NCBI RefSeq assembly: GCF_009768975.1
Contig: NZ_CP035733.1
Coordinates: forward strand, 1,612,001-1,676,000
Length of the DNA: 64,000 bases
Origin: Sphingorhabdus lacus
Lineage (GTDB): Bacteria; Pseudomonadota; Alphaproteobacteria; Sphingomonadales; Sphingomonadaceae
Direction of reading: 5' to 3'
Below, in pieces: positions 1-64,000 of this stretch. The notes beneath the pieces were generated by a model. The model was not told the origin of the DNA. It did not search any database and saw only the letters and a list, made by a program, of their open reading frames with translations. Within the stretch, counting starts at the first letter, position 1, and each line of letters begins with the position of its first letter. The position numbers and the translations under genes are program-made.

Positions 1-689
1 CCGGTACGTGTATCTTCTTTCCGGTTGCCGCGCGTACTAAGATAATAACCCATCGCCGGATTGAGGGTCACATCCTCAAGCAATTTACGGAAATTTCCAA
101 AGGCGTTGGAGTTCAGTTGATCCCAGAAAAAGGCAATTGCCTGTGCGCGCCAACTGAAGTCCAGTCCCGTCAGCGACACGACAAAAAACTCGGACAGCGC
201 CAACGCGACGCGTTTGCGGACGCCGTTTGCGTCGGACATGAGCTGGTTCCAGATCATGTAGTCGCCGGGATATTCATTATCGAAGAAATTGTCGGCGGTA
301 ACCTGATCATAGCCGCGCGACGCCAGCCATGCCACACCGGTCTGGTTGATCGGTGCATCCATCTGGGCGTTTAGCCAGGGTTCGTAGCCGATTGATTTGA
401 TGTTGCTGATCTCCGCCTCGCTGACGGATAGGCTGGATTTCAGAATGAACCGTGATGCTTGGGCGTCGGTGGACGGTTTTGGAACTTGTGCTGTCGGCGG
501 AGGGGTTGTGGACGAACCACCTCCCGCGCCACCGCCGCCGCACGCCGCCACCAGCAATGATGCCGCAGGCAGCGCATATACATAGGGTGAAGTCTGTGCC
601 GGAACCTCGGCCAACGCCGGAACAACATCGTCCGGCATTTCAATTTCTGACGCCCCCTCAAGGCAAATCTGATGCAGTGCTTCCTTCAT
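1..689 (-). CDS. DUF1800 family protein (3' end outside window)
   Basis: This is the first 229 codons of a reading frame that leaves the left edge without a stop. After a hydrophilic N-terminus comes a hydrophobic stretch ending in VAAC (Cys50), then a Gly/Ser/Pro/Thr linker, then sequence typical of DUF1800 proteins (SRFILKSS, MIWNQLM, RKRVALALSEFFVVS). The ATG is preceded by a GGCGGGAT purine tract. DUF1800 proteins are large, usually exported and of unknown function, often encoded next to a DUF1501 gene; that neighbour would lie outside the window. The gene is divergent from the virB operon, with a 195 bp gap. The family call is from recall of the sequence pattern. Confidence 0.78.
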   Translation of the reverse strand, partial: MKEALHQICLEGASEIEMPDDVVPALAEVPAQTSPYVYALPAASLLVAACGGGGAGGGSSTTPPPTAQVPKPSTDAQASRFILKSSLSVSEAEISNIKSIGYEPWLNAQMDAPINQTGVAWLASRGYDQVTADNFFDNEYPGDYMIWNQLMSDANGVRKRVALALSEFFVVSLTGLDFSWRAQAIAFFWDQLNSNAFGNFRKLLEDVTLNPAMGYYLSTRGNRKEDTRT

Positions 690-884
690 ATCCCGCCCTC
701 GCCAAATTGACGAAAGCGAGACCCGAAAATGCCGGACCCGGTTTCGTCATTAACGGTCTGCTATGGGACATTGCTCAAGAGATAGTTTCGGGAGGTGGTA
801 AATCCCCGTTAAGCGTGTTTTTTCGACGATATGGATTAGTAAATATAAACCATTTATCAACCTGTGGCATCTACCCCTTTTGCC

Positions 885-1496
885 ATGGTCATAAGTCGCA
901 TCCTTCCTACGGTTTTCGTACTTTGCGGAGCCTTGGCAACACCCCATGCCGCCCGAGCCGAAGTGTTCGAGCTGGCGAGCAATGGCAATTTTGTTCAAAT
1001 TTCGCGCCCGGCATGGACGCCTGAACCGGCGTTGGTGCCCGATTATGTGGGCGCAGAAATCGTCGCACCGACCCAAATGCCGTCGCCGCCCACGGGAACC
1101 GTACGCCAGCATATCCAGCATGCCGCCGCCAAATATGGCATCAGCAGCGATCTGGTCGACGCGGTCGCGTGGCAGGAATCACGCTATAACCCACGCGCCC
1201 GGTCCTCCGCCGGGGCAATTGGCGTGATGCAGTTGATGCCCGGTACTGCGCGTACGCTGGGCGTAACCAACCCACATGACGTCCGCCAGAATGTCGCAGG
1301 TGGTACAGCCTATCTCCGTCAGCAGCTTGAACGCTTTGGCAATAACGTTCCCCTCGCCCTCGCCGCCTATAATGCGGGACCGGGCGCGGTGATGAAATAT
1401 GGCGGGATACCGCCCTATCGCGAAACGCAGAATTATGTCCGCCAGATCATGCGCAGGCTGTCTGCCATTTCGCTCCAGCGTAACTCCTATGAATGA
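885..1496 (+). CDS. virB1: VirB1-like lytic transglycosylase
   Basis: A 203-residue periplasmic peptidoglycan lytic transglycosylase of the SLT/VirB1 type, expected to open the wall locally for the secretion machine. Residues 1-25 form a signal peptide ending ARA. The SLT domain carries the catalytic Glu98 in WQESRY, followed by GVMQLMPGTA and ALAAYNAGPGAV, the three hallmark blocks. I chose the ATG at 885 because it gives a clean signal peptide; an in-frame GTG at 864 is possible, and neither has a strong ribosome binding site. It is the first gene of the virB operon, 7 bp before virB2. Confidence 0.88.
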   Translation: MVISRILPTVFVLCGALATPHAARAEVFELASNGNFVQISRPAWTPEPALVPDYVGAEIVAPTQMPSPPTGTVRQHIQHAAAKYGISSDLVDAVAWQESRYNPRARSSAGAIGVMQLMPGTARTLGVTNPHDVRQNVAGGTAYLRQQLERFGNNVPLALAAYNAGPGAVMKYGGIPPYRETQNYVRQIMRRLSAISLQRNSYE

Positions 1497-1503
1497 GGCC
1501 AGC

Positions 1504-1827
1504 ATGTCGATGACGAAGTTCAAAGCAAAATTTTCCGCACTAGCCGCATTGACCGCTGCCTTACCCCAAGCGGCACTGGCGCAAACCGCCGTCGCCGATC
1601 CGCAAGGATCAGGCCCTATCGTCAATGCCCTGAACTGGATGCAAGGCACTCTGTTGGGCAATGTGGCAACTACAGCAGCCGTCATCGCGGTCGCTGTTGT
1701 CGGCATGATGATGCTGACTGGCCGGATGAACTGGCGCTTTGGCACAACGGTCATCGTGGGTTGCTTCGTCCTGTTCGGGGCGACTGCCATTGTTTCGGGG
1801 ATCCGTGTCGCCGCAATCGGGGGCTAA
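1504..1827 (+). CDS. virB2: VirB2/TrbC family pilin subunit
   Basis: A 107-residue protein with the VirB2 layout: a long signal peptide ending in AALAQ, a short periplasmic segment, then two hydrophobic helices (TTAAVIAVAVVGMMML and TTVIVGCFVLFGATAI) separated by a short basic loop with GRMNWR. VirB2 proteins are the major pilin of type IV secretion systems. The ATG at 1504 follows an ATGAGG purine tract by a few bases; an in-frame ATG at 1489 overlaps the virB1 stop and is less likely. The position right after virB1 and 3 bp before virB3 supports the call. Confidence 0.87.
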   Translation: MSMTKFKAKFSALAALTAALPQAALAQTAVADPQGSGPIVNALNWMQGTLLGNVATTAAVIAVAVVGMMMLTGRMNWRFGTTVIVGCFVLFGATAIVSGIRVAAIGG

Positions 1828-1830
1828 TCA

Positions 1831-2115
1831 ATGACTCCGCTAAACCGCACGCCTGTTTTTCGCGCTCTGACCCAGCCGCAGATGTTTGCGGGCGTGACCT
1901 ATAGCTATTTCATCATCAACCTGATCGTGACGACGGAAATCTTCCTCATCAGCGGGTCCTTTTGGGCGATACCCGCCGCCGTCCTGATCCACGCCATCGG
2001 CTACATGGCCTGTTTGCGCGAACCCCGCATCTTTGACCTCTGGATTACCAAGGTCAGCCGTTGCGGCCGGACGCGTACGCACGATCTGTGGCGCTGCAAC
2101 AGCTATCGGCCCTAA
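1831..2115 (+). CDS. virB3: VirB3 family inner-membrane protein
   Basis: A 94-residue protein starting MTPLNRTPVFRALTQPQMFAGV, the conserved VirB3/TrbD N-terminus, followed by two closely spaced membrane segments and a basic C-terminal tail (LWITKVSRCGRTRTHD). VirB3 is a small inner-membrane component that works with VirB4 in pilus assembly. It lies 3 bp after virB2 and 3 bp before virB4, the universal order in VirB-type clusters. Confidence 0.9.
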   Translation: MTPLNRTPVFRALTQPQMFAGVTYSYFIINLIVTTEIFLISGSFWAIPAAVLIHAIGYMACLREPRIFDLWITKVSRCGRTRTHDLWRCNSYRP

Positions 2116-2118
2116 CCT

Positions 2119-4545
2119 ATGAAGCTATCTTCGCAAAAACTTGCCAAGTTGGACCCGCGCGCCGGGGACCGTTTGCCCTATGCCGGCCATGTCAATGACC
2201 ATACATTGGCCACCCGCAATGGCGAGCTGATCCAGATGATCCAGATCGACGGTATCGCGTTTGAAACCGCCGATAGCGAAACACTGAACCACATGGCCGC
2301 CGTGCGCGATGTCGTGATGCGCGGCATCGCCAATTCCAATTTGATGCTCTATTGCCATGTCATCCGGCGCCGTGTGGCCGCCGAATTGACGACGCCCCAG
2401 CCCGAGGGCTTTGCCCGCGACCTCGACGCTGCATGGCAGGAGCGGTTGCGCGGCAAACAGCTTTATATCAACGACATCATTCTGATGCTGGTCCGCCGAC
2501 CCGCCCGTGGCAAGGTCGGCTTTGTCGAACGGCTAACCAAATGGGGTAGCGGCAAGCGCTCGCCGGAAGAGAAGCTTGCCGAACAGGCCCGCGAACTGCG
2601 CGAACTGGACAGCGCACGCACCAATCTTCTGTCCGCACTCAGCCGCTATGGCCCGCGCGTTCTGGAACGCTATCAGGGTGCGAGCGGCATCTGTTCCGAA
2701 CCTCTCGAAATTTTGTCGGCATTGTACAATAGCGAAATGCAGCCGTTGCTAGAACCCACGGGCGATGCCGGACAGTATCTGCCTTATAAGCGCATCAGCT
2801 TTGGCCTTGATGCGCTGCATCTGAAGGGATCAAGTGCGGAGACATCGCGCTTTGGCGCAATCGTGTCGATCAAGGACTATCCCGCCACGACCAGCCCGGG
2901 CATGCTCGACAATTTGCTGCGCCTGCCGCACGAACTGACGCTGACCGAAAGCTTTGCCTTTGTGGACCGGCAGATTGCCGACGAACGGATCGGATTGGCG
3001 TTGCGCCGTTTGCGGGCGGCGTCCGATGAAACCACCACTTTGCGGCAGGGTCTGCTGGGTGCAAAAGATGAGCTGACCGGTGGTGCAGCCGCCTATGGCG
3101 AGCATCATTTAAGCGTCCATGTCCGCGCCGGCAGCCTGCCCGCGCTCGACGCCGCGGTTGCCGATGTGCAGGCATCGCTCGCCGACATTGGTGCGGTATC
3201 GGTGCGCGAAGATCTCAATCTGGAAAGCGCCTTCTGGGGCCAGTTTCCGGGCAATGCAGAATTCATCGCCCGCAAGGCGCTCGTTTCGACCGCCAATCTG
3301 TCGGGGCTGATCTCCCTGCATGGATTTCCTATCGGCGCACCAGCAGGCGGGCCATGGGGAGAGCCGATTACCGTGCTCGAAACCACATCAAGCACGCCCT
3401 ATTTCTTTAATTTGCACAGCGGCGATCTGGGCAACTTCACACTGATCGGTCCATCGGGATCGGGTAAGACGGTGGTGCTGAATTTCCTGATTGCCCAGTC
3501 GCAAAAGTTCAATCCGCGCACTTTCTTCTTCGACAAGGACCGGGGTGCGGAAATCTTCATTCGCTCTATTGGCGGCCATTATGATGTGCTGCGTCCGGGC
3601 AAGCCGACGGGTTTCAATCCGCTGCAACTGCCAAGCAACGCTGCCAACCAGGCGTTTTTGCGGCAATGGTTGTCGCAGATGCTGACGCCGATGGGCGGTC
3701 AGCTGACCGCCGATGAAAATGCGATCATTGCCAGCGCGGTCGAGGCCAATTTTGACCAGCCGATGGAGCACCGCCAGTTGCGCTACCTCGTTGAGCTTCT
3801 CGCCGGTGGCGCACGCCCTGTGCGTGGCGACCTCGCGTCGCGGCTTGCGCCTTGGTATGGTGCAGGCGAGCATGCGTGGCTGTTCGACAATGTACGGGAC
3901 GAGCTGAACCTTGATACCCGTACCGCCGGTTTCGACATGACATCGCTGCTCGACAATCCCGTGCTGCGGACCCCGGCGATGATGTATCTGTTCCACCGCG
4001 TGGACGAACGTCTGGACGGCACACCTTCGATGATCGTTATCGACGAAGGATGGAAGGCGTTGGACGATGAAATCTTTGTGCACCGCCTGAAAGACTGGAT
4101 GAAGACAATCCGGAAACGCAACGGCGTGGTCGGATTTGCAACCCAGAGCGCGAGCGATGCTATCGAAAGCAAGATCGCCGCGACCATCATCGAACAATCG
4201 GCCACGCAATTGTTCATGAGCAATCCCAAGGCGCAAGCCTCGGACTATTGCGACGGTTTCGGATTGACCGAACATGAGCTTGATCTCGTCCGCTCGCTGC
4301 CCGAACATTTGCGCTGCGTGCTGGTCAAGCAAAGCGGCAACAGCGTTGTTGCCCGCCTCGATATGGGTGACATGCCCGATGCGATGACCGTCCTGTCCGG
4401 CCGCGAAAGCAGCGTCCGCAAATTGGACGAACTGCGCGATGCCCATGGTGATGCGCCGTCTGACTGGATGCCGCAATTGTTGCAGGCCGCCGAAGAAGGC
4501 CCGTCGGCCTTGTGGCAAAACACCAAGACAGGAACGCGCGGCTGA
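2119..4545 (+). CDS. virB4: VirB4 family secretion ATPase
   Basis: An 808-residue ATPase that powers pilus assembly and substrate transfer at the inner membrane. The N-terminal half matches the CagE/TrbE/VirB domain. The C-terminal half is a RecA-like motor with Walker A GPSGSGKT at 444-451 and Walker B MIVIDEG at about 638-644. Length is normal for VirB4. The stop codon overlaps the virB6 start (TGATG), so the two are likely translationally coupled and no virB5 lies between them. Confidence 0.95.
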   Translation: MKLSSQKLAKLDPRAGDRLPYAGHVNDHTLATRNGELIQMIQIDGIAFETADSETLNHMAAVRDVVMRGIANSNLMLYCHVIRRRVAAELTTPQPEGFARDLDAAWQERLRGKQLYINDIILMLVRRPARGKVGFVERLTKWGSGKRSPEEKLAEQARELRELDSARTNLLSALSRYGPRVLERYQGASGICSEPLEILSALYNSEMQPLLEPTGDAGQYLPYKRISFGLDALHLKGSSAETSRFGAIVSIKDYPATTSPGMLDNLLRLPHELTLTESFAFVDRQIADERIGLALRRLRAASDETTTLRQGLLGAKDELTGGAAAYGEHHLSVHVRAGSLPALDAAVADVQASLADIGAVSVREDLNLESAFWGQFPGNAEFIARKALVSTANLSGLISLHGFPIGAPAGGPWGEPITVLETTSSTPYFFNLHSGDLGNFTLIGPSGSGKTVVLNFLIAQSQKFNPRTFFFDKDRGAEIFIRSIGGHYDVLRPGKPTGFNPLQLPSNAANQAFLRQWLSQMLTPMGGQLTADENAIIASAVEANFDQPMEHRQLRYLVELLAGGARPVRGDLASRLAPWYGAGEHAWLFDNVRDELNLDTRTAGFDMTSLLDNPVLRTPAMMYLFHRVDERLDGTPSMIVIDEGWKALDDEIFVHRLKDWMKTIRKRNGVVGFATQSASDAIESKIAATIIEQSATQLFMSNPKAQASDYCDGFGLTEHELDLVRSLPEHLRCVLVKQSGNSVVARLDMGDMPDAMTVLSGRESSVRKLDELRDAHGDAPSDWMPQLLQAAEEGPSALWQNTKTGTRG

Positions 4546-5792
4546 TGGCGAAATGCGCTGCCATAAACGCCACAGCAGGTTCGGCTGAAACCATGGTCAA
4601 CACCGTGGATTGCTACATGCAGTCGACGGTTCAGGCCGGTTACGCCAATTTGCTCGGCCCCGGTAGCGTGTTCGGCTATGCGCTGACAATCGCGCTTACC
4701 ATTTACGTCGCGATCGTCGGCTACCGCCTGATCTTCGGCCGTTCCTCGCTCAGCATGGGCGAAATGGCGCCGCGGATGCTGTTGATCGGCGCGGTGCTCG
4801 CGCTGACCAGCAATTGGGCAACCTACCAGATACTTGTCTACGATGTGCTCACCGACGGCCCGCAGGAAATTGTCAGCGCCGTCAATCCGTCCGCCGGACA
4901 GAGCAGCAGCGTCAACCAGCGCGTGGATATGCTGTCCGGGCGGATGGTCGATCTTGCCGATGCCTGGACCGAATTTGACGCACGCCCCGAAAATGCCGCG
5001 CCCGACGCCGCCATGCCGACCGAGGATAAGGACGAGGCCGAAGCGCTTCCCCCGACCGCAACGGGGATTACCGCGATCGTCGCGCCCAAGGATTCGCTCG
5101 GCCCCAATATGCTGATGCTCAGTGCGCTGTTGCTGGTGCTCGCTTCGGCAGGCGTGCTGGTGGTGGCGAAGATTATATTAGGGCTTCTCCTTCTTCTCGG
5201 ACCGCTCTTTGCGGTACTGGGGCTGTTCTCGGTGACACGCGGCCTAACGCTCGGCTGGGCGCGCGCCGCGGTTTTGATGGCGCTGGTCCCTGTCATGGCC
5301 ATCATGACGACCGCCGGATCGACCGCGTTGATCGAGCCTGTCTTGGCCGACATGTATGTCTCGGCAAGTCAGGGCGTCTTCTCGCTTCGCGCTGCGCTGA
5401 CGATCCTGGTGATCGTGCTGATCACGGTGGCGGTGGCGGTGCAGTTGTTCCGCATCGGCCGCACCATCGTCAGCGGATGGACCCTGTCCCTGCGTTCGAA
5501 TAGCACCGCAGATACTGTGCAGTCGCAAGGCGCACAGACCATCGCGACGGCTTCTGCGCCTGCCATGATCTACAATGAACGCATGCAGAGCATGGTCAGC
5601 GCCATCGAGCGGACCGCAAGCGTCACCGCAACCGACAGCGTTGCAAACCAGCGCGCCATCCTTTTGCCACATCGGGTAGAAACCGAAGGCCGCGCGCAAA
5701 GGGCGACCGAAATGAAAGCTGACCGCCGCATCACCCGAGGACGCGTCACCGCCGTCCGTGCCCCCATTAAAGCCGTCAGGAACGCCGCATGA
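4545..5792 (+). CDS. virB6: VirB6/TrbL family polytopic membrane protein
   Basis: A 415-residue protein with hydrophobic segments near 45-65, 85-105, 205-245, 255-280 and 295-320, a large periplasmic loop between the second and third, and a basic cytoplasmic tail. This is the VirB6 topology; VirB6 forms part of the inner-membrane translocation channel. Near the third segment, ILGLLLLLGPLFAVLGLF resembles the most conserved VirB6 region. The start is the ATG inside TGATG at the virB4 stop; the end overlaps virB9 by 4 bp. No virB7-type small lipoprotein gene or virB8 fits in this junction. Confidence 0.88.
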   Translation: MAKCAAINATAGSAETMVNTVDCYMQSTVQAGYANLLGPGSVFGYALTIALTIYVAIVGYRLIFGRSSLSMGEMAPRMLLIGAVLALTSNWATYQILVYDVLTDGPQEIVSAVNPSAGQSSSVNQRVDMLSGRMVDLADAWTEFDARPENAAPDAAMPTEDKDEAEALPPTATGITAIVAPKDSLGPNMLMLSALLLVLASAGVLVVAKIILGLLLLLGPLFAVLGLFSVTRGLTLGWARAAVLMALVPVMAIMTTAGSTALIEPVLADMYVSASQGVFSLRAALTILVIVLITVAVAVQLFRIGRTIVSGWTLSLRSNSTADTVQSQGAQTIATASAPAMIYNERMQSMVSAIERTASVTATDSVANQRAILLPHRVETEGRAQRATEMKADRRITRGRVTAVRAPIKAVRNAA

Positions 5793-6601
5793 CCGCCAAA
5801 TATCTCGCCCTGCTGTTCGCCAGCTTACCCCTTGCAACACCCGTATTGGCCCAGACGACGGAATCCGTGAAGGTCGCGCCCAATATCCGCTATGTCCATT
5901 ACGACCCCAATAGCGTGGTCCGCCTGACCGGACATACCGGCTATCAGATGACGCTGGAATTCGACGTGGGCGAACGGATCGAAACGGTCGGCCTTGGCGA
6001 TTCTTCCGGCTGGCAGGTGACGCCCAACGGGTCGGGCACCGTCATGTTCCTGAAGCCTGTGGGCATTCCGCGCACGACCAACATGTCGATCATTACGAAC
6101 ATGCGCCGCTATAATCTTGAGCTGGTCGCAAAATCCGGTCTGAAGGTCGCGCCGAGCCAGGTTACCTATGCCGTGCGGTTCACTTATCCGCAAAAGCCGG
6201 TGGACGAAGCCGCCAACGCCGCCGCCCCGCCGATCATCGCGACACCCCCTGAATTGTGGAACCGCGCCTACAGCTATGATGGCGCAAAGGCCAATGTGCC
6301 CGATCAGGTCTTTGACGACGGCAAAGCCACCTATTTCCGCTTCGCTGCGGGCGCGGCTACCCCCGCCATTTTCAGCATCACCCCCGATGCGGGCGAAAGC
6401 ATCGTCAACTTTGCGGTGCGCGGCCCCTATGTGGTGGTCGAACAGATCGCCCCGCAATTCGTCCTGCGGCACGGCAAGGAAGTGACCATCATTTTCAACG
6501 ATGCCTACGCCGCACCAACCCCCGGCGCGGATGCTCCGCGTGAACGGGCCAAAAAGAAGTGCGGCCTGTTCGGCTGCAAATCACGGGAGGCAAAACCATG
6601 A
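5789..6601 (+). CDS. virB9: VirB9/TrbG/CagX family outer core protein
   Basis: A 270-residue periplasmic protein with a signal peptide ending in VLAQ. VirB9 hallmarks are present: an N-terminal beta domain with IRYVHYDPNSVV and a C-terminal domain with ATYFRFA and VVEQIAPQFVLRHG. VirB9 forms the outer-membrane core complex with VirB7 and VirB10. The last residues are basic and carry two cysteines (KKKCGLFGCKS), which is interesting because no VirB7 partner is visible. It overlaps both virB6 and virB10 by 4 bp. Confidence 0.92.
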   Translation: MTAKYLALLFASLPLATPVLAQTTESVKVAPNIRYVHYDPNSVVRLTGHTGYQMTLEFDVGERIETVGLGDSSGWQVTPNGSGTVMFLKPVGIPRTTNMSIITNMRRYNLELVAKSGLKVAPSQVTYAVRFTYPQKPVDEAANAAAPPIIATPPELWNRAYSYDGAKANVPDQVFDDGKATYFRFAAGAATPAIFSITPDAGESIVNFAVRGPYVVVEQIAPQFVLRHGKEVTIIFNDAYAAPTPGADAPRERAKKKCGLFGCKSREAKP

Positions 6602-7704
6602 GTGTTCTGAAACCCGAAGGGACCGATCCCCGCACCTCAATGGAGCCGGGCGCGCTGGAAGATGCCAATGCGCCGGTCTTGTCGCCGGTTGCCATGCCGG
6701 CCGGATTGTCGCCCGGTATGAAGCTCGGCTTTGTAGGTATCGGCCTGCTCGGTATCCTCACCTTCACGACCCTGGCCTCCAGCCGGGGTGACGCAACACA
6801 AGCAGGCGCCAATCCGGCCCTGCCCGTGACGGCCAGTGTCATGCCGGTAGGCGGCGTGGTTCCCAAGCCTGTTCTGCTTCCCGGCCCGCCCGAGCTGCCG
6901 CCCCCCACGCTGATCCCGCCGCCACTGGACGTAACGGCTCCGGTCATGGGCGTTGTTGCGTCGCAGGTCCCGGGTGCCAACCGCCTGATGTCGCCGGGCG
7001 TCGTCGTCGATCTGACCAAGGGCGGCGCGGCTGCCCTACCGCCGACACCGGGACTGGCGGGCGTAAAGAATGACGACCTCAGCGCCGACGACAAATTCGC
7101 CGACCGCGTCGCTGCCGCAGAAAATGCGCCAGCGCGCGCAGTCCGCATTTCCAACAGCAGCTATACCGTGCCGCAGGGCGCAATCATCGCCGGTGTTCTG
7201 GAAACCGCCATCAACTCCGACCTTCCGGGCTATGTGCGCGCGGTGGTCAGCCGCGATGTCATGGGCTTTGACGGACGCCGGGTGCTGATCCCCAGTGGCA
7301 GCCGCCTGATCGGCCAATATCGTTCTGGCCTCGCAGCGGGTCAATCGCGCGCCTTCATTGTCTGGACTCGTCTGACTCGCCCGGACGGCGTCACCGTATC
7401 GCTGGGCTCGCCCGTCACGGACCCGCTGGGCCGCGCCGGTCTTGGCGGCAAGGTGGACAGCCATTTCCTCAAACGCTTCGGTTCGGCCATTCTGCTCTCG
7501 GTCGTGCAATCCGGCCTCGGTCTGTTGCAGCGCGGCGGCAATGATGTCGTCGTGCGCACCGCGGATGATGCGAAAAGCGTCGCCGGTATCGCATTACAGC
7601 GCGACATCAGCATCCCGCCCACGGTCAAAGTGGCCCAAGGCACCGCGATCCGCATTTTCATTGCCCGCGATCTCGATTTCTCCGGCACGGACGGCGGTTC
7701 GTAA
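6598..7704 (+). CDS. virB10: VirB10/TrbI family core protein
   Basis: A 368-residue VirB10 protein: a cytoplasmic N-terminus, one membrane helix at about 41-63, a proline-rich periplasmic linker (roughly 90-130, several PPP/PPT runs), then the C-terminal TrbI barrel domain with the VPQGAIIAGVLETAINSDLPG and LIPSGSRLIGQY blocks. VirB10 spans both membranes and links inner-membrane energy to the outer pore. The ATG at 6598 follows GGGAGG and overlaps the virB9 stop; the stop overlaps the virB11 start (TAATG). Confidence 0.94.
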   Translation: MSVLKPEGTDPRTSMEPGALEDANAPVLSPVAMPAGLSPGMKLGFVGIGLLGILTFTTLASSRGDATQAGANPALPVTASVMPVGGVVPKPVLLPGPPELPPPTLIPPPLDVTAPVMGVVASQVPGANRLMSPGVVVDLTKGGAAALPPTPGLAGVKNDDLSADDKFADRVAAAENAPARAVRISNSSYTVPQGAIIAGVLETAINSDLPGYVRAVVSRDVMGFDGRRVLIPSGSRLIGQYRSGLAAGQSRAFIVWTRLTRPDGVTVSLGSPVTDPLGRAGLGGKVDSHFLKRFGSAILLSVVQSGLGLLQRGGNDVVVRTADDAKSVAGIALQRDISIPPTVKVAQGTAIRIFIARDLDFSGTDGGS

Positions 7705-8696
7705 TGAACATGATGACCCCGCTTTCGGGGAGTGGCGGCAATGTCTACCTCAACAGCTACCTCGCGCCTTTTGAGGCGTGGCTGGCGGCGGACGATGTCA
7801 CCGAGATTTTGGTCAACCAACCGCACGAAGTCTGGGTCGAGCGCATGGGCGCGGACGAGATGGAGTGCCATGACGCGCCCGCCATTGATGCGCAGCTGCT
7901 CGAACGTCTTGCGCAACAGGTGGCACGGATAAGCCATCAGGGCATCAACCGCGAAAGCCCCCTTTTGGCGGCCATCCTGCCGGGCGGCGCGCGTATCCAG
8001 ATTGTCCTGCCACCCGCCACACGCGGATCGGTCGCCATAGCGATCCGCAAACATGTGCTGCATGATATGACCGTAGACGGATATCTGGCGCAATGCCGCA
8101 CGGGTTCGCTGAACGCAGCGAAATCCGAACTGTCTTTATCGGCGTTGCTCGAAAAAGGCGATGTATCCACCTTCCTGAAAAAGGCGGTGGCCATGCGCAA
8201 AACCATATTGCTGTCGGGCGGAACGTCGTCGGGGAAAACCACCCTCCTCAACGCCCTGCTGAAGGAAATCCCGCAAAACGAGCGTGTCATCGCCATCGAA
8301 GACACCCCCGAGATCAAGCTCGGCCGCAACAATTCCATCGGCCTCGTCGCGGTATCGGGCGATCAGGGCGAAGCGCGGGTAACCATCGAAGAACTGATGC
8401 GCGCATCCTTGCGCATGCGTCCGGACCGGTTGATCGTAGGCGAGCTACGAGGTGCCGAAACAGTCACTTTCCTGCGCGCCATAAACACTGGCCATCCCGG
8501 CTCGATCAGCACCATCCATGCGAGCACAACGGAAGGCGCGTTCGAACAACTGGCGCTGATGTGCATGCAGGCCGACCTCGGCCTCGGCCGCAACGAGACA
8601 ATTGATTATGCACGGTCCATGATCGACATCATCGTGCAGCTCGACCGGAAGAACGGGCAACGTTCCATCGCGGATATCCAGTTCAAGGGCGATTGA
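7704..8696 (+). CDS. virB11: VirB11 family hexameric secretion ATPase
   Basis: A 330-residue traffic ATPase. The N-terminal domain carries EILVNQPHEVWVE; the motor domain has Walker A GGTSSGKT at 172-179, the Asp box IAIEDTPEI, Walker B with LRMRPDRLIVGELRG, and the His box TGHPGSISTIHA. VirB11 switches the machine between pilus building and transfer. It is the last gene of the operon; the next feature is the opposing tRNA-Arg gene 27 bp away. No virD4 coupling ATPase follows. Confidence 0.95.
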   Translation: MNMMTPLSGSGGNVYLNSYLAPFEAWLAADDVTEILVNQPHEVWVERMGADEMECHDAPAIDAQLLERLAQQVARISHQGINRESPLLAAILPGGARIQIVLPPATRGSVAIAIRKHVLHDMTVDGYLAQCRTGSLNAAKSELSLSALLEKGDVSTFLKKAVAMRKTILLSGGTSSGKTTLLNALLKEIPQNERVIAIEDTPEIKLGRNNSIGLVAVSGDQGEARVTIEELMRASLRMRPDRLIVGELRGAETVTFLRAINTGHPGSISTIHASTTEGAFEQLALMCMQADLGLGRNETIDYARSMIDIIVQLDRKNGQRSIADIQFKGD

Positions 8697-8723
8697 GCCG
8701 GTCTGTCTTTATTGTTGGAACGT

Positions 8724-8800
8724 TGGTGCACCCAACTGGATTCGAACCAGTGGCCCCCAGATTAGGAATCTGATGCTCTATCCTGCTGAGCTATGGGTGC
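8724..8800 (-). tRNA. tRNA-Arg (anticodon CCT)
   Basis: A 77-nt cloverleaf including an encoded CCA. The acceptor stem GCACCCA pairs with TGGGTGC; the D arm has AGCTCAGC; the anticodon loop TTCCTAATC places CCT (AGG codons) at 8764-8766; the T loop is TTCGAAT. The 3' end points toward virB11, and tRNA 3' ends are common integration points for mobile elements. Confidence 0.97.
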
Positions 8801-8835
8801 GCCGGGGCTTTCCATAGCTGTGCGATTTTGGCGGG

Positions 8836-9324
8836 TCAATTTTTTGCCGAAGGGGGCACGACAGGAAAGGGTAGCGGCGCGACCGCGATTCCTTCGTCGG
8901 CGAGCGCGGCAGCTTCGTCGACGCTGGCTTCGCCGTGGATCAGACGTTCATTCTCTTCCCCATAATGGATCGCGCGTGCGGTATCGGCAAAATCGCGGCC
9001 GACCCACTGGGATTCTTTCAACATTTCGGATTGGGCCACCGCCAGCTTCTGCATCATCTCCACCATAGCGGGGGACAAGGCCGGCGCGTTCATCACTTCG
9101 CCTGTTACAGGTTCAGCGGTGACGGGCCGTTCGGCCGGCAGGTTGCTTCCTTGATTCGATTTGCGTCCGACATTTGGGACCGACAACGCCTTTTCAACAT
9201 TGGCGGTGTTGCACAGCGGGCAGACAATCAGCCCACCTGACCTCTGCGCATCAAAGTCCTGTGACGATGCGAACCAGCCTTCAAAGCTATGGCCGGAACC
9301 GCACTTCAAATCAAAAGCGATCAT
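8836..9324 (-). CDS. DUF1178 family protein
   Basis: A 162-residue protein starting MIAFDLKCGSGHSFEGWFAS, the family signature, with a second cysteine pair in ICPLC-like VCPLCNT. The four cysteines suggest a small zinc ribbon at the N-terminus, followed by a Pro/Glu-rich linker and an acidic C-terminal half with VGRDFADTARAIHYGE. The function of DUF1178 is unknown; it is widespread in alphaproteobacteria. It is followed 6 bp upstream on the map by grxC, which reads into it. Confidence 0.9.
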   Translation of the reverse strand: MIAFDLKCGSGHSFEGWFASSQDFDAQRSGGLIVCPLCNTANVEKALSVPNVGRKSNQGSNLPAERPVTAEPVTGEVMNAPALSPAMVEMMQKLAVAQSEMLKESQWVGRDFADTARAIHYGEENERLIHGEASVDEAAALADEGIAVAPLPFPVVPPSAKN

Positions 9325-9330
9325 TCGGTG

Positions 9331-9600
9331 TTAATTGCCGGCAACGGCAAGCAATGAATCCAGCTTACCTTCATAATCCAGCTCCCGAAGGTCATCGCTG
9401 CCTCCGATCGCGACATCATTAATGAAAATCTGCGGGACGGTCCGGGCACCCGGCGCACGCGCAACCATTTCGTCGCGCTTTGCGCCACCCATGGTCACAT
9501 CATATTCGCTATAGGCCACGCCCTTGGTGTCGAGCAGGTGCATCGCCCGCACACAATAGGGGCAGCCGAACTTGGTGTAGATTTCAACTTTTGCTGTCAT
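9331..9600 (-). CDS. grxC: glutaredoxin 3
   Basis: An 89-residue dithiol glutaredoxin with active site CPYC at residues 13-16 and the cis-proline segment RTVPQIFIN. GGSDD toward the C-terminus binds glutathione. It reduces protein disulfides at the expense of glutathione in the cytoplasm. Start chosen at the ATG before TAKVEIYTKFG, which matches glutaredoxin length. It sits between comF and the DUF1178 gene, all on the minus strand. Confidence 0.95.
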   Translation of the reverse strand: MTAKVEIYTKFGCPYCVRAMHLLDTKGVAYSEYDVTMGGAKRDEMVARAPGARTVPQIFINDVAIGGSDDLRELDYEGKLDSLLAVAGN

Positions 9601-9647
9601 AAACGTGAAATGGTGTGCCTGCGCGGCCAAGTCAAGCATCACCCGCT

Positions 9648-10403
9648 TCAAAGTGGGGCGGCGTGTGCCCAGCAGAAGAGTTGCACCCAATTGGCACCCG
9701 ACTTTTTCAAGGTCTTGATGCAGCCATCGCTTGTCGCGCCGGTCGTCAAAACATCGTCGACCAGAATCACCCGGGCACCCGACAGCACATGGGCTTTAGC
9801 CGGATTGATACGAAAAACGCGCGCGACCGCCTTGCGCCGTTCTTTTCCGGAAAGCCCGCGCAAACTCGGTGTGCGTTTTATCCGCAAAAGCACATCCGGG
9901 GCATAGACCAGCCCGCCCAGACGAGCCAATTCCTGCGCAATCAATGCCGACTGGTTGAAACTGCGCGACCACAGCCGTGTCCAGTGTAACGGAACCGGCA
10001 CGACGATCATGCCGGTACGGTCGGCGGGCAGATGGCGTACCAGATGGCGCGCGATCAATTTGGCGAGTCCGATCCTGCCTCCATATTTGAGGCGCAGGGC
10101 AATTTTACGGGTCGTGCCATCATAGGCGACGGCGGCGCGGATACCGTCATGGATCGGTGGATCGGCGAGACAAGCGGCGCATCGCGCGCCTGCCGGCTGT
10201 TCATAGTCGAAAGGAAGCGCGCAGCTATCGCACCAGGGAGGATTGAGGAACCTGATGTGCGGCCAGCATTTGGCGCAAAAATTGGTTCCGTCGGTCGATA
10301 TCTCTCCGCAGGAAGGACAACGTTCGGGCAGCGCATAGTCAAACACTGGCTTCGCTATTTTGAGCACCAACCGCATCGCCCTCTTGTCGGATAATGCGGA
10401 CAT
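9648..10403 (-). CDS. comF: ComF family phosphoribosyltransferase-like protein
   Basis: A 251-residue ComF-type protein: an N-terminal zinc finger (ERCPSCGE, FCAKCW, WCDSC, RCAACL) followed by a PRTase fold with the PRPP-loop-like VILVDDVLTTGAT near the C-terminus. ComF proteins are linked to DNA uptake in competent bacteria and to purine/DNA metabolism in others. The ATG at 10403 follows GTGGAG. It is divergent from the methyltransferase gene with only 15 bp between starts, so their promoters must overlap. Confidence 0.88.
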   Translation of the reverse strand: MSALSDKRAMRLVLKIAKPVFDYALPERCPSCGEISTDGTNFCAKCWPHIRFLNPPWCDSCALPFDYEQPAGARCAACLADPPIHDGIRAAVAYDGTTRKIALRLKYGGRIGLAKLIARHLVRHLPADRTGMIVVPVPLHWTRLWSRSFNQSALIAQELARLGGLVYAPDVLLRIKRTPSLRGLSGKERRKAVARVFRINPAKAHVLSGARVILVDDVLTTGATSDGCIKTLKKSGANWVQLFCWAHAAPL

Positions 10404-10418
10404 CTCCACAAGACAGAA

Positions 10419-11276
10419 ATGCAGTCTTCTGAAGCACCCCCCGAGATATTCGACCGGAAACGGCGGTACGCGATGCGGCAACGTGCGCATCGCCATGCGG
10501 CGCGCGCCTTTCTCTGGCAATATATAGCGCAGGAGTTGAAGGAGCGGCTCGCCCTTGTGACCCGCGAGCTTCAGGATGTGCTCTTGATCGGCCCCATCGC
10601 GGCCTTTGCCGGGGAAATTCTCGGGGACCGGAGCTGCGCCGTGCACATCGTCGATATAGTCGACCCGACCCTGCCCTCGATGGTGCGGGCGGAGGAAGAC
10701 AGGCTATCCTATAAGCAGCACAGCTTTGATCTGGTGGTATCGGCCGGTGTGCTGGACAGCGTGAACGATCTGCCGGGTGCCCTCATTCAGATCCGGCATA
10801 TTCTCAAGCCCGATGGACTGTTTCTGGGGCATATGTTTGGTGCGGGCTCGCTCGCCACCCTGAAATCCCGAATGGTGGCGGCGGAAGCGCCTGTGGCGAC
10901 ACCCCATATCCATCCGCAGATTGATTTGCGCAGCGCCGCTGATCTTTTGTCGCGCGCGGGATTTACCCTGCCGGTGGCAGACGGCGATATGTTGCCGGTA
11001 CGCTATGGCGATTGGCGCACGCTCGTTCGCGATCTGCGGGATGCAGGAATCGGGAACGCACTGACGGGACCCCGGCGCTATCTGGGGCGCGACTATATGG
11101 CGAGGCTGGACCGCGCATGGCAGGCGGGTGCCGATCCAAGCGGGCGCTGCGAAGAACAATTTATGCACCTGTTCCTGAGCGGATGGTCGCCGTCCGCGAA
11201 TCAACCCAAACCTGCCCGGCGTGGAAGCGGTGAGGTTTCCTTGGCGTCGATCTTGCGGCCTGCCGACAAGGGCTAA
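10419..11276 (+). CDS. SAM-dependent methyltransferase-like protein (NDUFAF5/BioC-like)
   Basis: A 285-residue protein resembling the class I methyltransferases related to NDUFAF5: FDRKRRYAMRQRA at the N-terminus, FDLVVSAGVLDSVNDLPGAL and LKPDGLFLGHMFGAGSL in the methyltransferase core, and IDLRSAADLLSRAGF later. The usual glycine-rich SAM motif I is weak (VLLIGPIAAFAG). NDUFAF5 modifies an arginine of a complex I subunit; that role is only a possibility here. It overlaps the end of mutT by 4 bp (convergent). Confidence 0.75.
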   Translation: MQSSEAPPEIFDRKRRYAMRQRAHRHAARAFLWQYIAQELKERLALVTRELQDVLLIGPIAAFAGEILGDRSCAVHIVDIVDPTLPSMVRAEEDRLSYKQHSFDLVVSAGVLDSVNDLPGALIQIRHILKPDGLFLGHMFGAGSLATLKSRMVAAEAPVATPHIHPQIDLRSAADLLSRAGFTLPVADGDMLPVRYGDWRTLVRDLRDAGIGNALTGPRRYLGRDYMARLDRAWQAGADPSGRCEEQFMHLFLSGWSPSANQPKPARRGSGEVSLASILRPADKG

Positions 11277-11683
11277 GGCCAATTTTCCAAAAAGTGCACC
11301 AGTGGTTCATCGGCGGGTGGCATTGGTAGGGCATGCATGTCGGCAGGTTTAAGCCAACAGAGCTCCGGACTTTCCAAAGCGGTCGGCTGCCCCTGCCAGC
11401 TTGTGCAGCGATATAGGAGCAGGACCATATAACGGTCCCCATTTTGTGCACTGGCAAAGGTCAAAGGAATCAGATCCGGACCGGCAACATCGATGCCCAA
11501 TTCTTCTTTCAGCTCGCGAACCAATGCTGATTCGGGTGATTCGCCGCTTTCGACCTTGCCGCCAGGGAACTCCCACAGCCCTGCCATTTGACGACCCTCG
11601 GGCCGCTTTTGCAGCAATATTTCACCCACTTCGTTGGTTAACGCAGCGGCAACCACAAACAGCATTGTCGGATTTTTTTCCAT
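11273..11683 (-). CDS. mutT: MutT-type Nudix hydrolase (8-oxo-dGTP diphosphatase)
   Basis: A 136-residue Nudix protein. The Nudix box occupies residues 42-64 with the required G-x5-E-x7-REL-x-EE-x-G-I spacing, preceded by GLWEFPG. Length and the terminal sequence (PPADEPLVHFLENWP) fit MutT, which removes 8-oxo-dGTP from the nucleotide pool. Start chosen at ATG 11683; upstream in-frame starts would add residues not expected in MutT. Convergent with the methyltransferase gene. Confidence 0.88.
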   Translation of the reverse strand: MEKNPTMLFVVAAALTNEVGEILLQKRPEGRQMAGLWEFPGGKVESGESPESALVRELKEELGIDVAGPDLIPLTFASAQNGDRYMVLLLYRCTSWQGQPTALESPELCWLKPADMHALPMPPADEPLVHFLENWP

Positions 11684-11767
11684 TTTCTCATCGCCTTGCA
11701 AGTTTTTGTTAACGCTTCTGTGGGAAATCCTGACTGCTCGCAACCAGGGAAAGAAGTGGGGCCAAGT

Positions 11768-11941
11768 ATGTTGGATCTAATTCGTCGTATCACGCGATGC
11801 GAACAGGGGGCGACGGCTGTGGAGTATGGTTTGATTGTTTCACTGATTGTTATCGCAATCGTGGCATCGCTTGGTGAATTCGGTGAAGGTTCCACAAGTA
11901 TGTGGAACAGCGTGTCGAATAAAATAATTAATGCAAGCTAA
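11768..11941 (+). CDS. Flp/Fap-type (type IVb) pilin, copy 1
   Basis: A 57-residue prepilin: basic leader (MLDLIRRITRCEQG), processing site G/ATAVEYG, then a hydrophobic helix (LIVSLIVIAIVASLGE) and a short polar tail. The Glu and Tyr after the cleavage site are the conserved Flp residues. Type IVb pilins form adhesion/tad pili. The start at 11768 gives the standard short leader. No tad assembly genes are in the window. It lies 113 bp upstream of a second Flp pilin gene. Confidence 0.88.
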   Translation: MLDLIRRITRCEQGATAVEYGLIVSLIVIAIVASLGEFGEGSTSMWNSVSNKIINAS

Positions 11942-12054
11942 GTGACGTTAACGATTTGGTATAGATTTAGGAATAATCAGGCCAAAGTCGGATAGTTTTA
12001 TAAGTAATAAAAATATCCGCTCGGGTGAATTGAACAAGCAACAGGAGACCTAAA

Positions 12055-12213
12055 ATGAAAGTTATCAAGAAACTCTTCAAGAACGAAGACGGCGCGACTG
12101 CAATTGAATACGGCCTGATCGCCGCTCTGATCGCAGTTGCAGCTATCACTGCCATGGGCAGCCTCGGCAACAACTTGTCGAACACCTTCACTGAAGTCAG
12201 CAACAGCCTCTAA
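12055..12213 (+). CDS. Flp/Fap-type (type IVb) pilin, copy 2
   Basis: A 52-residue prepilin: leader MKVIKKLFKNEDG, cleavage motif G/ATAIEYG, helix LIAALIAVAAITAMG, polar tail ending VSNSL. A strong ribosome binding site (CAGGAGA) lies 6 bp before the ATG. It shares the cleavage region with copy 1 but differs in the leader and tail, so it is a diverged paralogue, not a recent duplicate. It ends in TAATAG and is followed by a strong terminator. Confidence 0.9.
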   Translation: MKVIKKLFKNEDGATAIEYGLIAALIAVAAITAMGSLGNNLSNTFTEVSNSL

Positions 12214-12257
12214 TAGAAGCTGTGCTGCTCGGGCACTAGTTGCCTGACAGGAAATAG

Positions 12258-12288
12258 AGGGCGGTAACTTCGGTTACCGCCCTTTTTT
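12258..12288 (+). terminator. Rho-independent terminator after the Flp pilin genes
   Basis: A perfect 11-bp stem (12258-12268 with 12273-12283, GGGCGGTAAC core) is capped by a TTCG tetraloop closed by C-G, the exceptionally stable UUCG hairpin, and followed by six T residues. It separates the pilin transcript from the convergent M48 protease gene, whose stop is at 12307. Confidence 0.92.
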
Positions 12289-12306
12289 GTTCGAACGTGC
12301 CGAATA

Positions 12307-13803
12307 TTAGTAGGTGACGATTTTGACCTTCTGTCCAATCGTCACATTTTGATTGGTAGAAAAGCCGTTCAATGCCCTAAAACGTTCCGTCTGCAACGAT
12401 GTATAGGCCATTCGCGCTGACAAGGTCGAAAGGGTATCGCCCTTGGCCACCGTCACCACGCGCAACTTACGCGGTTTGATGGCCGCCGCCTGGGAATCGG
12501 ACAAACGGGCCATGCTGCTGAACATCGTATTGAACGGGCTGGAATTCGCAGCGGTTATGGTGACGAAATGATAGCCGACATTGCCGCCCCACTCATAGGC
12601 GAACACCGTTACCTCACGCGCGCCTTGCTGCGTATTGACGATGGTGGAGGAGTAGAAGGCAGGTATGCCGTTGACGGTAGTCTGCCTTATATCACCCACT
12701 GGAATGGACATATTCTGCCCGGAAACGGATTTGAAGGCTGCAGCCACATAGGCCTGCCGGTCGCCGGTGAAATTGCCCTGTGAAAAGATAGCCTTTCCGC
12801 TGTTGCCGTTGATGGAAACCGCTTCCGTTCCGTTCTGCATGCCGAATCCGGTCGGTGCGGCAAATTTCAATTTAATCAGCGGATGGAGAAACTCCTGCCC
12901 TTCCACCACACCTTGGGCCGGATCATCCCCGTAGAGCATTCCGTTGATGGCCGCCAAATGCGAGTCTGCCTTTCGCACGCTATTGACCGGATAAGCCTTC
13001 GCTCCGTTCGCGGCGCGTACGACGCGCTTTGCCGGGTCAGGGTGCGTACTTGCCCATTCGGGCACGCGATTATCGCCCATACCTGCAACCCGCACATCGA
13101 CGGCGGTTTGCAAGGCCAGCGAATTCAGCATGGAGGACAAGGCCGAGGGATCATAGCCTGCTTTGCTTAGATAGCGGATGCCGTAATCGTCTGCCTCTTC
13201 CTCCTGCCCGCGCGAATATTTGAGGCTGAATAATTGCGCGAAGGTTCCGGAATATTGCTTCAATCCGCCCCCCAGCGCGCCGAGCAAGCCACCGCTGTCC
13301 CCAATGACGGCGCCCAAAATGGAACCGCCGACGCCCAAGATATTTGCCAAGGTCGCATTCTTCTGGCGCTTCTGGCTGTGACGCGCCGCGGTGTGACCGA
13401 CTTCATGGCCGAGAACTCCTGCCATCTCCGCTTCGCTGTTGCACAGGGCGACCAACTGCCGCGTGATGTACACATAGCCGCCGGGAATCGCGAACGCGTT
13501 GTTCACCGGGGAGTTGAGAAGCGTAACGGTAAAATCACTTTCGGCGTTGCCCAGTCCGGACTGGACGGCAATCCCCTTGCCCACCCGCACCACATAAGCG
13601 GTCTGCGGGCTCTGCATGGCGCCGCCAAATTCTTTCAGGATTTCAGGATGATATTTGGCACCTTCGGACTTTTCCTGCGCCGTAAAGGGCTTGGGTACAG
13701 AAGCGGCGGATTTCTTTTGCGCTGCTACGGGTGTAGCGGTGTTCACGGCCGCCAGCGACAATATTGCCCCGCCTAGAATCAAAGTCTTCTTGCTGAAATG
13801 CAT
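12307..13803 (-). CDS. M48 family periplasmic metalloprotease with C-terminal LysM
   Basis: A 498-residue exported zinc protease. Residues 1-28 form a signal peptide. The catalytic HEVGH spans 133-137, followed by a downstream EEEADDYG segment that supplies the third zinc ligand, as in BepA/LoiP-type M48 enzymes. The last 50 or so residues form a LysM peptidoglycan-binding module (VAKGDTLSTLSARM). It probably degrades or repairs outer-membrane proteins near the wall. It lies downstream of accA on the same strand and is convergent with the pilin genes. Confidence 0.93.
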   Translation of the reverse strand: MHFSKKTLILGGAILSLAAVNTATPVAAQKKSAASVPKPFTAQEKSEGAKYHPEILKEFGGAMQSPQTAYVVRVGKGIAVQSGLGNAESDFTVTLLNSPVNNAFAIPGGYVYITRQLVALCNSEAEMAGVLGHEVGHTAARHSQKRQKNATLANILGVGGSILGAVIGDSGGLLGALGGGLKQYSGTFAQLFSLKYSRGQEEEADDYGIRYLSKAGYDPSALSSMLNSLALQTAVDVRVAGMGDNRVPEWASTHPDPAKRVVRAANGAKAYPVNSVRKADSHLAAINGMLYGDDPAQGVVEGQEFLHPLIKLKFAAPTGFGMQNGTEAVSINGNSGKAIFSQGNFTGDRQAYVAAAFKSVSGQNMSIPVGDIRQTTVNGIPAFYSSTIVNTQQGAREVTVFAYEWGGNVGYHFVTITAANSSPFNTMFSSMARLSDSQAAAIKPRKLRVVTVAKGDTLSTLSARMAYTSLQTERFRALNGFSTNQNVTIGQKVKIVTY

Positions 13804-13898
13804 ATCGGGTCTCCTTGGGTCGCGAGAACCAGAATAGCATGATTTATGTTCCGCGGGCGTAAAATCTCGACCCGCAGCAAAGGCTTACCTTCGAACCG

Positions 13899-14843
13899 TC
13901 AGGCACCCATTGACAGAAACTTGGCCCGCCGCTGCTGCAAAAGCTCTTTGCTGCTGAACGCGGACAAGGCGTCCAGTTCTTCACCAATTGCCTTGCCCAA
14001 GGATGCTGCCGCCATACCATGGTCGCGATGAGCACCGCCCATCGGCTCTTTGACGATACGGTCAATCACGCCCAGGGATTTCAGATCCTCGGCGGTCATT
14101 TTCATGGCCTGCGCTGCATCGGCTGCCTTGTCACCGGTACGCCACAAGATGGATGCGCAGCCCTCCGGTGAAATCACCGAATAAACGGCATGTTCAAACA
14201 TCAACACCCGATCGGCTGCCGCAAGCGCCACTGCGCCCCCGGACCCGCCCTCGCCCACGATGCAGGCAATCATCGGAACGCCCAGTTGCAGACATTTTTC
14301 GGTCGAACGGGCAATCGCTTCGGCTTGGCCGCGCTCTTCTGCCTGAATGCCCGGGAAAGCACCCGACGTGTCCACGAGACTGACGACGGGAATAGAAAAG
14401 CGGTCTGCCAATTCCATCAGGCGTATGGCTTTGCGATAGCCCTCCGGCTTTCCCATACCGAAATTATGGCGCAGGCGGCTTTGTGTGTCGTCGCCCTTTT
14501 CATGCCCGATCACCATCACCTTGCGCTCGTTCAACCGTGCAAGACCGCCCAAAATCGCCTGATCATCGGCAAAGGCCCGATCGCCCGCCAATGGCAGAAA
14601 ATCGTCGAACATCGACGCGATAAAATGCTTGAAATGGGGCCGCTCCGGATGCCGCGCGACCTGCGTTTTCTGCCATGCGGTTAGCTTGCTGTAAGTGTCC
14701 TTGAGCTGCTTATCGGCTTTGTCACGCAGCTTGCCAATCTCTGCGTCTACGTCGACTTCACTCTCATCCGCAGCTTCCTGCAGTTCGATGATACGCGCTT
14801 CCAACGCCGCGATGGGCTTTTCAAAATCCAGATAGACGGTCAT
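13899..14843 (-). CDS. accA: acetyl-CoA carboxylase carboxyltransferase subunit alpha
   Basis: A 314-residue AccA with family blocks [15 protein letters not shown] at the N-terminus, [34 protein letters not shown] and [19 protein letters not shown]. With AccD it transfers the carboxyl group from biotin to acetyl-CoA, the first step of fatty acid synthesis. Its start overlaps the xerD stop by 4 bp. Confidence 0.97.
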
Positions 14844-15766
14844 TGCAGCGGGTTAGAACCTGAAGCGCCTCGGGTCAACGTGCGGTTTGCCAATGGATGA
14901 CGCTTGTTCACAAGTTCGACAAGCCGGCTGCTGTCGACATGCGTATAAATTTGCGTTGTCGCGATATCGGCATGGCCCAGCATCGCCTGCAGAGCTCGCA
15001 AATTGGCACCCCCTGCCAGCAGATGCGTGGCAAAGGCATGGCGAAGTACGTGTGGGCTTACTTTTTCGGGATCCAATCCAGCCTTGGCCGCCAAGGATTT
15101 GATGATCTGGTAGAGCCGGATGCGGCTGATATGCTTCCCACGCGATGGGAAAAGATAGCGGGAATCTTTGGGGACAAAGGCGAGCCAGGCACCAACCGCA
15201 TGCCGCGCCCGGTCCGAAATGGGAACCAGCCGTTCCTTGTCGCCCTTGCCCGTCAGAATGATGAACGGACGATCGGAAACAACCGAACTGCGCGGCAAGG
15301 CAACAAGTTCGGTTGCGCGCAGCCCGGACCCATAGAGAAGCTCCACAAGCGCAGCGAGACGATAGTCCCTTTCCCCCGGCTCGGGTTTCGACAGCGCCTT
15401 CTCCACAATCTGGAAAAGCAGATCAACCTCGTGCGGGTCGAGTATTTTCGGCAATGCACGCCCCTGCGACGGCTTGGGCAGCGCAGATGACGGGTTATCG
15501 TCGCGCAGGCCCTCTTCCTGCAAAAATGCATAGAAGCGCCGGAGTGCGGACACCTTGCGTGCGACTGAGCTGTTGGCCAGACCTCCCCATTGATGCGCAA
15601 GATCGGCAAGGACAGCGGCATCGGCGGAAGCTAGTCTTCCACCTGTCAAAGTGGACGCCGCGCTCAAATCGCTTTGATAGGCCAGCATCGTGTTACGGGC
15701 GACCCCGCGTTCGGCCGCCATCATTTCGAGAAAGCGATCAATCAGGTTCGCGTCGGTTGAGGCCAT
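14840..15766 (-). CDS. xerD: tyrosine recombinase XerD
   Basis: A 308-residue tyrosine recombinase with all catalytic residues: R150 ([10 protein letters not shown]), K174, H239-x-x-R242 (PHVLRHAF), H265 (LGHADI) and Y274. With XerC it resolves chromosome dimers at dif. Assigned as XerD, not XerC, because of its placement next to accA, its N-terminus and the [10 protein letters not shown] block. The start codon directly abuts the stop of the upstream 632-residue protein gene. Confidence 0.9.
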
Positions 15767-17665
15767 TCAACCGAAGGCTACCGCCTCGGCCGCAATCATT
15801 CGCGCCTCTGCGTCCAACCCAACCTGCTTTAACGCGCGCACGATATAGTAAAGGTGGTTCGCCGGGACCAAGCTCCAGTTCGGCGCCTGCATTCCCGCAA
15901 CAGCCATCAACGCGACAGTGCCCTGCTCCCCGCGTTCGGCAGCGGCGGTGATGGCGCGGCTCCACGGTGTCTGACGCGTCACATTCACTTCCAGATCGCG
16001 TCCGAAATCCGATTGGGCACCTGCGTCAACCCGGCCCAGTCCCGCGAGACCCGCAAGCAACAGGGCTGACTTATGGGCTTTTTCACTATTGTCATTGCCA
16101 TAGAAATCGCCAAGCGCACCGGAATCAACAGCCGCAATATTTGTGGGGGTTCCCAGAGCAAGCAGCGCCCAGCCCAGTGAGCCTTCATCGACAATACCTG
16201 CCCATGCGGCAGCGTTGCGATCAAGGCCGGCGGTCAACATGGATGCAATCAATTGGTCCGCCGCACCGGCATGTGCTTCATCCGGCCGGATGAGCGCCGC
16301 AGCCCGCGCCGTCATGACCAAAGCGCCATGATAATCCGCACCTGCGGCGGCACCTGTCCATAAGGACGCCATCGCCGCAACTTTGGCGGCGTCGCCCGAT
16401 GCAGTATAGGCCGATCGCAAGCCTTCCGCACGGCTCTTTAAGGGATCCGGCGCCTCTTCATCATCGATCACCTGGCCGTACAGATCGACCATTTCACGAT
16501 TGGAATATATTCCCAACGCAGCAGCTTGGGGGGCATATTTGGCCCGGACCGCAGCCTGGAACATCGGCAATTGCACGCGCCAGCCCGCCATTTGACGGCC
16601 GCTTTTGGCGAACAGCCGTTCGGGTGGTTCAAGCCCGGTTGCCGAGGCCAAGCCAAAGCGCCAGGGATTCATCCCTTCAACGCCCTCCCACTCGATCTTC
16701 ACCGACCGGCGTCCGTTGATACCCGCGCCGACGGCCTTTTCGGTCAGGCGATAGTCAACACCCCGGACCCAACCCTGATACCGGCCCTGATTGATGAAGG
16801 CAGTGGCACTTCCCTGCTCGCCGGATAAAGACGCGCATATCGCGCGGGCCATTTTCCAGCGGCCGTCGTTGACGAGACGAACACCATTTTCGACAAGTGG
16901 GCACATGCCCGACAGATCGCCATTGGCGAGATACACCTGAAGCGCGACCTCGTGCATGCGCTTCGTATAATTGCCCGCGTCCACTTCCTGGATCAGGTGG
17001 CGGGCCGACACCGAATCGCCCATCCGCAGCAAAAGCCATGCTCTTTCCGCAGTCCAGTCCGCGCCATTGACACCCTTGGGGGTGTTTGTGCGGCTTATAA
17101 GCAGTCGGCGGCCCAATATTGTCCCCCAACGCGACGCGATCGGACCCGTTGTCCGGTTGACCACCTGATTGAGAAAGGTGCCATTAAGCGCACCGAAGGA
17201 TTCCGCCGGAAACCCGCCAGATGCGTTCGAAATAATGCCGACAGCCGAGAGTGAGCGCCGCGCCGCGGGCGGCACGTCATACCGAATGACGAGCTCTTCC
17301 TCTTCCTCGTCTTCTTCTTCCTCATCCTCTTCTTTGGCATCATCGGGATTGTCGGTCGTTGCCGTAGCCAGAGGATCCCCCGGCGTTGTCGGTCGTGCCG
17401 ATGTCGTCGGCGTTGCTGGTCCGGTCGTGTTGGGCGTTGGCCGGTTACTCGGCGGTGGCGGCGCGGGATCGCCAAATCCTTCAGGCAAAAGGGACTCGGG
17501 ACCTTGCTGACCCAAGGCTGGCAACGCAAAAACCAGCGCAAGCGCGCTGGCGGCAAATAACACTGTTTTTGTAGCTTTTTTGGTCAACTTTGCGGGCCCG
17601 CTTCTTCTGCCGGTGCTTGTACCGGAATTTCCTTGTACTGCAATGGCCGCTCGCCACCGGACCAT
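15767..17665 (-). CDS. large exported protein of unknown function with an acidic linker
   Basis: A 632-residue protein I cannot assign to a named family. It has a basic N-terminus, a hydrophobic segment at about 35-52 (LFAASALALVFALPALG) consistent with a long signal peptide, a Pro/Thr-rich linker, an extreme acidic run (mostly Glu/Asp) near 108-123, and then an alanine-rich, probably alpha-helical repeat region to the end. The composition of the C-terminal part (many Leu/Ala/Gly helices such as MASLWTGAAAGADYHGAL) looks like a TPR/SEL1-like solenoid. The start is uncertain; an in-frame TTG closer to the hydrophobic segment is possible. It is immediately upstream of xerD. Confidence 0.7.
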   Translation of the reverse strand: MVRWRAAIAVQGNSGTSTGRRSGPAKLTKKATKTVLFAASALALVFALPALGQQGPESLLPEGFGDPAPPPPSNRPTPNTTGPATPTTSARPTTPGDPLATATTDNPDDAKEEDEEEEDEEEEELVIRYDVPPAARRSLSAVGIISNASGGFPAESFGALNGTFLNQVVNRTTGPIASRWGTILGRRLLISRTNTPKGVNGADWTAERAWLLLRMGDSVSARHLIQEVDAGNYTKRMHEVALQVYLANGDLSGMCPLVENGVRLVNDGRWKMARAICASLSGEQGSATAFINQGRYQGWVRGVDYRLTEKAVGAGINGRRSVKIEWEGVEGMNPWRFGLASATGLEPPERLFAKSGRQMAGWRVQLPMFQAAVRAKYAPQAAALGIYSNREMVDLYGQVIDDEEAPDPLKSRAEGLRSAYTASGDAAKVAAMASLWTGAAAGADYHGALVMTARAAALIRPDEAHAGAADQLIASMLTAGLDRNAAAWAGIVDEGSLGWALLALGTPTNIAAVDSGALGDFYGNDNSEKAHKSALLLAGLAGLGRVDAGAQSDFGRDLEVNVTRQTPWSRAITAAAERGEQGTVALMAVAGMQAPNWSLVPANHLYYIVRALKQVGLDAEARMIAAEAVAFG

Positions 17666-17796
17666 CCCGGTGCATTTAACGTCGCGACGTTCAATGCGAC
17701 AGCGGGAAAAATGCCAACAGCCATGCGTTTCCTCTTGCCTGCTTACGTCGTTTCCGCCGGACTTTGTTTTAACGGTATGTCCGGTTTTGCGGCAAA

Positions 17797-17825
17797 TTGC
17801 TTTCCGGTTCCACCTAGCCGATATA
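17797..17825 (+). promoter_or_regulatory. candidate promoter for aroK-aroB
   Basis: TTGCTT and GATATA are separated by 17 bases, about 15 bases upstream of the aroK start at 17840. The match is modest; it would give a very short leader. It supports the idea that the first ATG of aroK may be used with little untranslated sequence, or that translation starts at 17885. Confidence 0.3.
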
Positions 17826-17839
17826 TAGCCCCCATCGCA

Positions 17840-18403
17840 ATGGGTTCACATGATGATCTGAATAGCCCCACCGCGGGACCGGCGATGAAGACGCCCCTGG
17901 AGCGTTCTGTGGTGCTCGTCGGCATGATGGGTGTCGGAAAAACCAGCATCGGCAAAAGACTTGCTGCGCGGCTGGGGTGCGAATTTGTCGATGCCGATGA
18001 GGAAATCGAAACCGCGGCAGGCATGTCGATCGCAGAGATTTTTGAAAAATTCGGCGAGGCTTACTTTAGAGACGGCGAACGGCGCGTCGTCGCCCGCCTG
18101 ATTGAAGGTAAGCCCAAAATCATCGCAACGGGCGGTGGTGCCTTTGTCAATGATGCGACCCGCGCGCTGATCCGCGAGCGTGCGCTTTCGATATGGCTGG
18201 ATGCGGATATCCAGATATTGGCGGACCGTGTATCGCGGCGGAACAACCGGCCACTGCTGAAAGGACGCGACCCGGTTGAAGTGCTGACCGAACTTGGCAG
18301 GGTCCGAAACCCGCTCTATGCCGAGGCCAACATCCACATCAGAAGCGACGCGTCGCCGCACGCCCGCACCGTCGAAAATATCCTGAAAGCCATTTCTGCA
18401 TGA
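17840..18403 (+). CDS. aroK: shikimate kinase
   Basis: A 187-residue shikimate kinase with Walker A GMMGVGKT at 28-35, the shikimate-binding DADEEIE and FRDGERR segments, the GGGAF loop and the lid region RRNNRPLL. It phosphorylates shikimate in the chorismate pathway. ATG 17840 is taken as the start; ATG 17885 would give 172 residues, closer to E. coli AroK. The 3' end overlaps aroB by 4 bp, so the two are coupled. Confidence 0.93.
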   Translation: MGSHDDLNSPTAGPAMKTPLERSVVLVGMMGVGKTSIGKRLAARLGCEFVDADEEIETAAGMSIAEIFEKFGEAYFRDGERRVVARLIEGKPKIIATGGGAFVNDATRALIRERALSIWLDADIQILADRVSRRNNRPLLKGRDPVEVLTELGRVRNPLYAEANIHIRSDASPHARTVENILKAISA

Positions 18404-19500
18404 GCACTGTCACCGTCGATCTCGCCGACCGGCCCTATGACATCCGGATTGAGGCCGGCCTGCTTCAGGATATCGGGCAACAGCTTTCGGGTTATGCCCG
18501 ATCCGGTCGTTTCCTTGTCGTTACCGACGCGAATGTCGCCAACGATGTATGGCCAGACGTGCTCGCGTCACTCACGCGCGCAAATCTTGCCGCCGAATTG
18601 TTCATATTGCCCGCCGGAGAAGACGGGAAAAGCTGGGAACAGCTCGAAAAGCTGACCGATTGGCTGTTGGAAAAACATATTGAACGCAGCGACCACATCC
18701 TTGCGTTGGGAGGCGGGGTTGTCGGCGACATCACAGGATTTGCCGCCCACATCATCAAGCGGGGCTGTTCCTTCATCCAGATTCCCACGACTCTGTTGGC
18801 GCAGGTCGACAGCAGCGTCGGGGGCAAGACCGCGATCAACAGCAAAGCGGGGAAGAATCTGGTGGGTGCGTTCCATCAGCCTTCGCTGGTGCTCATTGAT
18901 CCCGATGTGCTCGAATCGCTTCCGCGCCGCCAACTGGCCGCTGGTTTCGCCGAAGTGGTGAAATATGGCTTGATCGATGATCAGGAATTTTTCGACTGGT
19001 GCGACAGCCATCTGGACGCGTTCTTTGCCGGTGATGCCGAGGCACGGCGCTATGCCATACAACATTCGGTCACGTCCAAGGCCCGCATTGTCGCGGCGGA
19101 TGAAAAGGAACTGACCGGCACACGCGCGCTCCTCAATCTGGGCCATACCTTCGGGCATGCGTTGGAGGCGGATACCGGTTTTTCCGATCGGCTTTTCCAT
19201 GGGGAAGCTGTCGCGACGGGAATGGCCTTGGCCTTCCGCTATTCGGTGCGGCTCGGCCTGTGCGGTCAAGACGATGCCGACAGGGCTGCGGATGTGTTGC
19301 ACAGGGCCGGTCTGCCGGTCACATTAGCGGACGCAGGCGTGACCGCCAATGGTGCGAAGCTGGTGGAGTATATGCTCCACGACAAGAAAATGGCGGGCGG
19401 GAAATTGCCGTTCCTGCTGGCCCGCGGCATTGGCCGGACCTTTCTTTCGAAAGATGTCGACCTTGCCGATGTTGCTACATTTCTGGACGGCCAAGCCTAA
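18400..19500 (+). CDS. aroB: 3-dehydroquinate synthase
   Basis: A 366-residue DHQ synthase. The NAD-binding GGGVVGDITGFAAH block, the substrate/zinc site PTTLLAQVDSSVGGKTAIN and the histidine motif NLGHTFGHALE are all present. It converts DAHP to 3-dehydroquinate, the second step of aromatic amino acid synthesis. It forms a two-gene operon with aroK and overlaps the convergent antiporter gene by 4 bp. Confidence 0.97.
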   Translation: MSTVTVDLADRPYDIRIEAGLLQDIGQQLSGYARSGRFLVVTDANVANDVWPDVLASLTRANLAAELFILPAGEDGKSWEQLEKLTDWLLEKHIERSDHILALGGGVVGDITGFAAHIIKRGCSFIQIPTTLLAQVDSSVGGKTAINSKAGKNLVGAFHQPSLVLIDPDVLESLPRRQLAAGFAEVVKYGLIDDQEFFDWCDSHLDAFFAGDAEARRYAIQHSVTSKARIVAADEKELTGTRALLNLGHTFGHALEADTGFSDRLFHGEAVATGMALAFRYSVRLGLCGQDDADRAADVLHRAGLPVTLADAGVTANGAKLVEYMLHDKKMAGGKLPFLLARGIGRTFLSKDVDLADVATFLDGQA

Positions 19501-21278
19501 TCGTACATAAAATCGTCGGAATCATCACCGCCGAAACTGTGCCGCTGGCCCGCGTGCATGTCGCCACTTTCAAACTGCGCGGTAAGACGGCTTCGGTCGC
19601 GAACGCGAAACTCGCTAACAATTTTTTCAATCTGCGGCTTGGCAACGCCTAGGGATTTCAAACCCTCGACTGCCAACCTGATCGAGGATTCAAACACCTC
19701 GCGCACAATCGTGATCTCTTTGTCGTGCATCAACTCGATGGCTTGCCGCCGGTCATAGGCGCGGGCAAAGATACGCGTCTTGGGAAATGCCTGGCGCACA
19801 GGCGTCAGCGTTTCCGCATCGAGATCGCGGTCGTTGATGCAAAAGAATAGGGCGCACGCCTTGTCCGCTCCGGCACGTTGCAGCAGATCGATGCGCGTGC
19901 CGTCGCCATAAAAGACCTTCCGCCCGAACTCGCCGCTAATGTCGATCGTTTCCGGATTAATGTCGATCAGCGTAACGCTTCGGCCAGCGGCAAACATGAT
20001 CTGCGCGACCTGTTGGCCGAAGCGGCCGTGCCCGACGACAATCACATTCGCCTGCGCCGCCAATTCCGGATCATCAAGCTGCACTTCGCTCGCCTGCTTG
20101 CGGGACGCAAGCTTGCCCGCGAGGATCATCAGGAACGGGGTCGCCGCCATTGACAGCGTCACGACCGCACCAAAAAGGCTCGCGGCCTCTGGCTCAATCA
20201 ACAATGCCCCCTGCGCTGCGGCAAACAGCACGAAACCGAACTCGCCCCCTTGGCTGAGCAACAAGGCCGTGATGATGGATGCCGAGCCACTGAGTCCGAA
20301 AAACCGCGCCAGCAAAAAAATCACACTCGTTTTGACGAGGATCAGGGCGACGGCAAGGCCCAGCACAACCCCCGGTTGCGCAGCGATGACATCCAGATCG
20401 AGCAGCATTCCCACGGCAAGGAAAAACAGACCCAGCAGGATTGAGCGGAACGGGTCAATATCGGCCTCCAGCTCATGCCGATAAGGAGACTCGGCGAGCA
20501 TGACACCCGCCACGAAAGCACCCAAGGCGGCGGAAACGCCGATCATCTGCATGACGGCCGCGCTTGCACAAACCGTAAATAGTCCGGTCACAATGAACAA
20601 TTCGCGTTCCGAAATTTTTCCGACCAGTTTCAGCAAGGGTGAGAGAAGATAACGACCCGCGAGGACCAGCCCGACAATCGCCAACAGGGCGTAGACCACC
20701 AGCAGCCATCCGCTGACCGCGCCTTCTTCGGCTGGCGCGCGGGAGAGTGCGGCCACGATAGTCAGAAGCGGGACGATCGATAAATCCTGAAACAGCAGGA
20801 TCGAGAAGCTCTTTTCCCCATAATCTGTTTTCAGGCGCCCTCTCGATTGCAACAGGGGCAGCACCTGGGCCGTGGAAGACAGAGCCAGCGGCAGCCCCAA
20901 AACCAGTGCGGCTTCCCAGCTGAAACTGGGCATGACCAGTTGGATGACGGCGAACATCGCAAGCCCGCACAACGCCACCTGCAGCGGGCCGAACAATAAT
21001 ATGTCCCGCCGCATCAGCCAGAGCCGGCTCGGCGACAGTTCCAGCCCCACTAGGAAGAGCAGCAGAATGATGCCGATTTCCGAATAAGCGAGGATCGTCT
21101 CGGCTTCGCCAATCAGGCCCAGTCCGTCCGGTCCAATCGCGATCCCGGCGACCAGATAGCCGAGGACAGCGCCCAAGCCCAAACGCCGGAAAATCAGAAC
21201 CGCGATCAATGCAGCGCCCAGCAGAACGACGCCGCCGAACATGACATCGGCGGCCAGATGGTGGGTCGATTCTTCCAT
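19497..21278 (-). CDS. KefC-type monovalent cation:proton antiporter (CPA2) with TrkA-N domain
   Basis: A 593-residue protein. Residues 1 to about 390 hold 12 or so membrane helices of the CPA2 exchanger fold, including LYLVGLELSPSRLW-like LFLVGLELSPSRLW. Residues from about 410 form a cytoplasmic Rossmann TrkA-N domain (VIVVGHGRFGQQVAQ). This is the architecture of KefB/KefC glutathione-gated potassium efflux systems. Substrate and gating cannot be told from sequence alone. Last gene of the radA-cvpA-NifU-like run. Confidence 0.9.
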   Translation of the reverse strand: MEESTHHLAADVMFGGVVLLGAALIAVLIFRRLGLGAVLGYLVAGIAIGPDGLGLIGEAETILAYSEIGIILLLFLVGLELSPSRLWLMRRDILLFGPLQVALCGLAMFAVIQLVMPSFSWEAALVLGLPLALSSTAQVLPLLQSRGRLKTDYGEKSFSILLFQDLSIVPLLTIVAALSRAPAEEGAVSGWLLVVYALLAIVGLVLAGRYLLSPLLKLVGKISERELFIVTGLFTVCASAAVMQMIGVSAALGAFVAGVMLAESPYRHELEADIDPFRSILLGLFFLAVGMLLDLDVIAAQPGVVLGLAVALILVKTSVIFLLARFFGLSGSASIITALLLSQGGEFGFVLFAAAQGALLIEPEAASLFGAVVTLSMAATPFLMILAGKLASRKQASEVQLDDPELAAQANVIVVGHGRFGQQVAQIMFAAGRSVTLIDINPETIDISGEFGRKVFYGDGTRIDLLQRAGADKACALFFCINDRDLDAETLTPVRQAFPKTRIFARAYDRRQAIELMHDKEITIVREVFESSIRLAVEGLKSLGVAKPQIEKIVSEFRVRDRSRLTAQFESGDMHAGQRHSFGGDDSDDFMYD

Positions 21279-21709
21279 CAGCTCGCCAGTTTCATTTGCG
21301 CCGCGGCGGCCAGTAATGCGTCATAAGGCAGCAATATGGCAGCGTGGCGGGACGGATAATCCCGCGCGGGTGCAAGCGAGGCCAATTCGGGCCATTTCGT
21401 TGGCATTTCCGCACTTTGTTTCAAGGCTTGCTCTACCGCGTCACGGATTTCGGCGATGCTTTGAAGGTCCAAGCCTGCCGCATGCGCGCGGACGATAGCG
21501 GCTGAGGCCTGACCCAAGGCGCAGGCGTTGGCGCGCAGCGCGACAGCTGCGATTGTTCCGTCACCCGCCATCGCGATTTCGGCGTGAATTCGGCTACCGC
21601 AGACAGGGGAGCGGCTCTCGGCAACGCCATCCGGATTTTCAAGACGTTCACCAGCCACCAAAGAAGATGCGAGCCGTAAAATATCCCTATTGTAGAGTCC
21701 GCTGTCCAT
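21278..21709 (-). CDS. NifU/IscU-like iron-sulfur scaffold homologue
   Basis: A 143-residue protein with the IscU/NifU N-terminal fold. Cys37 (SPVCGSR) and Cys63 (ANACALGQAS) match the first two cluster ligands. The third cysteine, expected in the PxRxxC segment, is replaced: the sequence reads PSRHAAILL. It may be a divergent scaffold or carrier. The ATG at 21709 overlaps the cvpA stop; a GTG one codon upstream is also possible. It starts one base past the antiporter start, so the three genes are probably co-transcribed. Confidence 0.82.
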   Translation of the reverse strand: MDSGLYNRDILRLASSLVAGERLENPDGVAESRSPVCGSRIHAEIAMAGDGTIAAVALRANACALGQASAAIVRAHAAGLDLQSIAEIRDAVEQALKQSAEMPTKWPELASLAPARDYPSRHAAILLPYDALLAAAAQMKLAS

Positions 21710-22227
21710 CACTCGGCCGTGTTGGTTTCAAGAGTGTCGCGCTGTTGACGTACGAATTCGGACATGGCGTTCCCGCTGGCGTTCAACAAGGGATATGTCC
21801 GGGATTTCACCATCCAGTCGGGTCGGGGTTCCTTGTCGCCAAACAGCGTTTCATAGCCCATCACGAGGAGCAGGAATATCAGCGTGGAAAATATCAAGCC
21901 TTTCAGCATCCCGAACCCGAACCCAAGCACGCGGTCAATGGGTCCGAGCACCGATTTCCGGGACTTTTTCCCGATCGATTTCGCGATCCATTTGCCGAGC
22001 GCATAGGTGACAATCACAATGGCGAGGAATGCGAGGACGGCAGCGCCGGAATCGGTCCCTATCGGTTCGCTCAATGCCGCGGATGCGGGCGCATGAAAAA
22101 TGCGTACCGCCGCGATGATCATTATCCATGCGATTAGGGACAGCGCTTCCTGCACAAATCCGCGAATAAAGCCGAATACAGCCCCGCTCCCGAGCAAAAA
22201 GAGCACGATGATATCGAGAGCCGTCAT
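21709..22227 (-). CDS. cvpA: CvpA family membrane protein
   Basis: A 172-residue protein with four predicted membrane helices and the CvpA signatures MTALDIIVLFLLGSGAVFGFIRGF and DRVLGFGFGMLKGL. CvpA is linked to colicin V production and envelope stress tolerance; its biochemical role is unsettled. The start at ATG 22227 gives the typical family N-terminus. It follows radA on the same strand, 81 bp away. Confidence 0.92.
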   Translation of the reverse strand: MTALDIIVLFLLGSGAVFGFIRGFVQEALSLIAWIMIIAAVRIFHAPASAALSEPIGTDSGAAVLAFLAIVIVTYALGKWIAKSIGKKSRKSVLGPIDRVLGFGFGMLKGLIFSTLIFLLLVMGYETLFGDKEPRPDWMVKSRTYPLLNASGNAMSEFVRQQRDTLETNTAE

Positions 22228-22308
22228 GCTGCTGTTGCTAAGGGTGACAGGATGCAAAGACAAGAGCGAGATTGAAATTTGCTCGCACGATGTTTGTCTT
22301 TTCTATTC

Positions 22309-23673
22309 TCAGTTTCGTCCGAGCATATGATCCACAAGCTGGGCCAAAGTGCGGAATTCCTGCGTCGAAACCCCTGACTGCGCCTTTACCGATGGGGGCA
22401 CCAGAGCTCGGCTGAAGCCAAGCTTCGCCGACTCTTTCAGGCGCAAGGCCGCATGCGCCACCGGCCTGATTTCGCCGGAAAGGGCGACTTCGCCAAACAG
22501 GACAGCATCCGAAGGTAATGGCCGCTCCGATAAGGCCGACACCAAAGCGGCTGCAACCGCGAGATCGGCGGCAGGGTCGGAGATGCGATATCCGCCAGCG
22601 ATATTTAGATAGACTTCTGCTGTGGAAAAACTGAGGCCACAGCGCGCCTCGAGAACCGCAAGGATCATGGCCAAACGCCCACTGTCCCACCCGACAACCG
22701 CTCTTCGCGGTGTCGCACCGCTGGATAGCCGCACGACGAGCGCCTGGATTTCCACGAGAACAGGGCGCGTGCCCTCAAGCGCGGGAAATACGGTAGCGCC
22801 CGTGACCTGCTCGGCGCGATCAGTGAGAAAAAGGGCACTTGGATTACCGACCTCAGCCAGCCCTTCTTCCTGCATTGCAAAGACACCAATTTCATCGGTG
22901 CCGCCAAAACGGTTTTTGGACGCCCGCAAGATCCGGTACTGATGACTACGCTCACCTTCAAAGGCGAGCACGGTATCGACCATATGTTCGAGAACACGGG
23001 GCCCCGCGATTGTGCCGTCTTTGGTAACATGACCGACAAGCATGAGAGCCGAACCACGCTCCTTTGCAAAACGGATCAGCTCCTGCGCCGAAGCGCGCAC
23101 TTGGCTCACTGTCCCCGGCGCGCCTTCGATAAGATCGCTATGCATCGTCTGGATAGAATCGATCACCAATAATGCCGGCGGCGCGCCCTGACTGATCGTT
23201 GTCAGTATGTCGCGCACCGATGTCGCAGATGCGAGCTGCACGGGCGCATCGCCCAAGCCGAGCCTTCTGGCGCGCAACCGCACCTGATCAACGGCCTCCT
23301 CCCCGGAAATATAAGCGACGGACAGACCGCGTCGCGCAAGATTGGCGGCGGCTTGCAACAGCAAGGTCGATTTTCCGATCCCCGGGTCGCCGCCCAGCAA
23401 TGTGGCCGAACCGGGCACCAGTCCCCCGCCCAGTGCGCGGTCAAATTCGGCTATGCCCGTCGACGCCCGTTCGGGAAGCTTGATATCGCTATCGAGGCCC
23501 GACAATTCTACGGAACGACCACCCGAACGCAGGTGATGCTTCATTTCAAAAACAGTCGCGCTTGCTTCCTCGGCGAGTGTGTTCCACTCCCCGCAATCGT
23601 CGCATTGCCCTTGCCAGCGCGAGGCTTCCGAGCCGCATGCCTGACATACATATCTGCGTTTTGCTTTTGCCAT
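22309..23673 (-). CDS. radA: DNA repair protein RadA
   Basis: A 454-residue RadA (Sms). An N-terminal zinc finger (CQACG, CDDCGEW) is followed by a RecA-like core with Walker A GGDPGIGKST, the RadA-specific KNRFGGTDEIGVF motif, and a C-terminal Lon-like domain (VYLNIAGGYRISDPAADLAV). It drives branch migration in recombinational repair. Start chosen at MAKAKRRYVCQ, the canonical N-terminus. Confidence 0.96.
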   Translation of the reverse strand: MAKAKRRYVCQACGSEASRWQGQCDDCGEWNTLAEEASATVFEMKHHLRSGGRSVELSGLDSDIKLPERASTGIAEFDRALGGGLVPGSATLLGGDPGIGKSTLLLQAAANLARRGLSVAYISGEEAVDQVRLRARRLGLGDAPVQLASATSVRDILTTISQGAPPALLVIDSIQTMHSDLIEGAPGTVSQVRASAQELIRFAKERGSALMLVGHVTKDGTIAGPRVLEHMVDTVLAFEGERSHQYRILRASKNRFGGTDEIGVFAMQEEGLAEVGNPSALFLTDRAEQVTGATVFPALEGTRPVLVEIQALVVRLSSGATPRRAVVGWDSGRLAMILAVLEARCGLSFSTAEVYLNIAGGYRISDPAADLAVAAALVSALSERPLPSDAVLFGEVALSGEIRPVAHAALRLKESAKLGFSRALVPPSVKAQSGVSTQEFRTLAQLVDHMLGRN

Positions 23674-23766
23674 GGAGGATGAATAACAGAACATAACAGG
23701 AACTCAAGCCCCAATCCGGTCGCTTCTGTGCTTGCGCGCATGGCCGACCGGTGCCACATCCCTGTC

Positions 23767-26124
23767 ATGCGGGAGAAAGAACTAAGACTGGCGCTGATCT
23801 GTTACGGTGGGGTCAGTCTCGCAATTTATATGCACGGCGTAACGCGCGAGATCTGGCATCTCATCCGTGCCAGCCGTGCCTACCATGATGGTGACGATGA
23901 TCTGGGCGGCAGCGAGAAAGTCTATCGCGACTTGCTGGCAAAAATCGAAGATGCTGCCGGAACAAAATTGCGTATTTTTACCGACATCATCGCTGGGTCC
24001 AGCGCTGGCGGAATCAACGGTGTGTTTTTGGCACAGGCCATTGTCACGGGGCAGTCGCTGGCACCGCTAACCGACCTTTGGCTGGAAAAGGCTGATGTCG
24101 AAGTCCTGCTCGATCCCGACGCACGCCCCTTCTCTCGCTTCTCAAAATTCTGGGCCATTCCGATTGCCTGGATGATCCTGCGCCGAAAAGGCGGTGCGAT
24201 TGACCGTCTGGTCGCCGACGAAGCAAAAGAGGAAGTCGCCACCAAGCTGTCACGGTTTGTGCGCGCGCGATGGTTTGCGCCGCCATTTGGAGGTCGGGTC
24301 TTTTCAGGTCTTTTGCTCGACGCGTTCGACGCGATGGCGAAGGGCATGACCGGCAAGACCCTCTTGCCACAGCACCAGCCCCTGGACCTGTTCGTGACGG
24401 TCACCGACTTTGCCGGGCACGACCAGATCCTGATGCTCAATAGCCCGTCGATGGTCGTTGAATCGGAACATCGCATCACCATCAGCTTTTCGACCCGCGG
24501 ACGCATAGGTACGGACATTGGTGCAATACCGGAACTGGTATTTGCCGCCCGGGCAACGGCCAGCTTTCCTGGCGCCTTTCCTCCCTTTTCCGCGCATGAG
24601 CTGGATGCCCAGATCACGGCGCGCAATCTGGTTTGGGAAGGTCGCGACAGCTTTTTGCAGCGGATATTGCCACAGCAATTCGCGGCGGGTGTTGCGGCCG
24701 ATACGATGCTGATTGACGGCTCCGTGTTGGCGAACGCGCCCTTCAATCAGGCGATTGAAGCACTGCGAAACAGGCCCGCCCGGCGCGAAGTCGACCGCCG
24801 CTTCGTTTATATCGATCCAAAACCCGGTCGGCCAAGCTTTCGCTTCGGCAAGCGCGGCGGTTCGAACGCGAAAGACGGGATGCGCATGAAGCCCCCCGGC
24901 TTTTTCTCGACCATTTTCGGGGCCACGTCGAATATCCCCCGCGAACAACCCATCCGCGACAGTCTGGAAAAATTGGAGGGCCGCACCGAGCGCGTCGAAC
25001 GTATGCGCCAGATCACTGACAGCTTGCGTCAGGAGGTCGAAAACACGATCGAGAAAATGCTCGGGAAAACATGGTTCCTTTCGCAACCAACCCCGCAGCG
25101 GCTGGAGAAATGGCGTGCGACGGCCAACCAGAAGGGCGCGTTGGCCGCCGGTTATAGCTATCCTGCGTACGGGCATCTCAAAATGGCGGGCGTCGTCGAT
25201 GACATCATCGCCATCGCCCGGCGCGCCTATCCTGATGCGCCTTCCATGCATTATCGCAAGCTGCGCGCCGCTATTTGGGAGGAGATACGCCGCAGGGGAC
25301 TGGAAGCTATGTCGGGCGACCAAGGCGTGGGCGCGACCAAGCAATCCATCGAGTTTTTCCGCGATCACGACATCCGATTTCGTATCCGTCGGTTACGCTT
25401 CCTTGCGCGCCGGTTGGCACATGAAATCGAGGCGGATTACGGGACCGAGGGCATTGGCACAAAGGCGATGCACGACAATATCTATGCCTGCCTGTCGCTG
25501 TTTCTGGAACGGGAGACATCGGAATATCTAGGCGATGATTTTGTGCAGTTGGTGCAGGACGGGATCGACGAACCTGGCTTGTTGATCGACGCGCTGGCCG
25601 ATCGGCGTAAGCTTATTGAAACCGACCGCCTTGCCGACCGCATGCTGTGCGATGCTCTGCTGCAGATGCCCGACGAGAACCGCCGGATCATGCTGCTCGG
25701 CTATATCGGCTACCCGCTTTACGACATTGCCACATTGCCCCTGCTGCAAGGCGAAGGTCTGGATGAATTTGATCCTGTCAAAGTGGACCGCATCTCACCC
25801 GAAGATTGCAACGCCATCCGGACCGGAGGCGCTGCAAACGTCCTGAAAGGGATAGAGTTCAACAACTTCGGCGCATTTTTCAGCCGGACCTACCGGGAAA
25901 ATGACTATCTGTGGGGCCGCCTGCATGGTGCGGAGCGTTTGATCGACATAACACTCTCGTCCCTGCCCCAATCCCTAACGCTACCAGACGCCGAGATTCG
26001 CAATTTCAAACGGGCCATGTTCGGCGCAATATTAGACGAGGAGTCACCTCGCCTGCACCGGATCCAGCCGTTAATCCGGTCGCTGCGTTCCGAAATCGAG
26101 GCGTTGGGCGGGACTGCGCCCTAG
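23767..26124 (+). CDS. patatin-like phospholipase (DUF3376 type)
   Basis: A 785-residue member of the large bacterial patatin-like family. CYGGVSLAIYMHGVTREIW is the oxyanion region; the nucleophile is Ser79 in GSSAG; the catalytic Asp317 lies in LIDGSVLANAPF. A long C-terminal half matches the DUF3376 region, with no signal peptide. The likely activity is lipid acyl hydrolysis in the cytoplasm or at the inner membrane. ATG 23767 matches the usual family start; ATGs at 23728 and 23740 are in frame. It overlaps the convergent metallo-hydrolase gene by 4 bp. Confidence 0.9.
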   Translation: MREKELRLALICYGGVSLAIYMHGVTREIWHLIRASRAYHDGDDDLGGSEKVYRDLLAKIEDAAGTKLRIFTDIIAGSSAGGINGVFLAQAIVTGQSLAPLTDLWLEKADVEVLLDPDARPFSRFSKFWAIPIAWMILRRKGGAIDRLVADEAKEEVATKLSRFVRARWFAPPFGGRVFSGLLLDAFDAMAKGMTGKTLLPQHQPLDLFVTVTDFAGHDQILMLNSPSMVVESEHRITISFSTRGRIGTDIGAIPELVFAARATASFPGAFPPFSAHELDAQITARNLVWEGRDSFLQRILPQQFAAGVAADTMLIDGSVLANAPFNQAIEALRNRPARREVDRRFVYIDPKPGRPSFRFGKRGGSNAKDGMRMKPPGFFSTIFGATSNIPREQPIRDSLEKLEGRTERVERMRQITDSLRQEVENTIEKMLGKTWFLSQPTPQRLEKWRATANQKGALAAGYSYPAYGHLKMAGVVDDIIAIARRAYPDAPSMHYRKLRAAIWEEIRRRGLEAMSGDQGVGATKQSIEFFRDHDIRFRIRRLRFLARRLAHEIEADYGTEGIGTKAMHDNIYACLSLFLERETSEYLGDDFVQLVQDGIDEPGLLIDALADRRKLIETDRLADRMLCDALLQMPDENRRIMLLGYIGYPLYDIATLPLLQGEGLDEFDPVKVDRISPEDCNAIRTGGAANVLKGIEFNNFGAFFSRTYRENDYLWGRLHGAERLIDITLSSLPQSLTLPDAEIRNFKRAMFGAILDEESPRLHRIQPLIRSLRSEIEALGGTAP

Positions 26125-27008
26125 TTTTTCAGGTTGTTAAAAACGGTTTCAACAAAGCGGTCGGCCGTTATGAAGCCGTCGGCATTGATGCCAAAACCTT
26201 CAGTCGGTTTGCCCGCCTTAATCTGATCAAGCGTTTTGCCGGCCTTTATTCCCGCTTCCACTTTCGCGATGACGGTTGCGACCATGTTCCGGTGATTCTG
26301 CAAATCTGCCTTGGTGGCGACTGCGCCGTGACCTGGAATGATTTTGGTTTGGTCGTTTGCGATGGCCAGGGCCTTATCGGCGGCCGTTACAAATCCCCGA
26401 ACGTCGCCACCACTTCCCACATCGACAAAGGGAAAGCTGATTTTGAACATGAAAAGATCACCCATGTGGATGACATTTGATTTGGTCCAGTGGATGAAAG
26501 AGTCGCCATCGGTGTGGGCCGCAGGGACATGAACCACACGCACTTCCTCACCATTCAAATGCAGCTTCAGTCCGTCGGAATAGGTGATGACGGGCAACGC
26601 AGCCTTTGGCGCAGGCGGAACGGTGTTTCCGGCGACCGTTGCCCCTGCCGCCATGCGAACACGGACATTGTCGTGCGCCATGATCACGGCCCCGGCTTTA
26701 CCGAGATTCTCGTTTCCGCCGCTATGGTCGAAATGCCAATGCGTGTTGATCAGGAACTTGACGGGCTGCGCGCCCAGATCAGTGATGGCCTTCTGGATTT
26801 TCGGGGTTAGCGGCGCGAATTGATCATCAATCAATATGGTGCCATCTTCGCCATAGGAAACGCCGATATTGCCACCTGCACCGAACAAGACCGCCACACC
26901 GGGCGCCAGTTGTTCGGCCTTGATCTCGACCTTTGACATATCCTGCGCGTAAACCGCCGCTGGAGACAGCGCTGCAGCAGCGCACAGGATGGCCGAAAGC
27001 TTTTTCAC
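26121..27008 (-). CDS. exported metallo-beta-lactamase-fold hydrolase
   Basis: A 295-residue MBL-fold protein. Residues 1-22 form a signal peptide ending in YAQ. The zinc-binding HWHFDH is at 90-95, followed by a later PAAHTDGDSFIHW and IPGHGAVATK, giving the usual metal ligands. Substrate unknown; periplasmic. I chose the GTG at 27008 because GGGAG lies 8 bases upstream and the signal peptide then begins with KK; longer in-frame ATG starts would bury it. Confidence 0.88.
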   Translation of the reverse strand: MKKLSAILCAAAALSPAAVYAQDMSKVEIKAEQLAPGVAVLFGAGGNIGVSYGEDGTILIDDQFAPLTPKIQKAITDLGAQPVKFLINTHWHFDHSGGNENLGKAGAVIMAHDNVRVRMAAGATVAGNTVPPAPKAALPVITYSDGLKLHLNGEEVRVVHVPAAHTDGDSFIHWTKSNVIHMGDLFMFKISFPFVDVGSGGDVRGFVTAADKALAIANDQTKIIPGHGAVATKADLQNHRNMVATVIAKVEAGIKAGKTLDQIKAGKPTEGFGINADGFITADRFVETVFNNLKN

Positions 27009-27016
27009 GATACACT

Positions 27017-27021
27017 CTCCC
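27017..27021 (-). promoter_or_regulatory. ribosome binding site deciding a GTG start
   Basis: On the minus strand GGGAG sits 8 bases before the GTG at 27008. It is the only good Shine-Dalgarno match near the candidate starts of the metallo-hydrolase and agrees with the signal peptide boundary. Confidence 0.65.
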
Positions 27022-27100
27022 AATGAAGTTGGGGGAAAGTTAGCGACCATGCGGAGCAAAAGCCAGCGCCGAGATGCCTTCGACACCCCGGAACGCAAAC

Positions 27101-28222
27101 TCAGTCGGTCAATTCGTCCCAAATGCCCTTGAGCTTGTCAAAAAATCCCGCGGACTGCGGGCTTTCGGCGCCCGTTTCGGTTTCCCGGAACTCGCGCAGC
27201 AATTCCTTTTGCCGTGCGGTCAAGCGGGTCGGTGTTTCGACATCAATTTGGACCACCATGTCACCGCGACCCCGTCCCTGCAACACGGGCATGCCTGCCC
27301 CGCGCTGACGCAATTGCTTGCCGGACTGAATTCCTTCGGGAACAATGATGATATGCTCGGCCCCGTCCAATCCCGGAATGCGGATTTCGCCGCCTAGCGA
27401 GGCCGTCGTAAAGCTGATCGGGGCGCGGCAGAATAAAGTGGTTCCTTCGCGCTCGAATACTTTGTGCCGCGACATGTGGATAAAAATATACAGGTCACCT
27501 GCTGCCGCACCATTGGGGCCGGCTTCGCCGCGACCCGCCACGCGGATGCGTGTGCCCTCATCCACACCGGGCGGGATCGTGACCGAAATAGTCTTGCGTT
27601 CATCCACCCGGCCTTCGCCACGGCAAACCTTGCACGGATCTTCGATAACTTCGCCGCGCCCATGGCAGGTCGGGCATGTGCGTTCGACGACAAAAAAGCC
27701 CTGTTGTGCGCGCACTTTGCCATGCCCGCCGCACAGATTGCACCGCCGCTTGCCAGAACCGGGGGTCGCGCCGGACCCTTCACAGGTTCCACAGGCCGAA
27801 GCGACATCGATCGTGATTTCGGCTTCTTTGCCATGAAAGGCTTCGTCCAGCGAGATTTCGAGGTCATAGCGCAAGTCTGCGCCACGCGCAGGCCCACGTT
27901 GACGGCCGCCAAAGGCATCGCCGAAAAAGCTTTCGAAGATATCCGAAAAATCGCCAAAGCCAGCGCCACCTTGACCGCCGCCCATTCCGCCATTTTCAAA
28001 TGCCGCTTTACCAAAGCGGTCATAAGCGGCGCGCTTTTGCGGGTCCTTCAGGACGTCATAGGCTTCGCTAATGGCTTTGAACTTGGCTTCGGACTTGTCA
28101 CAGCCCGGATTGCGATCGGGATGGCATTCCATCGCCAAGCGGCGGTAGGACGTCTTCAGCGTCTTTTCATCCGCCGTCCGGTCAACCTGCAACAATTCAT
28201 AATAATCAACATCGAGACTCAT
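27101..28222 (-). CDS. dnaJ: chaperone protein DnaJ
   Basis: A 373-residue DnaJ of the full (class A) type: J domain with the HPD motif at about 33-35, a Gly/Phe-rich stretch to about residue 115, four CxxCxGxG-type zinc repeats ([32 protein letters not shown]) and a C-terminal substrate-binding domain. It delivers clients to DnaK and stimulates its ATPase. It is 70 bp downstream of dnaK and read in the same direction. Confidence 0.98.
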
Positions 28223-28292
28223 AGCTGATTAAACCCCCGGTCCCGACCGCCACCCGCGTTTCGAAAGGTGACGGCCGGAAGCTCCTTTAAAA

Positions 28293-30203
28293 TCAGTCTT
28301 TTTTGTCGTCTTCGACTTCGGAGAACTCGGCATCGACCACATTTTCATCGGCCGGTGCATCTTCTGCAGCGTCACTTGTTGACGTGGCTGAAGCTTGCTG
28401 CTCCTCTTTGTAAATGGCTTCGCCAAGCTTCATGGCGATCTGGGCCAAGGCGGTTGCCTTTTCCTTCATCGCTTCGGCATCGCCGCTTTCGATGGCGGTC
28501 TTGGTCTCGGCCACGGCGGCTTCGATCTCGCTCTTCAGGCCGGCATCGATTTTGCTGCCATGCTCTTCAAGCTGCTTCTCGGTCGTGTGGACGAGGCTTT
28601 CCGCATTATTCTTGGCTTCGGCCGCTTCGCGACGCTTCTTGTCTTCTTCGGCAAAAGCTTCGGCATCACGAACCATCTGATCGATATCCGCATCGGACAA
28701 ACCGCCCGAGGCCTGTATCTTGATCTGCTGTTCCTTGCCGGTGCCCTTGTCCTTCGCGGTAACACTTACAAGACCGTTGGCGTCGATGTCGAAGGTCACT
28801 TCGACCTGCGGAACGCCGCGTGGTGCGGGCGGGATGCCAACGAGGTCAAAATTGCCGAGCAACTTGTTGTCGGCCGCCATTTCACGCTCGCCCTGGAAGA
28901 CGCGGATGGTCACCGCATTCTGATTGTCTTCCGCAGTCGAATAGACTTGGCTCTTCTTGGTCGGGATCGTTGTGTTACGGTCGATCATGCGGGTGAACAC
29001 GCCGCCCAGCGTTTCGATACCCAGCGAAAGCGGGGTAACGTCGAGCAACAGCACGTCCTTCACGTCGCCTTGCAAAACGCCAGCCTGAATAGCAGCGCCC
29101 ATGGCAACGACTTCATCAGGGTTCACGCCGGTGTGCGGTTCCTTGCCGAAGAAGCTCTTCACAACTTCGCGCACCTTGGGCATGCGGGTCATACCGCCAA
29201 CCATCACAACTTCGTCAATCGCGTCGGCCTTGATCCCGGCGTCGGCAATGGCCTTCTTGCAAGGCTCCAGCGTGCGCTTGATCAGGTCGTCGACCAGCTT
29301 TTCAAGGTCGGCACGGGTGATGGTTTTCACCAAGTGCTTCGGACCATTCTGGTCAGCGGTAATGAACGGCAGGTTCACTTCAGTCGTCTGGGTCGAAGAC
29401 AGCTCGATCTTCGCCTTTTCAGCCGATTCCTTCAAACGCTGCAGCGCCAACTTGTCCTTGGTAAGATCAATGCCTTCGGCCTTCTGGAAATCAGCCGCGA
29501 GGAATTCGACGAGCTTGCTGTCGAAATCTTCACCGCCCAGGAAGGTGTCGCCGTTGGTCGACTTCACTTCGAAAACGCCGTCGCCGACTTCGAGGATCGA
29601 AATGTCGAACGTGCCACCACCAAGGTCATAAACCGCGATGGTCTTGTTTTCGTCCTTGTCGAGGCCGTAGGCCAATGCAGCGGCGGTCGGCTCGTTGATG
29701 ATGCGCAGCACTTCAAGGCCGGCAATCTGGCCAGCATCCTTGGTTGCCTGACGCTGGGCGTCGTTGAAATAGGCAGGGACCGTGATAACGGCCTGCGTCA
29801 CGGTTTCGCCCAGATAAGCTTCCGCAGTTTCCTTCATCTTTTGCAGGATGAACGCCGAAATCTGCGAAGGCGAATAATCATCGCCGCCTGCCTTGACCCA
29901 TGCGTCGCCATTCTTGCCCTTGACGATGCTGTAAGGAACCAGTTCGGTATCTTTCTTGGTGATTGGGTCGTCAAAACGACGGCCAATCAGACGCTTCACT
30001 GCGAAAACAGTGCTTTCCGGATTGGTTACGGCCTGACGCTTGGCAGGCTGCCCGATCAGACGCTCGCCATCCTTGGCGAAGGCAACAATCGACGGTGTGG
30101 TGCGCGCACCTTCTGCATTCTCAATGACCTTGGGCTTGCCACCGTCCATAACCGCAACGCAGCTGTTTGTCGTGCCCAAGTCGATACCAATAACTTTAGC
30201 CAT
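28293..30203 (-). CDS. dnaK: chaperone protein DnaK (Hsp70)
   Basis: A 636-residue Hsp70. [45 protein letters not shown] and [12 protein letters not shown] are the nucleotide-binding-domain signatures; [16 protein letters not shown] links to the substrate domain; the tail is Asp/Glu/Lys rich. It folds proteins with DnaJ and GrpE, also encoded here. A sigma-32 promoter lies about 100 bp upstream. Confidence 0.98.
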
Positions 30204-30301
30204 AAAAACTTACCCCGAAATTCTATATTGAACTATAAACCGGACTTTTCCGTAAGGGCCCCATCAGGCACCCTTATTGTCGGAAAATTGTCCTTGCTGC
30301 G

Positions 30302-30332
30302 GCGATATAGGTGCCAATTCGCTTGGCACAAG
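30302..30332 (-). promoter_or_regulatory. sigma-32 heat-shock promoter of dnaK-dnaJ
   Basis: On the minus strand CTTG (30329-30332) is followed after 17 bases by CCTATATCGC (30302-30311). This matches the alphaproteobacterial RpoH consensus CTTG-N17/18-CyTATnTnnG at all but the last position. Transcription would start near 30295, giving a leader of about 90 nt. The grpE promoter in this window has the same pattern. Confidence 0.75.
30311..30329. promoter_or_regulatory. perfect 7-bp inverted repeat, candidate operator
   Basis: GTGCCAA-N5-TTGGCAC fills the spacer of the dnaK sigma-32 promoter, and its right arm contains the TTGGCA -35 box proposed for the divergent lipoprotein gene. It is not a CIRCE element. 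A protein binding here could affect both transcripts. No binder is known from the sequence; the dyad is also short enough to occur by chance. Confidence 0.45.
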
Positions 30333-30351
30333 GCTTGGGGGCACCTAGATA
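30323..30351 (+). promoter_or_regulatory. candidate promoter for the PCu(A)C-like lipoprotein gene
   Basis: TTGGCA (30323-30328) and TAGATA (30346-30351) are separated by 17 bases and lie about 50 bp before the gene start at 30403. The -35 box is good and the -10 box fair. It overlaps the dnaK promoter on the other strand. Confidence 0.4.
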
Positions 30352-30402
30352 AGCAAAAAGCGATGTATCGCCCCAGTTTTGGACAATTTTTAAAGGACGC
30401 AC

Positions 30403-30885
30403 ATGAGGTCGCACATGAACAAGCCGGTTTTAGCCCTATTCGGCGCTGCCACAGCGCTTTTTCTGACTTCCTGCGGCCCGACACCCCAATTGAAAGTGAA
30501 GGAAGCCGTGCTGACACTGTCGCCTGTCGACAGCAATCCGTCCTCCTACCATTTTAACGTCTATGGCGGCCCGACGGACGTGTATTTGCTGCGTGTCAGC
30601 TCGCCTTCCGCCATTCGCACCGAGATGCACGATGTAGGGGTTGACCCCAAAACCGGCGCCGTGACCATGAAGCCGATGAACCGGGTCCTTATCCCTTCTG
30701 GTGAAAAGATCGAGTTCAAAAAAGGTGGCAAACACGTCATGATGTGGGGCGTAAACCTGATCCCGCGCCGCCTTGGCGAGATTGAGACCGAATTCCTTTT
30801 TTCGAATAATGAACGCATCCTGGTAAAGGCGCGCGTTCAGGAAATGGACGGCACAGACCCGGACGAGAAAAAGGCGCTTAACTAA
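30403..30885 (+). CDS. PCu(A)C-like copper chaperone lipoprotein
   Basis: A 160-residue lipoprotein: lipobox LTSC with Cys24, then a cupredoxin-like domain. Residues M75-H76, M89 and H111-x-M113 match the PCu(A)C copper-binding pattern, in which a Met and a His-x-Met are 21 residues apart. Such proteins deliver Cu(I) to cytochrome oxidase, but no oxidase gene is nearby. Two starts are plausible: ATG 30403 (AAAGGA upstream) and ATG 30415 (GAGG upstream). The next gene begins 4 bp after its stop. Confidence 0.8.
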   Translation: MRSHMNKPVLALFGAATALFLTSCGPTPQLKVKEAVLTLSPVDSNPSSYHFNVYGGPTDVYLLRVSSPSAIRTEMHDVGVDPKTGAVTMKPMNRVLIPSGEKIEFKKGGKHVMMWGVNLIPRRLGEIETEFLFSNNERILVKARVQEMDGTDPDEKKALN

Positions 30886-30889
30886 ACGG

Positions 30890-31354
30890 ATGTTCGGTCC
30901 GCATAAATCCGGCCGTCCCCTGACAGTGCGCGAACGTGCACTGGCGAAATCCGTATTTGGCGATGCGCTGGATTATGACAAAATCCGTATCCACAACCGC
31001 AAATGGTGGTGGTTTCAACCCTCGCGTGTGACGATGGCCCCCGACGGGCACCTTTGGTTCCATCCGAAAAACCAAATGTTTTGCGACGATTTTTGCGACC
31101 GCGATCTGGGCTTACAAGGGCTGTTCATCCATGAGCTTGTCCATGTCTGGCAGCATCAACAGGGTGTGTTCCTACCCCTTCGCCGCCATCCCTTTTCCCG
31201 ATATGATTACAGCCTGAAACCGGGATGGACGTTAGAGCGATACGGGATTGAGCAGCAGGCCGAGATCGTGCGCCACATATTCCTGCTGCGCAACGGAGCA
31301 AAGGTGGCAGGTGCGCCGCCGCTTTCCCAATATGATGGAATTCTACCCTTTTAA
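30890..31354 (+). CDS. HExxH protein annotated elsewhere as 'vgr-related'
   Basis: A 154-residue protein without signal peptide. It has HELVHVWQHQQG at 81-92, a zincin-like HExxH site (H81, E82, H85), with E121QQAE125 downstream as a possible third ligand, plus Cys65/Cys69. It resembles short proteins called 'vgr-related' in sphingomonads, but it has no VgrG architecture and no type VI genes are nearby, so that name is misleading. Protease activity is only inferred from the motif. It is 4 bp after the lipoprotein gene and overlaps the convergent MATE gene by 12 bp. Confidence 0.7.
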   Translation: MFGPHKSGRPLTVRERALAKSVFGDALDYDKIRIHNRKWWWFQPSRVTMAPDGHLWFHPKNQMFCDDFCDRDLGLQGLFIHELVHVWQHQQGVFLPLRRHPFSRYDYSLKPGWTLERYGIEQQAEIVRHIFLLRNGAKVAGAPPLSQYDGILPF

Positions 31355-32740
31355 GGGCAACAGTCCGAGCCGTTCGCGCATCAACCAGCGGGTCAGCACG
31401 AGCGCTGCGACAATGCCGAGACCGACCGCAAGCCCGATCCAGATCCCAGCGCCATCCCAGCCGCGGTAAAAGGCGAGCCAGCAGCCAAAGCCAATGCCGA
31501 TCACCCAATAGCCGAGTGCCGCAAACAGCATGGGCCAGGTCGTATCCTGCAGCCCGCGCAACATCCCGGTGCCGACCACTTGCGCACCGTCGACAATCTG
31601 GAAAACAGCCGCGACCAACAGGAATGAAACCGCAAGGTTCAGCACCTCCACATTTCCCTTTAGCTCAGGATCGAGGAAAAATCCGGCGAGTGTTGCGGGA
31701 AAAAGCCAGATGATCAGCGCCATTGCCGACATGAAACCGACGCCCAAAATATAGGCCGTCCAGCCCGCGCGTCGGATCGCGTCCTTGTCTAGGCGACCAA
31801 AGCCCAGCCCGACCCGAACGGTCGCCGCCTGCCCCAGCCCCATCGGGACCATAAAGGTCATCGAAGCAATCTGGATCGCAACCGCATGCGCCGCGACCGA
31901 ACTGGTACCGATATAGCCCATCAGGAACACCGCTGCGGCAAATACCATGGCCTCAAACCCCATATGCAGTCCGATTGGAAAACCGAGCCGCCAGATGGTG
32001 AAAAAGCGGGTCCAGTCGGCACGCCACCAGCGGCCGAACAGATGGTAGCGGCGGAATTTCGGGTGGCGCATGACGACGGCGGCTAGGAAGATGAACTGGA
32101 AAAGCGCGGTCAGCGAGCTGCCAATACCCGCGCCAACAAGCTCCAGTCGTGGCAGGCCGAAATGGCCAAAAATCAGCCCGTAATTGATGACGGCATTGAC
32201 GATCACCGCGGCGATTCCGGCGGCCATCGCCCAATTGGGCCGTTCGAGCGCCGCCATGAACGACCGAAGCACAACCACACCGAGCGTGGGCAGGATCATC
32301 CATTGGAGGGCCCGCACAAAAAGCCCCGTGTCCTCCGCAAGGCGCACCGGTTGCCCCGCCCAGATCAGGAAGGGACCTGTAAACCAGAGAATGAGCCAGA
32401 GCGGTATACACACCGCGACCGAAGCCCAGAACGCCTGCCGCACCGTGCGGCGGACATCGCGCACCGAATGGGCCTTGCGCCCGATCTCTGCCGCCATCAG
32501 GGGCGAGGCCGCTGTGATCACGCCAATGCCGAACAGCAGCACCGCAATCACAATGCCCGACCCTAGAGCCGAAGCCGCCAACGCGTCCGGACTGAGCCGC
32601 GCCAGAAGGAAAACATCGGTCGAGTTGATCAGGACCATGGTCACATTGGTCAGCACCAACGGCCACGCCAACGCCAAGGTCGCCCGAAACTCTTCGCGCC
32701 ACGGGGACGGGAGGTTAGGAGAGGTTGCGTGGGTGGTCAT
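31343..32740 (-). CDS. MATE family multidrug/Na+ efflux transporter
   Basis: A 465-residue membrane protein with about 12 helices in two similar halves, the MATE layout. LALAWPLVLTNVTMVLINSTDVFLLARLSPDALAA at the N-terminus (read as two blocks around residues 22-55) and MGLGQAATVRVG in the second half are typical of the NorM-like group. It exports cationic compounds using an ion gradient; substrates are unknown. Start chosen at ATG 32740 just before the hydrophilic leader. Confidence 0.92.
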   Translation of the reverse strand: MTTHATSPNLPSPWREEFRATLALAWPLVLTNVTMVLINSTDVFLLARLSPDALAASALGSGIVIAVLLFGIGVITAASPLMAAEIGRKAHSVRDVRRTVRQAFWASVAVCIPLWLILWFTGPFLIWAGQPVRLAEDTGLFVRALQWMILPTLGVVVLRSFMAALERPNWAMAAGIAAVIVNAVINYGLIFGHFGLPRLELVGAGIGSSLTALFQFIFLAAVVMRHPKFRRYHLFGRWWRADWTRFFTIWRLGFPIGLHMGFEAMVFAAAVFLMGYIGTSSVAAHAVAIQIASMTFMVPMGLGQAATVRVGLGFGRLDKDAIRRAGWTAYILGVGFMSAMALIIWLFPATLAGFFLDPELKGNVEVLNLAVSFLLVAAVFQIVDGAQVVGTGMLRGLQDTTWPMLFAALGYWVIGIGFGCWLAFYRGWDGAGIWIGLAVGLGIVAALVLTRWLMRERLGLLPLKG

Positions 32741-32835
32741 GGGACGGGCCGGATAGCGGAATGGGGGCCTTGCGGCTAGCAAAACTAGACAGCAGATTAA
32801 CTTAGCGTTGAGACCTTTCAATTAGCCCGTCTCAA

Positions 32836-33276
32836 ATGACTGCCGCTAAAAAAACCAAGCCTTCTGAACGTCCGGAAAATGCAGCACGCCCATGCCTAAC
32901 GGAGATGCCTTATCGCGCAGTGGTTTTTGCTGAACTTAATCAGCACAATGTTCCTCTCTATTTTGTAGGAGGATCAAGCGCTCCAAAATGCAAGGCAGAA
33001 AAAGCGCTAAAGGTCGCTTTTGGTATTCACGGTGGAAGTTGCTTCTATTGCAAAAAAGCCATTTTGGAAGCTGACTTGTCCATCGACCATGTGGAACCGA
33101 CGTCCAATGAAGGCGGCAAAGCAATCCAAAATTTGCTGATTGCCCATCGTAAATGCAATCAGAAAAAGGCGGCATTGCCGATTGAGGCTTTTCATCCGGA
33201 TGCTGGCAAAGAATGGCTGACCGCTCTTCTTGCGCAAGTGGAAGATCGATTAAAACGGATCGATACCTCTAAATGA
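32836..33276 (+). CDS. HNH endonuclease-like protein
   Basis: A 146-residue protein with an HNH zinc-finger nuclease core: C69-F-Y-C72, D84-H85, N99 and the H104-R-K-C107-N segment, where the cysteines hold structural zinc and the His/Asn residues form the active site. It stands alone, with no methylase, integrase or partner gene. The base composition is visibly more A/T-rich than its neighbours, which suggests recent acquisition. It could be a homing-type, restriction or repair nuclease. Confidence 0.82.
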   Translation: MTAAKKTKPSERPENAARPCLTEMPYRAVVFAELNQHNVPLYFVGGSSAPKCKAEKALKVAFGIHGGSCFYCKKAILEADLSIDHVEPTSNEGGKAIQNLLIAHRKCNQKKAALPIEAFHPDAGKEWLTALLAQVEDRLKRIDTSK

Positions 33277-33365
33277 CAATCACGTCCCTGTGACGTATGG
33301 TTATTTGACGGACGCGCAAGTCGTCGAAAGGCGACGCATAGTCTAACCTTTCAAACGAGCAACCC

Positions 33366-33944
33366 TCAATCCGGCTTCTTCGCCACCCCGACCAAAGCAG
33401 GCCGCAACAGCCGGTCCTTGATCATATAACCCGCCTGCATTTCGGTTATGATCGTGCCCGGCTCGCTTTCCGCATTCGGGATTTCGACCATCGCCTGGTG
33501 GAGATTGGGATCAAGCGGCAGGCCCATGGCGGCGATGCGCGTGATGCCGTTCTTGGCGAAGACGCTTTCCAGTTCGCGGCCGGTTGCTTCCAATCCGGTG
33601 ACCAGCGGCTTCATCTTTTCATCTTCGCGCAATTCTGCAGGGATCGCATCCAGCGCACGGGTCAGATTGTCGGAAACCGAGAGAATATCGCGCGCAAAAT
33701 TAGTCGCGGCATAGGCCCGCGCATCGGCGGCTTCCTTTTCCATACGGCGGCGGACATTTTGCGTGTCGGCCTGCGCATAGAGCACGTCCTGCTTGGCAGC
33801 GGCTAGTTGTTCTTCGAGCATCGCGATGCGTTCGGCATCGGCGTTCGCGGCGGGCTCATCCCCGCCTTCGCGCAAATGTTCGGGAACGCCTTCCATTTCC
33901 TTTTCGGCGGCGCTGTCGGCTGCTTCGTTTTTCTTATCTGTCAT
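33366..33944 (-). CDS. grpE: nucleotide exchange factor GrpE
   Basis: A 192-residue GrpE: an acidic disordered N-terminus, a long coiled coil (AMLEEQLAAAKQDVLYAQAD onward to about residue 90), then the beta domain with NPLHQAM-like DPNLHQAMVEI and ILTEMQAGYMIKDRLLRPALV-like segments. It releases ADP from DnaK. ATG 33944 gives MTDKKNE; 33953 is another in-frame ATG. It follows hrcA by 112 bp and has its own sigma-32 promoter. Confidence 0.95.
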   Translation of the reverse strand: MTDKKNEAADSAAEKEMEGVPEHLREGGDEPAANADAERIAMLEEQLAAAKQDVLYAQADTQNVRRRMEKEAADARAYAATNFARDILSVSDNLTRALDAIPAELREDEKMKPLVTGLEATGRELESVFAKNGITRIAAMGLPLDPNLHQAMVEIPNAESEPGTIITEMQAGYMIKDRLLRPALVGVAKKPD

Positions 33945-33996
33945 AACCTGCATTAACCTGTTCGTTGAGCGGCGGACAAAGCCGCGTCTTGCGATG

Positions 33997-34027
33997 CGCA
34001 TATAGGTAGTTGGCGGGAATCATCAAG
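33997..34027 (-). promoter_or_regulatory. sigma-32 heat-shock promoter of grpE
   Basis: On the minus strand CTTG (34024-34027), 17 bases, then CCTATATGCG (33997-34006): a full match to the alphaproteobacterial RpoH consensus CTTG-N17/18-CyTATnTnnG. It is in the hrcA-grpE gap, about 50 bp before the grpE start. Confidence 0.8.
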
Positions 34028-34056
34028 CACCCCAATAGTTTCGGTGCGTCAGAATT

Positions 34057-35106
34057 TTACTTCATGAGCCGGCTAAGCGCCTGGGCGGTAAAATCGACCA
34101 TCGGGACAATGCGCGCATAATTGAGACGGGTAGGCCCAATGACCCCGACCACGCCGACCACCTTGCCGCCCGCTTCGCGATAGGGCGCCGCGATGACCGA
34201 GGACCCCGAAAGCGAGAAAAGATTATTCTCCGATCCGATGAAAATCCGTGTCGATTGCGCCTCGCGGGCGCTGTCGACCAGTCGGGCAATCTCTTCCTTG
34301 CTTTCCAGTTCGTCCAGCAATTGCCGGACCCGGTCGAGATCGGCCGCCGCCGCCTCGTCGATCAGGTTCGATTGCCCCCGGACTATCAGGACGGGGCGGT
34401 CATTGGCGTCGAGTGACCAGACCACCAATCCGGCGCGCACCAGCTTTTCGCTGGCATTGTCCAGTTCGGCTTTTTCGGCACGGATCTCACTGTCGAGGCG
34501 GGACAGTGCTTCGGAGAGCGTAAGTCCCGATAGCCGCGCCGAAATATAATTGGATGCTTCGACCAATGCGCTGTCGCTGACCGCGGGGTCGATGGAGACC
34601 ACCCGATTTTCGACGCTATTGTCCGTGCCAACCATGATCGCCAGCACTTGTGTCGCTGACAATCGGGCGAAACTAAAAGCTTTCAACACGGCATCGCGTT
34701 TGGGCACCAGCACTACGCCTGCGCATGCGGACAATCCAGACAGAGCAGATGTTGCCGCTGCCAGCGCCTCTTCGATCGGGCCATCCCCGGTTATCTGGGA
34801 TTCGATGGCGCGGCGTTCTTCAGCGGACGGTTCAGCCGCTTGCATCATACCGTCCACGAACAGCCGCAGTCCGGTTTCGGTCGGCATACGGCCAGCGCTT
34901 GTATGCGGTGCAGCGAGCAGACCCGCCTCTTCCAGATCCTGCATGACGTTCCGGATCGATGCCGGCGACAGGTTAAGTCCGGCAAATTTCGAAATGGTCC
35001 GCGACCCCACGGGCGTGCCGCTATCTAGATAGCTTTCCACCACCATCCGGAAAATGGTGCGTGTACGGTCGTTCAGTTCATTGATCGGTGTCTGGCTCAC
35101 AACCAT
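34057..35106 (-). CDS. hrcA: heat-inducible transcription repressor HrcA
   Basis: A 349-residue HrcA. An N-terminal winged helix ([22 protein letters not shown], followed by [19 protein letters not shown]) is followed by a GAF-like domain and the C-terminal [16 protein letters not shown] motif. HrcA represses heat-shock operons, usually groESL, through CIRCE elements; no CIRCE site is seen in this window. Start chosen at [14 protein letters not shown]. Confidence 0.96.
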
Positions 35107-35181
35107 AGATGTAGCGCAGCACGCTTGCAAAGCAAGCGGGGGAGGCTATGGCGGCCCTCAACCCGTTATCAGGAGATTATC

Positions 35182-35895
35182 ATGCGTCCATCTGGCCGTG
35201 CGCCCGACGAAATGCGTCCCATTTCAATCGAAACCCATTTTACCAAGCATGCCGAAGGTAGCTGCCTTATCGGATTCGGCGATACCCGCGTTCTGGTGAC
35301 CGCCAGTGTCGAAGACCGCCTTCCGCCATGGTTGCGCGGCAAGGGTGAAGGTTGGGTGACGGCGGAATATTCCATGCTGCCCCGCGCCACCCACACCCGT
35401 GGTCAGCGTGAAGCGGCAAAGGGCAAGCAATCCGGCCGGACACAGGAAATCCAGCGCCTTATCGGACGGTCCTTGCGTGCAGTTGTCGACCTCAAGAAGC
35501 TGGGCGAGCATCAGATCACGCTCGACTGCGATGTGCTGCAGGCCGATGGCGGCACGCGCACAGCGGCGATTTCCGGTGCTTGGGTGGCTTTGCGGCTGGC
35601 GGTTGATGGCTTGCTGGCGTCGGGAGCAATCAAGGAAGACCCGATCAACAGCCGCGTCGCGGCGATCAGCTGTGGCATCTACAACGGCACACCCGTCCTC
35701 GACCTCGACTATATCGAAGATTCGAGCGCGGATGCCGATGCCAATTTCGTGCTGATCGAAGGCGGCCAGATTGCCGAGGTTCAAGCAACCGCCGAAGGCG
35801 CGACTTATGACGAAGAGAGCCTCCTTCGTCTGCTTCGTCTAGCGCGTATGGGCACCGACCGGATATTCGCGGTGCAGGCAGACGCGGTGAAGTAA
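35182..35895 (+). CDS. rph: ribonuclease PH
   Basis: A 237-residue RNase PH starting [13 protein letters not shown], the family signature, with [27 protein letters not shown] and [17 protein letters not shown]. It trims the 3' ends of tRNA precursors by phosphorolysis. CAGGAG lies 6 bp before the ATG. It is divergent from hrcA and 4 bp ahead of rdgB. Confidence 0.97.
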
Positions 35896-35899
35896 AAGC

Positions 35900-36526
35900 A
35901 TGACGCACCGCAAACTCCTGCCCGGAAAGCTGGTTATCGCCAGCCACAATGCAGGCAAGGTGCGGGAGATCCGCGCCCTGCTTGCCCCTTTCGGCATCGA
36001 ACCGGTTTCGGCGGGCGAACTTGGCTTGCCCGAGCCGGAAGAAACAGGCACGACCTTTGCCGAGAACGCGCTGTTAAAGGCCCATGCCTCGGCCCAGGGA
36101 TCAGGCTTGCCTGCCTTGGCCGATGACAGTGGTCTTTGCGTGGCAGCGCTGTCTGGTGCGCCGGGTGTATATACCGCGGATTGGGCGGAGAAGCAGGGCT
36201 TTGAAGGTGGTCCCGGGCGCGACTGGTACATGGCGATGGGCAAGGTTGAGGGTAAGCTGGCCGAACAGGGACCGGATACCGACCGGAGCGCCTATTTCAT
36301 CTGCACCTTCGCGCTTGTCTGGCCGGATGGTCATGAAGAGGTGTTCGAAGGACGCGTGCAAGGCAGCCTGACATGGCCGCCGCGCGGTACATTGGGCTTT
36401 GGCTATGATCCGGTGTTCGTGCCGTCAGGCCGGACAGAAACCTTTGCCGAACTTGATCCGGCGGAAAAGCATGCGATGAGCCATCGGGCCGATGCCTTTC
36501 GCAAACTGGTAGAGGCGGTCTTTTGA
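35900..36526 (+). CDS. rdgB: non-canonical purine NTP pyrophosphatase (RdgB/HAM1)
   Basis: A 208-residue ITPase with [15 protein letters not shown] at the N-terminus, [17 protein letters not shown] and the C-terminal [10 protein letters not shown] block. It hydrolyses dITP/XTP to keep deaminated purines out of nucleic acids. Fourth base after rph; its stop overlaps the hemW TTG start, so all three genes look co-transcribed. Confidence 0.97.
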
Positions 36527-37683
36527 GCGAACCCCTCGCCCTCTATATCCACTGGCCTTTTTGCGTTTCCAAATGCCCCTATTGCGATTTTAACAGCCAT
36601 GTCCGCGAAAGCATCGATCAAGACGCATGGCGAACCGCTCTGTTGAAGGATATGGCGCATGAAGCCGGGCTGACTAAGGGTCGTCCGCTCACCTCCATTT
36701 TCTTCGGCGGCGGTACGCCATCATTGATGCCGCCTGCTACCGTGTCAGCTTTGATCGACGCTGCACAGGCGCATTGGAGCTTTGCCGACGATATAGAAAT
36801 AACGCTTGAGGCCAATCCCTCCTCGGTTGAAGCGGCCCGCTTCGCCGACCTTGCGCAAGCCGGAGTGAACCGGGTGTCGCTGGGGCTTCAATCACTCGAC
36901 GACGCCGCGCTCGCTTTTCTGGGGCGCGCGCATAGCGTTGCCGAAAGCCTCGATGCCCTCTCGATAGCGCAGCAGCACTTCGCGCGCGTCAATATCGACC
37001 TGATCTACGCCCGCCCCGACCAGACGGGCGAACAGTGGGAGGCCGAATTACGCCAGGCCCTGTCCTTTGGCACTGACCATATGTCGCTCTACCAATTGAC
37101 CATTGAGCCCGGCACCCGGTTTGAAACAATGGTTCGTACCGGTCAATTTGTGGCGGCCGACAATGACGAAGCAGCGACGCTTTATGACATGACGCAATCC
37201 TTAACGGCGGCGGCTGGATTGCCGGTTTACGAGATCAGCAACCATGCCCGGCCCGGTTCGGAAAGCCGCCATAATCTCAGCTACTGGCGCTATGACGACT
37301 ATATCGGCATTGGTCCGGGTGCACATGGAAGGCGCCTGAACAACGCAACCCAACGCCATAAAAAACCAGAGAATTTCATCTCTGCGATAGACCGCAACGG
37401 ACATGCCCTTGCAAGCGAGGAAGCGCTCGACCCCGAATCGCGCGCGACCGAAGCTTTGCTGATGGGCTTGCGTCTTTCGGAGGGGATTTGCGTCGATCGA
37501 CTCTCCCAAAAAACGGGCATGGCCCCTGAATCGCTGCTCGATACGGAAGCGGTCGACCGCATCGCAAAGCTGGGACTGATCCATCGCGCAGGCAGTCGCG
37601 TCATCGTAACGACGCAGGGCATGCCCCTACTCGATGCGATCCTGCCGGAAATAGTAGCGGTTGAGGCAAGCGCGCCTGCCTGA
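36523..37683 (+). CDS. hemW: radical SAM protein HemW
   Basis: A 386-residue radical SAM protein with cluster-binding C14-x3-C18-x2-C21 (FCVSKCPYC), [10 protein letters not shown] and the HemW C-terminal domain with [10 protein letters not shown]. It is a haem chaperone related to HemN but not a coproporphyrinogen oxidase. The best start is TTG at 36523 inside the rdgB stop (TTGA), since the protein then begins just before [10 protein letters not shown]. Confidence 0.93.
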
Positions 37684-37697
37684 TAAGGTTTACCGCG

Positions 37698-38591
37698 ATG
37701 GCATCCCTGCTCGCCGAATATCACGCTTTTTTGACCGACAACCGCCATATGTCGCCACATAGCGTGCGCGCGTATCAGGCCACGGCAGAACGTTTAAGCG
37801 GGTTTCTGGAACGGCATTGGGGCGGGGCCGTGGACCGCACCGGGCTCGTCAGAATCAGCGCAGGCGATTTACGCGCCTTTCTTGCGGACCGCCGCGTCGA
37901 TGGATTGACCAACCGTTCGACCGCGCGTGAACTGTCGGCGGTCCGTCATTTTCTGCGCTTTGCTTTGGGTGAAGATGCCCATCTACCAGCGTTGAAGGGG
38001 CCACGTGTGCAGCGCAGCCTGCCTCGCCCAGTTAACCCGGAAGATGTCGTCGCTCTTGCCGAAGATGCCGCGAGTACAGCGCGCGAAGGATGGGTCGGCG
38101 CACGTGATTGGGCCATCTTGTTGCTGCTTTACGGAAGCGGACTGCGGGTCAGTGAGGCGACAGGACTAATGGGCGACATACTGCCCTTGGGATCCACTTT
38201 GCGGGTTACCGGAAAGCGCAACAAGACACGAATTGTCCCTTTGTTGGAAGCGGTTAAAGCCGCAATTGAAGACTATATCGAGCTATGCCCCTACCCTATG
38301 ATGCGCGATGAGCCATTGTTCCGCGGATCACGTGGCGGTGCATTATCGCCCGCCTTGGTCCGCCGTGCGGTTCAGGGCGCGCGCGGCCGATTGGGCCTGT
38401 CTGAACGGACCACCCCACACGCATTGCGCCACAGCTTTGCGACGCATCTACTGGCAGGCGGCGCGGATTTGCGGAGCCTGCAGGAATTGTTGGGGCACGC
38501 CAGCCTGTCGTCGACGCAAGTCTATACAGCGGTGGATACGGCGATGTTGCTCGACGAATATTTCAACGCGCATCCCCGCGCGTCGGGTTAG
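37698..38591 (+). CDS. xerC: tyrosine recombinase XerC
   Basis: A 297-residue tyrosine recombinase with R150 (YGSGLRVSEA), K173, H241-x-x-R244 (HALRHSFA), H267 (LGHASL) and Y276. XerC acts with XerD at the dif site to resolve chromosome dimers. The SLSSTQVYTAVD block and N-terminus fit XerC, while the other recombinase in the window fits XerD. It is 14 bp after hemW. Confidence 0.9.
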   Translation: MASLLAEYHAFLTDNRHMSPHSVRAYQATAERLSGFLERHWGGAVDRTGLVRISAGDLRAFLADRRVDGLTNRSTARELSAVRHFLRFALGEDAHLPALKGPRVQRSLPRPVNPEDVVALAEDAASTAREGWVGARDWAILLLLYGSGLRVSEATGLMGDILPLGSTLRVTGKRNKTRIVPLLEAVKAAIEDYIELCPYPMMRDEPLFRGSRGGALSPALVRRAVQGARGRLGLSERTTPHALRHSFATHLLAGGADLRSLQELLGHASLSSTQVYTAVDTAMLLDEYFNAHPRASG

Positions 38592-38620
38592 AAACAGGAC
38601 TAGCCCAAACCGACCTTCGC

Positions 38621-39217
38621 CTATTCGGGTTTCCAGCGAATAAGCCGCCAGACATAGCCGATCACGATAAGCACGATAACCGCCGTCGACAGAGGCCCCA
38701 ATATCTTTTCGACATCTTCAAATTGGGAACCGAGCGCATAGCCGGCCCCGGCAAGTGCGGCGCTCCAGCCCGCGGTACCGATGGTGGAGAACAGGAGAAA
38801 CCGGCGATGGGACATTCCGAAAATTCCCGCGGGTATCGAGATTAGTGAACGCAAGGTGGGTAACATTCGGGCGATCAGGACGATGATCGAGCCATGCTTG
38901 CGAAACAGTTCCTGACCCCGTTCAATCTCTTTCCAGTTCAGCGTCAGCCAGCGGCCATAGCGGTCGGCAAAGCGGTGCAGTCTGTCGGAGCCGAATTTGA
39001 TCGCCAGCCAGAACCAGAGATAATTGCCCAGCATGGCGCCTGCCGTTCCAGCACCCACGACCCCTGCAAAGGTCATGTTCCCGCGCGACGCAGAAACGCC
39101 GGCCACAGTCATGATCACTTCCGACGGCACAGGCGGAAATACGGTTTCCAGAAACATGAGAAGGGCAACGCCCCAATAGCCGCCTTGATCGACGAGCCGG
39201 ATAATCCAGTCATCCAT
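38621..39217 (-). CDS. DedA family membrane protein
   Basis: A 198-residue DedA/SNARE-associated protein with about five membrane segments, the ETVFPPVPSEVIMTVAG motif near the N-terminus and GRMLPTLRSLISIPAG-like ARMLPTLRSLISIPAGIFGM. DedA proteins act in lipid flipping and membrane homeostasis (UptA/undecaprenyl phosphate recycling in some). It is downstream of gshB on the same strand. Confidence 0.93.
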   Translation of the reverse strand: MDDWIIRLVDQGGYWGVALLMFLETVFPPVPSEVIMTVAGVSASRGNMTFAGVVGAGTAGAMLGNYLWFWLAIKFGSDRLHRFADRYGRWLTLNWKEIERGQELFRKHGSIIVLIARMLPTLRSLISIPAGIFGMSHRRFLLFSTIGTAGWSAALAGAGYALGSQFEDVEKILGPLSTAVIVLIVIGYVWRLIRWKPE

Positions 39218-39221
39218 TGCT

Positions 39222-40178
39222 TCAGCGCCCCAAGCGGGCCTTTATGGCATCCCAGATCATCCCGGCTGAATCTGTTCCGTTGAATCGGTCGATCGCCACG
39301 ATCCCGGTGGGCGATGTCACGTTGATTTCGGTCAACCACTCACCGCCGATCACGTCAATGCCAACAAAAATGAGGCCCAGTTCTTTCAAACGTGGTCCCA
39401 TAGCGGCGCAGATTTCCTGCTCGCGCGGGGTCAGCCCGGTCGCTTCGGCGCTGCCGCCGACCGCCAGATTGGACCGAAACTCGCCCTCCCCCGGCCGCCG
39501 GTTGATCGCGCCGGCCACAACGCCGTCGATTAACACGATCCGTTTATCGCCCTTGGCCACGTCCGGCAGGAAAGGCTGCACCATATGGGGCTCGGGCCAT
39601 GTACCGTTGAACACTTCGAGCAAGGCGCCCAGATTGTCGCCTTCAGGAGGGACCCGGAATATTGCCTTTCCGCCATTGCCGTGCAGCGGTTTGATAACCA
39701 CTGCGCCATGTTCCTTCTGGAAGGCACGGATTTCGTCGGTCGAACGTGTAATCAACGTCGGCGGCATGAAGCGACGATAATCCAGCACCATCACCTTTTC
39801 CGGTGCGTTGCGGACGCTTGCCGGATTATTGACCACCAAAGTCTCACCCTCGATCCGCTCGAGAAGGTGGGTTGCCGTGATATAGCCCACGTGAAAAGGC
39901 GGGTCCTGCCGCATCAGAACGACATCGATATCCGACCCCAGGTCAATGCGCCGGGCTTCGCCAAAACGGTAATGCGCGCCCTCAACGCGTTGGACGTCAT
40001 ATACCGGATGCGCCCACGCGGTGAGCCGGTCATCAGCGTCCAATGTCAGCGTCCCGACATCATAATGCCAAATCTCATATCCCCGCGCCTGGGCGGAGAG
40101 CATCAGTGCAAAACTGGAATCGCCGTGGATATTGATACCGTCCATCGGGTCCATCTGGACTGCGACTTTGATTGTCAT
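39222..40178 (-). CDS. gshB: glutathione synthetase
   Basis: A 318-residue prokaryotic GshB: MTIKVAVQMDPM at the start, DRRFMPPTLI, then the ATP-grasp region with KPLHGNGGKAIF and the closing block EINVTSPTGIVAIDRF. It joins gamma-glutamylcysteine and glycine. The glutathione made would feed GrxC, encoded at 9331. Start at ATG 40178; longer in-frame starts add an unlikely leader. Downstream of rsmI-yraN. Confidence 0.96.
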   Translation of the reverse strand: MTIKVAVQMDPMDGINIHGDSSFALMLSAQARGYEIWHYDVGTLTLDADDRLTAWAHPVYDVQRVEGAHYRFGEARRIDLGSDIDVVLMRQDPPFHVGYITATHLLERIEGETLVVNNPASVRNAPEKVMVLDYRRFMPPTLITRSTDEIRAFQKEHGAVVIKPLHGNGGKAIFRVPPEGDNLGALLEVFNGTWPEPHMVQPFLPDVAKGDKRIVLIDGVVAGAINRRPGEGEFRSNLAVGGSAEATGLTPREQEICAAMGPRLKELGLIFVGIDVIGGEWLTEINVTSPTGIVAIDRFNGTDSAGMIWDAIKARLGR

Positions 40179-40189
40179 TCTGTGGGTCC

Positions 40190-40540
40190 CTATCCGTGCC
40201 AGACGTTTTGCAGATGGTGTGGCCATCGCCAAGGTGCAACCAATATTACATCAATCTGCATATTTTCAGTGTCCTTGCCATATTTGGGCAAGAGAATTTC
40301 GGCCGCCGCCGCAACACGGCGTAACCGATAAGCATCGATCGCGGTGGCAAGGTCCAGCGCCCTGCTGCGCATTTTAACCTCAACAAAGGCAACAGTTTTG
40401 CCGCGGCGGGCGATCAGGTCGACTTCACCGCGCGGCGTTTTCACGCGTTCGCCGACGATCCGCCACCCCCGGATGCGCAGAAACCACGCCGCCGCCGCTT
40501 CGCCCCTGCGCCCCCGCTTTTCGGCAATGGCACGGTTCAT
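40190..40540 (-). CDS. yraN: YraN/UPF0102 family nuclease-like protein
   Basis: A 116-residue protein of the YraN family: GRRGEAAAAWFLRIRGW and the nuclease-fold block GEVDLIARRGKTVAFVEVKMR, which resembles the ExxxDxV...ExK active site of Holliday-junction resolvase-like nucleases. Function unproven. It overlaps the end of rsmI by 4 bp, the classical rsmI-yraN arrangement. Confidence 0.93.
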   Translation of the reverse strand: MNRAIAEKRGRRGEAAAAWFLRIRGWRIVGERVKTPRGEVDLIARRGKTVAFVEVKMRSRALDLATAIDAYRLRRVAAAAEILLPKYGKDTENMQIDVILVAPWRWPHHLQNVWHG

Positions 40541-41370
40541 TGGCCCTTGATCTCCGTTGCCCGTGCATAAAGAGCGGCCCGTTCCAGCCCGAATTTCTTG
40601 GCAATGGCACCGGCCGCTTTCGCAGCGGACATGCTTTGCAGCGCCTCGCGCAAAGCCGCATCGACGTCACCTGCGTCGGCGGTCGCTGCATCCTCTGAGG
40701 GCGGGCCGATGATGAGGACAATTTCACCTTTCGGATCCTGCACAGCATAGCGTGCCGCAAGCTCGGCTGCGGTGCCGGTCACAACTTCTTCAAATTTCTT
40801 GGTCAATTCACGGGCAACCGCCACATCGCGGTCACCGTAGATTTCCGATATTGTCTCGAGCGACGCCGCAAGACGCGGTCCGCTTTCGTAGAAAACAAGC
40901 GTCGCCTTGATCGGCGCCAGTTCCAGAAGTGCATCGGCGCGCGCCTTTGCCTTATTGGGTAAAAAGCCGGAAAAAAGGAAACGATCGGTGGGAAGGCCGG
41001 AAATGGATAAAGCTGCAATCACGGCGCTCGCGCCCGGGATGGTGTAAACCGGCACGCCTGCCTCGCGTGCTGCGCGGACAAGTTTGTAGCCCGGATCGGA
41101 TATCAGCGGGGTGCCGGCATCGGACACCAAAGCCACGACCCCGTCGCGGGCGGCGGCAATCAAGCTGTCGCGATCATTTGTGCTGCTATGGTCATTATAG
41201 CGGCGCATTTTCTTCTTGAGACCGAGATGATGCAACAATTTACCAGTGACGCGGCTGTCCTCTACTGCGACGATTTCTGCCGCATCCAGAACAGCAATTG
41301 CCCGTTGTGACATATCTGCAAGGTTGCCGATGGGGGTCGCAACGACATATAAGCCCGACTCGAACGACAT
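40537..41370 (-). CDS. rsmI: 16S rRNA (cytidine-1402-2'-O)-methyltransferase RsmI
   Basis: A 277-residue RsmI (YraL) with the SAM-binding tetrapyrrole-methylase fold: GLYVVATPIGNLADMSQRA, VEDSR, and the GTPLISDPGYKLVRAA loop. It methylates C1402 in the 16S decoding centre. ATG 41370 is taken; a TTG one codon upstream is in frame. Divergent from the LpoA-like gene with 33 bp between. Confidence 0.95.
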   Translation of the reverse strand: MSFESGLYVVATPIGNLADMSQRAIAVLDAAEIVAVEDSRVTGKLLHHLGLKKKMRRYNDHSSTNDRDSLIAAARDGVVALVSDAGTPLISDPGYKLVRAAREAGVPVYTIPGASAVIAALSISGLPTDRFLFSGFLPNKAKARADALLELAPIKATLVFYESGPRLAASLETISEIYGDRDVAVARELTKKFEEVVTGTAAELAARYAVQDPKGEIVLIIGPPSEDAATADAGDVDAALREALQSMSAAKAAGAIAKKFGLERAALYARATEIKGQ

Positions 41371-41403
41371 CAAAAATACAAGCTATTCGCTGAGGACCCT
41401 ATC

Positions 41404-42573
41404 ATGAGCGCAACCATTGCAGCAACCGGCGCGCAGCCGCAAGCCATAGCGAGCGGGCTAAAACGGATTCTGGCGCTCGCCATGCTGGTGCTTCTGGCCG
41501 CGTGCGCCGCAATCCCGCGTGGCGGTGAAGGTCCGCCGCCGGTGGTATCGCCCGACCCGCTTGACGGTATGCACCGCGTGGCTCTGCTTTTGCCGCTGAC
41601 TGGTCCGGATGGAGATGTCGGCTTGTCGCTTGCCAATGCGACTGCGCTGGCGCTGACGGATACCAAATCGACCAATATCCAGCTCACGACCTACGACACC
41701 AATTTGGGCGTCACAGCCGCGACCAATCGCGCTGTCGCGGACGGGAACAAGGTAATCCTTGGCCCTTTGCGCGGTGATCAGGTGTTGGAAGTTGCAAATA
41801 TCGCGCGTCCCAAGAACATCCCGATCCTCAGCTTTTCCAACGATATTGGCGTTGCGGGACGCAATGTCTTCTTGCTTGGGCATCTGCCGAACCAGTCGAT
41901 CGACCGTGCGGTCCGCTATGCGCGGATGAAGGGCTTCTCACGGTTCGGCGCACTCGTCCCCAAAAGCACTTATGGACAGCGCGCCTATGCGACCCTGACA
42001 CAATCCGTGCGGGCCGCGGGCGGCACTTTGGTGGGTGTAGAAGAAGTTGAGGGCGGCGCGGCATCGGTGGATGCAGCGACGAAGCGGCTATCTGCGCTCG
42101 GTGCAATGGACGTCGTTTTGGTTGCCGATAGCGGCCGAGCGGCTCTCGTTACAGTTCCGGCGCTTCGCCGCAATGGCCTTCGCAATGCCAAGGTTCTAGG
42201 GACAGATTTATGGAATATTGATGGCTCGCTCGCCAGCAACAGCACGATGTATGGCGCATGGTTCGCCAGCGTTTCGGACACGCTCTACAACCAATATGCC
42301 GCCAAATACCGCACCCGTTTCGGGCGCGCACCGCTTCGTTTGTCCAGCCTTGGTTACGATTCCATCCTGCTAATGGCGCGCGTTGCGCGCAATTGGCGGC
42401 CCGGCACCGCCTTTCCTGTTTCGCAATTGACCGACCCGCAGGGATTCATTGGCGTCGATGGCGCATTCCGCTTCATGGCGAACGGGCTGACCGAGCGCAT
42501 GCTGGAGGTACAGGAAATTCAGGCGGGCAAGTTCGTCACGATAGATCCCGCGCCGACAGCCTTTGCAAAATAG
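41404..42573 (+). CDS. LpoA-like penicillin-binding protein activator lipoprotein
   Basis: A 389-residue lipoprotein with lipobox LAAC at Cys34 and a periplasmic-binding-protein fold (VALLLPLTGPDGDVG, LGPLRGDQVLEVA). Such proteins beside rsmI and yraN are homologues of E. coli LpoA, which activates PBP1A. The single fold here, without LpoA's N-terminal TPR part, makes it a short variant, common in alphaproteobacteria. Its exact partner is unknown. Confidence 0.85.
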   Translation: MSATIAATGAQPQAIASGLKRILALAMLVLLAACAAIPRGGEGPPPVVSPDPLDGMHRVALLLPLTGPDGDVGLSLANATALALTDTKSTNIQLTTYDTNLGVTAATNRAVADGNKVILGPLRGDQVLEVANIARPKNIPILSFSNDIGVAGRNVFLLGHLPNQSIDRAVRYARMKGFSRFGALVPKSTYGQRAYATLTQSVRAAGGTLVGVEEVEGGAASVDAATKRLSALGAMDVVLVADSGRAALVTVPALRRNGLRNAKVLGTDLWNIDGSLASNSTMYGAWFASVSDTLYNQYAAKYRTRFGRAPLRLSSLGYDSILLMARVARNWRPGTAFPVSQLTDPQGFIGVDGAFRFMANGLTERMLEVQEIQAGKFVTIDPAPTAFAK

Positions 42574-42589
42574 GCTGAAGACCTAGATT

Positions 42590-43144
42590 TTAGTGGTTGC
42601 AGTGTTCGTTATGAACGTGGCTGCCACCCATTTTGCGGGCCTTTTCGATTTTCTTCAACACCATCTGCCGCTTCAGGCGCGAGAGATGGTCGATGAATAA
42701 AATGCCTTCGAGATGGTCCATCTCGTGCTGCAGACAGGTGGCCATCAAATCGTCCATCGTCTCTTCGTGGACTTTGCCATCCAGATCTTGCCAGCGAGCA
42801 CGGATTTTAGCCGGGCGTTCCACCTCGGCATATTGATCCGGGACCGACAGACAGCCTTCATTATAGGCGGACAACTCTTCGGAGGGATCAAGTATTTCGG
42901 GATTCACGAAGACGCGGGGGTTGCGGATGCTTTCGCCGTCGGGTCCTTCGTCCTGCAGATCGATGACCAAAAGGCGCTTGGGCACGCCGACCTGAATAGC
43001 CGCAAGGCCGATACCAGGCGCGGCATACATGGTTTCAAACATGTCATCGACAAGCTTTTTCAAGTCCGCATCAAAGCTTTCCACGGGTGTGGAGATGGTT
43101 TTCAGCCGCGGATCGGGCACTTCAAGAATAGGTAATATGGCCAT
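42590..43144 (-). CDS. def: peptide deformylase
   Basis: A 184-residue deformylase with all three motifs: GIGLAAIQ at 44-51, EGCLS at 96-100 (zinc/iron ligand C98) and QHEMDHL at 139-145 (ligands H140, H144, catalytic E141). It removes the formyl group from nascent proteins. The His-rich tail (HVHNEHCNH) is unusual and could bind metal. It is 45 bp after recR on the same strand. Confidence 0.97.
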   Translation of the reverse strand: MAILPILEVPDPRLKTISTPVESFDADLKKLVDDMFETMYAAPGIGLAAIQVGVPKRLLVIDLQDEGPDGESIRNPRVFVNPEILDPSEELSAYNEGCLSVPDQYAEVERPAKIRARWQDLDGKVHEETMDDLMATCLQHEMDHLEGILFIDHLSRLKRQMVLKKIEKARKMGGSHVHNEHCNH

Positions 43145-43189
43145 GGGTCGCAGATAGGCATGGCCGAGGGGGAAATCAACGCCCTCTTG

Positions 43190-43786
43190 TCATCCCACTG
43201 GACGCCGCGCCCGTAACGCTTGCGCCAGCGTGCCGTCATCGAGATAATCCAGTTCCCCGCCGACCGGCACGCCATGCGCCAATTGCGTCAGGCGAATGGG
43301 ATATTCCTCCAACCGTTCCGCCAGATAATGCGCGGTCGTTTGCCCTTCCAACGTCGCATTCATAGCCAGAACGACTTCGTCCACGCCGCCAGCGGCGACG
43401 CGGGCAATCAGGCCGTCGATATTGAGGTCCTCAGGCCGGACGCCATCCAGAGCCGAAAGACGGCCACCCAGGATGTGATATTTACCGGGAAACAGGCGTG
43501 AGCGATCCAGTGCCCATAGATCAGGCACATCTTCAACGACGCAAATAGAGCGCGTGTCGCGGCGTGGGTCGACGCAGATCCCGCAGGGGTTTCCGGTATC
43601 GATATTGCCGCAAATGTCACAGACGACCAGACGTTGTTCCACCTGTTCCAATGCGCGCAGAAGCGGACGCAGCACGGTTTCACGCTTCTTCATAAGATGC
43701 AAAACAACACGCCGCGCCGAACGGGGACCAAGACCCGGCAATTTTGACAGGGCCTGTGCCAATGCGTCTATTTCTTGCGATGCCAT
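43190..43786 (-). CDS. recR: recombination protein RecR
   Basis: A 198-residue RecR: HhH-like [12 protein letters not shown], a zinc finger (C56, C59, C68, C71), then a TOPRIM domain ([16 protein letters not shown]). It works with RecO to load RecA at gaps. Its start is 42 bp from the divergent fmt start; it is followed by def. Confidence 0.97.
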
Positions 43787-43828
43787 GCACCACGTCTTAG
43801 GGGGCTTTCAAACAAAGGAAAAGTCACG

Positions 43829-44737
43829 ATGCGCCTTGCCTTTATGGGAACACCGGAATTTGCGGTTCCAAGCCTTGATGCCCTGGTCGCTGCGGGGCAT
43901 GAGCTTGTCGCAGTGTATACCCAGCCGCCGCGCCCTGCCAATCGCGGCAAAAAGCTGACACCGTCGGCTGTGCAGACACGCGCCGAGGAACTTGGCCTGC
44001 CCGTGCGAAGTCCGCTTTCGCTTCGTACCGCAGAGGCGCAGGCGGAGTTTGCCGCGCTTGACCTCGATGCAGCTATCGTCGCGGCCTATGGCCTGATTTT
44101 GCCGCAAGCCGTTTTGGACGCACCGAAATTTGGCTGCCTCAACGTCCATGGCTCCCTGCTCCCTCGCTGGCGTGGGGCTGCGCCAGTGCAGCGTGCCATT
44201 TTGGCGGGGGACCGGACCACAGGCGTCATGGTCATGCAAATGGAGGCCGGCTTGGACACAGGCCCGGTTCGCGCAACGACCGAGATTGAAATTGGCAGCA
44301 AAACTACGGGCGAATTGACCGCCGAACTCGCCGAACTGGGGGCAGAATTGATGGTCATTGTCTTGCAGGACATGGCAGCGCATCCGGCCATCGCGCAATC
44401 CGGCGAGGGCATTACTTACGCCGCCAAGATCGACAAGGCCGAAACCCGCATTGATTTTCTGCAACCCGCCGAAGTGGTCGAACGGCAAATCCGTGCGTTC
44501 AACCCAGCCCCAGGCGCCTGGTTCGAATATGAAGGCGAGCGTTATCGCATATTGGAAGCGCAGATCATTCCAGCACAGCCCCAAACAGCAGGCGAAGTAT
44601 TGGACGACGGCCTCACCATAGCGTGCGGCACGGATGCAATCCGCCCGACCGTAATCCAACGCGCTGGAAAGCCTGCCATGCCGACTGCCGATCTGTTGCG
44701 CGGCAAGCCTATCGCACAAGGTACCATGCTCGCATGA
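43829..44737 (+). CDS. fmt: methionyl-tRNA formyltransferase
   Basis: A 302-residue Fmt beginning [13 protein letters not shown]. The catalytic N105, H107 and D143 lie in [17 protein letters not shown] and GLDTGPV, and the C-terminal tRNA-binding domain follows. It formylates initiator Met-tRNA, the substrate later reversed by Def. An AAAGGA site precedes the ATG. Its stop overlaps the truA start (ATGA). Confidence 0.97.
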
Positions 44738-45474
44738 CCCGATTTGCGTTGACCATCGAATTTGATGGCGGTCCCTATATGGGCTGGCAGTGGCAGGACC
44801 ATGGTCCTTCCGTGCAAGGTGCGATTGAGGAGGCTATCTTCAAAACCACCGGCGAGAAAACGCTGGTCTACAGTGCGGGCCGCACCGATGCGGGCGTGCA
44901 TGCGCTAGGAATGCGGGCGCATGTCGACGTCCAGAAACTTTTGCCGCCCTTTCGCCTGATGGGCGCGATCAACGCCCATCTGCGTCCGCATCCCATCGCG
45001 ATTTTGGCCTGTGAGGAAGTGGATCCGGAATGGCATGCCCGCTACACGTGCATCGGCCGGTCCTACGAATACCGCATTCTCAACCGCCGCGCGCCACTCA
45101 CATTGGAGAAGGGCCGCGTTTGGCGGATCGGGCCAGAAATGGATGCGGACGCCATGCACGAGGCGGCCCAGTTGCTCGTCGGCCTGCATGATTTCACAAC
45201 ATTTCGTTCCACGGCCTGCCAATCCGCCAGCCCGCTCAAAACCCTCGACCGTTTGAATGTGCGGCGCGAGGGCGATCATATCATTGTTGAGGCCGCAGCA
45301 TTGTCGTTCTTGCATCACCAGGTCCGGTCCATGGTTGGATGCCTTGCCGCCGTAGGATTAGGTCGCTGGACCACACAAGATTTAAAGGCAGCGCTTGCCG
45401 CGCGAAACCGGTCGGCGCTCGCGGAAAATGCCCCGCCGGAGGGTCTTTACTTTGTAGCCGCGCGTTACCCGTAA
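44734..45474 (+). CDS. truA: tRNA pseudouridine synthase A
   Basis: A 246-residue TruA with catalytic Asp52 in [13 protein letters not shown] and the TruA blocks [19 protein letters not shown]. It makes pseudouridine at positions 38-40 of tRNAs. Coupled to fmt by a 4-bp overlap; convergent with the XrtA-system amidotransferase gene. Confidence 0.97.
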
Positions 45475-45502
45475 TCGGTCTTTAACTGGCCCGCATGTTT
45501 CG

Positions 45503-47395
45503 TCAGCCGAAAAGTCCGGCCAATGATTTTTCGAGCATAACCAACTGCCACAAAAGTCGCCCGTTGTTGACGCGTCCGGCGATATGATCCTCGGCGGCTT
45601 TCGCAATCATTTTGCTGTCGAACAGGTCCATCTGTGCAAAAATGCGGCTTGATGAAAGAGCACGAGCTTCGTCCGCCAAAGCCCCTCGAAACCATTGGTC
45701 AATAGGGGTCACAAAACCCATTTTTGGCCGGTAGAGAATATCGTGTGGAAGGTGGCCTTCCATCGTCTTTTTCATCAGCCATTTGCCCTGCCCGCCACGG
45801 ATACGCATGCGCTCGGGAAGGCTTGCGGCAAATTCCAACAGCCGGTGGTCCAATAGCGGCTCCCGTGCTTCGAGGCCGACGGCCATGCTGGTGCGGTCGA
45901 CCTTGGTCAGGATATCGCCCGGCAGCCACATTTTCATATCGGCATATTGGGCCTGATCAAGGCCGCTCTGTGCGGGCGCCCTCGCCATCAGATTTTCCAT
46001 ATAGGTTTCGCCGCGATATCCATCCAGCGCCCCGCGCATACGCTGCGAATATAGTCGGTGGCGTTGGTCCGCGTTGGTCAGACTGACGGCATCGGTATAG
46101 CCTTCCGGACCGGTGCGGGCGAGCGACAGCAGCGTTGTTTTTGCGCGCAGCGGACGTGGTGCCCAATCGGCTTTCGGATAGAATTTACCCAGCGCACCGA
46201 ACAGCGGACCGCGCACATTTTGCGGCAAAAGACCGCGCAATTGCTCTTCCTTGTGGTGGAACACGTGCCGCCGATAGCCAGCAAGCGCCTCGTCCGCGCC
46301 ATCGCCCGACAATGCAACGGTTACCTGCTCGCGTGCCAGTTCGCACACCCGATAAGTGGGCAAGGCGGATGCATCTGCAAAAGGTTCGTCAAAATGATGG
46401 GCCAGTTTGTCAATCAGGCCGAAATCATCCGCGGCGACTTTGCGGCTACGGTGGTCGGTTGCAAAACGACGAGCGATAGTTTCGGCATATTCGCTTTCAT
46501 CAAGCGCGCCGACATCAAAGCCGATGGAACAGGTCTTGATCGGCTGGCGGGAGGCTTCCGCCATCAGCGCGACGACGCTGCTGCTGTCGACCCCGCCGGA
46601 CAGAAATGCCCCCAACGGCACGTCCGCGACCATGCGTGAAGTGACACCCTGCCGCATCAGACGTAGCAATTCTTCGGACAGTTCACCCTGACTGCCGCGC
46701 GTCCGCTTGCTAAAATCCAGATCCCAATATTGAACCGGCTTACCAAGCGGTTGCCCCAGTTGCAGCAGAAGATAATGCCCAGCCGGCAGTTTGCTGACCC
46801 CCCGCACGATGCAATTATGGTCGGGTACATAACCAAAGGTGAGATAATCATCGACGGCGGAAAGGTCGATTTCGCGGCGCAATGCGGGGTGGGCCGTTAG
46901 CGCCTTGAGTTCCGACCCAAACAGGATGCTGCCGTCAGGAATTGCCGCGTAAAAGAGCGGTTTTACACCGAGCCGATCTCGCGCGAGGAAGAGCTGTTTG
47001 GTGCGGGCATCGAAGATCGCAAAGACAAACATGCCGTGAAAATGCGATACACAGTCTAGCCCCCAGTGGCGCCAACCGTGCAGGATGACCTCACTGTCGC
47101 TTTGGGTCGCAAAGCTATAACCGGCCGCTTCCAATTCTTTCCGCAATTCCCGGAAATTATAGATTTCCCCGTTAAAGGTCAGGGTCAGCGCGCCATCGTC
47201 CGAATGCATCGGCTGCGCCCCGCCTTCAAGATCAATGATAGACAAGCGCCGATGGCCCAGCCCGACTCCCGGTGCGGTCCATACACCCGATCCATCGGGG
47301 CCCCGATGGGCGATGGCATTCGTCATCCGCTTTACCCGTTCAGGGTCAACCGGCTTGGCCGTTTCGATATGAAAAATGCCTGCAATGCCACACAT
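45503..47395 (-). CDS. XrtA/PEP-CTERM system amidotransferase (asparagine synthase-like)
   Basis: A 630-residue class II glutamine amidotransferase: Cys2 (MCGIAGIF) starts the glutaminase domain, with FNGEIYNFRELR; the synthetase domain carries the ATP-pyrophosphatase loop LSGGVDSS and SIGFDVGALDESEYA. The position after xrtA identifies it as the amidotransferase of exosortase-A clusters (TIGR03108 type). It probably amidates a sugar or peptide group in polysaccharide assembly. This is the last gene of the EPS run, 11 bp after xrtA. Confidence 0.92.
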   Translation of the reverse strand: MCGIAGIFHIETAKPVDPERVKRMTNAIAHRGPDGSGVWTAPGVGLGHRRLSIIDLEGGAQPMHSDDGALTLTFNGEIYNFRELRKELEAAGYSFATQSDSEVILHGWRHWGLDCVSHFHGMFVFAIFDARTKQLFLARDRLGVKPLFYAAIPDGSILFGSELKALTAHPALRREIDLSAVDDYLTFGYVPDHNCIVRGVSKLPAGHYLLLQLGQPLGKPVQYWDLDFSKRTRGSQGELSEELLRLMRQGVTSRMVADVPLGAFLSGGVDSSSVVALMAEASRQPIKTCSIGFDVGALDESEYAETIARRFATDHRSRKVAADDFGLIDKLAHHFDEPFADASALPTYRVCELAREQVTVALSGDGADEALAGYRRHVFHHKEEQLRGLLPQNVRGPLFGALGKFYPKADWAPRPLRAKTTLLSLARTGPEGYTDAVSLTNADQRHRLYSQRMRGALDGYRGETYMENLMARAPAQSGLDQAQYADMKMWLPGDILTKVDRTSMAVGLEAREPLLDHRLLEFAASLPERMRIRGGQGKWLMKKTMEGHLPHDILYRPKMGFVTPIDQWFRGALADEARALSSSRIFAQMDLFDSKMIAKAAEDHIAGRVNNGRLLWQLVMLEKSLAGLFG

Positions 47396-47406
47396 GGGGG
47401 CGGTCC

Positions 47407-48993
47407 CTATCGCAAACCGGCGAAGCGGTCAGCCATTTTATCGATATCGCCCAAGGATTTGACAAAAGCATCGATAGCGGGCCGAGGCGACTGATTGCCG
47501 ATCTGTTCCGCCGACACAACGATTGCCACTGCCTGCTGGTCTCCGGCCAAGAGGCGCGCCTGCAATGTGGCCAGTTTGATGCGCGGACCCGAACCACTGG
47601 TGACGCCGTTCACACGATAAAAGCTCACCACTTCGCGCGCTGCACCTTGCGTCTTTATACGTTCGGCTTTCCCATTGGGCGGTGCAGATGTGTTTGCGGT
47701 CCACGACCAGAAACCATCCGGATCAATGGCACCTTGACCAAAGCCGACCAATTCGCTCCCTTCGCTCTGCCGATCATAAACGACTACAAAGAGATCGGCC
47801 TCCTGCCCTGCCTTATTCCGATACCGCCCCGACAAATAATGGCTGCCACCCACGAAACGCGGCGTCCAGTGGACCGTCGGCGCGTAAGGAACAATGTCCC
47901 AGCCCTCCACCTGCGGCAATGTTATGCGCTCGGGCGTTGGGGAGGATTTGGTTGCGCTATAGGTCGACCATCCAAAAGGCAGTGCGGCGACCAACATAAT
48001 TGCAATGGAGGCGCGCAGATATGTGGTCGATCGACCCACCGGTGCCTGAAGCGCAGCTGGGTCAAAAGCGGGCGCATCCGCCTTCCGGTCAAAAAAGGGC
48101 CAACCTGCGGCCATTACGATCGCAATGACGATGCCGAAAAATATCCACCCGTAAAAGACATGGTCAAAACTGGATGCAAATTCATTGCTGCTATGATGGG
48201 CAATATAAATGGTACCAAAAGCGCGAAGGCCGTTGGCTAGTATTGGCACGACAACACATGCCGCAAGAAAGGCGATCCGCCGCGGCCAATGGTTGAAGCA
48301 CAGATTGGCAACCAAAACGCCATAAGCAATCATTGCGATCAGGAATTTGACGCCGGAGCATGCCTCGGCGACACGAAAATAGCCCGTGGGGGTTGTGATA
48401 AATATCCCGTCTATGTGCGCCGGAATTCCGGTCCAGCCGAGCAGGATCATGCACATTTTCGCGGTCAGCGTTTGCAAAGCAGGCACCGCCTCTTCGCCAA
48501 TAGGCACCAGAAAGAACATATAGAAAAGCGGGAAGAGCAGGCCCCGTGCGACATTCGCACCCAGTACTGCCGCCACGCTGCCCTGAAGCATCATGATCAG
48601 GCCTAACTGTCGCGCGACCGCCAATCCTGCGGCATCGCCGAGCAACCAGCCGCCCACGCCTACGGCCCCGTAAAGTAACGCTGGTGTCCACGGCTCGGGC
48701 TTCAGTTGGAAAAGCAATTCCTTGCGTTGCAGCACCAGCCAACCGAGGATCGGCACGATCAAAAGGCAATGGTTAAAGGTGGAACTGTTCCACCAAATGG
48801 CCACCATATCCGCCGTGTCGCGCCAGAACAGCAGGAGCAGAGCAGCCCAAAGTGCAGCGAGAAGCTGGAGCGGGCGATGCCATTGATCAACAAAATCGGT
48901 CAGAGCGGGGGTGAGTTCTTCTTCCGTCTCGGCTGGGACGGTTTCAGGAATAGTTTCCTCGTCCGGATTGTCCTGCGGCACATCGTCGCTCAT
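47407..48993 (-). CDS. xrtA: exosortase A with C-terminal EpsI domain
   Basis: A 528-residue inner-membrane protein. Residues 1-300 carry about eight helices and the exosortase triad: C212 (ACSGVKF), R257 (NGLRAF) and H278 (FDHVFYG). Residues from about 325 to the end form a periplasmic EpsI-type domain (VEGWDIV, SGRYRNKAGQEADLFVVVYDRQ), a fusion known in XrtA of proteobacteria. It sorts PEP-CTERM proteins coordinately with EPS. The ATG overlaps the glycosyltransferase stop. Confidence 0.95.
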   Translation of the reverse strand: MSDDVPQDNPDEETIPETVPAETEEELTPALTDFVDQWHRPLQLLAALWAALLLLFWRDTADMVAIWWNSSTFNHCLLIVPILGWLVLQRKELLFQLKPEPWTPALLYGAVGVGGWLLGDAAGLAVARQLGLIMMLQGSVAAVLGANVARGLLFPLFYMFFLVPIGEEAVPALQTLTAKMCMILLGWTGIPAHIDGIFITTPTGYFRVAEACSGVKFLIAMIAYGVLVANLCFNHWPRRIAFLAACVVVPILANGLRAFGTIYIAHHSSNEFASSFDHVFYGWIFFGIVIAIVMAAGWPFFDRKADAPAFDPAALQAPVGRSTTYLRASIAIMLVAALPFGWSTYSATKSSPTPERITLPQVEGWDIVPYAPTVHWTPRFVGGSHYLSGRYRNKAGQEADLFVVVYDRQSEGSELVGFGQGAIDPDGFWSWTANTSAPPNGKAERIKTQGAAREVVSFYRVNGVTSGSGPRIKLATLQARLLAGDQQAVAIVVSAEQIGNQSPRPAIDAFVKSLGDIDKMADRFAGLR

Positions 48994-50198
48994 TGCGGGT
49001 CATCCGTGCCAAGGCCCATCAGGCGATCAAGCGGTGTAAGCTGGCTGCGCCACCCATAATGGTTGATAACATGGGCACGTGCGGCCTTTCCGATGGAGAG
49101 ACCTGAACTGGGTTCGGCCAATAAGGCGCAAACGCGCGCGGCCTCTGCACCGACATTCTCTTCCACGAAAAAATGCTGCCCATGTTCGGCGTCAATGCCT
49201 TCGGCTGCGGCAGGCGAAGCGACAACCGGCTTCGCCATCGCCATCGCTTCGAGCACCTTGTTCTGGATACCCCTTGCAATACGCAGTGGGGCAACAACCA
49301 CATCCGCCGCAGCAAGCCATGTCCGCACGTCGTCGACCGCGCCTGTGACTTGGACACCTGGCAACATCGACAGATCGGAAACCGCCTGCGTCGGGCTACG
49401 CCCTACAATCGCAAAGGTGGCTTCGGGATGCTGCGCGCGAATTGCAGGCATGGCGTGCTGCGCAAAATCCGAAACGGCTTCGATATTGGGCCTGTAATCC
49501 ATCTGGCCGGTGAAGACGATCAAGGGATCGGGAAAAGGTGGGTGCAGTTTTTTGTAATGCCCTTCGGGATCATAGAAGCTGGTGTCGATACCATTGCCCA
49601 ACGCCATCACTGTGCTGGCTGCTGTGCGCCTTTGGAACAGCTCTGCCTCCGCCTCGCTCACCAACAGGCTCGCATCGGCGCGGGCTGCGATTTCCGCTTC
49701 GAACGTGCCCAGCACACGCCCTTCACGCCGGTTCACCCAGCGCATTAAGGCATGCCCCTCTTCGGCGTAGCTTTCAAATTTGGCGCTATCAACGTCGACA
49801 AAGTCCATGATGAAGCGGCCATGAAAATCCGCTGGGACATATTGCGCCATTTGCCCAGAAAAACAGAAAATATGGCTGATTTGCCCCGATGCGATGGTAG
49901 CATCCACCCAGTTTTGCATTGATCGACTTGCGAAACTGCGCACAGATATGGCCTGTACGGTGACTAGTCCTTCCAATCCCGCTTGCCATTGGGGCTTGCT
50001 GCGCAATTCGACATGGCGGGATGCCACAAGTCCATCCATCGCCTCTGCAAAGCCCATGTCGCGCTCATCATCGGCAAAAGTGCCTACATGGACCGGCGCG
50101 ATTTCGCATAGCCGCTTCAAAATATGGTGCGACCGGATTTTATCGCCCCGATCGGCTGGCCAAGGAATGCGGTGGGCGAGAAAAAGGATCTCGCGCAT
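48990..50198 (-). CDS. XrtA-associated glycosyltransferase (TIGR03087 type, GT4)
   Basis: A 402-residue glycosyltransferase starting MREILFLAHRIPWPADRGDKIR, the signature of this exosortase-cluster group, with a C-terminal GT-B donor site (VTGAVDDVRTWLAAADVVVAP, then KVLEAMAMAKPVV) that includes the E-x7-E-like region. It adds a sugar to the exopolysaccharide repeat unit, in the cytoplasm. Start overlaps the FemAB-like gene stop by 4 bp (ATGA). Confidence 0.9.
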   Translation of the reverse strand: MREILFLAHRIPWPADRGDKIRSHHILKRLCEIAPVHVGTFADDERDMGFAEAMDGLVASRHVELRSKPQWQAGLEGLVTVQAISVRSFASRSMQNWVDATIASGQISHIFCFSGQMAQYVPADFHGRFIMDFVDVDSAKFESYAEEGHALMRWVNRREGRVLGTFEAEIAARADASLLVSEAEAELFQRRTAASTVMALGNGIDTSFYDPEGHYKKLHPPFPDPLIVFTGQMDYRPNIEAVSDFAQHAMPAIRAQHPEATFAIVGRSPTQAVSDLSMLPGVQVTGAVDDVRTWLAAADVVVAPLRIARGIQNKVLEAMAMAKPVVASPAAAEGIDAEHGQHFFVEENVGAEAARVCALLAEPSSGLSIGKAARAHVINHYGWRSQLTPLDRLMGLGTDDPQ

Positions 50199-51268
50199 CA
50201 ACCTAGTCCTTTGGCAATCCATGGCCCCAGATAGTTGGCAACGGGCAAAGGCAGTTTTTGCCAGAGCGCAATCTGTGCCCGATATTTTGGGCTATTGGGG
50301 TTGATATCGCGCGGTTCCTGACCATCCGCCGTATGGATGGCATAGGCCATTGGCTCGGGTTCAAAACCCCAGTTTTTCTTGAAATGATAGGCGCCCGAAT
50401 CCGTCTTTGACCGGCCAAAGTCGAAATGGGTGCAGCGGCGATTGCGCGCGTGATCCATCAAGGCGTAATACATGACATCATTTGCCCGCAACCGCCGCGC
50501 ATCCCACACACCGCCGCCCCAATAGGGCATGACAATGCCCTTATGATAAAGGCTGAATACGCTGGCGACGGGTTGTCCTTCGTGCAGCACCGTTAGTATG
50601 TCCGCATCCTCGCCGAAACGTTGCAGGACTGCAGCCATCAATCCCTTGGGATATACCGGCGTGCCCAAATTACGAACACTCTCCGCATAAACACGATAAT
50701 GCCAATCCAGATCCCGGTCGGTGCGGCCCGTGACCACAGCCAAGCCATTTTCCAGACCTTTGCGCACTTCGGCACGTTGCTTGCGCGGTATCGCCAGAAG
50801 CTCGGCTTCACTATCCGCCTGTAATGGCTTCAGGAAATTTGCATGCGAATCCCGCTTTTCGATCCAGCCGCGCCCCGGCATCGATCCGCCGCGCAGTTCG
50901 ACCGTCGGGCAACTCCAACGTTCGGCGAGACCACAAATTTCGGCCGCCAACCGCTGCGTCGCCGTTGCGCTATTCGACACTATTCCGCCGCCCACAGCAA
51001 ATGCAGACGAAACCAATGCCCGCCCGAAAAGTGGTGAGTGCACGAGATGGAATGGCAGGATTGCGGCAATATCTCCTGCCCGCTCGGCGATCAGGCAATG
51101 CGCCCTTTGGCCGGTCGCTTCTTCGATCGCCAAAAGCCAATTGGGCCGGTGAAATGGCAACCCTTGTTCGTGCGCCATGATCCACGCACCGAGGCGCGAC
51201 ACTTCGTCCGCGTCTTTTAGATTGGCCATGCGCACAGCAAGCCTAGACCGCAACAGCGGGGCGTTCAT
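50198..51268 (-). CDS. FemAB-like XrtA-associated acyl/aminoacyl transferase
   Basis: A 356-residue GNAT-like FemAB protein with the RFHRPNW-type GLPFHRPNWLLAIEEATG, a middle PRKQRAEVRKGLENG and the C-terminal FDFGRSKTDSGAYHFKKNWGFEP block. This family (TIGR03019) occurs in exosortase-A clusters and is thought to attach an amino acid or acyl group to a polysaccharide or lipid precursor. Overlaps both neighbours by 4 bp. Confidence 0.9.
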   Translation of the reverse strand: MNAPLLRSRLAVRMANLKDADEVSRLGAWIMAHEQGLPFHRPNWLLAIEEATGQRAHCLIAERAGDIAAILPFHLVHSPLFGRALVSSAFAVGGGIVSNSATATQRLAAEICGLAERWSCPTVELRGGSMPGRGWIEKRDSHANFLKPLQADSEAELLAIPRKQRAEVRKGLENGLAVVTGRTDRDLDWHYRVYAESVRNLGTPVYPKGLMAAVLQRFGEDADILTVLHEGQPVASVFSLYHKGIVMPYWGGGVWDARRLRANDVMYYALMDHARNRRCTHFDFGRSKTDSGAYHFKKNWGFEPEPMAYAIHTADGQEPRDINPNSPKYRAQIALWQKLPLPVANYLGPWIAKGLG

Positions 51269-52113
51269 GCCGCGAGCCTTGCTTTTTCCCGTGCGACAAC
51301 GCTGTCCAGCCGCTCCCATTGGAAATCCTGCGGCAAGCGGCGCAATTTGGCGGCCATCACGTCCAGCTTGGTATAGTGGCGGATTTTCGACTTGAGCGGT
51401 GCGTTCGCGACACGTGGCTGTTCGGGATCAATTTCCCAGGGATGGAAATAGATAACCGCCGGACGTCCATCGCGCTCGTTGACCTGATGGATCGCCCATC
51501 GCGAAAAGGCATAGGGCAACAGACGGAAGAAGCCTCCGCCACCGGCCGCAAGGCGCTTTGGACCAAGCTCCGCCGTCGTGACCGGTATTTCCAGAAAATC
51601 ACTTCCGGCAACGGGGCGAAAGGCAAAGCGCGGGGCCTCTGCCCAGCCATAATGGTCGTGCTTGATCGGGGCGACGCTGGAGGAATAGGCATAGCCCTGC
51701 TCGGCCAAAATTTCATGCGCCCATGGCGTGCGCTGGTCGATGGAAAAGCTGGGCGCACGATAGCCGGTCACGGCGACGCCTGCGGCATCCTCGATCAACG
51801 CGCGCGACCGGATGAGGTCGGCGGCAAATTGTTCCGGAGTGAAAGTAAAGACGCGGTCATGGCCGTAACCATGGCTGGCGATTTCATGCCCATTTTCAAC
51901 GATACGACGGATCAACGCGGGATAACGCTCGGCTACCCAGCCAAGCGTGAAAAAGGTTGCCTTTACGTCCGCATCATCGAACAATTCCAACACCAAATCG
52001 GTGTTGCGCTCGACCCTGCACTCCCGCGAATCCCAACTGTTCCGGTCGATGACGGTTTCAAACGCCCCGACCTGAAACCAGTCTTCAACATCCACAGAGA
52101 GCGCGTTAAGCAC
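51265..52113 (-). CDS. XrtA-associated polysaccharide deacetylase
   Basis: A 282-residue NodB-fold deacetylase. The metal/catalytic set is D8-V9-E10-D11 in the N-terminal block and H81-x3-H85 in ASHGYGHD, with TATFFTLGWVAERYP-like motif 1. It belongs to the exosortase-cluster group (TIGR03006). It removes acetyl groups from the exopolysaccharide or its precursor. Overlaps the FemAB-like gene by 4 bp. Confidence 0.92.
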   Translation of the reverse strand: MLNALSVDVEDWFQVGAFETVIDRNSWDSRECRVERNTDLVLELFDDADVKATFFTLGWVAERYPALIRRIVENGHEIASHGYGHDRVFTFTPEQFAADLIRSRALIEDAAGVAVTGYRAPSFSIDQRTPWAHEILAEQGYAYSSSVAPIKHDHYGWAEAPRFAFRPVAGSDFLEIPVTTAELGPKRLAAGGGGFFRLLPYAFSRWAIHQVNERDGRPAVIYFHPWEIDPEQPRVANAPLKSKIRHYTKLDVMAAKLRRLPQDFQWERLDSVVAREKARLAA

Positions 52114-52153
52114 CGAATGATAATCCCTTTAAAAAGCGATATGGACGCCGCGA

Positions 52154-53296
52154 TTAAGCTGCGCGATTATTCTGCATGAACCGCGCGTCGAGACGGGTTT
52201 CTTTATCCATCCAATCAATCATCATCGACAGAACGCGACGCAGAGCGGCTTCCTGCTCCGTCACACGCTGTTCCAGCATTGCGATACGCGCCGTCAGCGC
52301 TTCCAATTCTGCGCTGTCAGCAAATGATGGCGCAGTCTGCGGGACGATGGCAATTTTGTCCGTCGCCACGTCTTCTACCGGCGTTTTCGTCATTTCAGGT
52401 TCTGGAACCGCCGAGCGCTTTTCGGCTTCAGGTGCAGTTTCCTGGACCGGAGCATGTGTAGACATCGGCGCTTCATAGGCGAAAGGCTTGCCTGCCATAT
52501 CCGCAATGACTGCGCCAACCATGCGACCGTCCAATGTGTCGACCTGTTCAACCGCTCCCATCAGCATGACCCGGTTCATAAGGGTATTCAGCTTGCGGGG
52601 AACCCCAGCCGTTTCGGCAAAGAGCACGGCATAGGCATCCGCCGTAACTTCAGGTCGGCCATTCCAGCCGGCGCGTGAAAGGCGATGCACGATATAAGGC
52701 TCGACTTCGTTCGCATCCATCGGCTCAAGATGGTGCGTCGCGATCACACGCTGACGCAATTGCTCAAGTTCGGGGGCATCGCGGACGAGGTCGCGAAACT
52801 CAGGTTGGCCGAGCAGAAAAATCTGCAGCAAGGCGGACGAACCTAGCTGGAAATTGGACAGCATGCGCAGTTCTTCCAGTGCATCCACCGAAAGATTCTG
52901 CGCTTCGTCCACAACCAGCAAACAACGACGCCCGGCGCGCGCTTCGGCGTGCAGGAAGTTTTCGATGCTTTTCAATGTTGCCGCTTTGTCCAGCCCACGT
53001 GTGTCGATCCCGAAGGATTCGGCGGTCATGTGCACCATATCAAGTCCATCAAGCTGGCTTGTAACGATTGTCGCCGCCGTCAGCCGGGCCTTATCAACGC
53101 TCTGCATCAGATGGCTGACCAAGGTCGATTTACCTGCACCGACCTCCCCTGTGATCACGATGAACCCTTCGCCCTGGGCAAGGCCATAGCCAAGATAGGA
53201 CAAGGCTTTACGATGCGTCGCGCTCTCGAAATAGAATTGCGGATCAGGCGTGAGCTGAAAAGGACGGGAGGATAGATTGTAATATTGGTCGTACAT
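52154..53296 (-). CDS. XrtA-associated AAA ATPase
   Basis: A 380-residue ATPase of the type found in exosortase clusters (TIGR03015, related to ExeA/GspA). MYDQYYNLSSRPFQLTPDP is the signature N-terminus; Walker A GEVGAGKS at 50-57, Walker B LLVVDEAQ. The C-terminal third has a coiled coil (TARIAMLEQRVTEQEAALRR) near the end. It may assemble or regulate the EPS export system. Confidence 0.92.
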   Translation of the reverse strand: MYDQYYNLSSRPFQLTPDPQFYFESATHRKALSYLGYGLAQGEGFIVITGEVGAGKSTLVSHLMQSVDKARLTAATIVTSQLDGLDMVHMTAESFGIDTRGLDKAATLKSIENFLHAEARAGRRCLLVVDEAQNLSVDALEELRMLSNFQLGSSALLQIFLLGQPEFRDLVRDAPELEQLRQRVIATHHLEPMDANEVEPYIVHRLSRAGWNGRPEVTADAYAVLFAETAGVPRKLNTLMNRVMLMGAVEQVDTLDGRMVGAVIADMAGKPFAYEAPMSTHAPVQETAPEAEKRSAVPEPEMTKTPVEDVATDKIAIVPQTAPSFADSAELEALTARIAMLEQRVTEQEAALRRVLSMMIDWMDKETRLDARFMQNNRAA

Positions 53297-53307
53297 CGTG
53301 ATGTCCC

Positions 53308-55014
53308 TTAAAAACTATACCGCAGACCGAGCAGGGCGGAGGCCGTCAGTTCGCTGTCGAAATCCTCTTGGCGATAGCTGTCGAGGCCGACCGCAGCCTT
53401 CGCAGAAAGTCCACGAATAATCTGGCGGTAAAGCGCTGCATTTGCACCAGTTTGCAGAACATCGTTGGCGCTTGCAAATCCTGAATCGAAATAGCTTGCA
53501 TAAATATTTGATTCAAAGCGGGTCCGCTGGTCGATATTGGTTCCCAGATAGGCTGCCGCGAAGAAAAATTCATCGGTCACGCCATTCACCACGGCCTGCG
53601 CGCCCAAGCTTGAGGCTATCGCCTTGCGCCGGTTGTACCCCAACGCCACACCCGTGTCCCAGCCACCAGTCGTCCCGCTAAAGGATGCCGTGATACCGCG
53701 CTGGCGGAATGCGGCTGAGGACGCATTTTGCAATGCGTCGTTCAGGCACAGCCCCCCGCTCTGTCCAAAGGCGCAGCCGCCAATATCGCCGGAAAGCGGA
53801 TTGCGTGTGGTCCGGAACTGCGTAGGCAACGCCGCCAGATTGTCGTTCAACAGGCTGCCAAAGCCAGTGACCGTATCGTACACCGACACATTCACCGCCC
53901 AGTCGCGTCCGGGCCGGTAGCTGAGGCTACCGATATAAATGTCCGATCCATAGCGGCGACCGTAACGCGCCTCGACCGAAGTCCGGGGACTTGGACGCCA
54001 CAGTACGCCTGCATCCCAGATCAGGCCATCGGTTTGATAGGCAATCAGCCGGGGTGAGTTCGGGTCTTTAACAAGCCGTCCGTCCGTGCCGACGATCGGA
54101 ACGCCGCCGGCATCGCGCAGTGCGTCACGCTCCGATATCTCGATATCTTCATACCCAATGCCGCCAACAAGCGCCAAGGTGGGCGACACCGGAACAGTCA
54201 CATCGCCGCGGACATATTTGCCGTCAAAGCGGCCATCAAGCTGCCCCGCATCTTCGCGCTGCCAACTGCCGCTGACGGCCCATCCGATGGGCAAAGGACC
54301 AGGCTGCATACCGACAGAAGCCGTCGCCAATTGGCTGACGCTGTCGTCAAACTGGTCAAAACGCTGCTGGCCTGCGGGCAGGACAACCGAATCTTTGGTT
54401 TCGACCTTCGTATAACCTGCACGGTAGGCGGCGTTGATACTGAGGTCCCCAGCCTGGGTCGTAAAAGTAGGTCCACCATAAACGGAATAGACTTGCGTGA
54501 TATTGTCGGGATTACCCACAAGATTGACAGGGGCTGCACCGCGACCATCGACGCGCGAGCGTGCGGCAACTGCGCCGGCTTCAAGGCTGAGGTTCCGCGT
54601 CACCGCCAAAGAACCACGCGCCAGACCGGTCACGATATCCTGATCATCAACGCCATTGTCATAACCGATCAGCCGCTCATAGCGGACGCTGACCTGACCT
54701 TCGGCCCGGCGGGTCGCAATCGACGCATCCACGCCTGCCGCAACCGTGGAGTAGGTCAATACATCCCCGCCATTTTTCAGATCGGCGACCAGAACCTGCT
54801 GCACTTCGATATAAGGTACGACTTCGACACGGGGCTCGGCGCGCTTCTTTCCACGCTTTTTGCTCACCGGTGCTGCATCGTCCGACGCCTCATCGGAACT
54901 GGCATAATTATCTTCGACGGGCGACCAGTCCGGATCAATTTGTTGTGCCAACGCTGGTAACGGCGAGAGTGCGACCCCTGCCAGCAATGCAATTTTCAAA
55001 ACAGGCATGTGCAT
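53308..55014 (-). CDS. XrtA-associated outer-membrane beta-barrel protein
   Basis: A 568-residue exported protein with a signal peptide ending in ALAQ, a charged linker with KKRGKKR, then many short amphipathic strands ending in the aromatic C-terminus LLGLRYSF typical of outer-membrane barrels. Position between the kinase and ATPase genes matches the TIGR03016-type outer-membrane protein of exosortase clusters. It could form the polysaccharide exit pore. Homologues are sometimes misnamed 'YajC'. Confidence 0.82.
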   Translation of the reverse strand: MHMPVLKIALLAGVALSPLPALAQQIDPDWSPVEDNYASSDEASDDAAPVSKKRGKKRAEPRVEVVPYIEVQQVLVADLKNGGDVLTYSTVAAGVDASIATRRAEGQVSVRYERLIGYDNGVDDQDIVTGLARGSLAVTRNLSLEAGAVAARSRVDGRGAAPVNLVGNPDNITQVYSVYGGPTFTTQAGDLSINAAYRAGYTKVETKDSVVLPAGQQRFDQFDDSVSQLATASVGMQPGPLPIGWAVSGSWQREDAGQLDGRFDGKYVRGDVTVPVSPTLALVGGIGYEDIEISERDALRDAGGVPIVGTDGRLVKDPNSPRLIAYQTDGLIWDAGVLWRPSPRTSVEARYGRRYGSDIYIGSLSYRPGRDWAVNVSVYDTVTGFGSLLNDNLAALPTQFRTTRNPLSGDIGGCAFGQSGGLCLNDALQNASSAAFRQRGITASFSGTTGGWDTGVALGYNRRKAIASSLGAQAVVNGVTDEFFFAAAYLGTNIDQRTRFESNIYASYFDSGFASANDVLQTGANAALYRQIIRGLSAKAAVGLDSYRQEDFDSELTASALLGLRYSF

Positions 55015-55997
55015 TACGAAGCTCCATATCCGTAGTAATTGCCGAACTTTCGTCCGGTCGGAGAGAATTTGGTGCGGTTGAGCAAAAGCTGGATATGTTC
55101 GCAGCCGCTCAAAAGGCTGAGGGCATCCCGCAATGCGCTCTCGGTGGTCACATCTGCGTGGACGACCATGAGGGTCTGTCCGACATGCAAGGCCAGAACA
55201 GATGCCGGAGAAGCGGCAAGCGCAGGCGGCGAGTCAAAAATGATGATCCGCGCCGGATCGTTCCGGGTCAGCTGGTCTATGATTTCCGCGGTGCGGGAAG
55301 CCGCAAGATATTCGGTATCCTGGTTGGTCTGGCTTCCGGCCGGAAGGATGGACAGGCCATCAATATCGGTTTGCAGAACAAGCGATTCCGCATCGCAAGC
55401 GGGATCGGCAAGGGCATCCATGAAACCACGATGCTTTTCAATTCCGAGCGTGGACAGAACGCTAGGTTTGGCAAAGTCCGCATCGACAAGCAGGACACGG
55501 TTATCTTTCTCACTGGCCATGGAAAGGGCGAGATTGATCGCACAGTAGGTCTTGCCTTCGTCGGGATTAGCCGAGCAAATCAGAATGCGTTCGCCATGGG
55601 GCAAAGCGTCAAAACCTTTGCCGCCCCGCGCCGCCAGAAGAAGCTGCCGTTTCACAATGCGGAATTCTTCGGAAAGCCCGGTGACCGGGCCGTCCGGCAC
55701 AATGAAATTATGCGCGGCCAGCCGCTCGCGGCTGATCGTCACTTGTGTGCGGCTGACAGGTGCTGGCGCCATGGCCGACCGGACCGGCGCAACGACAGGT
55801 GCCTGTGCCACGGGCACGGGCTGCTCTGCTTTGGGCTGCTCTGCTTTGGGCTGCTCAACTACCGGCTGTTCTGTTTCGACAACCGGCGGAACAGTTGCAG
55901 GAGCCGCTCCACCACGCAGCGCGGCGCCAAAGTCATATAGTTCGGATGCCCGCTCGAGCAGCGAACCCGACGATTTGATTGAGCTATGCTTGTTCAT
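55014..55997 (-). CDS. XrtA-associated tyrosine autokinase
   Basis: A 327-residue BY-kinase-like cytoplasmic protein (TIGR03018 type). After a Pro/Gln/Glu/Lys linker comes the ATPase domain: Walker A region ICSANPDEGKT, Walker A' VLLVDADFAKPS, and Walker B IIIFDSPPALA. The C-terminus YYGYG provides tyrosines for autophosphorylation. The Walker A has Asp where most BY-kinases have Gly. It controls chain length with its partner encoded upstream. Its stop overlaps the barrel protein start (TAATG). Confidence 0.9.
   Translation of the reverse strand: MNKHSSIKSSGSLLERASELYDFGAALRGGAAPATVPPVVETEQPVVEQPKAEQPKAEQPVPVAQAPVVAPVRSAMAPAPVSRTQVTISRERLAAHNFIVPDGPVTGLSEEFRIVKRQLLLAARGGKGFDALPHGERILICSANPDEGKTYCAINLALSMASEKDNRVLLVDADFAKPSVLSTLGIEKHRGFMDALADPACDAESLVLQTDIDGLSILPAGSQTNQDTEYLAASRTAEIIDQLTRNDPARIIIFDSPPALAASPASVLALHVGQTLMVVHADVTTESALRDALSLLSGCEHIQLLLNRTKFSPTGRKFGNYYGYGAS
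55818..55856. repeat. 2.6-copy 15-bp tandem repeat in the kinase linker
   Basis: The unit GGGCTGCTCTGCTTT occurs at 55818-55832 and 55833-55847, then 9 bases of a third copy. It encodes the AEQPK repeat (EQPKAEQPKAEQP) in the unstructured linker of the tyrosine kinase. In-frame 15-bp units can change in number without breaking the gene. Confidence 0.85.
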
Positions 55998-56010
55998 TTT
56001 TCCCGCTCCC

Positions 56011-57513
56011 TCACGCCGTCAGGCCGCGCTGGACAAATTCCGCGACCAGCAGCAGCGCAAAGACACAGACAAGTCCGCCCGATGCTCCATAGAACAACTT
56101 CATTTTCTGCTTGCGCTGTGCGCGCTCTTCACTGCCCAGCATTTGCGAAATCGAGCCGATGACCGGCAGTCCGCTCGCCCGCTCCAGCTTGGCGGCAGTG
56201 GGAAAGCTGGTCTGCAACTGGCCGAGGGCAAAAGCAGCACCAACGCCAGCGCCTACGCCCGCGATCAGGACTGCAGCGAGCAGCAACGGCCGGTTAGGGG
56301 CGGCGGGAACATTGGACAAGGATGGTTCCTTGACGACCCGAAACTGCACGGCATCCGTCTGCGTTTCCACCTGACCACGTAAACGGATCTGGTCGCGTTC
56401 GGTGACGAGCTTGTCATATTGCGCTTTGAGCACTTCATAGTCGCGGTTGATGCGCTGATATTCGGCTGCGACACCCGGTTCGGCAGTCTGTTTTGCAGCC
56501 AGTTGTGCCATATCGGACTGGAGTGCGCTCTTACGCGCCTGCAACGCTGTAACCGAAGCTTCGCGTTCGGCACGCATCGACTGGAGCGAACTATAGGCTG
56601 GATTTGGTGTTCTATAGCCACCAGCCCCGGCACCACCGCCGCCCTGAGCGCGTAGATTTGCAATCTGGTTGCGTATCGCCACCACATCGGGATGGCTGTC
56701 GGTAAAACCACGGGCCCGCATAGAAGCCAGTTCACCCTGTGCCTGACCCAAGGCCGACGGCGAACCGCCACCGGCAGAAGGGGTGTTCAGCGTTGCAGGC
56801 GTTCCCGCCAACTGACCATTGAGGGCAGCCAGCGCACTGCGCGCCTGAATAAGTTGCGAGTCAATCTGGCTTAACTCTGCCCGCGACGCTTCCATGCGCT
56901 GCGACACAGAGCCCACGCCCGGTAGCAAGCCGAGATTCTGCGTTTCATATGCAACACGCTTGGCCTCGGCATCGGCCAATTCCTTTTGCCGCCCTTCAAT
57001 CTGGGCATCGAGGAAGCGCAATGTCTGGCTGGTGGTTTTGCGGTCACCGGCAATATTGTCTTCTTCGGCGACATCGATAAGCTTTTGAACCACATCGCGG
57101 GCAAGTTTTCCGCTTGGCAATTTGGCGCTGATGGCGAAGAAGTCGTCTTGCTCTGCCTTCACCTCAATATTGGTACGCAGACTTTCGACCTTACCGGCCA
57201 GTTCCTGATCGGTAGCGACTGAAGCGCCGAGATCCGTCCCGCGCACAACTTTGGCGAGGTTTTCGGATGAAATCAGTGTTTGCTCCAATTGCTGGATGTT
57301 ACGGCGCTGATCCTGCGGCGTGATGCCGACCTGATCCGACAAAATGGATTGGGTGCGCACCTGGATTTGCGCCTTGGATTCATATTTGTTGGGGATCATG
57401 GCGATAACCAGCCATCCCAAGATACAAATGCCCCACGCAACGGCCAGCGCAAGCCAGCGGCGGTTCCACACGCTGTGCACGGCAATTCGGAATTCGTCGT
57501 AGAGGCTGTTCAT
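56011..57513 (-). CDS. XrtA-associated polysaccharide chain-length determinant
   Basis: A 500-residue Wzz-type protein: N-terminal membrane helix at about 20-42, a large periplasmic coiled-coil domain (QTLRFLDAQIEGRQKELADAE and following), and a second helix at the end of the ring domain. It belongs to the TIGR03007 group of exosortase clusters. It sets chain length and works with the tyrosine kinase. Start taken at MNSLYDEFRIAVHS; longer starts are less likely. Confidence 0.9.
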   Translation of the reverse strand: MNSLYDEFRIAVHSVWNRRWLALAVAWGICILGWLVIAMIPNKYESKAQIQVRTQSILSDQVGITPQDQRRNIQQLEQTLISSENLAKVVRGTDLGASVATDQELAGKVESLRTNIEVKAEQDDFFAISAKLPSGKLARDVVQKLIDVAEEDNIAGDRKTTSQTLRFLDAQIEGRQKELADAEAKRVAYETQNLGLLPGVGSVSQRMEASRAELSQIDSQLIQARSALAALNGQLAGTPATLNTPSAGGGSPSALGQAQGELASMRARGFTDSHPDVVAIRNQIANLRAQGGGGAGAGGYRTPNPAYSSLQSMRAEREASVTALQARKSALQSDMAQLAAKQTAEPGVAAEYQRINRDYEVLKAQYDKLVTERDQIRLRGQVETQTDAVQFRVVKEPSLSNVPAAPNRPLLLAAVLIAGVGAGVGAAFALGQLQTSFPTAAKLERASGLPVIGSISQMLGSEERAQRKQKMKLFYGASGGLVCVFALLLVAEFVQRGLTA

Positions 57514-57547
57514 ATCAGTGGATTGGCTTTCTTCGGTCCAATAGATT

Positions 57548-58192
57548 TCAGAACATGCTTTCGGGGATGATGATGACATCGCCCGGTTCGAGCAGAACAT
57601 TGGCCTTGCTGTCGCCGCGCTTCAGCAAGTCGCCCAGGCGGAGGGAATATTCCTTCTGAACGCCGGTACCCTTGTTGTGCCGGATCAAACGCGCCTTATT
57701 CCCGGCGGCATATTCCGACAGACCACCTACGGCTATCATGGCATCCAGGACGGTCATATTGGCCCGGTAGGGGATCGAAGCAGGCTTCTCGGTCGCGCCG
57801 ACGATGCGGACCTGTTGCGAAGTGGTTCCGGCAAATTCGTTCACAATGACCGAAACGATGGGATCGTTGATATATTGGGACAGTTGAAGCTTGATGTCTT
57901 GCGCCAGCATCGTCGGCGTTTTGCCAACGGCGGGCATATCGGTAATCAGCGGGGTCGTGATCCGGCCATCGGGTCGAACCTGCACTTTTGCGCCCAGTTC
58001 CGGGTTCCGCCAGACAAAAACAGTCAGCTGATCGAGCGGACCAATCATATAATCTTCGCCCGGACCTTCGCGAACCGAAACGGTCGGGGCCTGCGGCAGC
58101 TCCGGACCGCCGGACACAGAACTGCATCCCGTCACCACCGTGGCCATTGCGCCAAGCGCCAGCATCAGTCTGATTTTCAATGCGTTCTTCAT
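57548..58192 (-). CDS. XrtA-associated polysaccharide export lipoprotein
   Basis: A 214-residue Wza-like protein with lipobox VTGC (Cys23), the polysaccharide-export block YMIGPLDQLTVFVWRNPEL and a SLBB domain (IVGATEKPASIPYRANMTVLDAM). Group TIGR03027. It forms the outer-membrane exit channel. It is the first gene of the XrtA run; the region upstream (58193-58394) must hold the promoter. Confidence 0.93.
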   Translation of the reverse strand: MKNALKIRLMLALGAMATVVTGCSSVSGGPELPQAPTVSVREGPGEDYMIGPLDQLTVFVWRNPELGAKVQVRPDGRITTPLITDMPAVGKTPTMLAQDIKLQLSQYINDPIVSVIVNEFAGTTSQQVRIVGATEKPASIPYRANMTVLDAMIAVGGLSEYAAGNKARLIRHNKGTGVQKEYSLRLGDLLKRGDSKANVLLEPGDVIIIPESMF

Positions 58193-58394
58193 CGCCAGTC
58201 CTTCTGAACCTGCGACGAATCAGATGGTCACGCCCCTATTGACGGACCTGCAACTCTCGCAGATTGGACTTCGCTATGGAGAAAAAGGGTGAACATACCG
58301 TTAGTATTAACCAGTTTTGTGATGTAAAATCAGTGTCGTCCCGTTTGGGTACAACAGTATCCGCAAATCTTTATGCGCCAATCACGCCGACGCC
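58193..58394 (-). other. 202-bp gap upstream of the XrtA/EPS run
   Basis: No coding sequence is visible. It should contain the promoter for the ten-gene run at 57548 downward. I looked for a sigma-54 (GG-N10-GC) element and did not find one with correct spacing. A/T-rich stretches at 58305-58335 are candidates for a -10 region but I cannot define boxes. Confidence 0.4.
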
Positions 58395-59150
58395 TTAACC
58401 TTGATTGAGCGACGCCATGGCCGCTCTCGCAGCTTCACCTAAATCCTGCATGGCCTTTGCCCATGGACCATGGCCGTGGCTGATCCGCGCAACGCCCAAG
58501 CCTGCAAGGGTTTTGATATCCGGGATAGCTTCACCAACGAGGATGTTTACCGGCAAGGGCGATTTTTCGCACAGCCGTCCGATCAAGACCGCTTCATAAA
58601 TGAACGGCACGAACAGACTGCTTGCGCCTGCATCGGCATAGGCTTTGGCGCGTTCGACGACGGCATCTACCACAGCCGCGTCATGCTGCTCCTTCGGGGT
58701 CAGAATGAAGAGGTCAGCCCGGGCATTGACCCACAGCCCTGACGCTGCGGCCGCCTTGATGCGAGCTGCAGCATCAGGCGTTTCGAATAATTTCCGTGTC
58801 ACCGGGTCCTTGTCTTCAATGTTAATGCCAACCGCGCCAGCCGCAGCCGCGCGCGCAACCGACGCGCCGACAGCCGCCGGATCGGCGCCATAGCCCGCCT
58901 CCATATCGATGGTCACCGGCAGATCGGTGACCGATAATATGCGCTCCAGATTCGCGAGCGCCGCATCAATCGGCAAAGTTTCGCCATCCTTGAAGCCCAG
59001 CGAGCAGGCCACACCCCAGCTTCCTGTGGCTATGGCCTTTGCCCCGGCTTCGCTCACGGCCTTGGCACTGCCCGCGTCCCAGATATTGTAAAGGATGAGC
59101 GGATCGCCGGGAACGTGCAAATCACCAAAATGCTTGATCTTATCGTTCAT
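58395..59150 (-). CDS. isocitrate lyase/PEP mutase superfamily protein
   Basis: A 251-residue TIM-barrel enzyme with LYNIWDAGSAKAVSEAGAKAI, TIDMEAGYG and GINIEDKDPVTRKL, the metal and substrate segments of the PEP mutase family. Members include oxaloacetate hydrolases and methylisocitrate lyase-like enzymes; the lack of the isocitrate lyase KKCGH cysteine motif argues against a lyase of that kind. Its start overlaps the ada stop by 4 bp. Confidence 0.88.
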   Translation of the reverse strand: MNDKIKHFGDLHVPGDPLILYNIWDAGSAKAVSEAGAKAIATGSWGVACSLGFKDGETLPIDAALANLERILSVTDLPVTIDMEAGYGADPAAVGASVARAAAAGAVGINIEDKDPVTRKLFETPDAAARIKAAAASGLWVNARADLFILTPKEQHDAAVVDAVVERAKAYADAGASSLFVPFIYEAVLIGRLCEKSPLPVNILVGEAIPDIKTLAGLGVARISHGHGPWAKAMQDLGEAARAAMASLNQG

Positions 59151-60202
59151 GCGTTCTTCCTCTCGGTCTCAAGTAATTTCTCTTTGCGCGCGACCCCGTA
59201 AGCGTAACCACCCAAGCCCCCATCGGTGCGGATAACGCGGTGGCAGGGTATCAGGACAGCGACATTATTCGCGCCATTGGCGCTTCCGGCGGCGCGCACC
59301 GCCTTGGGTTTGCCCACGGCTGCGGCAATTTCGGCATAAGTCCGGGTTTCGCCCGGCGGAATTCGCTGCAGTTCCTTCCAAATGGCTTGCTGAAATGCTG
59401 TGCCTGAAACGTCCAAAGGAAGATCTGGCATTAGCGAGGGATGATTAATCGCAGCGACGGCTCCGGCTACCAAATCTTCCAGCGCCTTTCCTCCTGCGAT
59501 GATCAAAGCCTTTGGGAATCTTTTCAGCAACGCGGTTTCATCCTCATCAAACGAAAGACGGCATATGCCCTTGTCTGTCGCAGCGAGCAGCATTTGCCCT
59601 AAGGCGGTTGGCACGACAGCCCAACGGATCGTCACCCCTGCCCCGCCATTTTTCCATGCGCTTGGTGTCATACCCAAATGCCCCTTTGTATTGGCGTAAA
59701 AGCGGCTGGGGCCGGAATAACCCGAATCGTAAATAGCATCTGTTACACTTCCTTCGCCGTCAAGCGCCTCAGCCGCCCGCTTCGCACGTAGTGAACGCGC
59801 GTAGACCGCAGGCGTAACGCCCGTTTCGCGTTTGAACAGCCTGTGGAAATGATGTGGCGCATACCCGACTGCATCGGCAATTGCTTCCAATGACAAGGCA
59901 TCTTCGGACTGCCCGATCAACTCCAGCGCCATGGCCACCGCCTCTCGATCACGCCCTACTTCGTCGGGCTTGCAGCGTAAACATGCCCTGTACCCTGCCT
60001 TCCGCGCATCCCCGGCTTTCCAGAAAAACTCGACATTTTCGCGCAGGGGCCGGCGCGCCGGACAGCTCGGTTTGCAGTAAATGCCGGTCGTTTTCACGGC
60101 ACCGACGAACTGCCCGTCGAGCGAGCGGTCGCGTCGGTCAAAGGCATCATAAGCCCAATCGGGATCTACTTCGCTCTGACTGTCCACTTTTATCACCAAC
60201 AT
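59147..60202 (-). CDS. ada: Ada: DNA methyl-phosphotriester/O6-methylguanine methyltransferase and activator
   Basis: A 351-residue bifunctional Ada. The N-terminal zinc-binding domain has C43, C47, C74 and C77 (GIYCKPSCPAR, YRACLRC); the helix-turn-helix AraC-type region follows (AVGYAPHHFHRLFKRETG); the C-terminal domain carries the acceptor C320 in IPCHRVI. It repairs alkylated DNA and activates its own regulon. Overlaps the genes on both sides by one to four bases. Confidence 0.95.
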   Translation of the reverse strand: MLVIKVDSQSEVDPDWAYDAFDRRDRSLDGQFVGAVKTTGIYCKPSCPARRPLRENVEFFWKAGDARKAGYRACLRCKPDEVGRDREAVAMALELIGQSEDALSLEAIADAVGYAPHHFHRLFKRETGVTPAVYARSLRAKRAAEALDGEGSVTDAIYDSGYSGPSRFYANTKGHLGMTPSAWKNGGAGVTIRWAVVPTALGQMLLAATDKGICRLSFDEDETALLKRFPKALIIAGGKALEDLVAGAVAAINHPSLMPDLPLDVSGTAFQQAIWKELQRIPPGETRTYAEIAAAVGKPKAVRAAGSANGANNVAVLIPCHRVIRTDGGLGGYAYGVARKEKLLETERKNA

Positions 60203-60669
60203 TACGCCCGTTCGATCCGCGCCGAAAAACAGCCATGCGCAGCATTATGCGCATGGATATACGCGATGCTTTCGCTTTCGAACAGTTCGCGGATTTTATC
60301 ATCCGCCTGTCCGGGTAGCGCGAGGGCGGCATTACGGAGCATGCCATCGGTGTCGAATGCGCGGAACGCCATGGGGCGACCTTCAAATACAGGAGGCGTT
60401 TCATCGACAAATTCAGCAGCCATGCTGGCGGCCCTGCGAACATATATCGCATAAGATGAGCGATAAGGCGTCGCCACATCATGGCTGAGGTGATTGAGTA
60501 AAATCAACTCCTCGCCTGCCTTGGCATCCTCCAGACTGATCCGGCAGGGCCAGCCCTTGTCGGCAGCGGCGGTCACGCGCACCGCGCCTCTTTCAGCTAA
60601 CGCTGTATCATTCATGTCGAACAATTCCGCGAAGGGCTCACTGTCCAATCCTGTAATTCGATAGCTCAT
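60202..60669 (-). CDS. DUF1203 family protein
   Basis: A 155-residue cytoplasmic protein with YRITGL at the start, NHLSHDVATPYRSSYAIYVRR and YIHAHNAAHGCFSARIE at the end; these histidines look like a metal or active site. Function unknown. Stop overlaps the ada start by one base (TAATG), so it is the first gene of a three-gene set with ada and the PEP mutase-like gene. Confidence 0.9.
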   Translation of the reverse strand: MSYRITGLDSEPFAELFDMNDTALAERGAVRVTAAADKGWPCRISLEDAKAGEELILLNHLSHDVATPYRSSYAIYVRRAASMAAEFVDETPPVFEGRPMAFRAFDTDGMLRNAALALPGQADDKIRELFESESIAYIHAHNAAHGCFSARIERA

Positions 60670-60748
60670 ATTCCGGCTCCTTGTTGATGGGGTCCAGAAT
60701 AGATGGCGCGTATACCATCGGCGTCCCGAAACTTGCTTTCAAAGCAGA

Positions 60749-61426
60749 TTAGCCGCCGCAGGCCCTGAATAAGGCCAACGTCCGCTCGCGCGCCAGATCG
60801 GCACTCGGCTCGTGATAATCCTTTCGGCGGTCAGAATTGAAACCGTGATTGGCGTCGTAGACAAAAATCTGCGCAGTTGGATGGTCTTTGGCAATCAGCG
60901 CTTCGACTCCCTCCATAGGGATGCCCTGATCGAAGCGGCCAAAATGGGCGATCGTTGCGCATTTCGGCGCCTTGTCGGCGTAAAGCGTTGGAATCAGGCT
61001 GCCATAGTAGCAGGACGCGGCGGCCAGATCATCGCTGATGCCGGCCATCGCCCAAGCGACCGAGCCGCCATAACAATAGCCCGTGATAAAAACCGGCCCT
61101 TTATCCTTCAGCGCGTTGATGCAGACCTGCGCATCGTCCAGGCTTTTCATAAAGGGATGCAGTTCACGCGCGAGTTGAACCGCACGTTCAAAATCAGGCC
61201 CGGTATATTCGGCTTCGAAACCGGGATGTTCGCGGTCGAAGATCGATGGTGACAATACTTCATATCCATCGGCGGCATATTCGTCGCACAGTTCGCGGAT
61301 ATGGTCGGTAACGCCGAATATCTCCTGCACCAGAACCAGTCCGCCGCGACGCTCTCCCTCCGGCTCGACGTGGTAGGCCGCGATTTCAGCGCCGTCGTCC
61401 ATCGTCATGCGAATCATTTTACCCAT
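60749..61426 (-). CDS. dienelactone hydrolase family protein
   Basis: A 225-residue alpha/beta hydrolase with the DLH triad: nucleophile C118 in GYCYGG, Asp in FGRFDQGIP, and His in ANHGFNSD. MVLVQEIFGV-like LVLVQEIFGVTDHIRELCDEYA precedes it. It hydrolyses lactones or related esters. ATG 61426 follows AGGAG; longer in-frame starts lack a site. Divergent from the atp operon. Confidence 0.93.
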   Translation of the reverse strand: MGKMIRMTMDDGAEIAAYHVEPEGERRGGLVLVQEIFGVTDHIRELCDEYAADGYEVLSPSIFDREHPGFEAEYTGPDFERAVQLARELHPFMKSLDDAQVCINALKDKGPVFITGYCYGGSVAWAMAGISDDLAAASCYYGSLIPTLYADKAPKCATIAHFGRFDQGIPMEGVEALIAKDHPTAQIFVYDANHGFNSDRRKDYHEPSADLARERTLALFRACGG

Positions 61427-61531
61427 ATGGTGCTCCTCTTCTTCCCCTACATTGCGCATTGGGCACGCCGTTGAAAAGAGGGTGGCCAATGGAAAGGCGC
61501 TGGCAACAGGGAGTTTCTGGAAATCCCCATC

Positions 61532-61560
61532 TTGCATCGCAACAAAACCCCTGCTAGGCG
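61532..61560 (+). promoter_or_regulatory. candidate promoter of the atp operon
   Basis: TTGCAT (61532-61537) and TAGGCG (61555-61560) are 17 bases apart, about 80 bp before the atpH start. The -10 box is poor, so this is only a weak candidate. Confidence 0.25.
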
Positions 61561-61639
61561 CGCGTCGACTTCAGTGAAAGGGCAACCTTTCGGCCCGGTC
61601 AGCACATTTCTTCAGTCTCACATTCGAGGACTTTCACGC

Positions 61640-62206
61640 GTGGATCATTCCGGCGGCACATCTGCTAATATTCAGGCCAGTTTAGCTGGGCGTTACGCGA
61701 CTGCGTTGTTCGAACTGGCGCGCGATTCCAAGGCGATTGATGCCGTCGAAAAAAGCATGTCCGCGGTGGCAAAAGCCGTCGGCGAATCGGCTGACCTGAA
61801 GGCGCTGACCACCAACCCTGTTCTGACCCGCACCGATGCCAAAAAGGCAATCGCTGCTGTCGCAAAGGCGATGAAGCTCGATCCGCTTTCGGCAAAGACC
61901 CTGGGCGTGCTTGCCGATAACCGGCGTCTTGGCGAAACCGTTGCCGTGGCCCGCGCCTACACCGCCCTTGCTGCTGCGCATCGCGGCGAAGTAACGGCCG
62001 AAGTAACCTCGGCCCATACACTCAGCGCCGCGCAGATGAAGGCGCTGTCGGCAAAGCTAAAGGCTCGCGTCGGAAGCGACGTTGCCATTCAAACCAAAGT
62101 CGATCCTTCCCTTTTGGGTGGCCTGACTGTCCGTATCGGCAGCCAGATGATCGACAATAGTATCAAAACCCGTCTCAACACCCTCGCAGCTGCGATGAAA
62201 GGCTAA
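61640..62206 (+). CDS. atpH: F1 ATP synthase subunit delta
   Basis: A 188-residue OSCP/delta subunit: ASLAGRYATALFELA at the N-terminus and VDPSLLGGLTVRIGSQMIDNSIKTRL (read as two blocks) near the C-terminus. It joins F1 to the peripheral stalk. I chose the GTG at 61640 (GAGGA 9 bases upstream) because the protein then has family length; upstream in-frame codons run into the divergent gene's leader. Confidence 0.94.
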   Translation: MDHSGGTSANIQASLAGRYATALFELARDSKAIDAVEKSMSAVAKAVGESADLKALTTNPVLTRTDAKKAIAAVAKAMKLDPLSAKTLGVLADNRRLGETVAVARAYTALAAAHRGEVTAEVTSAHTLSAAQMKALSAKLKARVGSDVAIQTKVDPSLLGGLTVRIGSQMIDNSIKTRLNTLAAAMKG

Positions 62207-63745
<1,539 letters not shown>

Positions 63746-63757
63746 TCGGAAACCAGA

Positions 63758-64000
63758 ATGGCGAGCCTTAAGGCCCTTAAAATCCGGATCAACTCGGTCA
63801 AATCGACCCAGAAGATCACCAAGGCGATGAAGATGGTCGCTGCGGCAAAACTGCGTCGGGCGACCGAGGCAGCCGAGGCGTCGCGTCCCTATGCCGAACG
63901 TCTTGAAACCGTGGTGTCCAGCATCGCGTCGAAGGTCACCGTCGGCCCGCAATCGCCAAAATTGCTGGCCGGAACCGGCAAGGACGGCGTCCATTTGCTC
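63758..64000 (+). CDS. atpG: F1 ATP synthase subunit gamma (cut by the right edge)
   Basis: The first 81 codons of Atp[27 protein letters not shown] is the family N-terminus (read in two blocks), followed by AAAKLRRA. This long helix forms the rotor shaft inside F1. The reading frame runs off the window end without a stop. Confidence 0.96.

Follow-up and report, generated by a model that had tools for sequence, protein, structure and literature searches.

A conserved VirB-type operon without VirB8 in Sphingorhabdus lacus and its linkage to predicted surface proteins

In the Sphingorhabdus lacus window analysed here (64,000 nucleotides; NZ_CP035733.1, positions 1,612,001 to 1,676,000), purifying selection acts on the genes virB1-2-3-4-6-9-10-11, all of them intact and closely coupled; the locus is a conserved machine rather than a remnant. 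Together with a divergent DUF1800–DUF1501 gene pair, this reduced VirB operon forms a ten-gene chromosomal unit. In relatives, such operons often stand beside genes for predicted surface proteins, which points to a pared-down machine that serves another purpose. The preferred explanation, to which we assign a probability of roughly 0.4, is an exporter that would work in two steps and without VirD4, carrying Sec- or Tat-exported proteins from the periplasm to the cell surface in a manner similar to pertussis Ptl, though without VirB8.

Organisation of the ten-gene unit

Eight open reading frames between positions 864 and 8696 match Pfam families, each above the family cut-off. All are read on the forward strand: virB1, encoding a lytic transglycosylase (885..1496; SLT, PF01464, 4.4e-29); the virB2 pilin gene (1504..1827; TrbC/VirB2, PF04956, 8.2e-18); virB3 (1831..2115; VirB3, PF05101, 3e-27); the virB4 ATPase gene (2119..4545; CagE_TrbE_VirB; TIGR00929, 742.8 bits); virB6 (4545..5792; TrbL/VirB6, PF04610, 1.6e-27); virB9 (5789..6601; CagX, PF03524, 2e-53); virB10 (6598..7704; TrbI, PF03743, 9.5e-55); and the virB11 ATPase gene (7704..8696; T2SSE; TIGR02788, 339.7 bits, above cut-off). 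For virB1, virB2, virB6 and virB10, these are putative internal starts in frames that open at 864, 1399, 4512 and 6559, respectively. NCBIfam cut-offs are passed by VirB4 (743 bits), VirB10 (226) and VirB11 (340); VirB9 (198 bits) and VirB3 (69 bits) lie slightly under theirs. With VirB4, VirB3, VirB6, VirB9, VirB10 and VirB11 encoded in a single operon, the machine is of the P type (VirB/MPF_T).

With the predicted starts, virB6 and virB9 overlap by 4 bases and virB10 and virB11 by 1; the putative internal starts at 4545 and 6598 likewise give overlaps of 1 base for virB4/virB6 and 4 for virB9/virB10. There is no space for a virB7 gene in the operon. Across 11 sequences of VirB4, the IxIDE motif is invariant, as is the Walker A motif GPSGSGKT apart from one position conserved at 90%. 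Relative to S. contaminans, dN/dS for the eight virB genes is 0 to 0.12. A preliminary description of this DNA had proposed an intact, tightly spaced operon, lacking VirB5, VirB8 and VirD4 and maintained by selection; profile matches, junctions and dN/dS bear this out.

The same description overlooked the divergent neighbours, which start at position 689. The 5′ part of a DUF1800 gene of the long type (PF08811; 3..689, reverse strand) extends past the left edge of the window to about G000:C1:1610860 and is followed, beyond the window, by a DUF1501 gene with a Tat motif (PF07394; L032:11418-12848, reverse strand). In the intergenic region between DUF1800 and virB1 (690..884), promoter-like matches do not exceed the count in shuffled sequences. 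About 1 kb downstream of the unit, still in the window, lies a gene which we take to be comF.

Missing components across the genome

The complete, one-contig, 3.46-Mb genome contains no match to VirB8 (PF04335); the same search returned matches in 38 of 119 genomes. For VirB5 (PF07996), nothing exceeds the threshold genome-wide: the only piece found, part of a 561-aa frame, reaches 17.1 bits where 24.7 would be needed. Profile comparison detects no VirB8-like domain in the other VirB components, and no replacement gene was found at the virB6/virB9 junction; the earlier idea that unrelated proteins fill the vacant places is not supported. Neither a VirD4 coupling protein nor a relaxase is encoded close to the operon; a TrwC-type relaxase and a TrwB-type coupling protein occur some 346 kb away (G000:C1:1966580-1971896). 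A profile search of the whole genome, as had been proposed, gives no VirB8 match but does reveal a coupling protein and a relaxase, although not as a standard set. A second VirB operon, likewise reduced (G000:C1:2865539-2873411), adjoins polysaccharide genes.

Changes in VirB8 state among relatives

Among the matches listed, 99 non-redundant related loci were compared, of which 58 have no VirB8 and a virB6 gene that abuts virB9. Counted from the last sense codon, virB6 and virB9 are separated by −7 to +32 bp in every one of these 58 loci and by 697–1043 bp in all 41 with VirB8. On the VirB4 tree, the VirB8 state requires at least four changes. Seeking the same gene order in relatives had also been proposed, and the reduced operon is indeed conserved across many genera; this breadth, the selection and the lack of any genome-wide VirB8 match support the view that it is a specialised machine. 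The S. lacus type of VirB4 (at least 50% identical) occurs in 36 genomes, 17 of which (13 of them at least 90% complete) match neither PF04335 (VirB8) nor PF02534 (VirD4). Weak PF02534 matches occur in three genomes that have no VirB4 match (G025, G031, G044). In two environmental strains, Sphingorhabdus contaminans KCTC 32445 and Caulobacter sp. Root655, no other VirB8 was detected. Within Sphingorhabdus, ten loci of the unit are spread over at least eight neighbourhoods.

The system is not wholly undescribed. A footnote in Persson et al. 2009 states ‘Lacks VirB8’ for Erythrobacter litoralis HTCC2594 and Erythrobacter sp. NAP1, whose alphaproteobacterial VirB operons probably belong to the same lineage as that in the window; in its available text, their neighbours, phylogeny and function are not discussed (PMC2702493). 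The available text of a 2016 paper notes a T4SS that coevolved with 14 Erythrobacter genomes (PMC4919336).

Neighbouring genes and their export signals

The DUF1800–DUF1501 pair lies next to the VirB operon in 28 of 77 scorable loci, which, like those in the lipobox test below, are related to each other. This linkage takes four geometries and recurs in distinct clades of the tree, with five label changes; the two families are the most frequent neighbours (27 loci each). In Caulobacter, the pair directly follows virB11 in the same orientation; in all 17 Sphingorhabdus genomes with this VirB4 clade, a long DUF1800 gene shares a contig with VirB4 or a VirB4 piece.

Judged by eye, a lipobox-like cysteine is present in 26 of the 27 T4SS-adjacent DUF1800 genes, and a Tat-motif RR is invariant in the aligned DUF1501 sequences (12/12). 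The operon-adjacent DUF1800 at locus L049 has no lipobox-like site. That of the window has such a cysteine followed by a Gly-rich stretch, and its N-region is long, acidic and untypical. Short DUF1800 proteins encoded away from T4SS have no lipobox-like site (0/19); one such protein, at L173, has a Sec-like start. Near operons without VirB8, 32 of 96 genes within 700 bp are lipobox-positive, compared with 16 of 217 beyond 3 kb, by a rule of our own that was relaxed because its initial form failed to recognise the DUF1800 of the window. Some other clades have different lipoprotein-like neighbours (dioxygenase-like, or of a marginal pectate-lyase-like family).

The divergence of DUF1800 tracks that of VirB4 (Mantel r 0.89 over 27 loci, relatedness included). 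The pair is absent from 26 of 50 scorable loci without VirB8, and the flanks of 8 of 21 listed loci contain no lipoprotein. Conversely, the stretches analysed around five long DUF1800/DUF1501 pairs from four genomes contain no VirB genes (two stretches reach contig ends), and in some places the pair is therefore independent of the machine; four of these five DUF1800 proteins are lipobox-like and one is Sec-like. The same gene pair adjoins bacterial chitin synthases in a study that also notes the DUF1501 Tat motif and, in its available text, does not mention a T4SS (PMC5122149).

A possible two-step route to the cell surface

In the preferred two-step exporter, DUF1800 and DUF1501 would be the substrates. 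The neighbours would first traverse the inner membrane via Sec or Tat; DUF1501 would take the twin-arginine route, and DUF1800 would become lipid-anchored on a Gly-rich tether. They would then pass from the periplasm to the cell surface through the VirB9/VirB10 outer-membrane channel, pushed by what may be a short VirB2 pseudopilus powered by VirB4 and VirB11. VirD4 would be unneeded because there would be no cytoplasmic substrates, and VirB8 would have lost its necessity more than once in the lineage.

A close parallel is Ptl of Bordetella pertussis, a machine with a VirB8 homologue and with its cognate exported proteins encoded next to it. Like Ptl, the operon has a VirB9 and VirB10 core and no VirD4 or VirB5; unlike Ptl, it lacks VirB8, and its neighbours are lipoprotein-like or Tat proteins rather than a toxin. 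Ptl is an established case of a two-step exporter that works in the absence of VirD4, and it also has the VirB7 for which no gene fits here (PMC12857230, of which the available text is cited here and below). More tentatively, a T4SS lineage in the Sphingomonadales and Caulobacterales may have become specialised for the export of surface lipoproteins and Tat substrates, dispensing with VirB5, VirB7, VirB8 and VirD4. It would then rank among the smallest diderm VirB machines and provide a new surface route for lipoproteins, with interchangeable adjacent cargo genes.

Alternative explanations

The operon might instead build a pilus or pseudopilus for adhesion, having given up substrate transport, with the surface neighbours serving attachment or envelope chemistry. 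This is rather unlikely, although VirB2 pilin, VirB1, VirB4 and VirB11 are all retained under selection and the second VirB copy adjoins polysaccharide genes. Bartonella Trw, which similarly has a VirB set without a coupling protein, has been proposed to make pili, but differs in its multiple copies of VirB2 and VirB5 (PMC12857230); here, there is a single VirB2, and the pilus-tip protein VirB5 is absent. Pilus assembly in Agrobacterium involves VirB8 (PMC2653234, available text), which is missing too. The Tat and lipoprotein-like neighbours would also be left unexplained.

VirB7 is an outer-membrane lipoprotein that binds VirB9, and the lipoprotein neighbours could be structural parts that replace it (and perhaps VirB5), anchoring VirB9/VirB10 in the outer membrane. 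The lack of space for virB7, the enrichment of lipobox-positive genes close to the operons and the parallel divergence of DUF1800 and VirB4, relatedness included, agree with this. It is nevertheless improbable, as the neighbours are mutually unrelated between clades, some loci have no lipoprotein neighbour at all, and DUF1800 pairs occur without an adjacent T4SS.

DNA uptake or release, as by ComB of Helicobacter pylori or the gonococcal GGI, is quite improbable. ComB also lacks VirD4 and VirB5 and retains VirB4, but it has VirB7 and VirB8 and no VirB11 (PMC12857230), whereas VirB8 is missing and VirB11 retained here. The presumed comF gene would fit such a function; a comF-like neighbour is, however, not conserved beside the unit (tblastn match in L034 only, among L031–L050).

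Hitch-hiking of both halves on one transferred island, with no joint function, could account for the many sites of the unit in Sphingorhabdus and for the finding of either half alone elsewhere, but is very unlikely given the repeated linkage in four geometries and separate clades and the same-strand arrangement in Caulobacter. A conjugation machine that mobilises the distant TrwC/TrwB element with parts borrowed in trans is highly improbable, since the genome has neither a VirB8 match nor an above-threshold VirB5, VirB8 and VirD4 are both unmatched in 17 of the 36 genomes that carry this type of VirB4, and similarly weak PF02534 matches occur where VirB4 is unmatched.

Significance

In type IV machines, VirB8 is considered a core scaffold. 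The repeated changes in its state, with the rest of the machine kept under selection, amount to a natural experiment on the purpose of VirB8. If the neighbours are cargo, the unit would represent a type IV route that brings lipoproteins to the surface, open to testing in environmental bacteria that can be cultured, and would provide a functional context for DUF1800 and DUF1501.

Gene content and selection

The operon in the S. lacus window (positions 864–8696) comprises virB1, virB2, virB3, virB4, virB6, virB9, virB10 and virB11, all read in one direction, as the preliminary description had it. The host chromosome is complete (3.46 Mb), and the window spans G000:C1:1612001–1676000 of it. The closest named relatives of its VirB4 are those of Sphingorhabdus species (99% identity to S. 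profundilacus, 97% to S. contaminans). No gene intervenes at the virB4/virB6 and virB6/virB9 junctions. Across the whole host genome, VirB8 gave no match in a search that was positive in 38 of 119 genomes, and VirB5 gave a single sub-threshold piece. Neither a coupling protein nor a relaxase lies near the operon. Homologues of VirB8 and VirD4 had been suggested for a search elsewhere in the genome; the former gave no match, while a TrwB-like coupling protein is encoded with a TrwC-like relaxase ~346 kb away (G000:C1:1966580–1971896). This locus (L187) is perhaps a mobilisable element; in the 8 kb retrieved, none of the long ORFs stood out as a mating-pair gene.

The operon is maintained, and the selection claimed for it is borne out by dN/dS values of 0–0.12 over the eight genes against S. 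contaminans (virB1 0.10, virB2 0.12, virB3 0, virB4 0.03, virB6 0.06, virB9 0.07, virB10 0.04, virB11 0.04). These are Nei–Gojobori estimates from a custom script on longest ORFs, and overlapping 5′ ends are therefore counted. Other pairs in the close Sphingorhabdus group gave values <0.2 wherever dS was computable (three values were not, and dS is saturated in several pairs); against the distant locus L041 the range is 0.08–0.28.

A lineage without VirB8

The reduced VirB operon is a lineage rather than an oddity. The same genome carries a second operon of identical composition (G000:C1:2865539–2873411; L031:8539–16411), with a VirB4 54% identical to the first. Among 106 retrieved loci that carry VirB4, VirB6 and VirB9, VirB8 is missing from 65 and present in 41. 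These loci are a sample, made up of our pick among VirB4 matches plus the 80 best of 583 relatives; removal of identical copies left 99, 58 without VirB8 and 41 with it. In the 58, virB6 and virB9 are spaced by −7 to +32 bp, counted from the last sense codon, and 51 have a four-base stop/start overlap (−1); in the 41, the gap is 697–1043 bp. VirB8 has thus been cleanly lost from, or inserted at, this junction. On a VirB4 tree of the 99 loci (quickly built, rooted on L078 only and containing some long branches), four changes of VirB8 state are needed, against a shuffled mean of 31.6, and all four are forced by well-supported branches.

A VirB4 at least 50% identical to that of the window occurs in 36 of 119 genomes. 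Among these 36, PF04335 (VirB8) is unmatched in 23, and both it and PF02534 (VirD4), the model used for coupling proteins across genomes, in 17, of which 13 are at least 90% complete and four 84–88%. Among 18 genomes that contribute named loci, 15 have VirB8 elsewhere, and none was found in Caulobacter sp. Root655, Marinicaulis or S. contaminans.

Seven VirB8-containing sister operons (L059, L064, L141, L142, L145, L154, L156) have a second virB2-like gene after virB11. L156, an alphaproteobacterial-type operon on a contig labelled as a Verrucomicrobiaceae MAG, perhaps reflects a binning error or transfer.

The proposal that the system is undescribed holds in part only. A table of Persson et al. 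2009 (PMC2702493) footnotes the T4SS of two Erythrobacter genomes as 'Lacks VirB8', at odds with its methods, by which positive genomes had all seven core genes. A study from 2016 that compared 14 Erythrobacter genomes (PMC4919336) describes a first T4SS copy as having coevolved with them; in five strains it places a T4SS and TonB-dependent transporter upstream of the photosynthesis cluster. Our literature search found no account of recurrent VirB8 loss or of DUF1800/DUF1501 adjoining a T4SS.

The DUF1800/DUF1501 pair

The unit comprises ten genes, including a DUF1800/DUF1501 pair. DUF1800 lies left of virB1 and divergent from it, starting at position 689 with its first 229 codons inside the window; DUF1501 lies beyond, in the stretch to the left (L032). 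In each of the 17 Sphingorhabdus genomes that have this VirB4 clade, the contig with VirB4 or a VirB4 piece also carries a long DUF1800; apart from these, only a 1058-aa relative in G013 is clearly long within the genus. When ten Sphingorhabdus loci were compared by blastn, the window and S. contaminans had both flanks in common, with the left flank also common to L033; none of the remaining seven has a flank of more than ~250 bp in common with another locus, which gives at least eight neighbourhoods, several right flanks being only 0.6–1.4 kb because contigs end. A stretch of about 250 bp in the left flank, beyond DUF1501, is common to L035, L037 and L039, whose neighbourhoods otherwise differ, and is perhaps the unit edge.

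DUF1800 and DUF1501 head the list of neighbour families, each at 27 loci, when the 99 loci and L032 are counted (window and L032 treated as one locus). The pair is divergent upstream in Sphingorhabdus, upstream on the same strand in L041, 3′ of virB11 and co-oriented with it in Caulobacter, Parvularculaceae, Phycosocius and relatives, and L049, and convergent downstream in L110 and L155. Of 77 scorable loci (pair or half present, or else 3 kb of flank either side), 28 carry it: 24 of the 50 that lack VirB8 and 4 of the 27 that contain it. This share is tilted upward because 22 short-flank loci without a match were set aside. Over 27 loci, distances between VirB4s correlate with those between DUF1800s (r 0.89, 0/2000 permutations), as common ancestry by itself could produce.

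Putative export signals of the neighbours

Judged from their sequences, the operon neighbours look exported. By eye, 26 of 27 T4SS-adjacent DUF1800 genes, all except that of L049, have a lipobox-like Cys ending a hydrophobic stretch, mostly followed by a Gly-rich segment; the N-region of the window's own DUF1800 is acidic and unusually long. Cys50 and Gly52 are invariant in 22 aligned DUF1800 proteins (13 from T4SS loci, nine database homologues of unknown context), and the DUF1501 twin arginine is kept in 12/12. Of 20 short DUF1800s not beside a VirB4 match, 19 were recovered; none has a lipobox-like site, 18 show no visible signal and one (L173) has a Sec-like start.

Lipobox-positive genes (at least 100 aa, home-made rule) number 32/96 within 700 bp of operons without VirB8 (26 with Gly-rich tails) and 16/217 beyond 3 kb (two with such tails), versus 6/63 near and 9/149 far for VirB8-containing operons; this is an indication rather than a test, because the rule was relaxed once initial results had been seen, and the loci are related. 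A dioxygenase-like, lipoprotein-like neighbour occurs in eight loci, all without VirB8 (Pfam checked in three). In nine loci, forming two groups (L107, L109, L112, L116; L047, L069, L072–L074), a Gly/Pro-rich lipoprotein adjoins the operon and itself has a TonB-dependent receptor beside it (by Pfam in L112, by clustering in the rest); the lipoprotein is homologous across both groups and lacks a Pfam match in the three tested. The host's second operon adjoins a family of three lipoprotein-like proteins that resemble one another, one of them matching Pectate_lyase_4 marginally, and a polysaccharide biosynthesis/export cluster, with similar surroundings in G016, G019 and G022.

Among side observations, a small TPR-like protein (107–124 aa) is encoded just 5′ of virB1, in the same orientation, in L045, L047, L069 and L072–L074. 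After the operon, L042, L045, L069, L071, L073 and L074 have genes for polyphosphate kinase and an exopolyphosphatase-like protein (Pfam checked in L042).

Possible modes of action

Several findings weigh against the neighbours being cargo. The pair is absent from 26 of 50 scorable loci without VirB8, and the lipobox scan found no lipoprotein nearby in 8 of 21 loci displayed. No VirB gene is present in the fetched stretch around five long DUF1800/DUF1501 pairs from four genomes (L179–L183; four lipobox-like, one Sec-like), L182 and L183 reaching contig ends. The long acidic N-region of the window's own DUF1800 also counts against this reading. The pair also exists outside T4SS, since it is reported beside chitin synthases (PMC5122149).

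Export of the adjoining lipoprotein and Tat proteins in two steps, first by Sec or Tat across the inner membrane and then from the periplasm to the surface through the VirB machine, is placed first, tentatively (probability about 0.4), because VirD4-less machines for periplasmic substrates are known and a published model suits the retained parts. A pilus ranks second, with a lower probability, and a structural function for the lipoproteins third, lower still. Such movers include pertussis Ptl and, partly, Brucella VirB (PMC12857230); the systems named in section 20 of that source are Ptl, Brucella VirB, ComB and Bartonella Trw, with VirB8 loss unmentioned there. In its model, a pilus-like piston drives the periplasmic substrate through the outer-membrane complex, which matches the VirB2, VirB4, VirB11, VirB9 and VirB10 kept here. 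The reduced operon may accordingly be a two-step exporter of its own neighbours.
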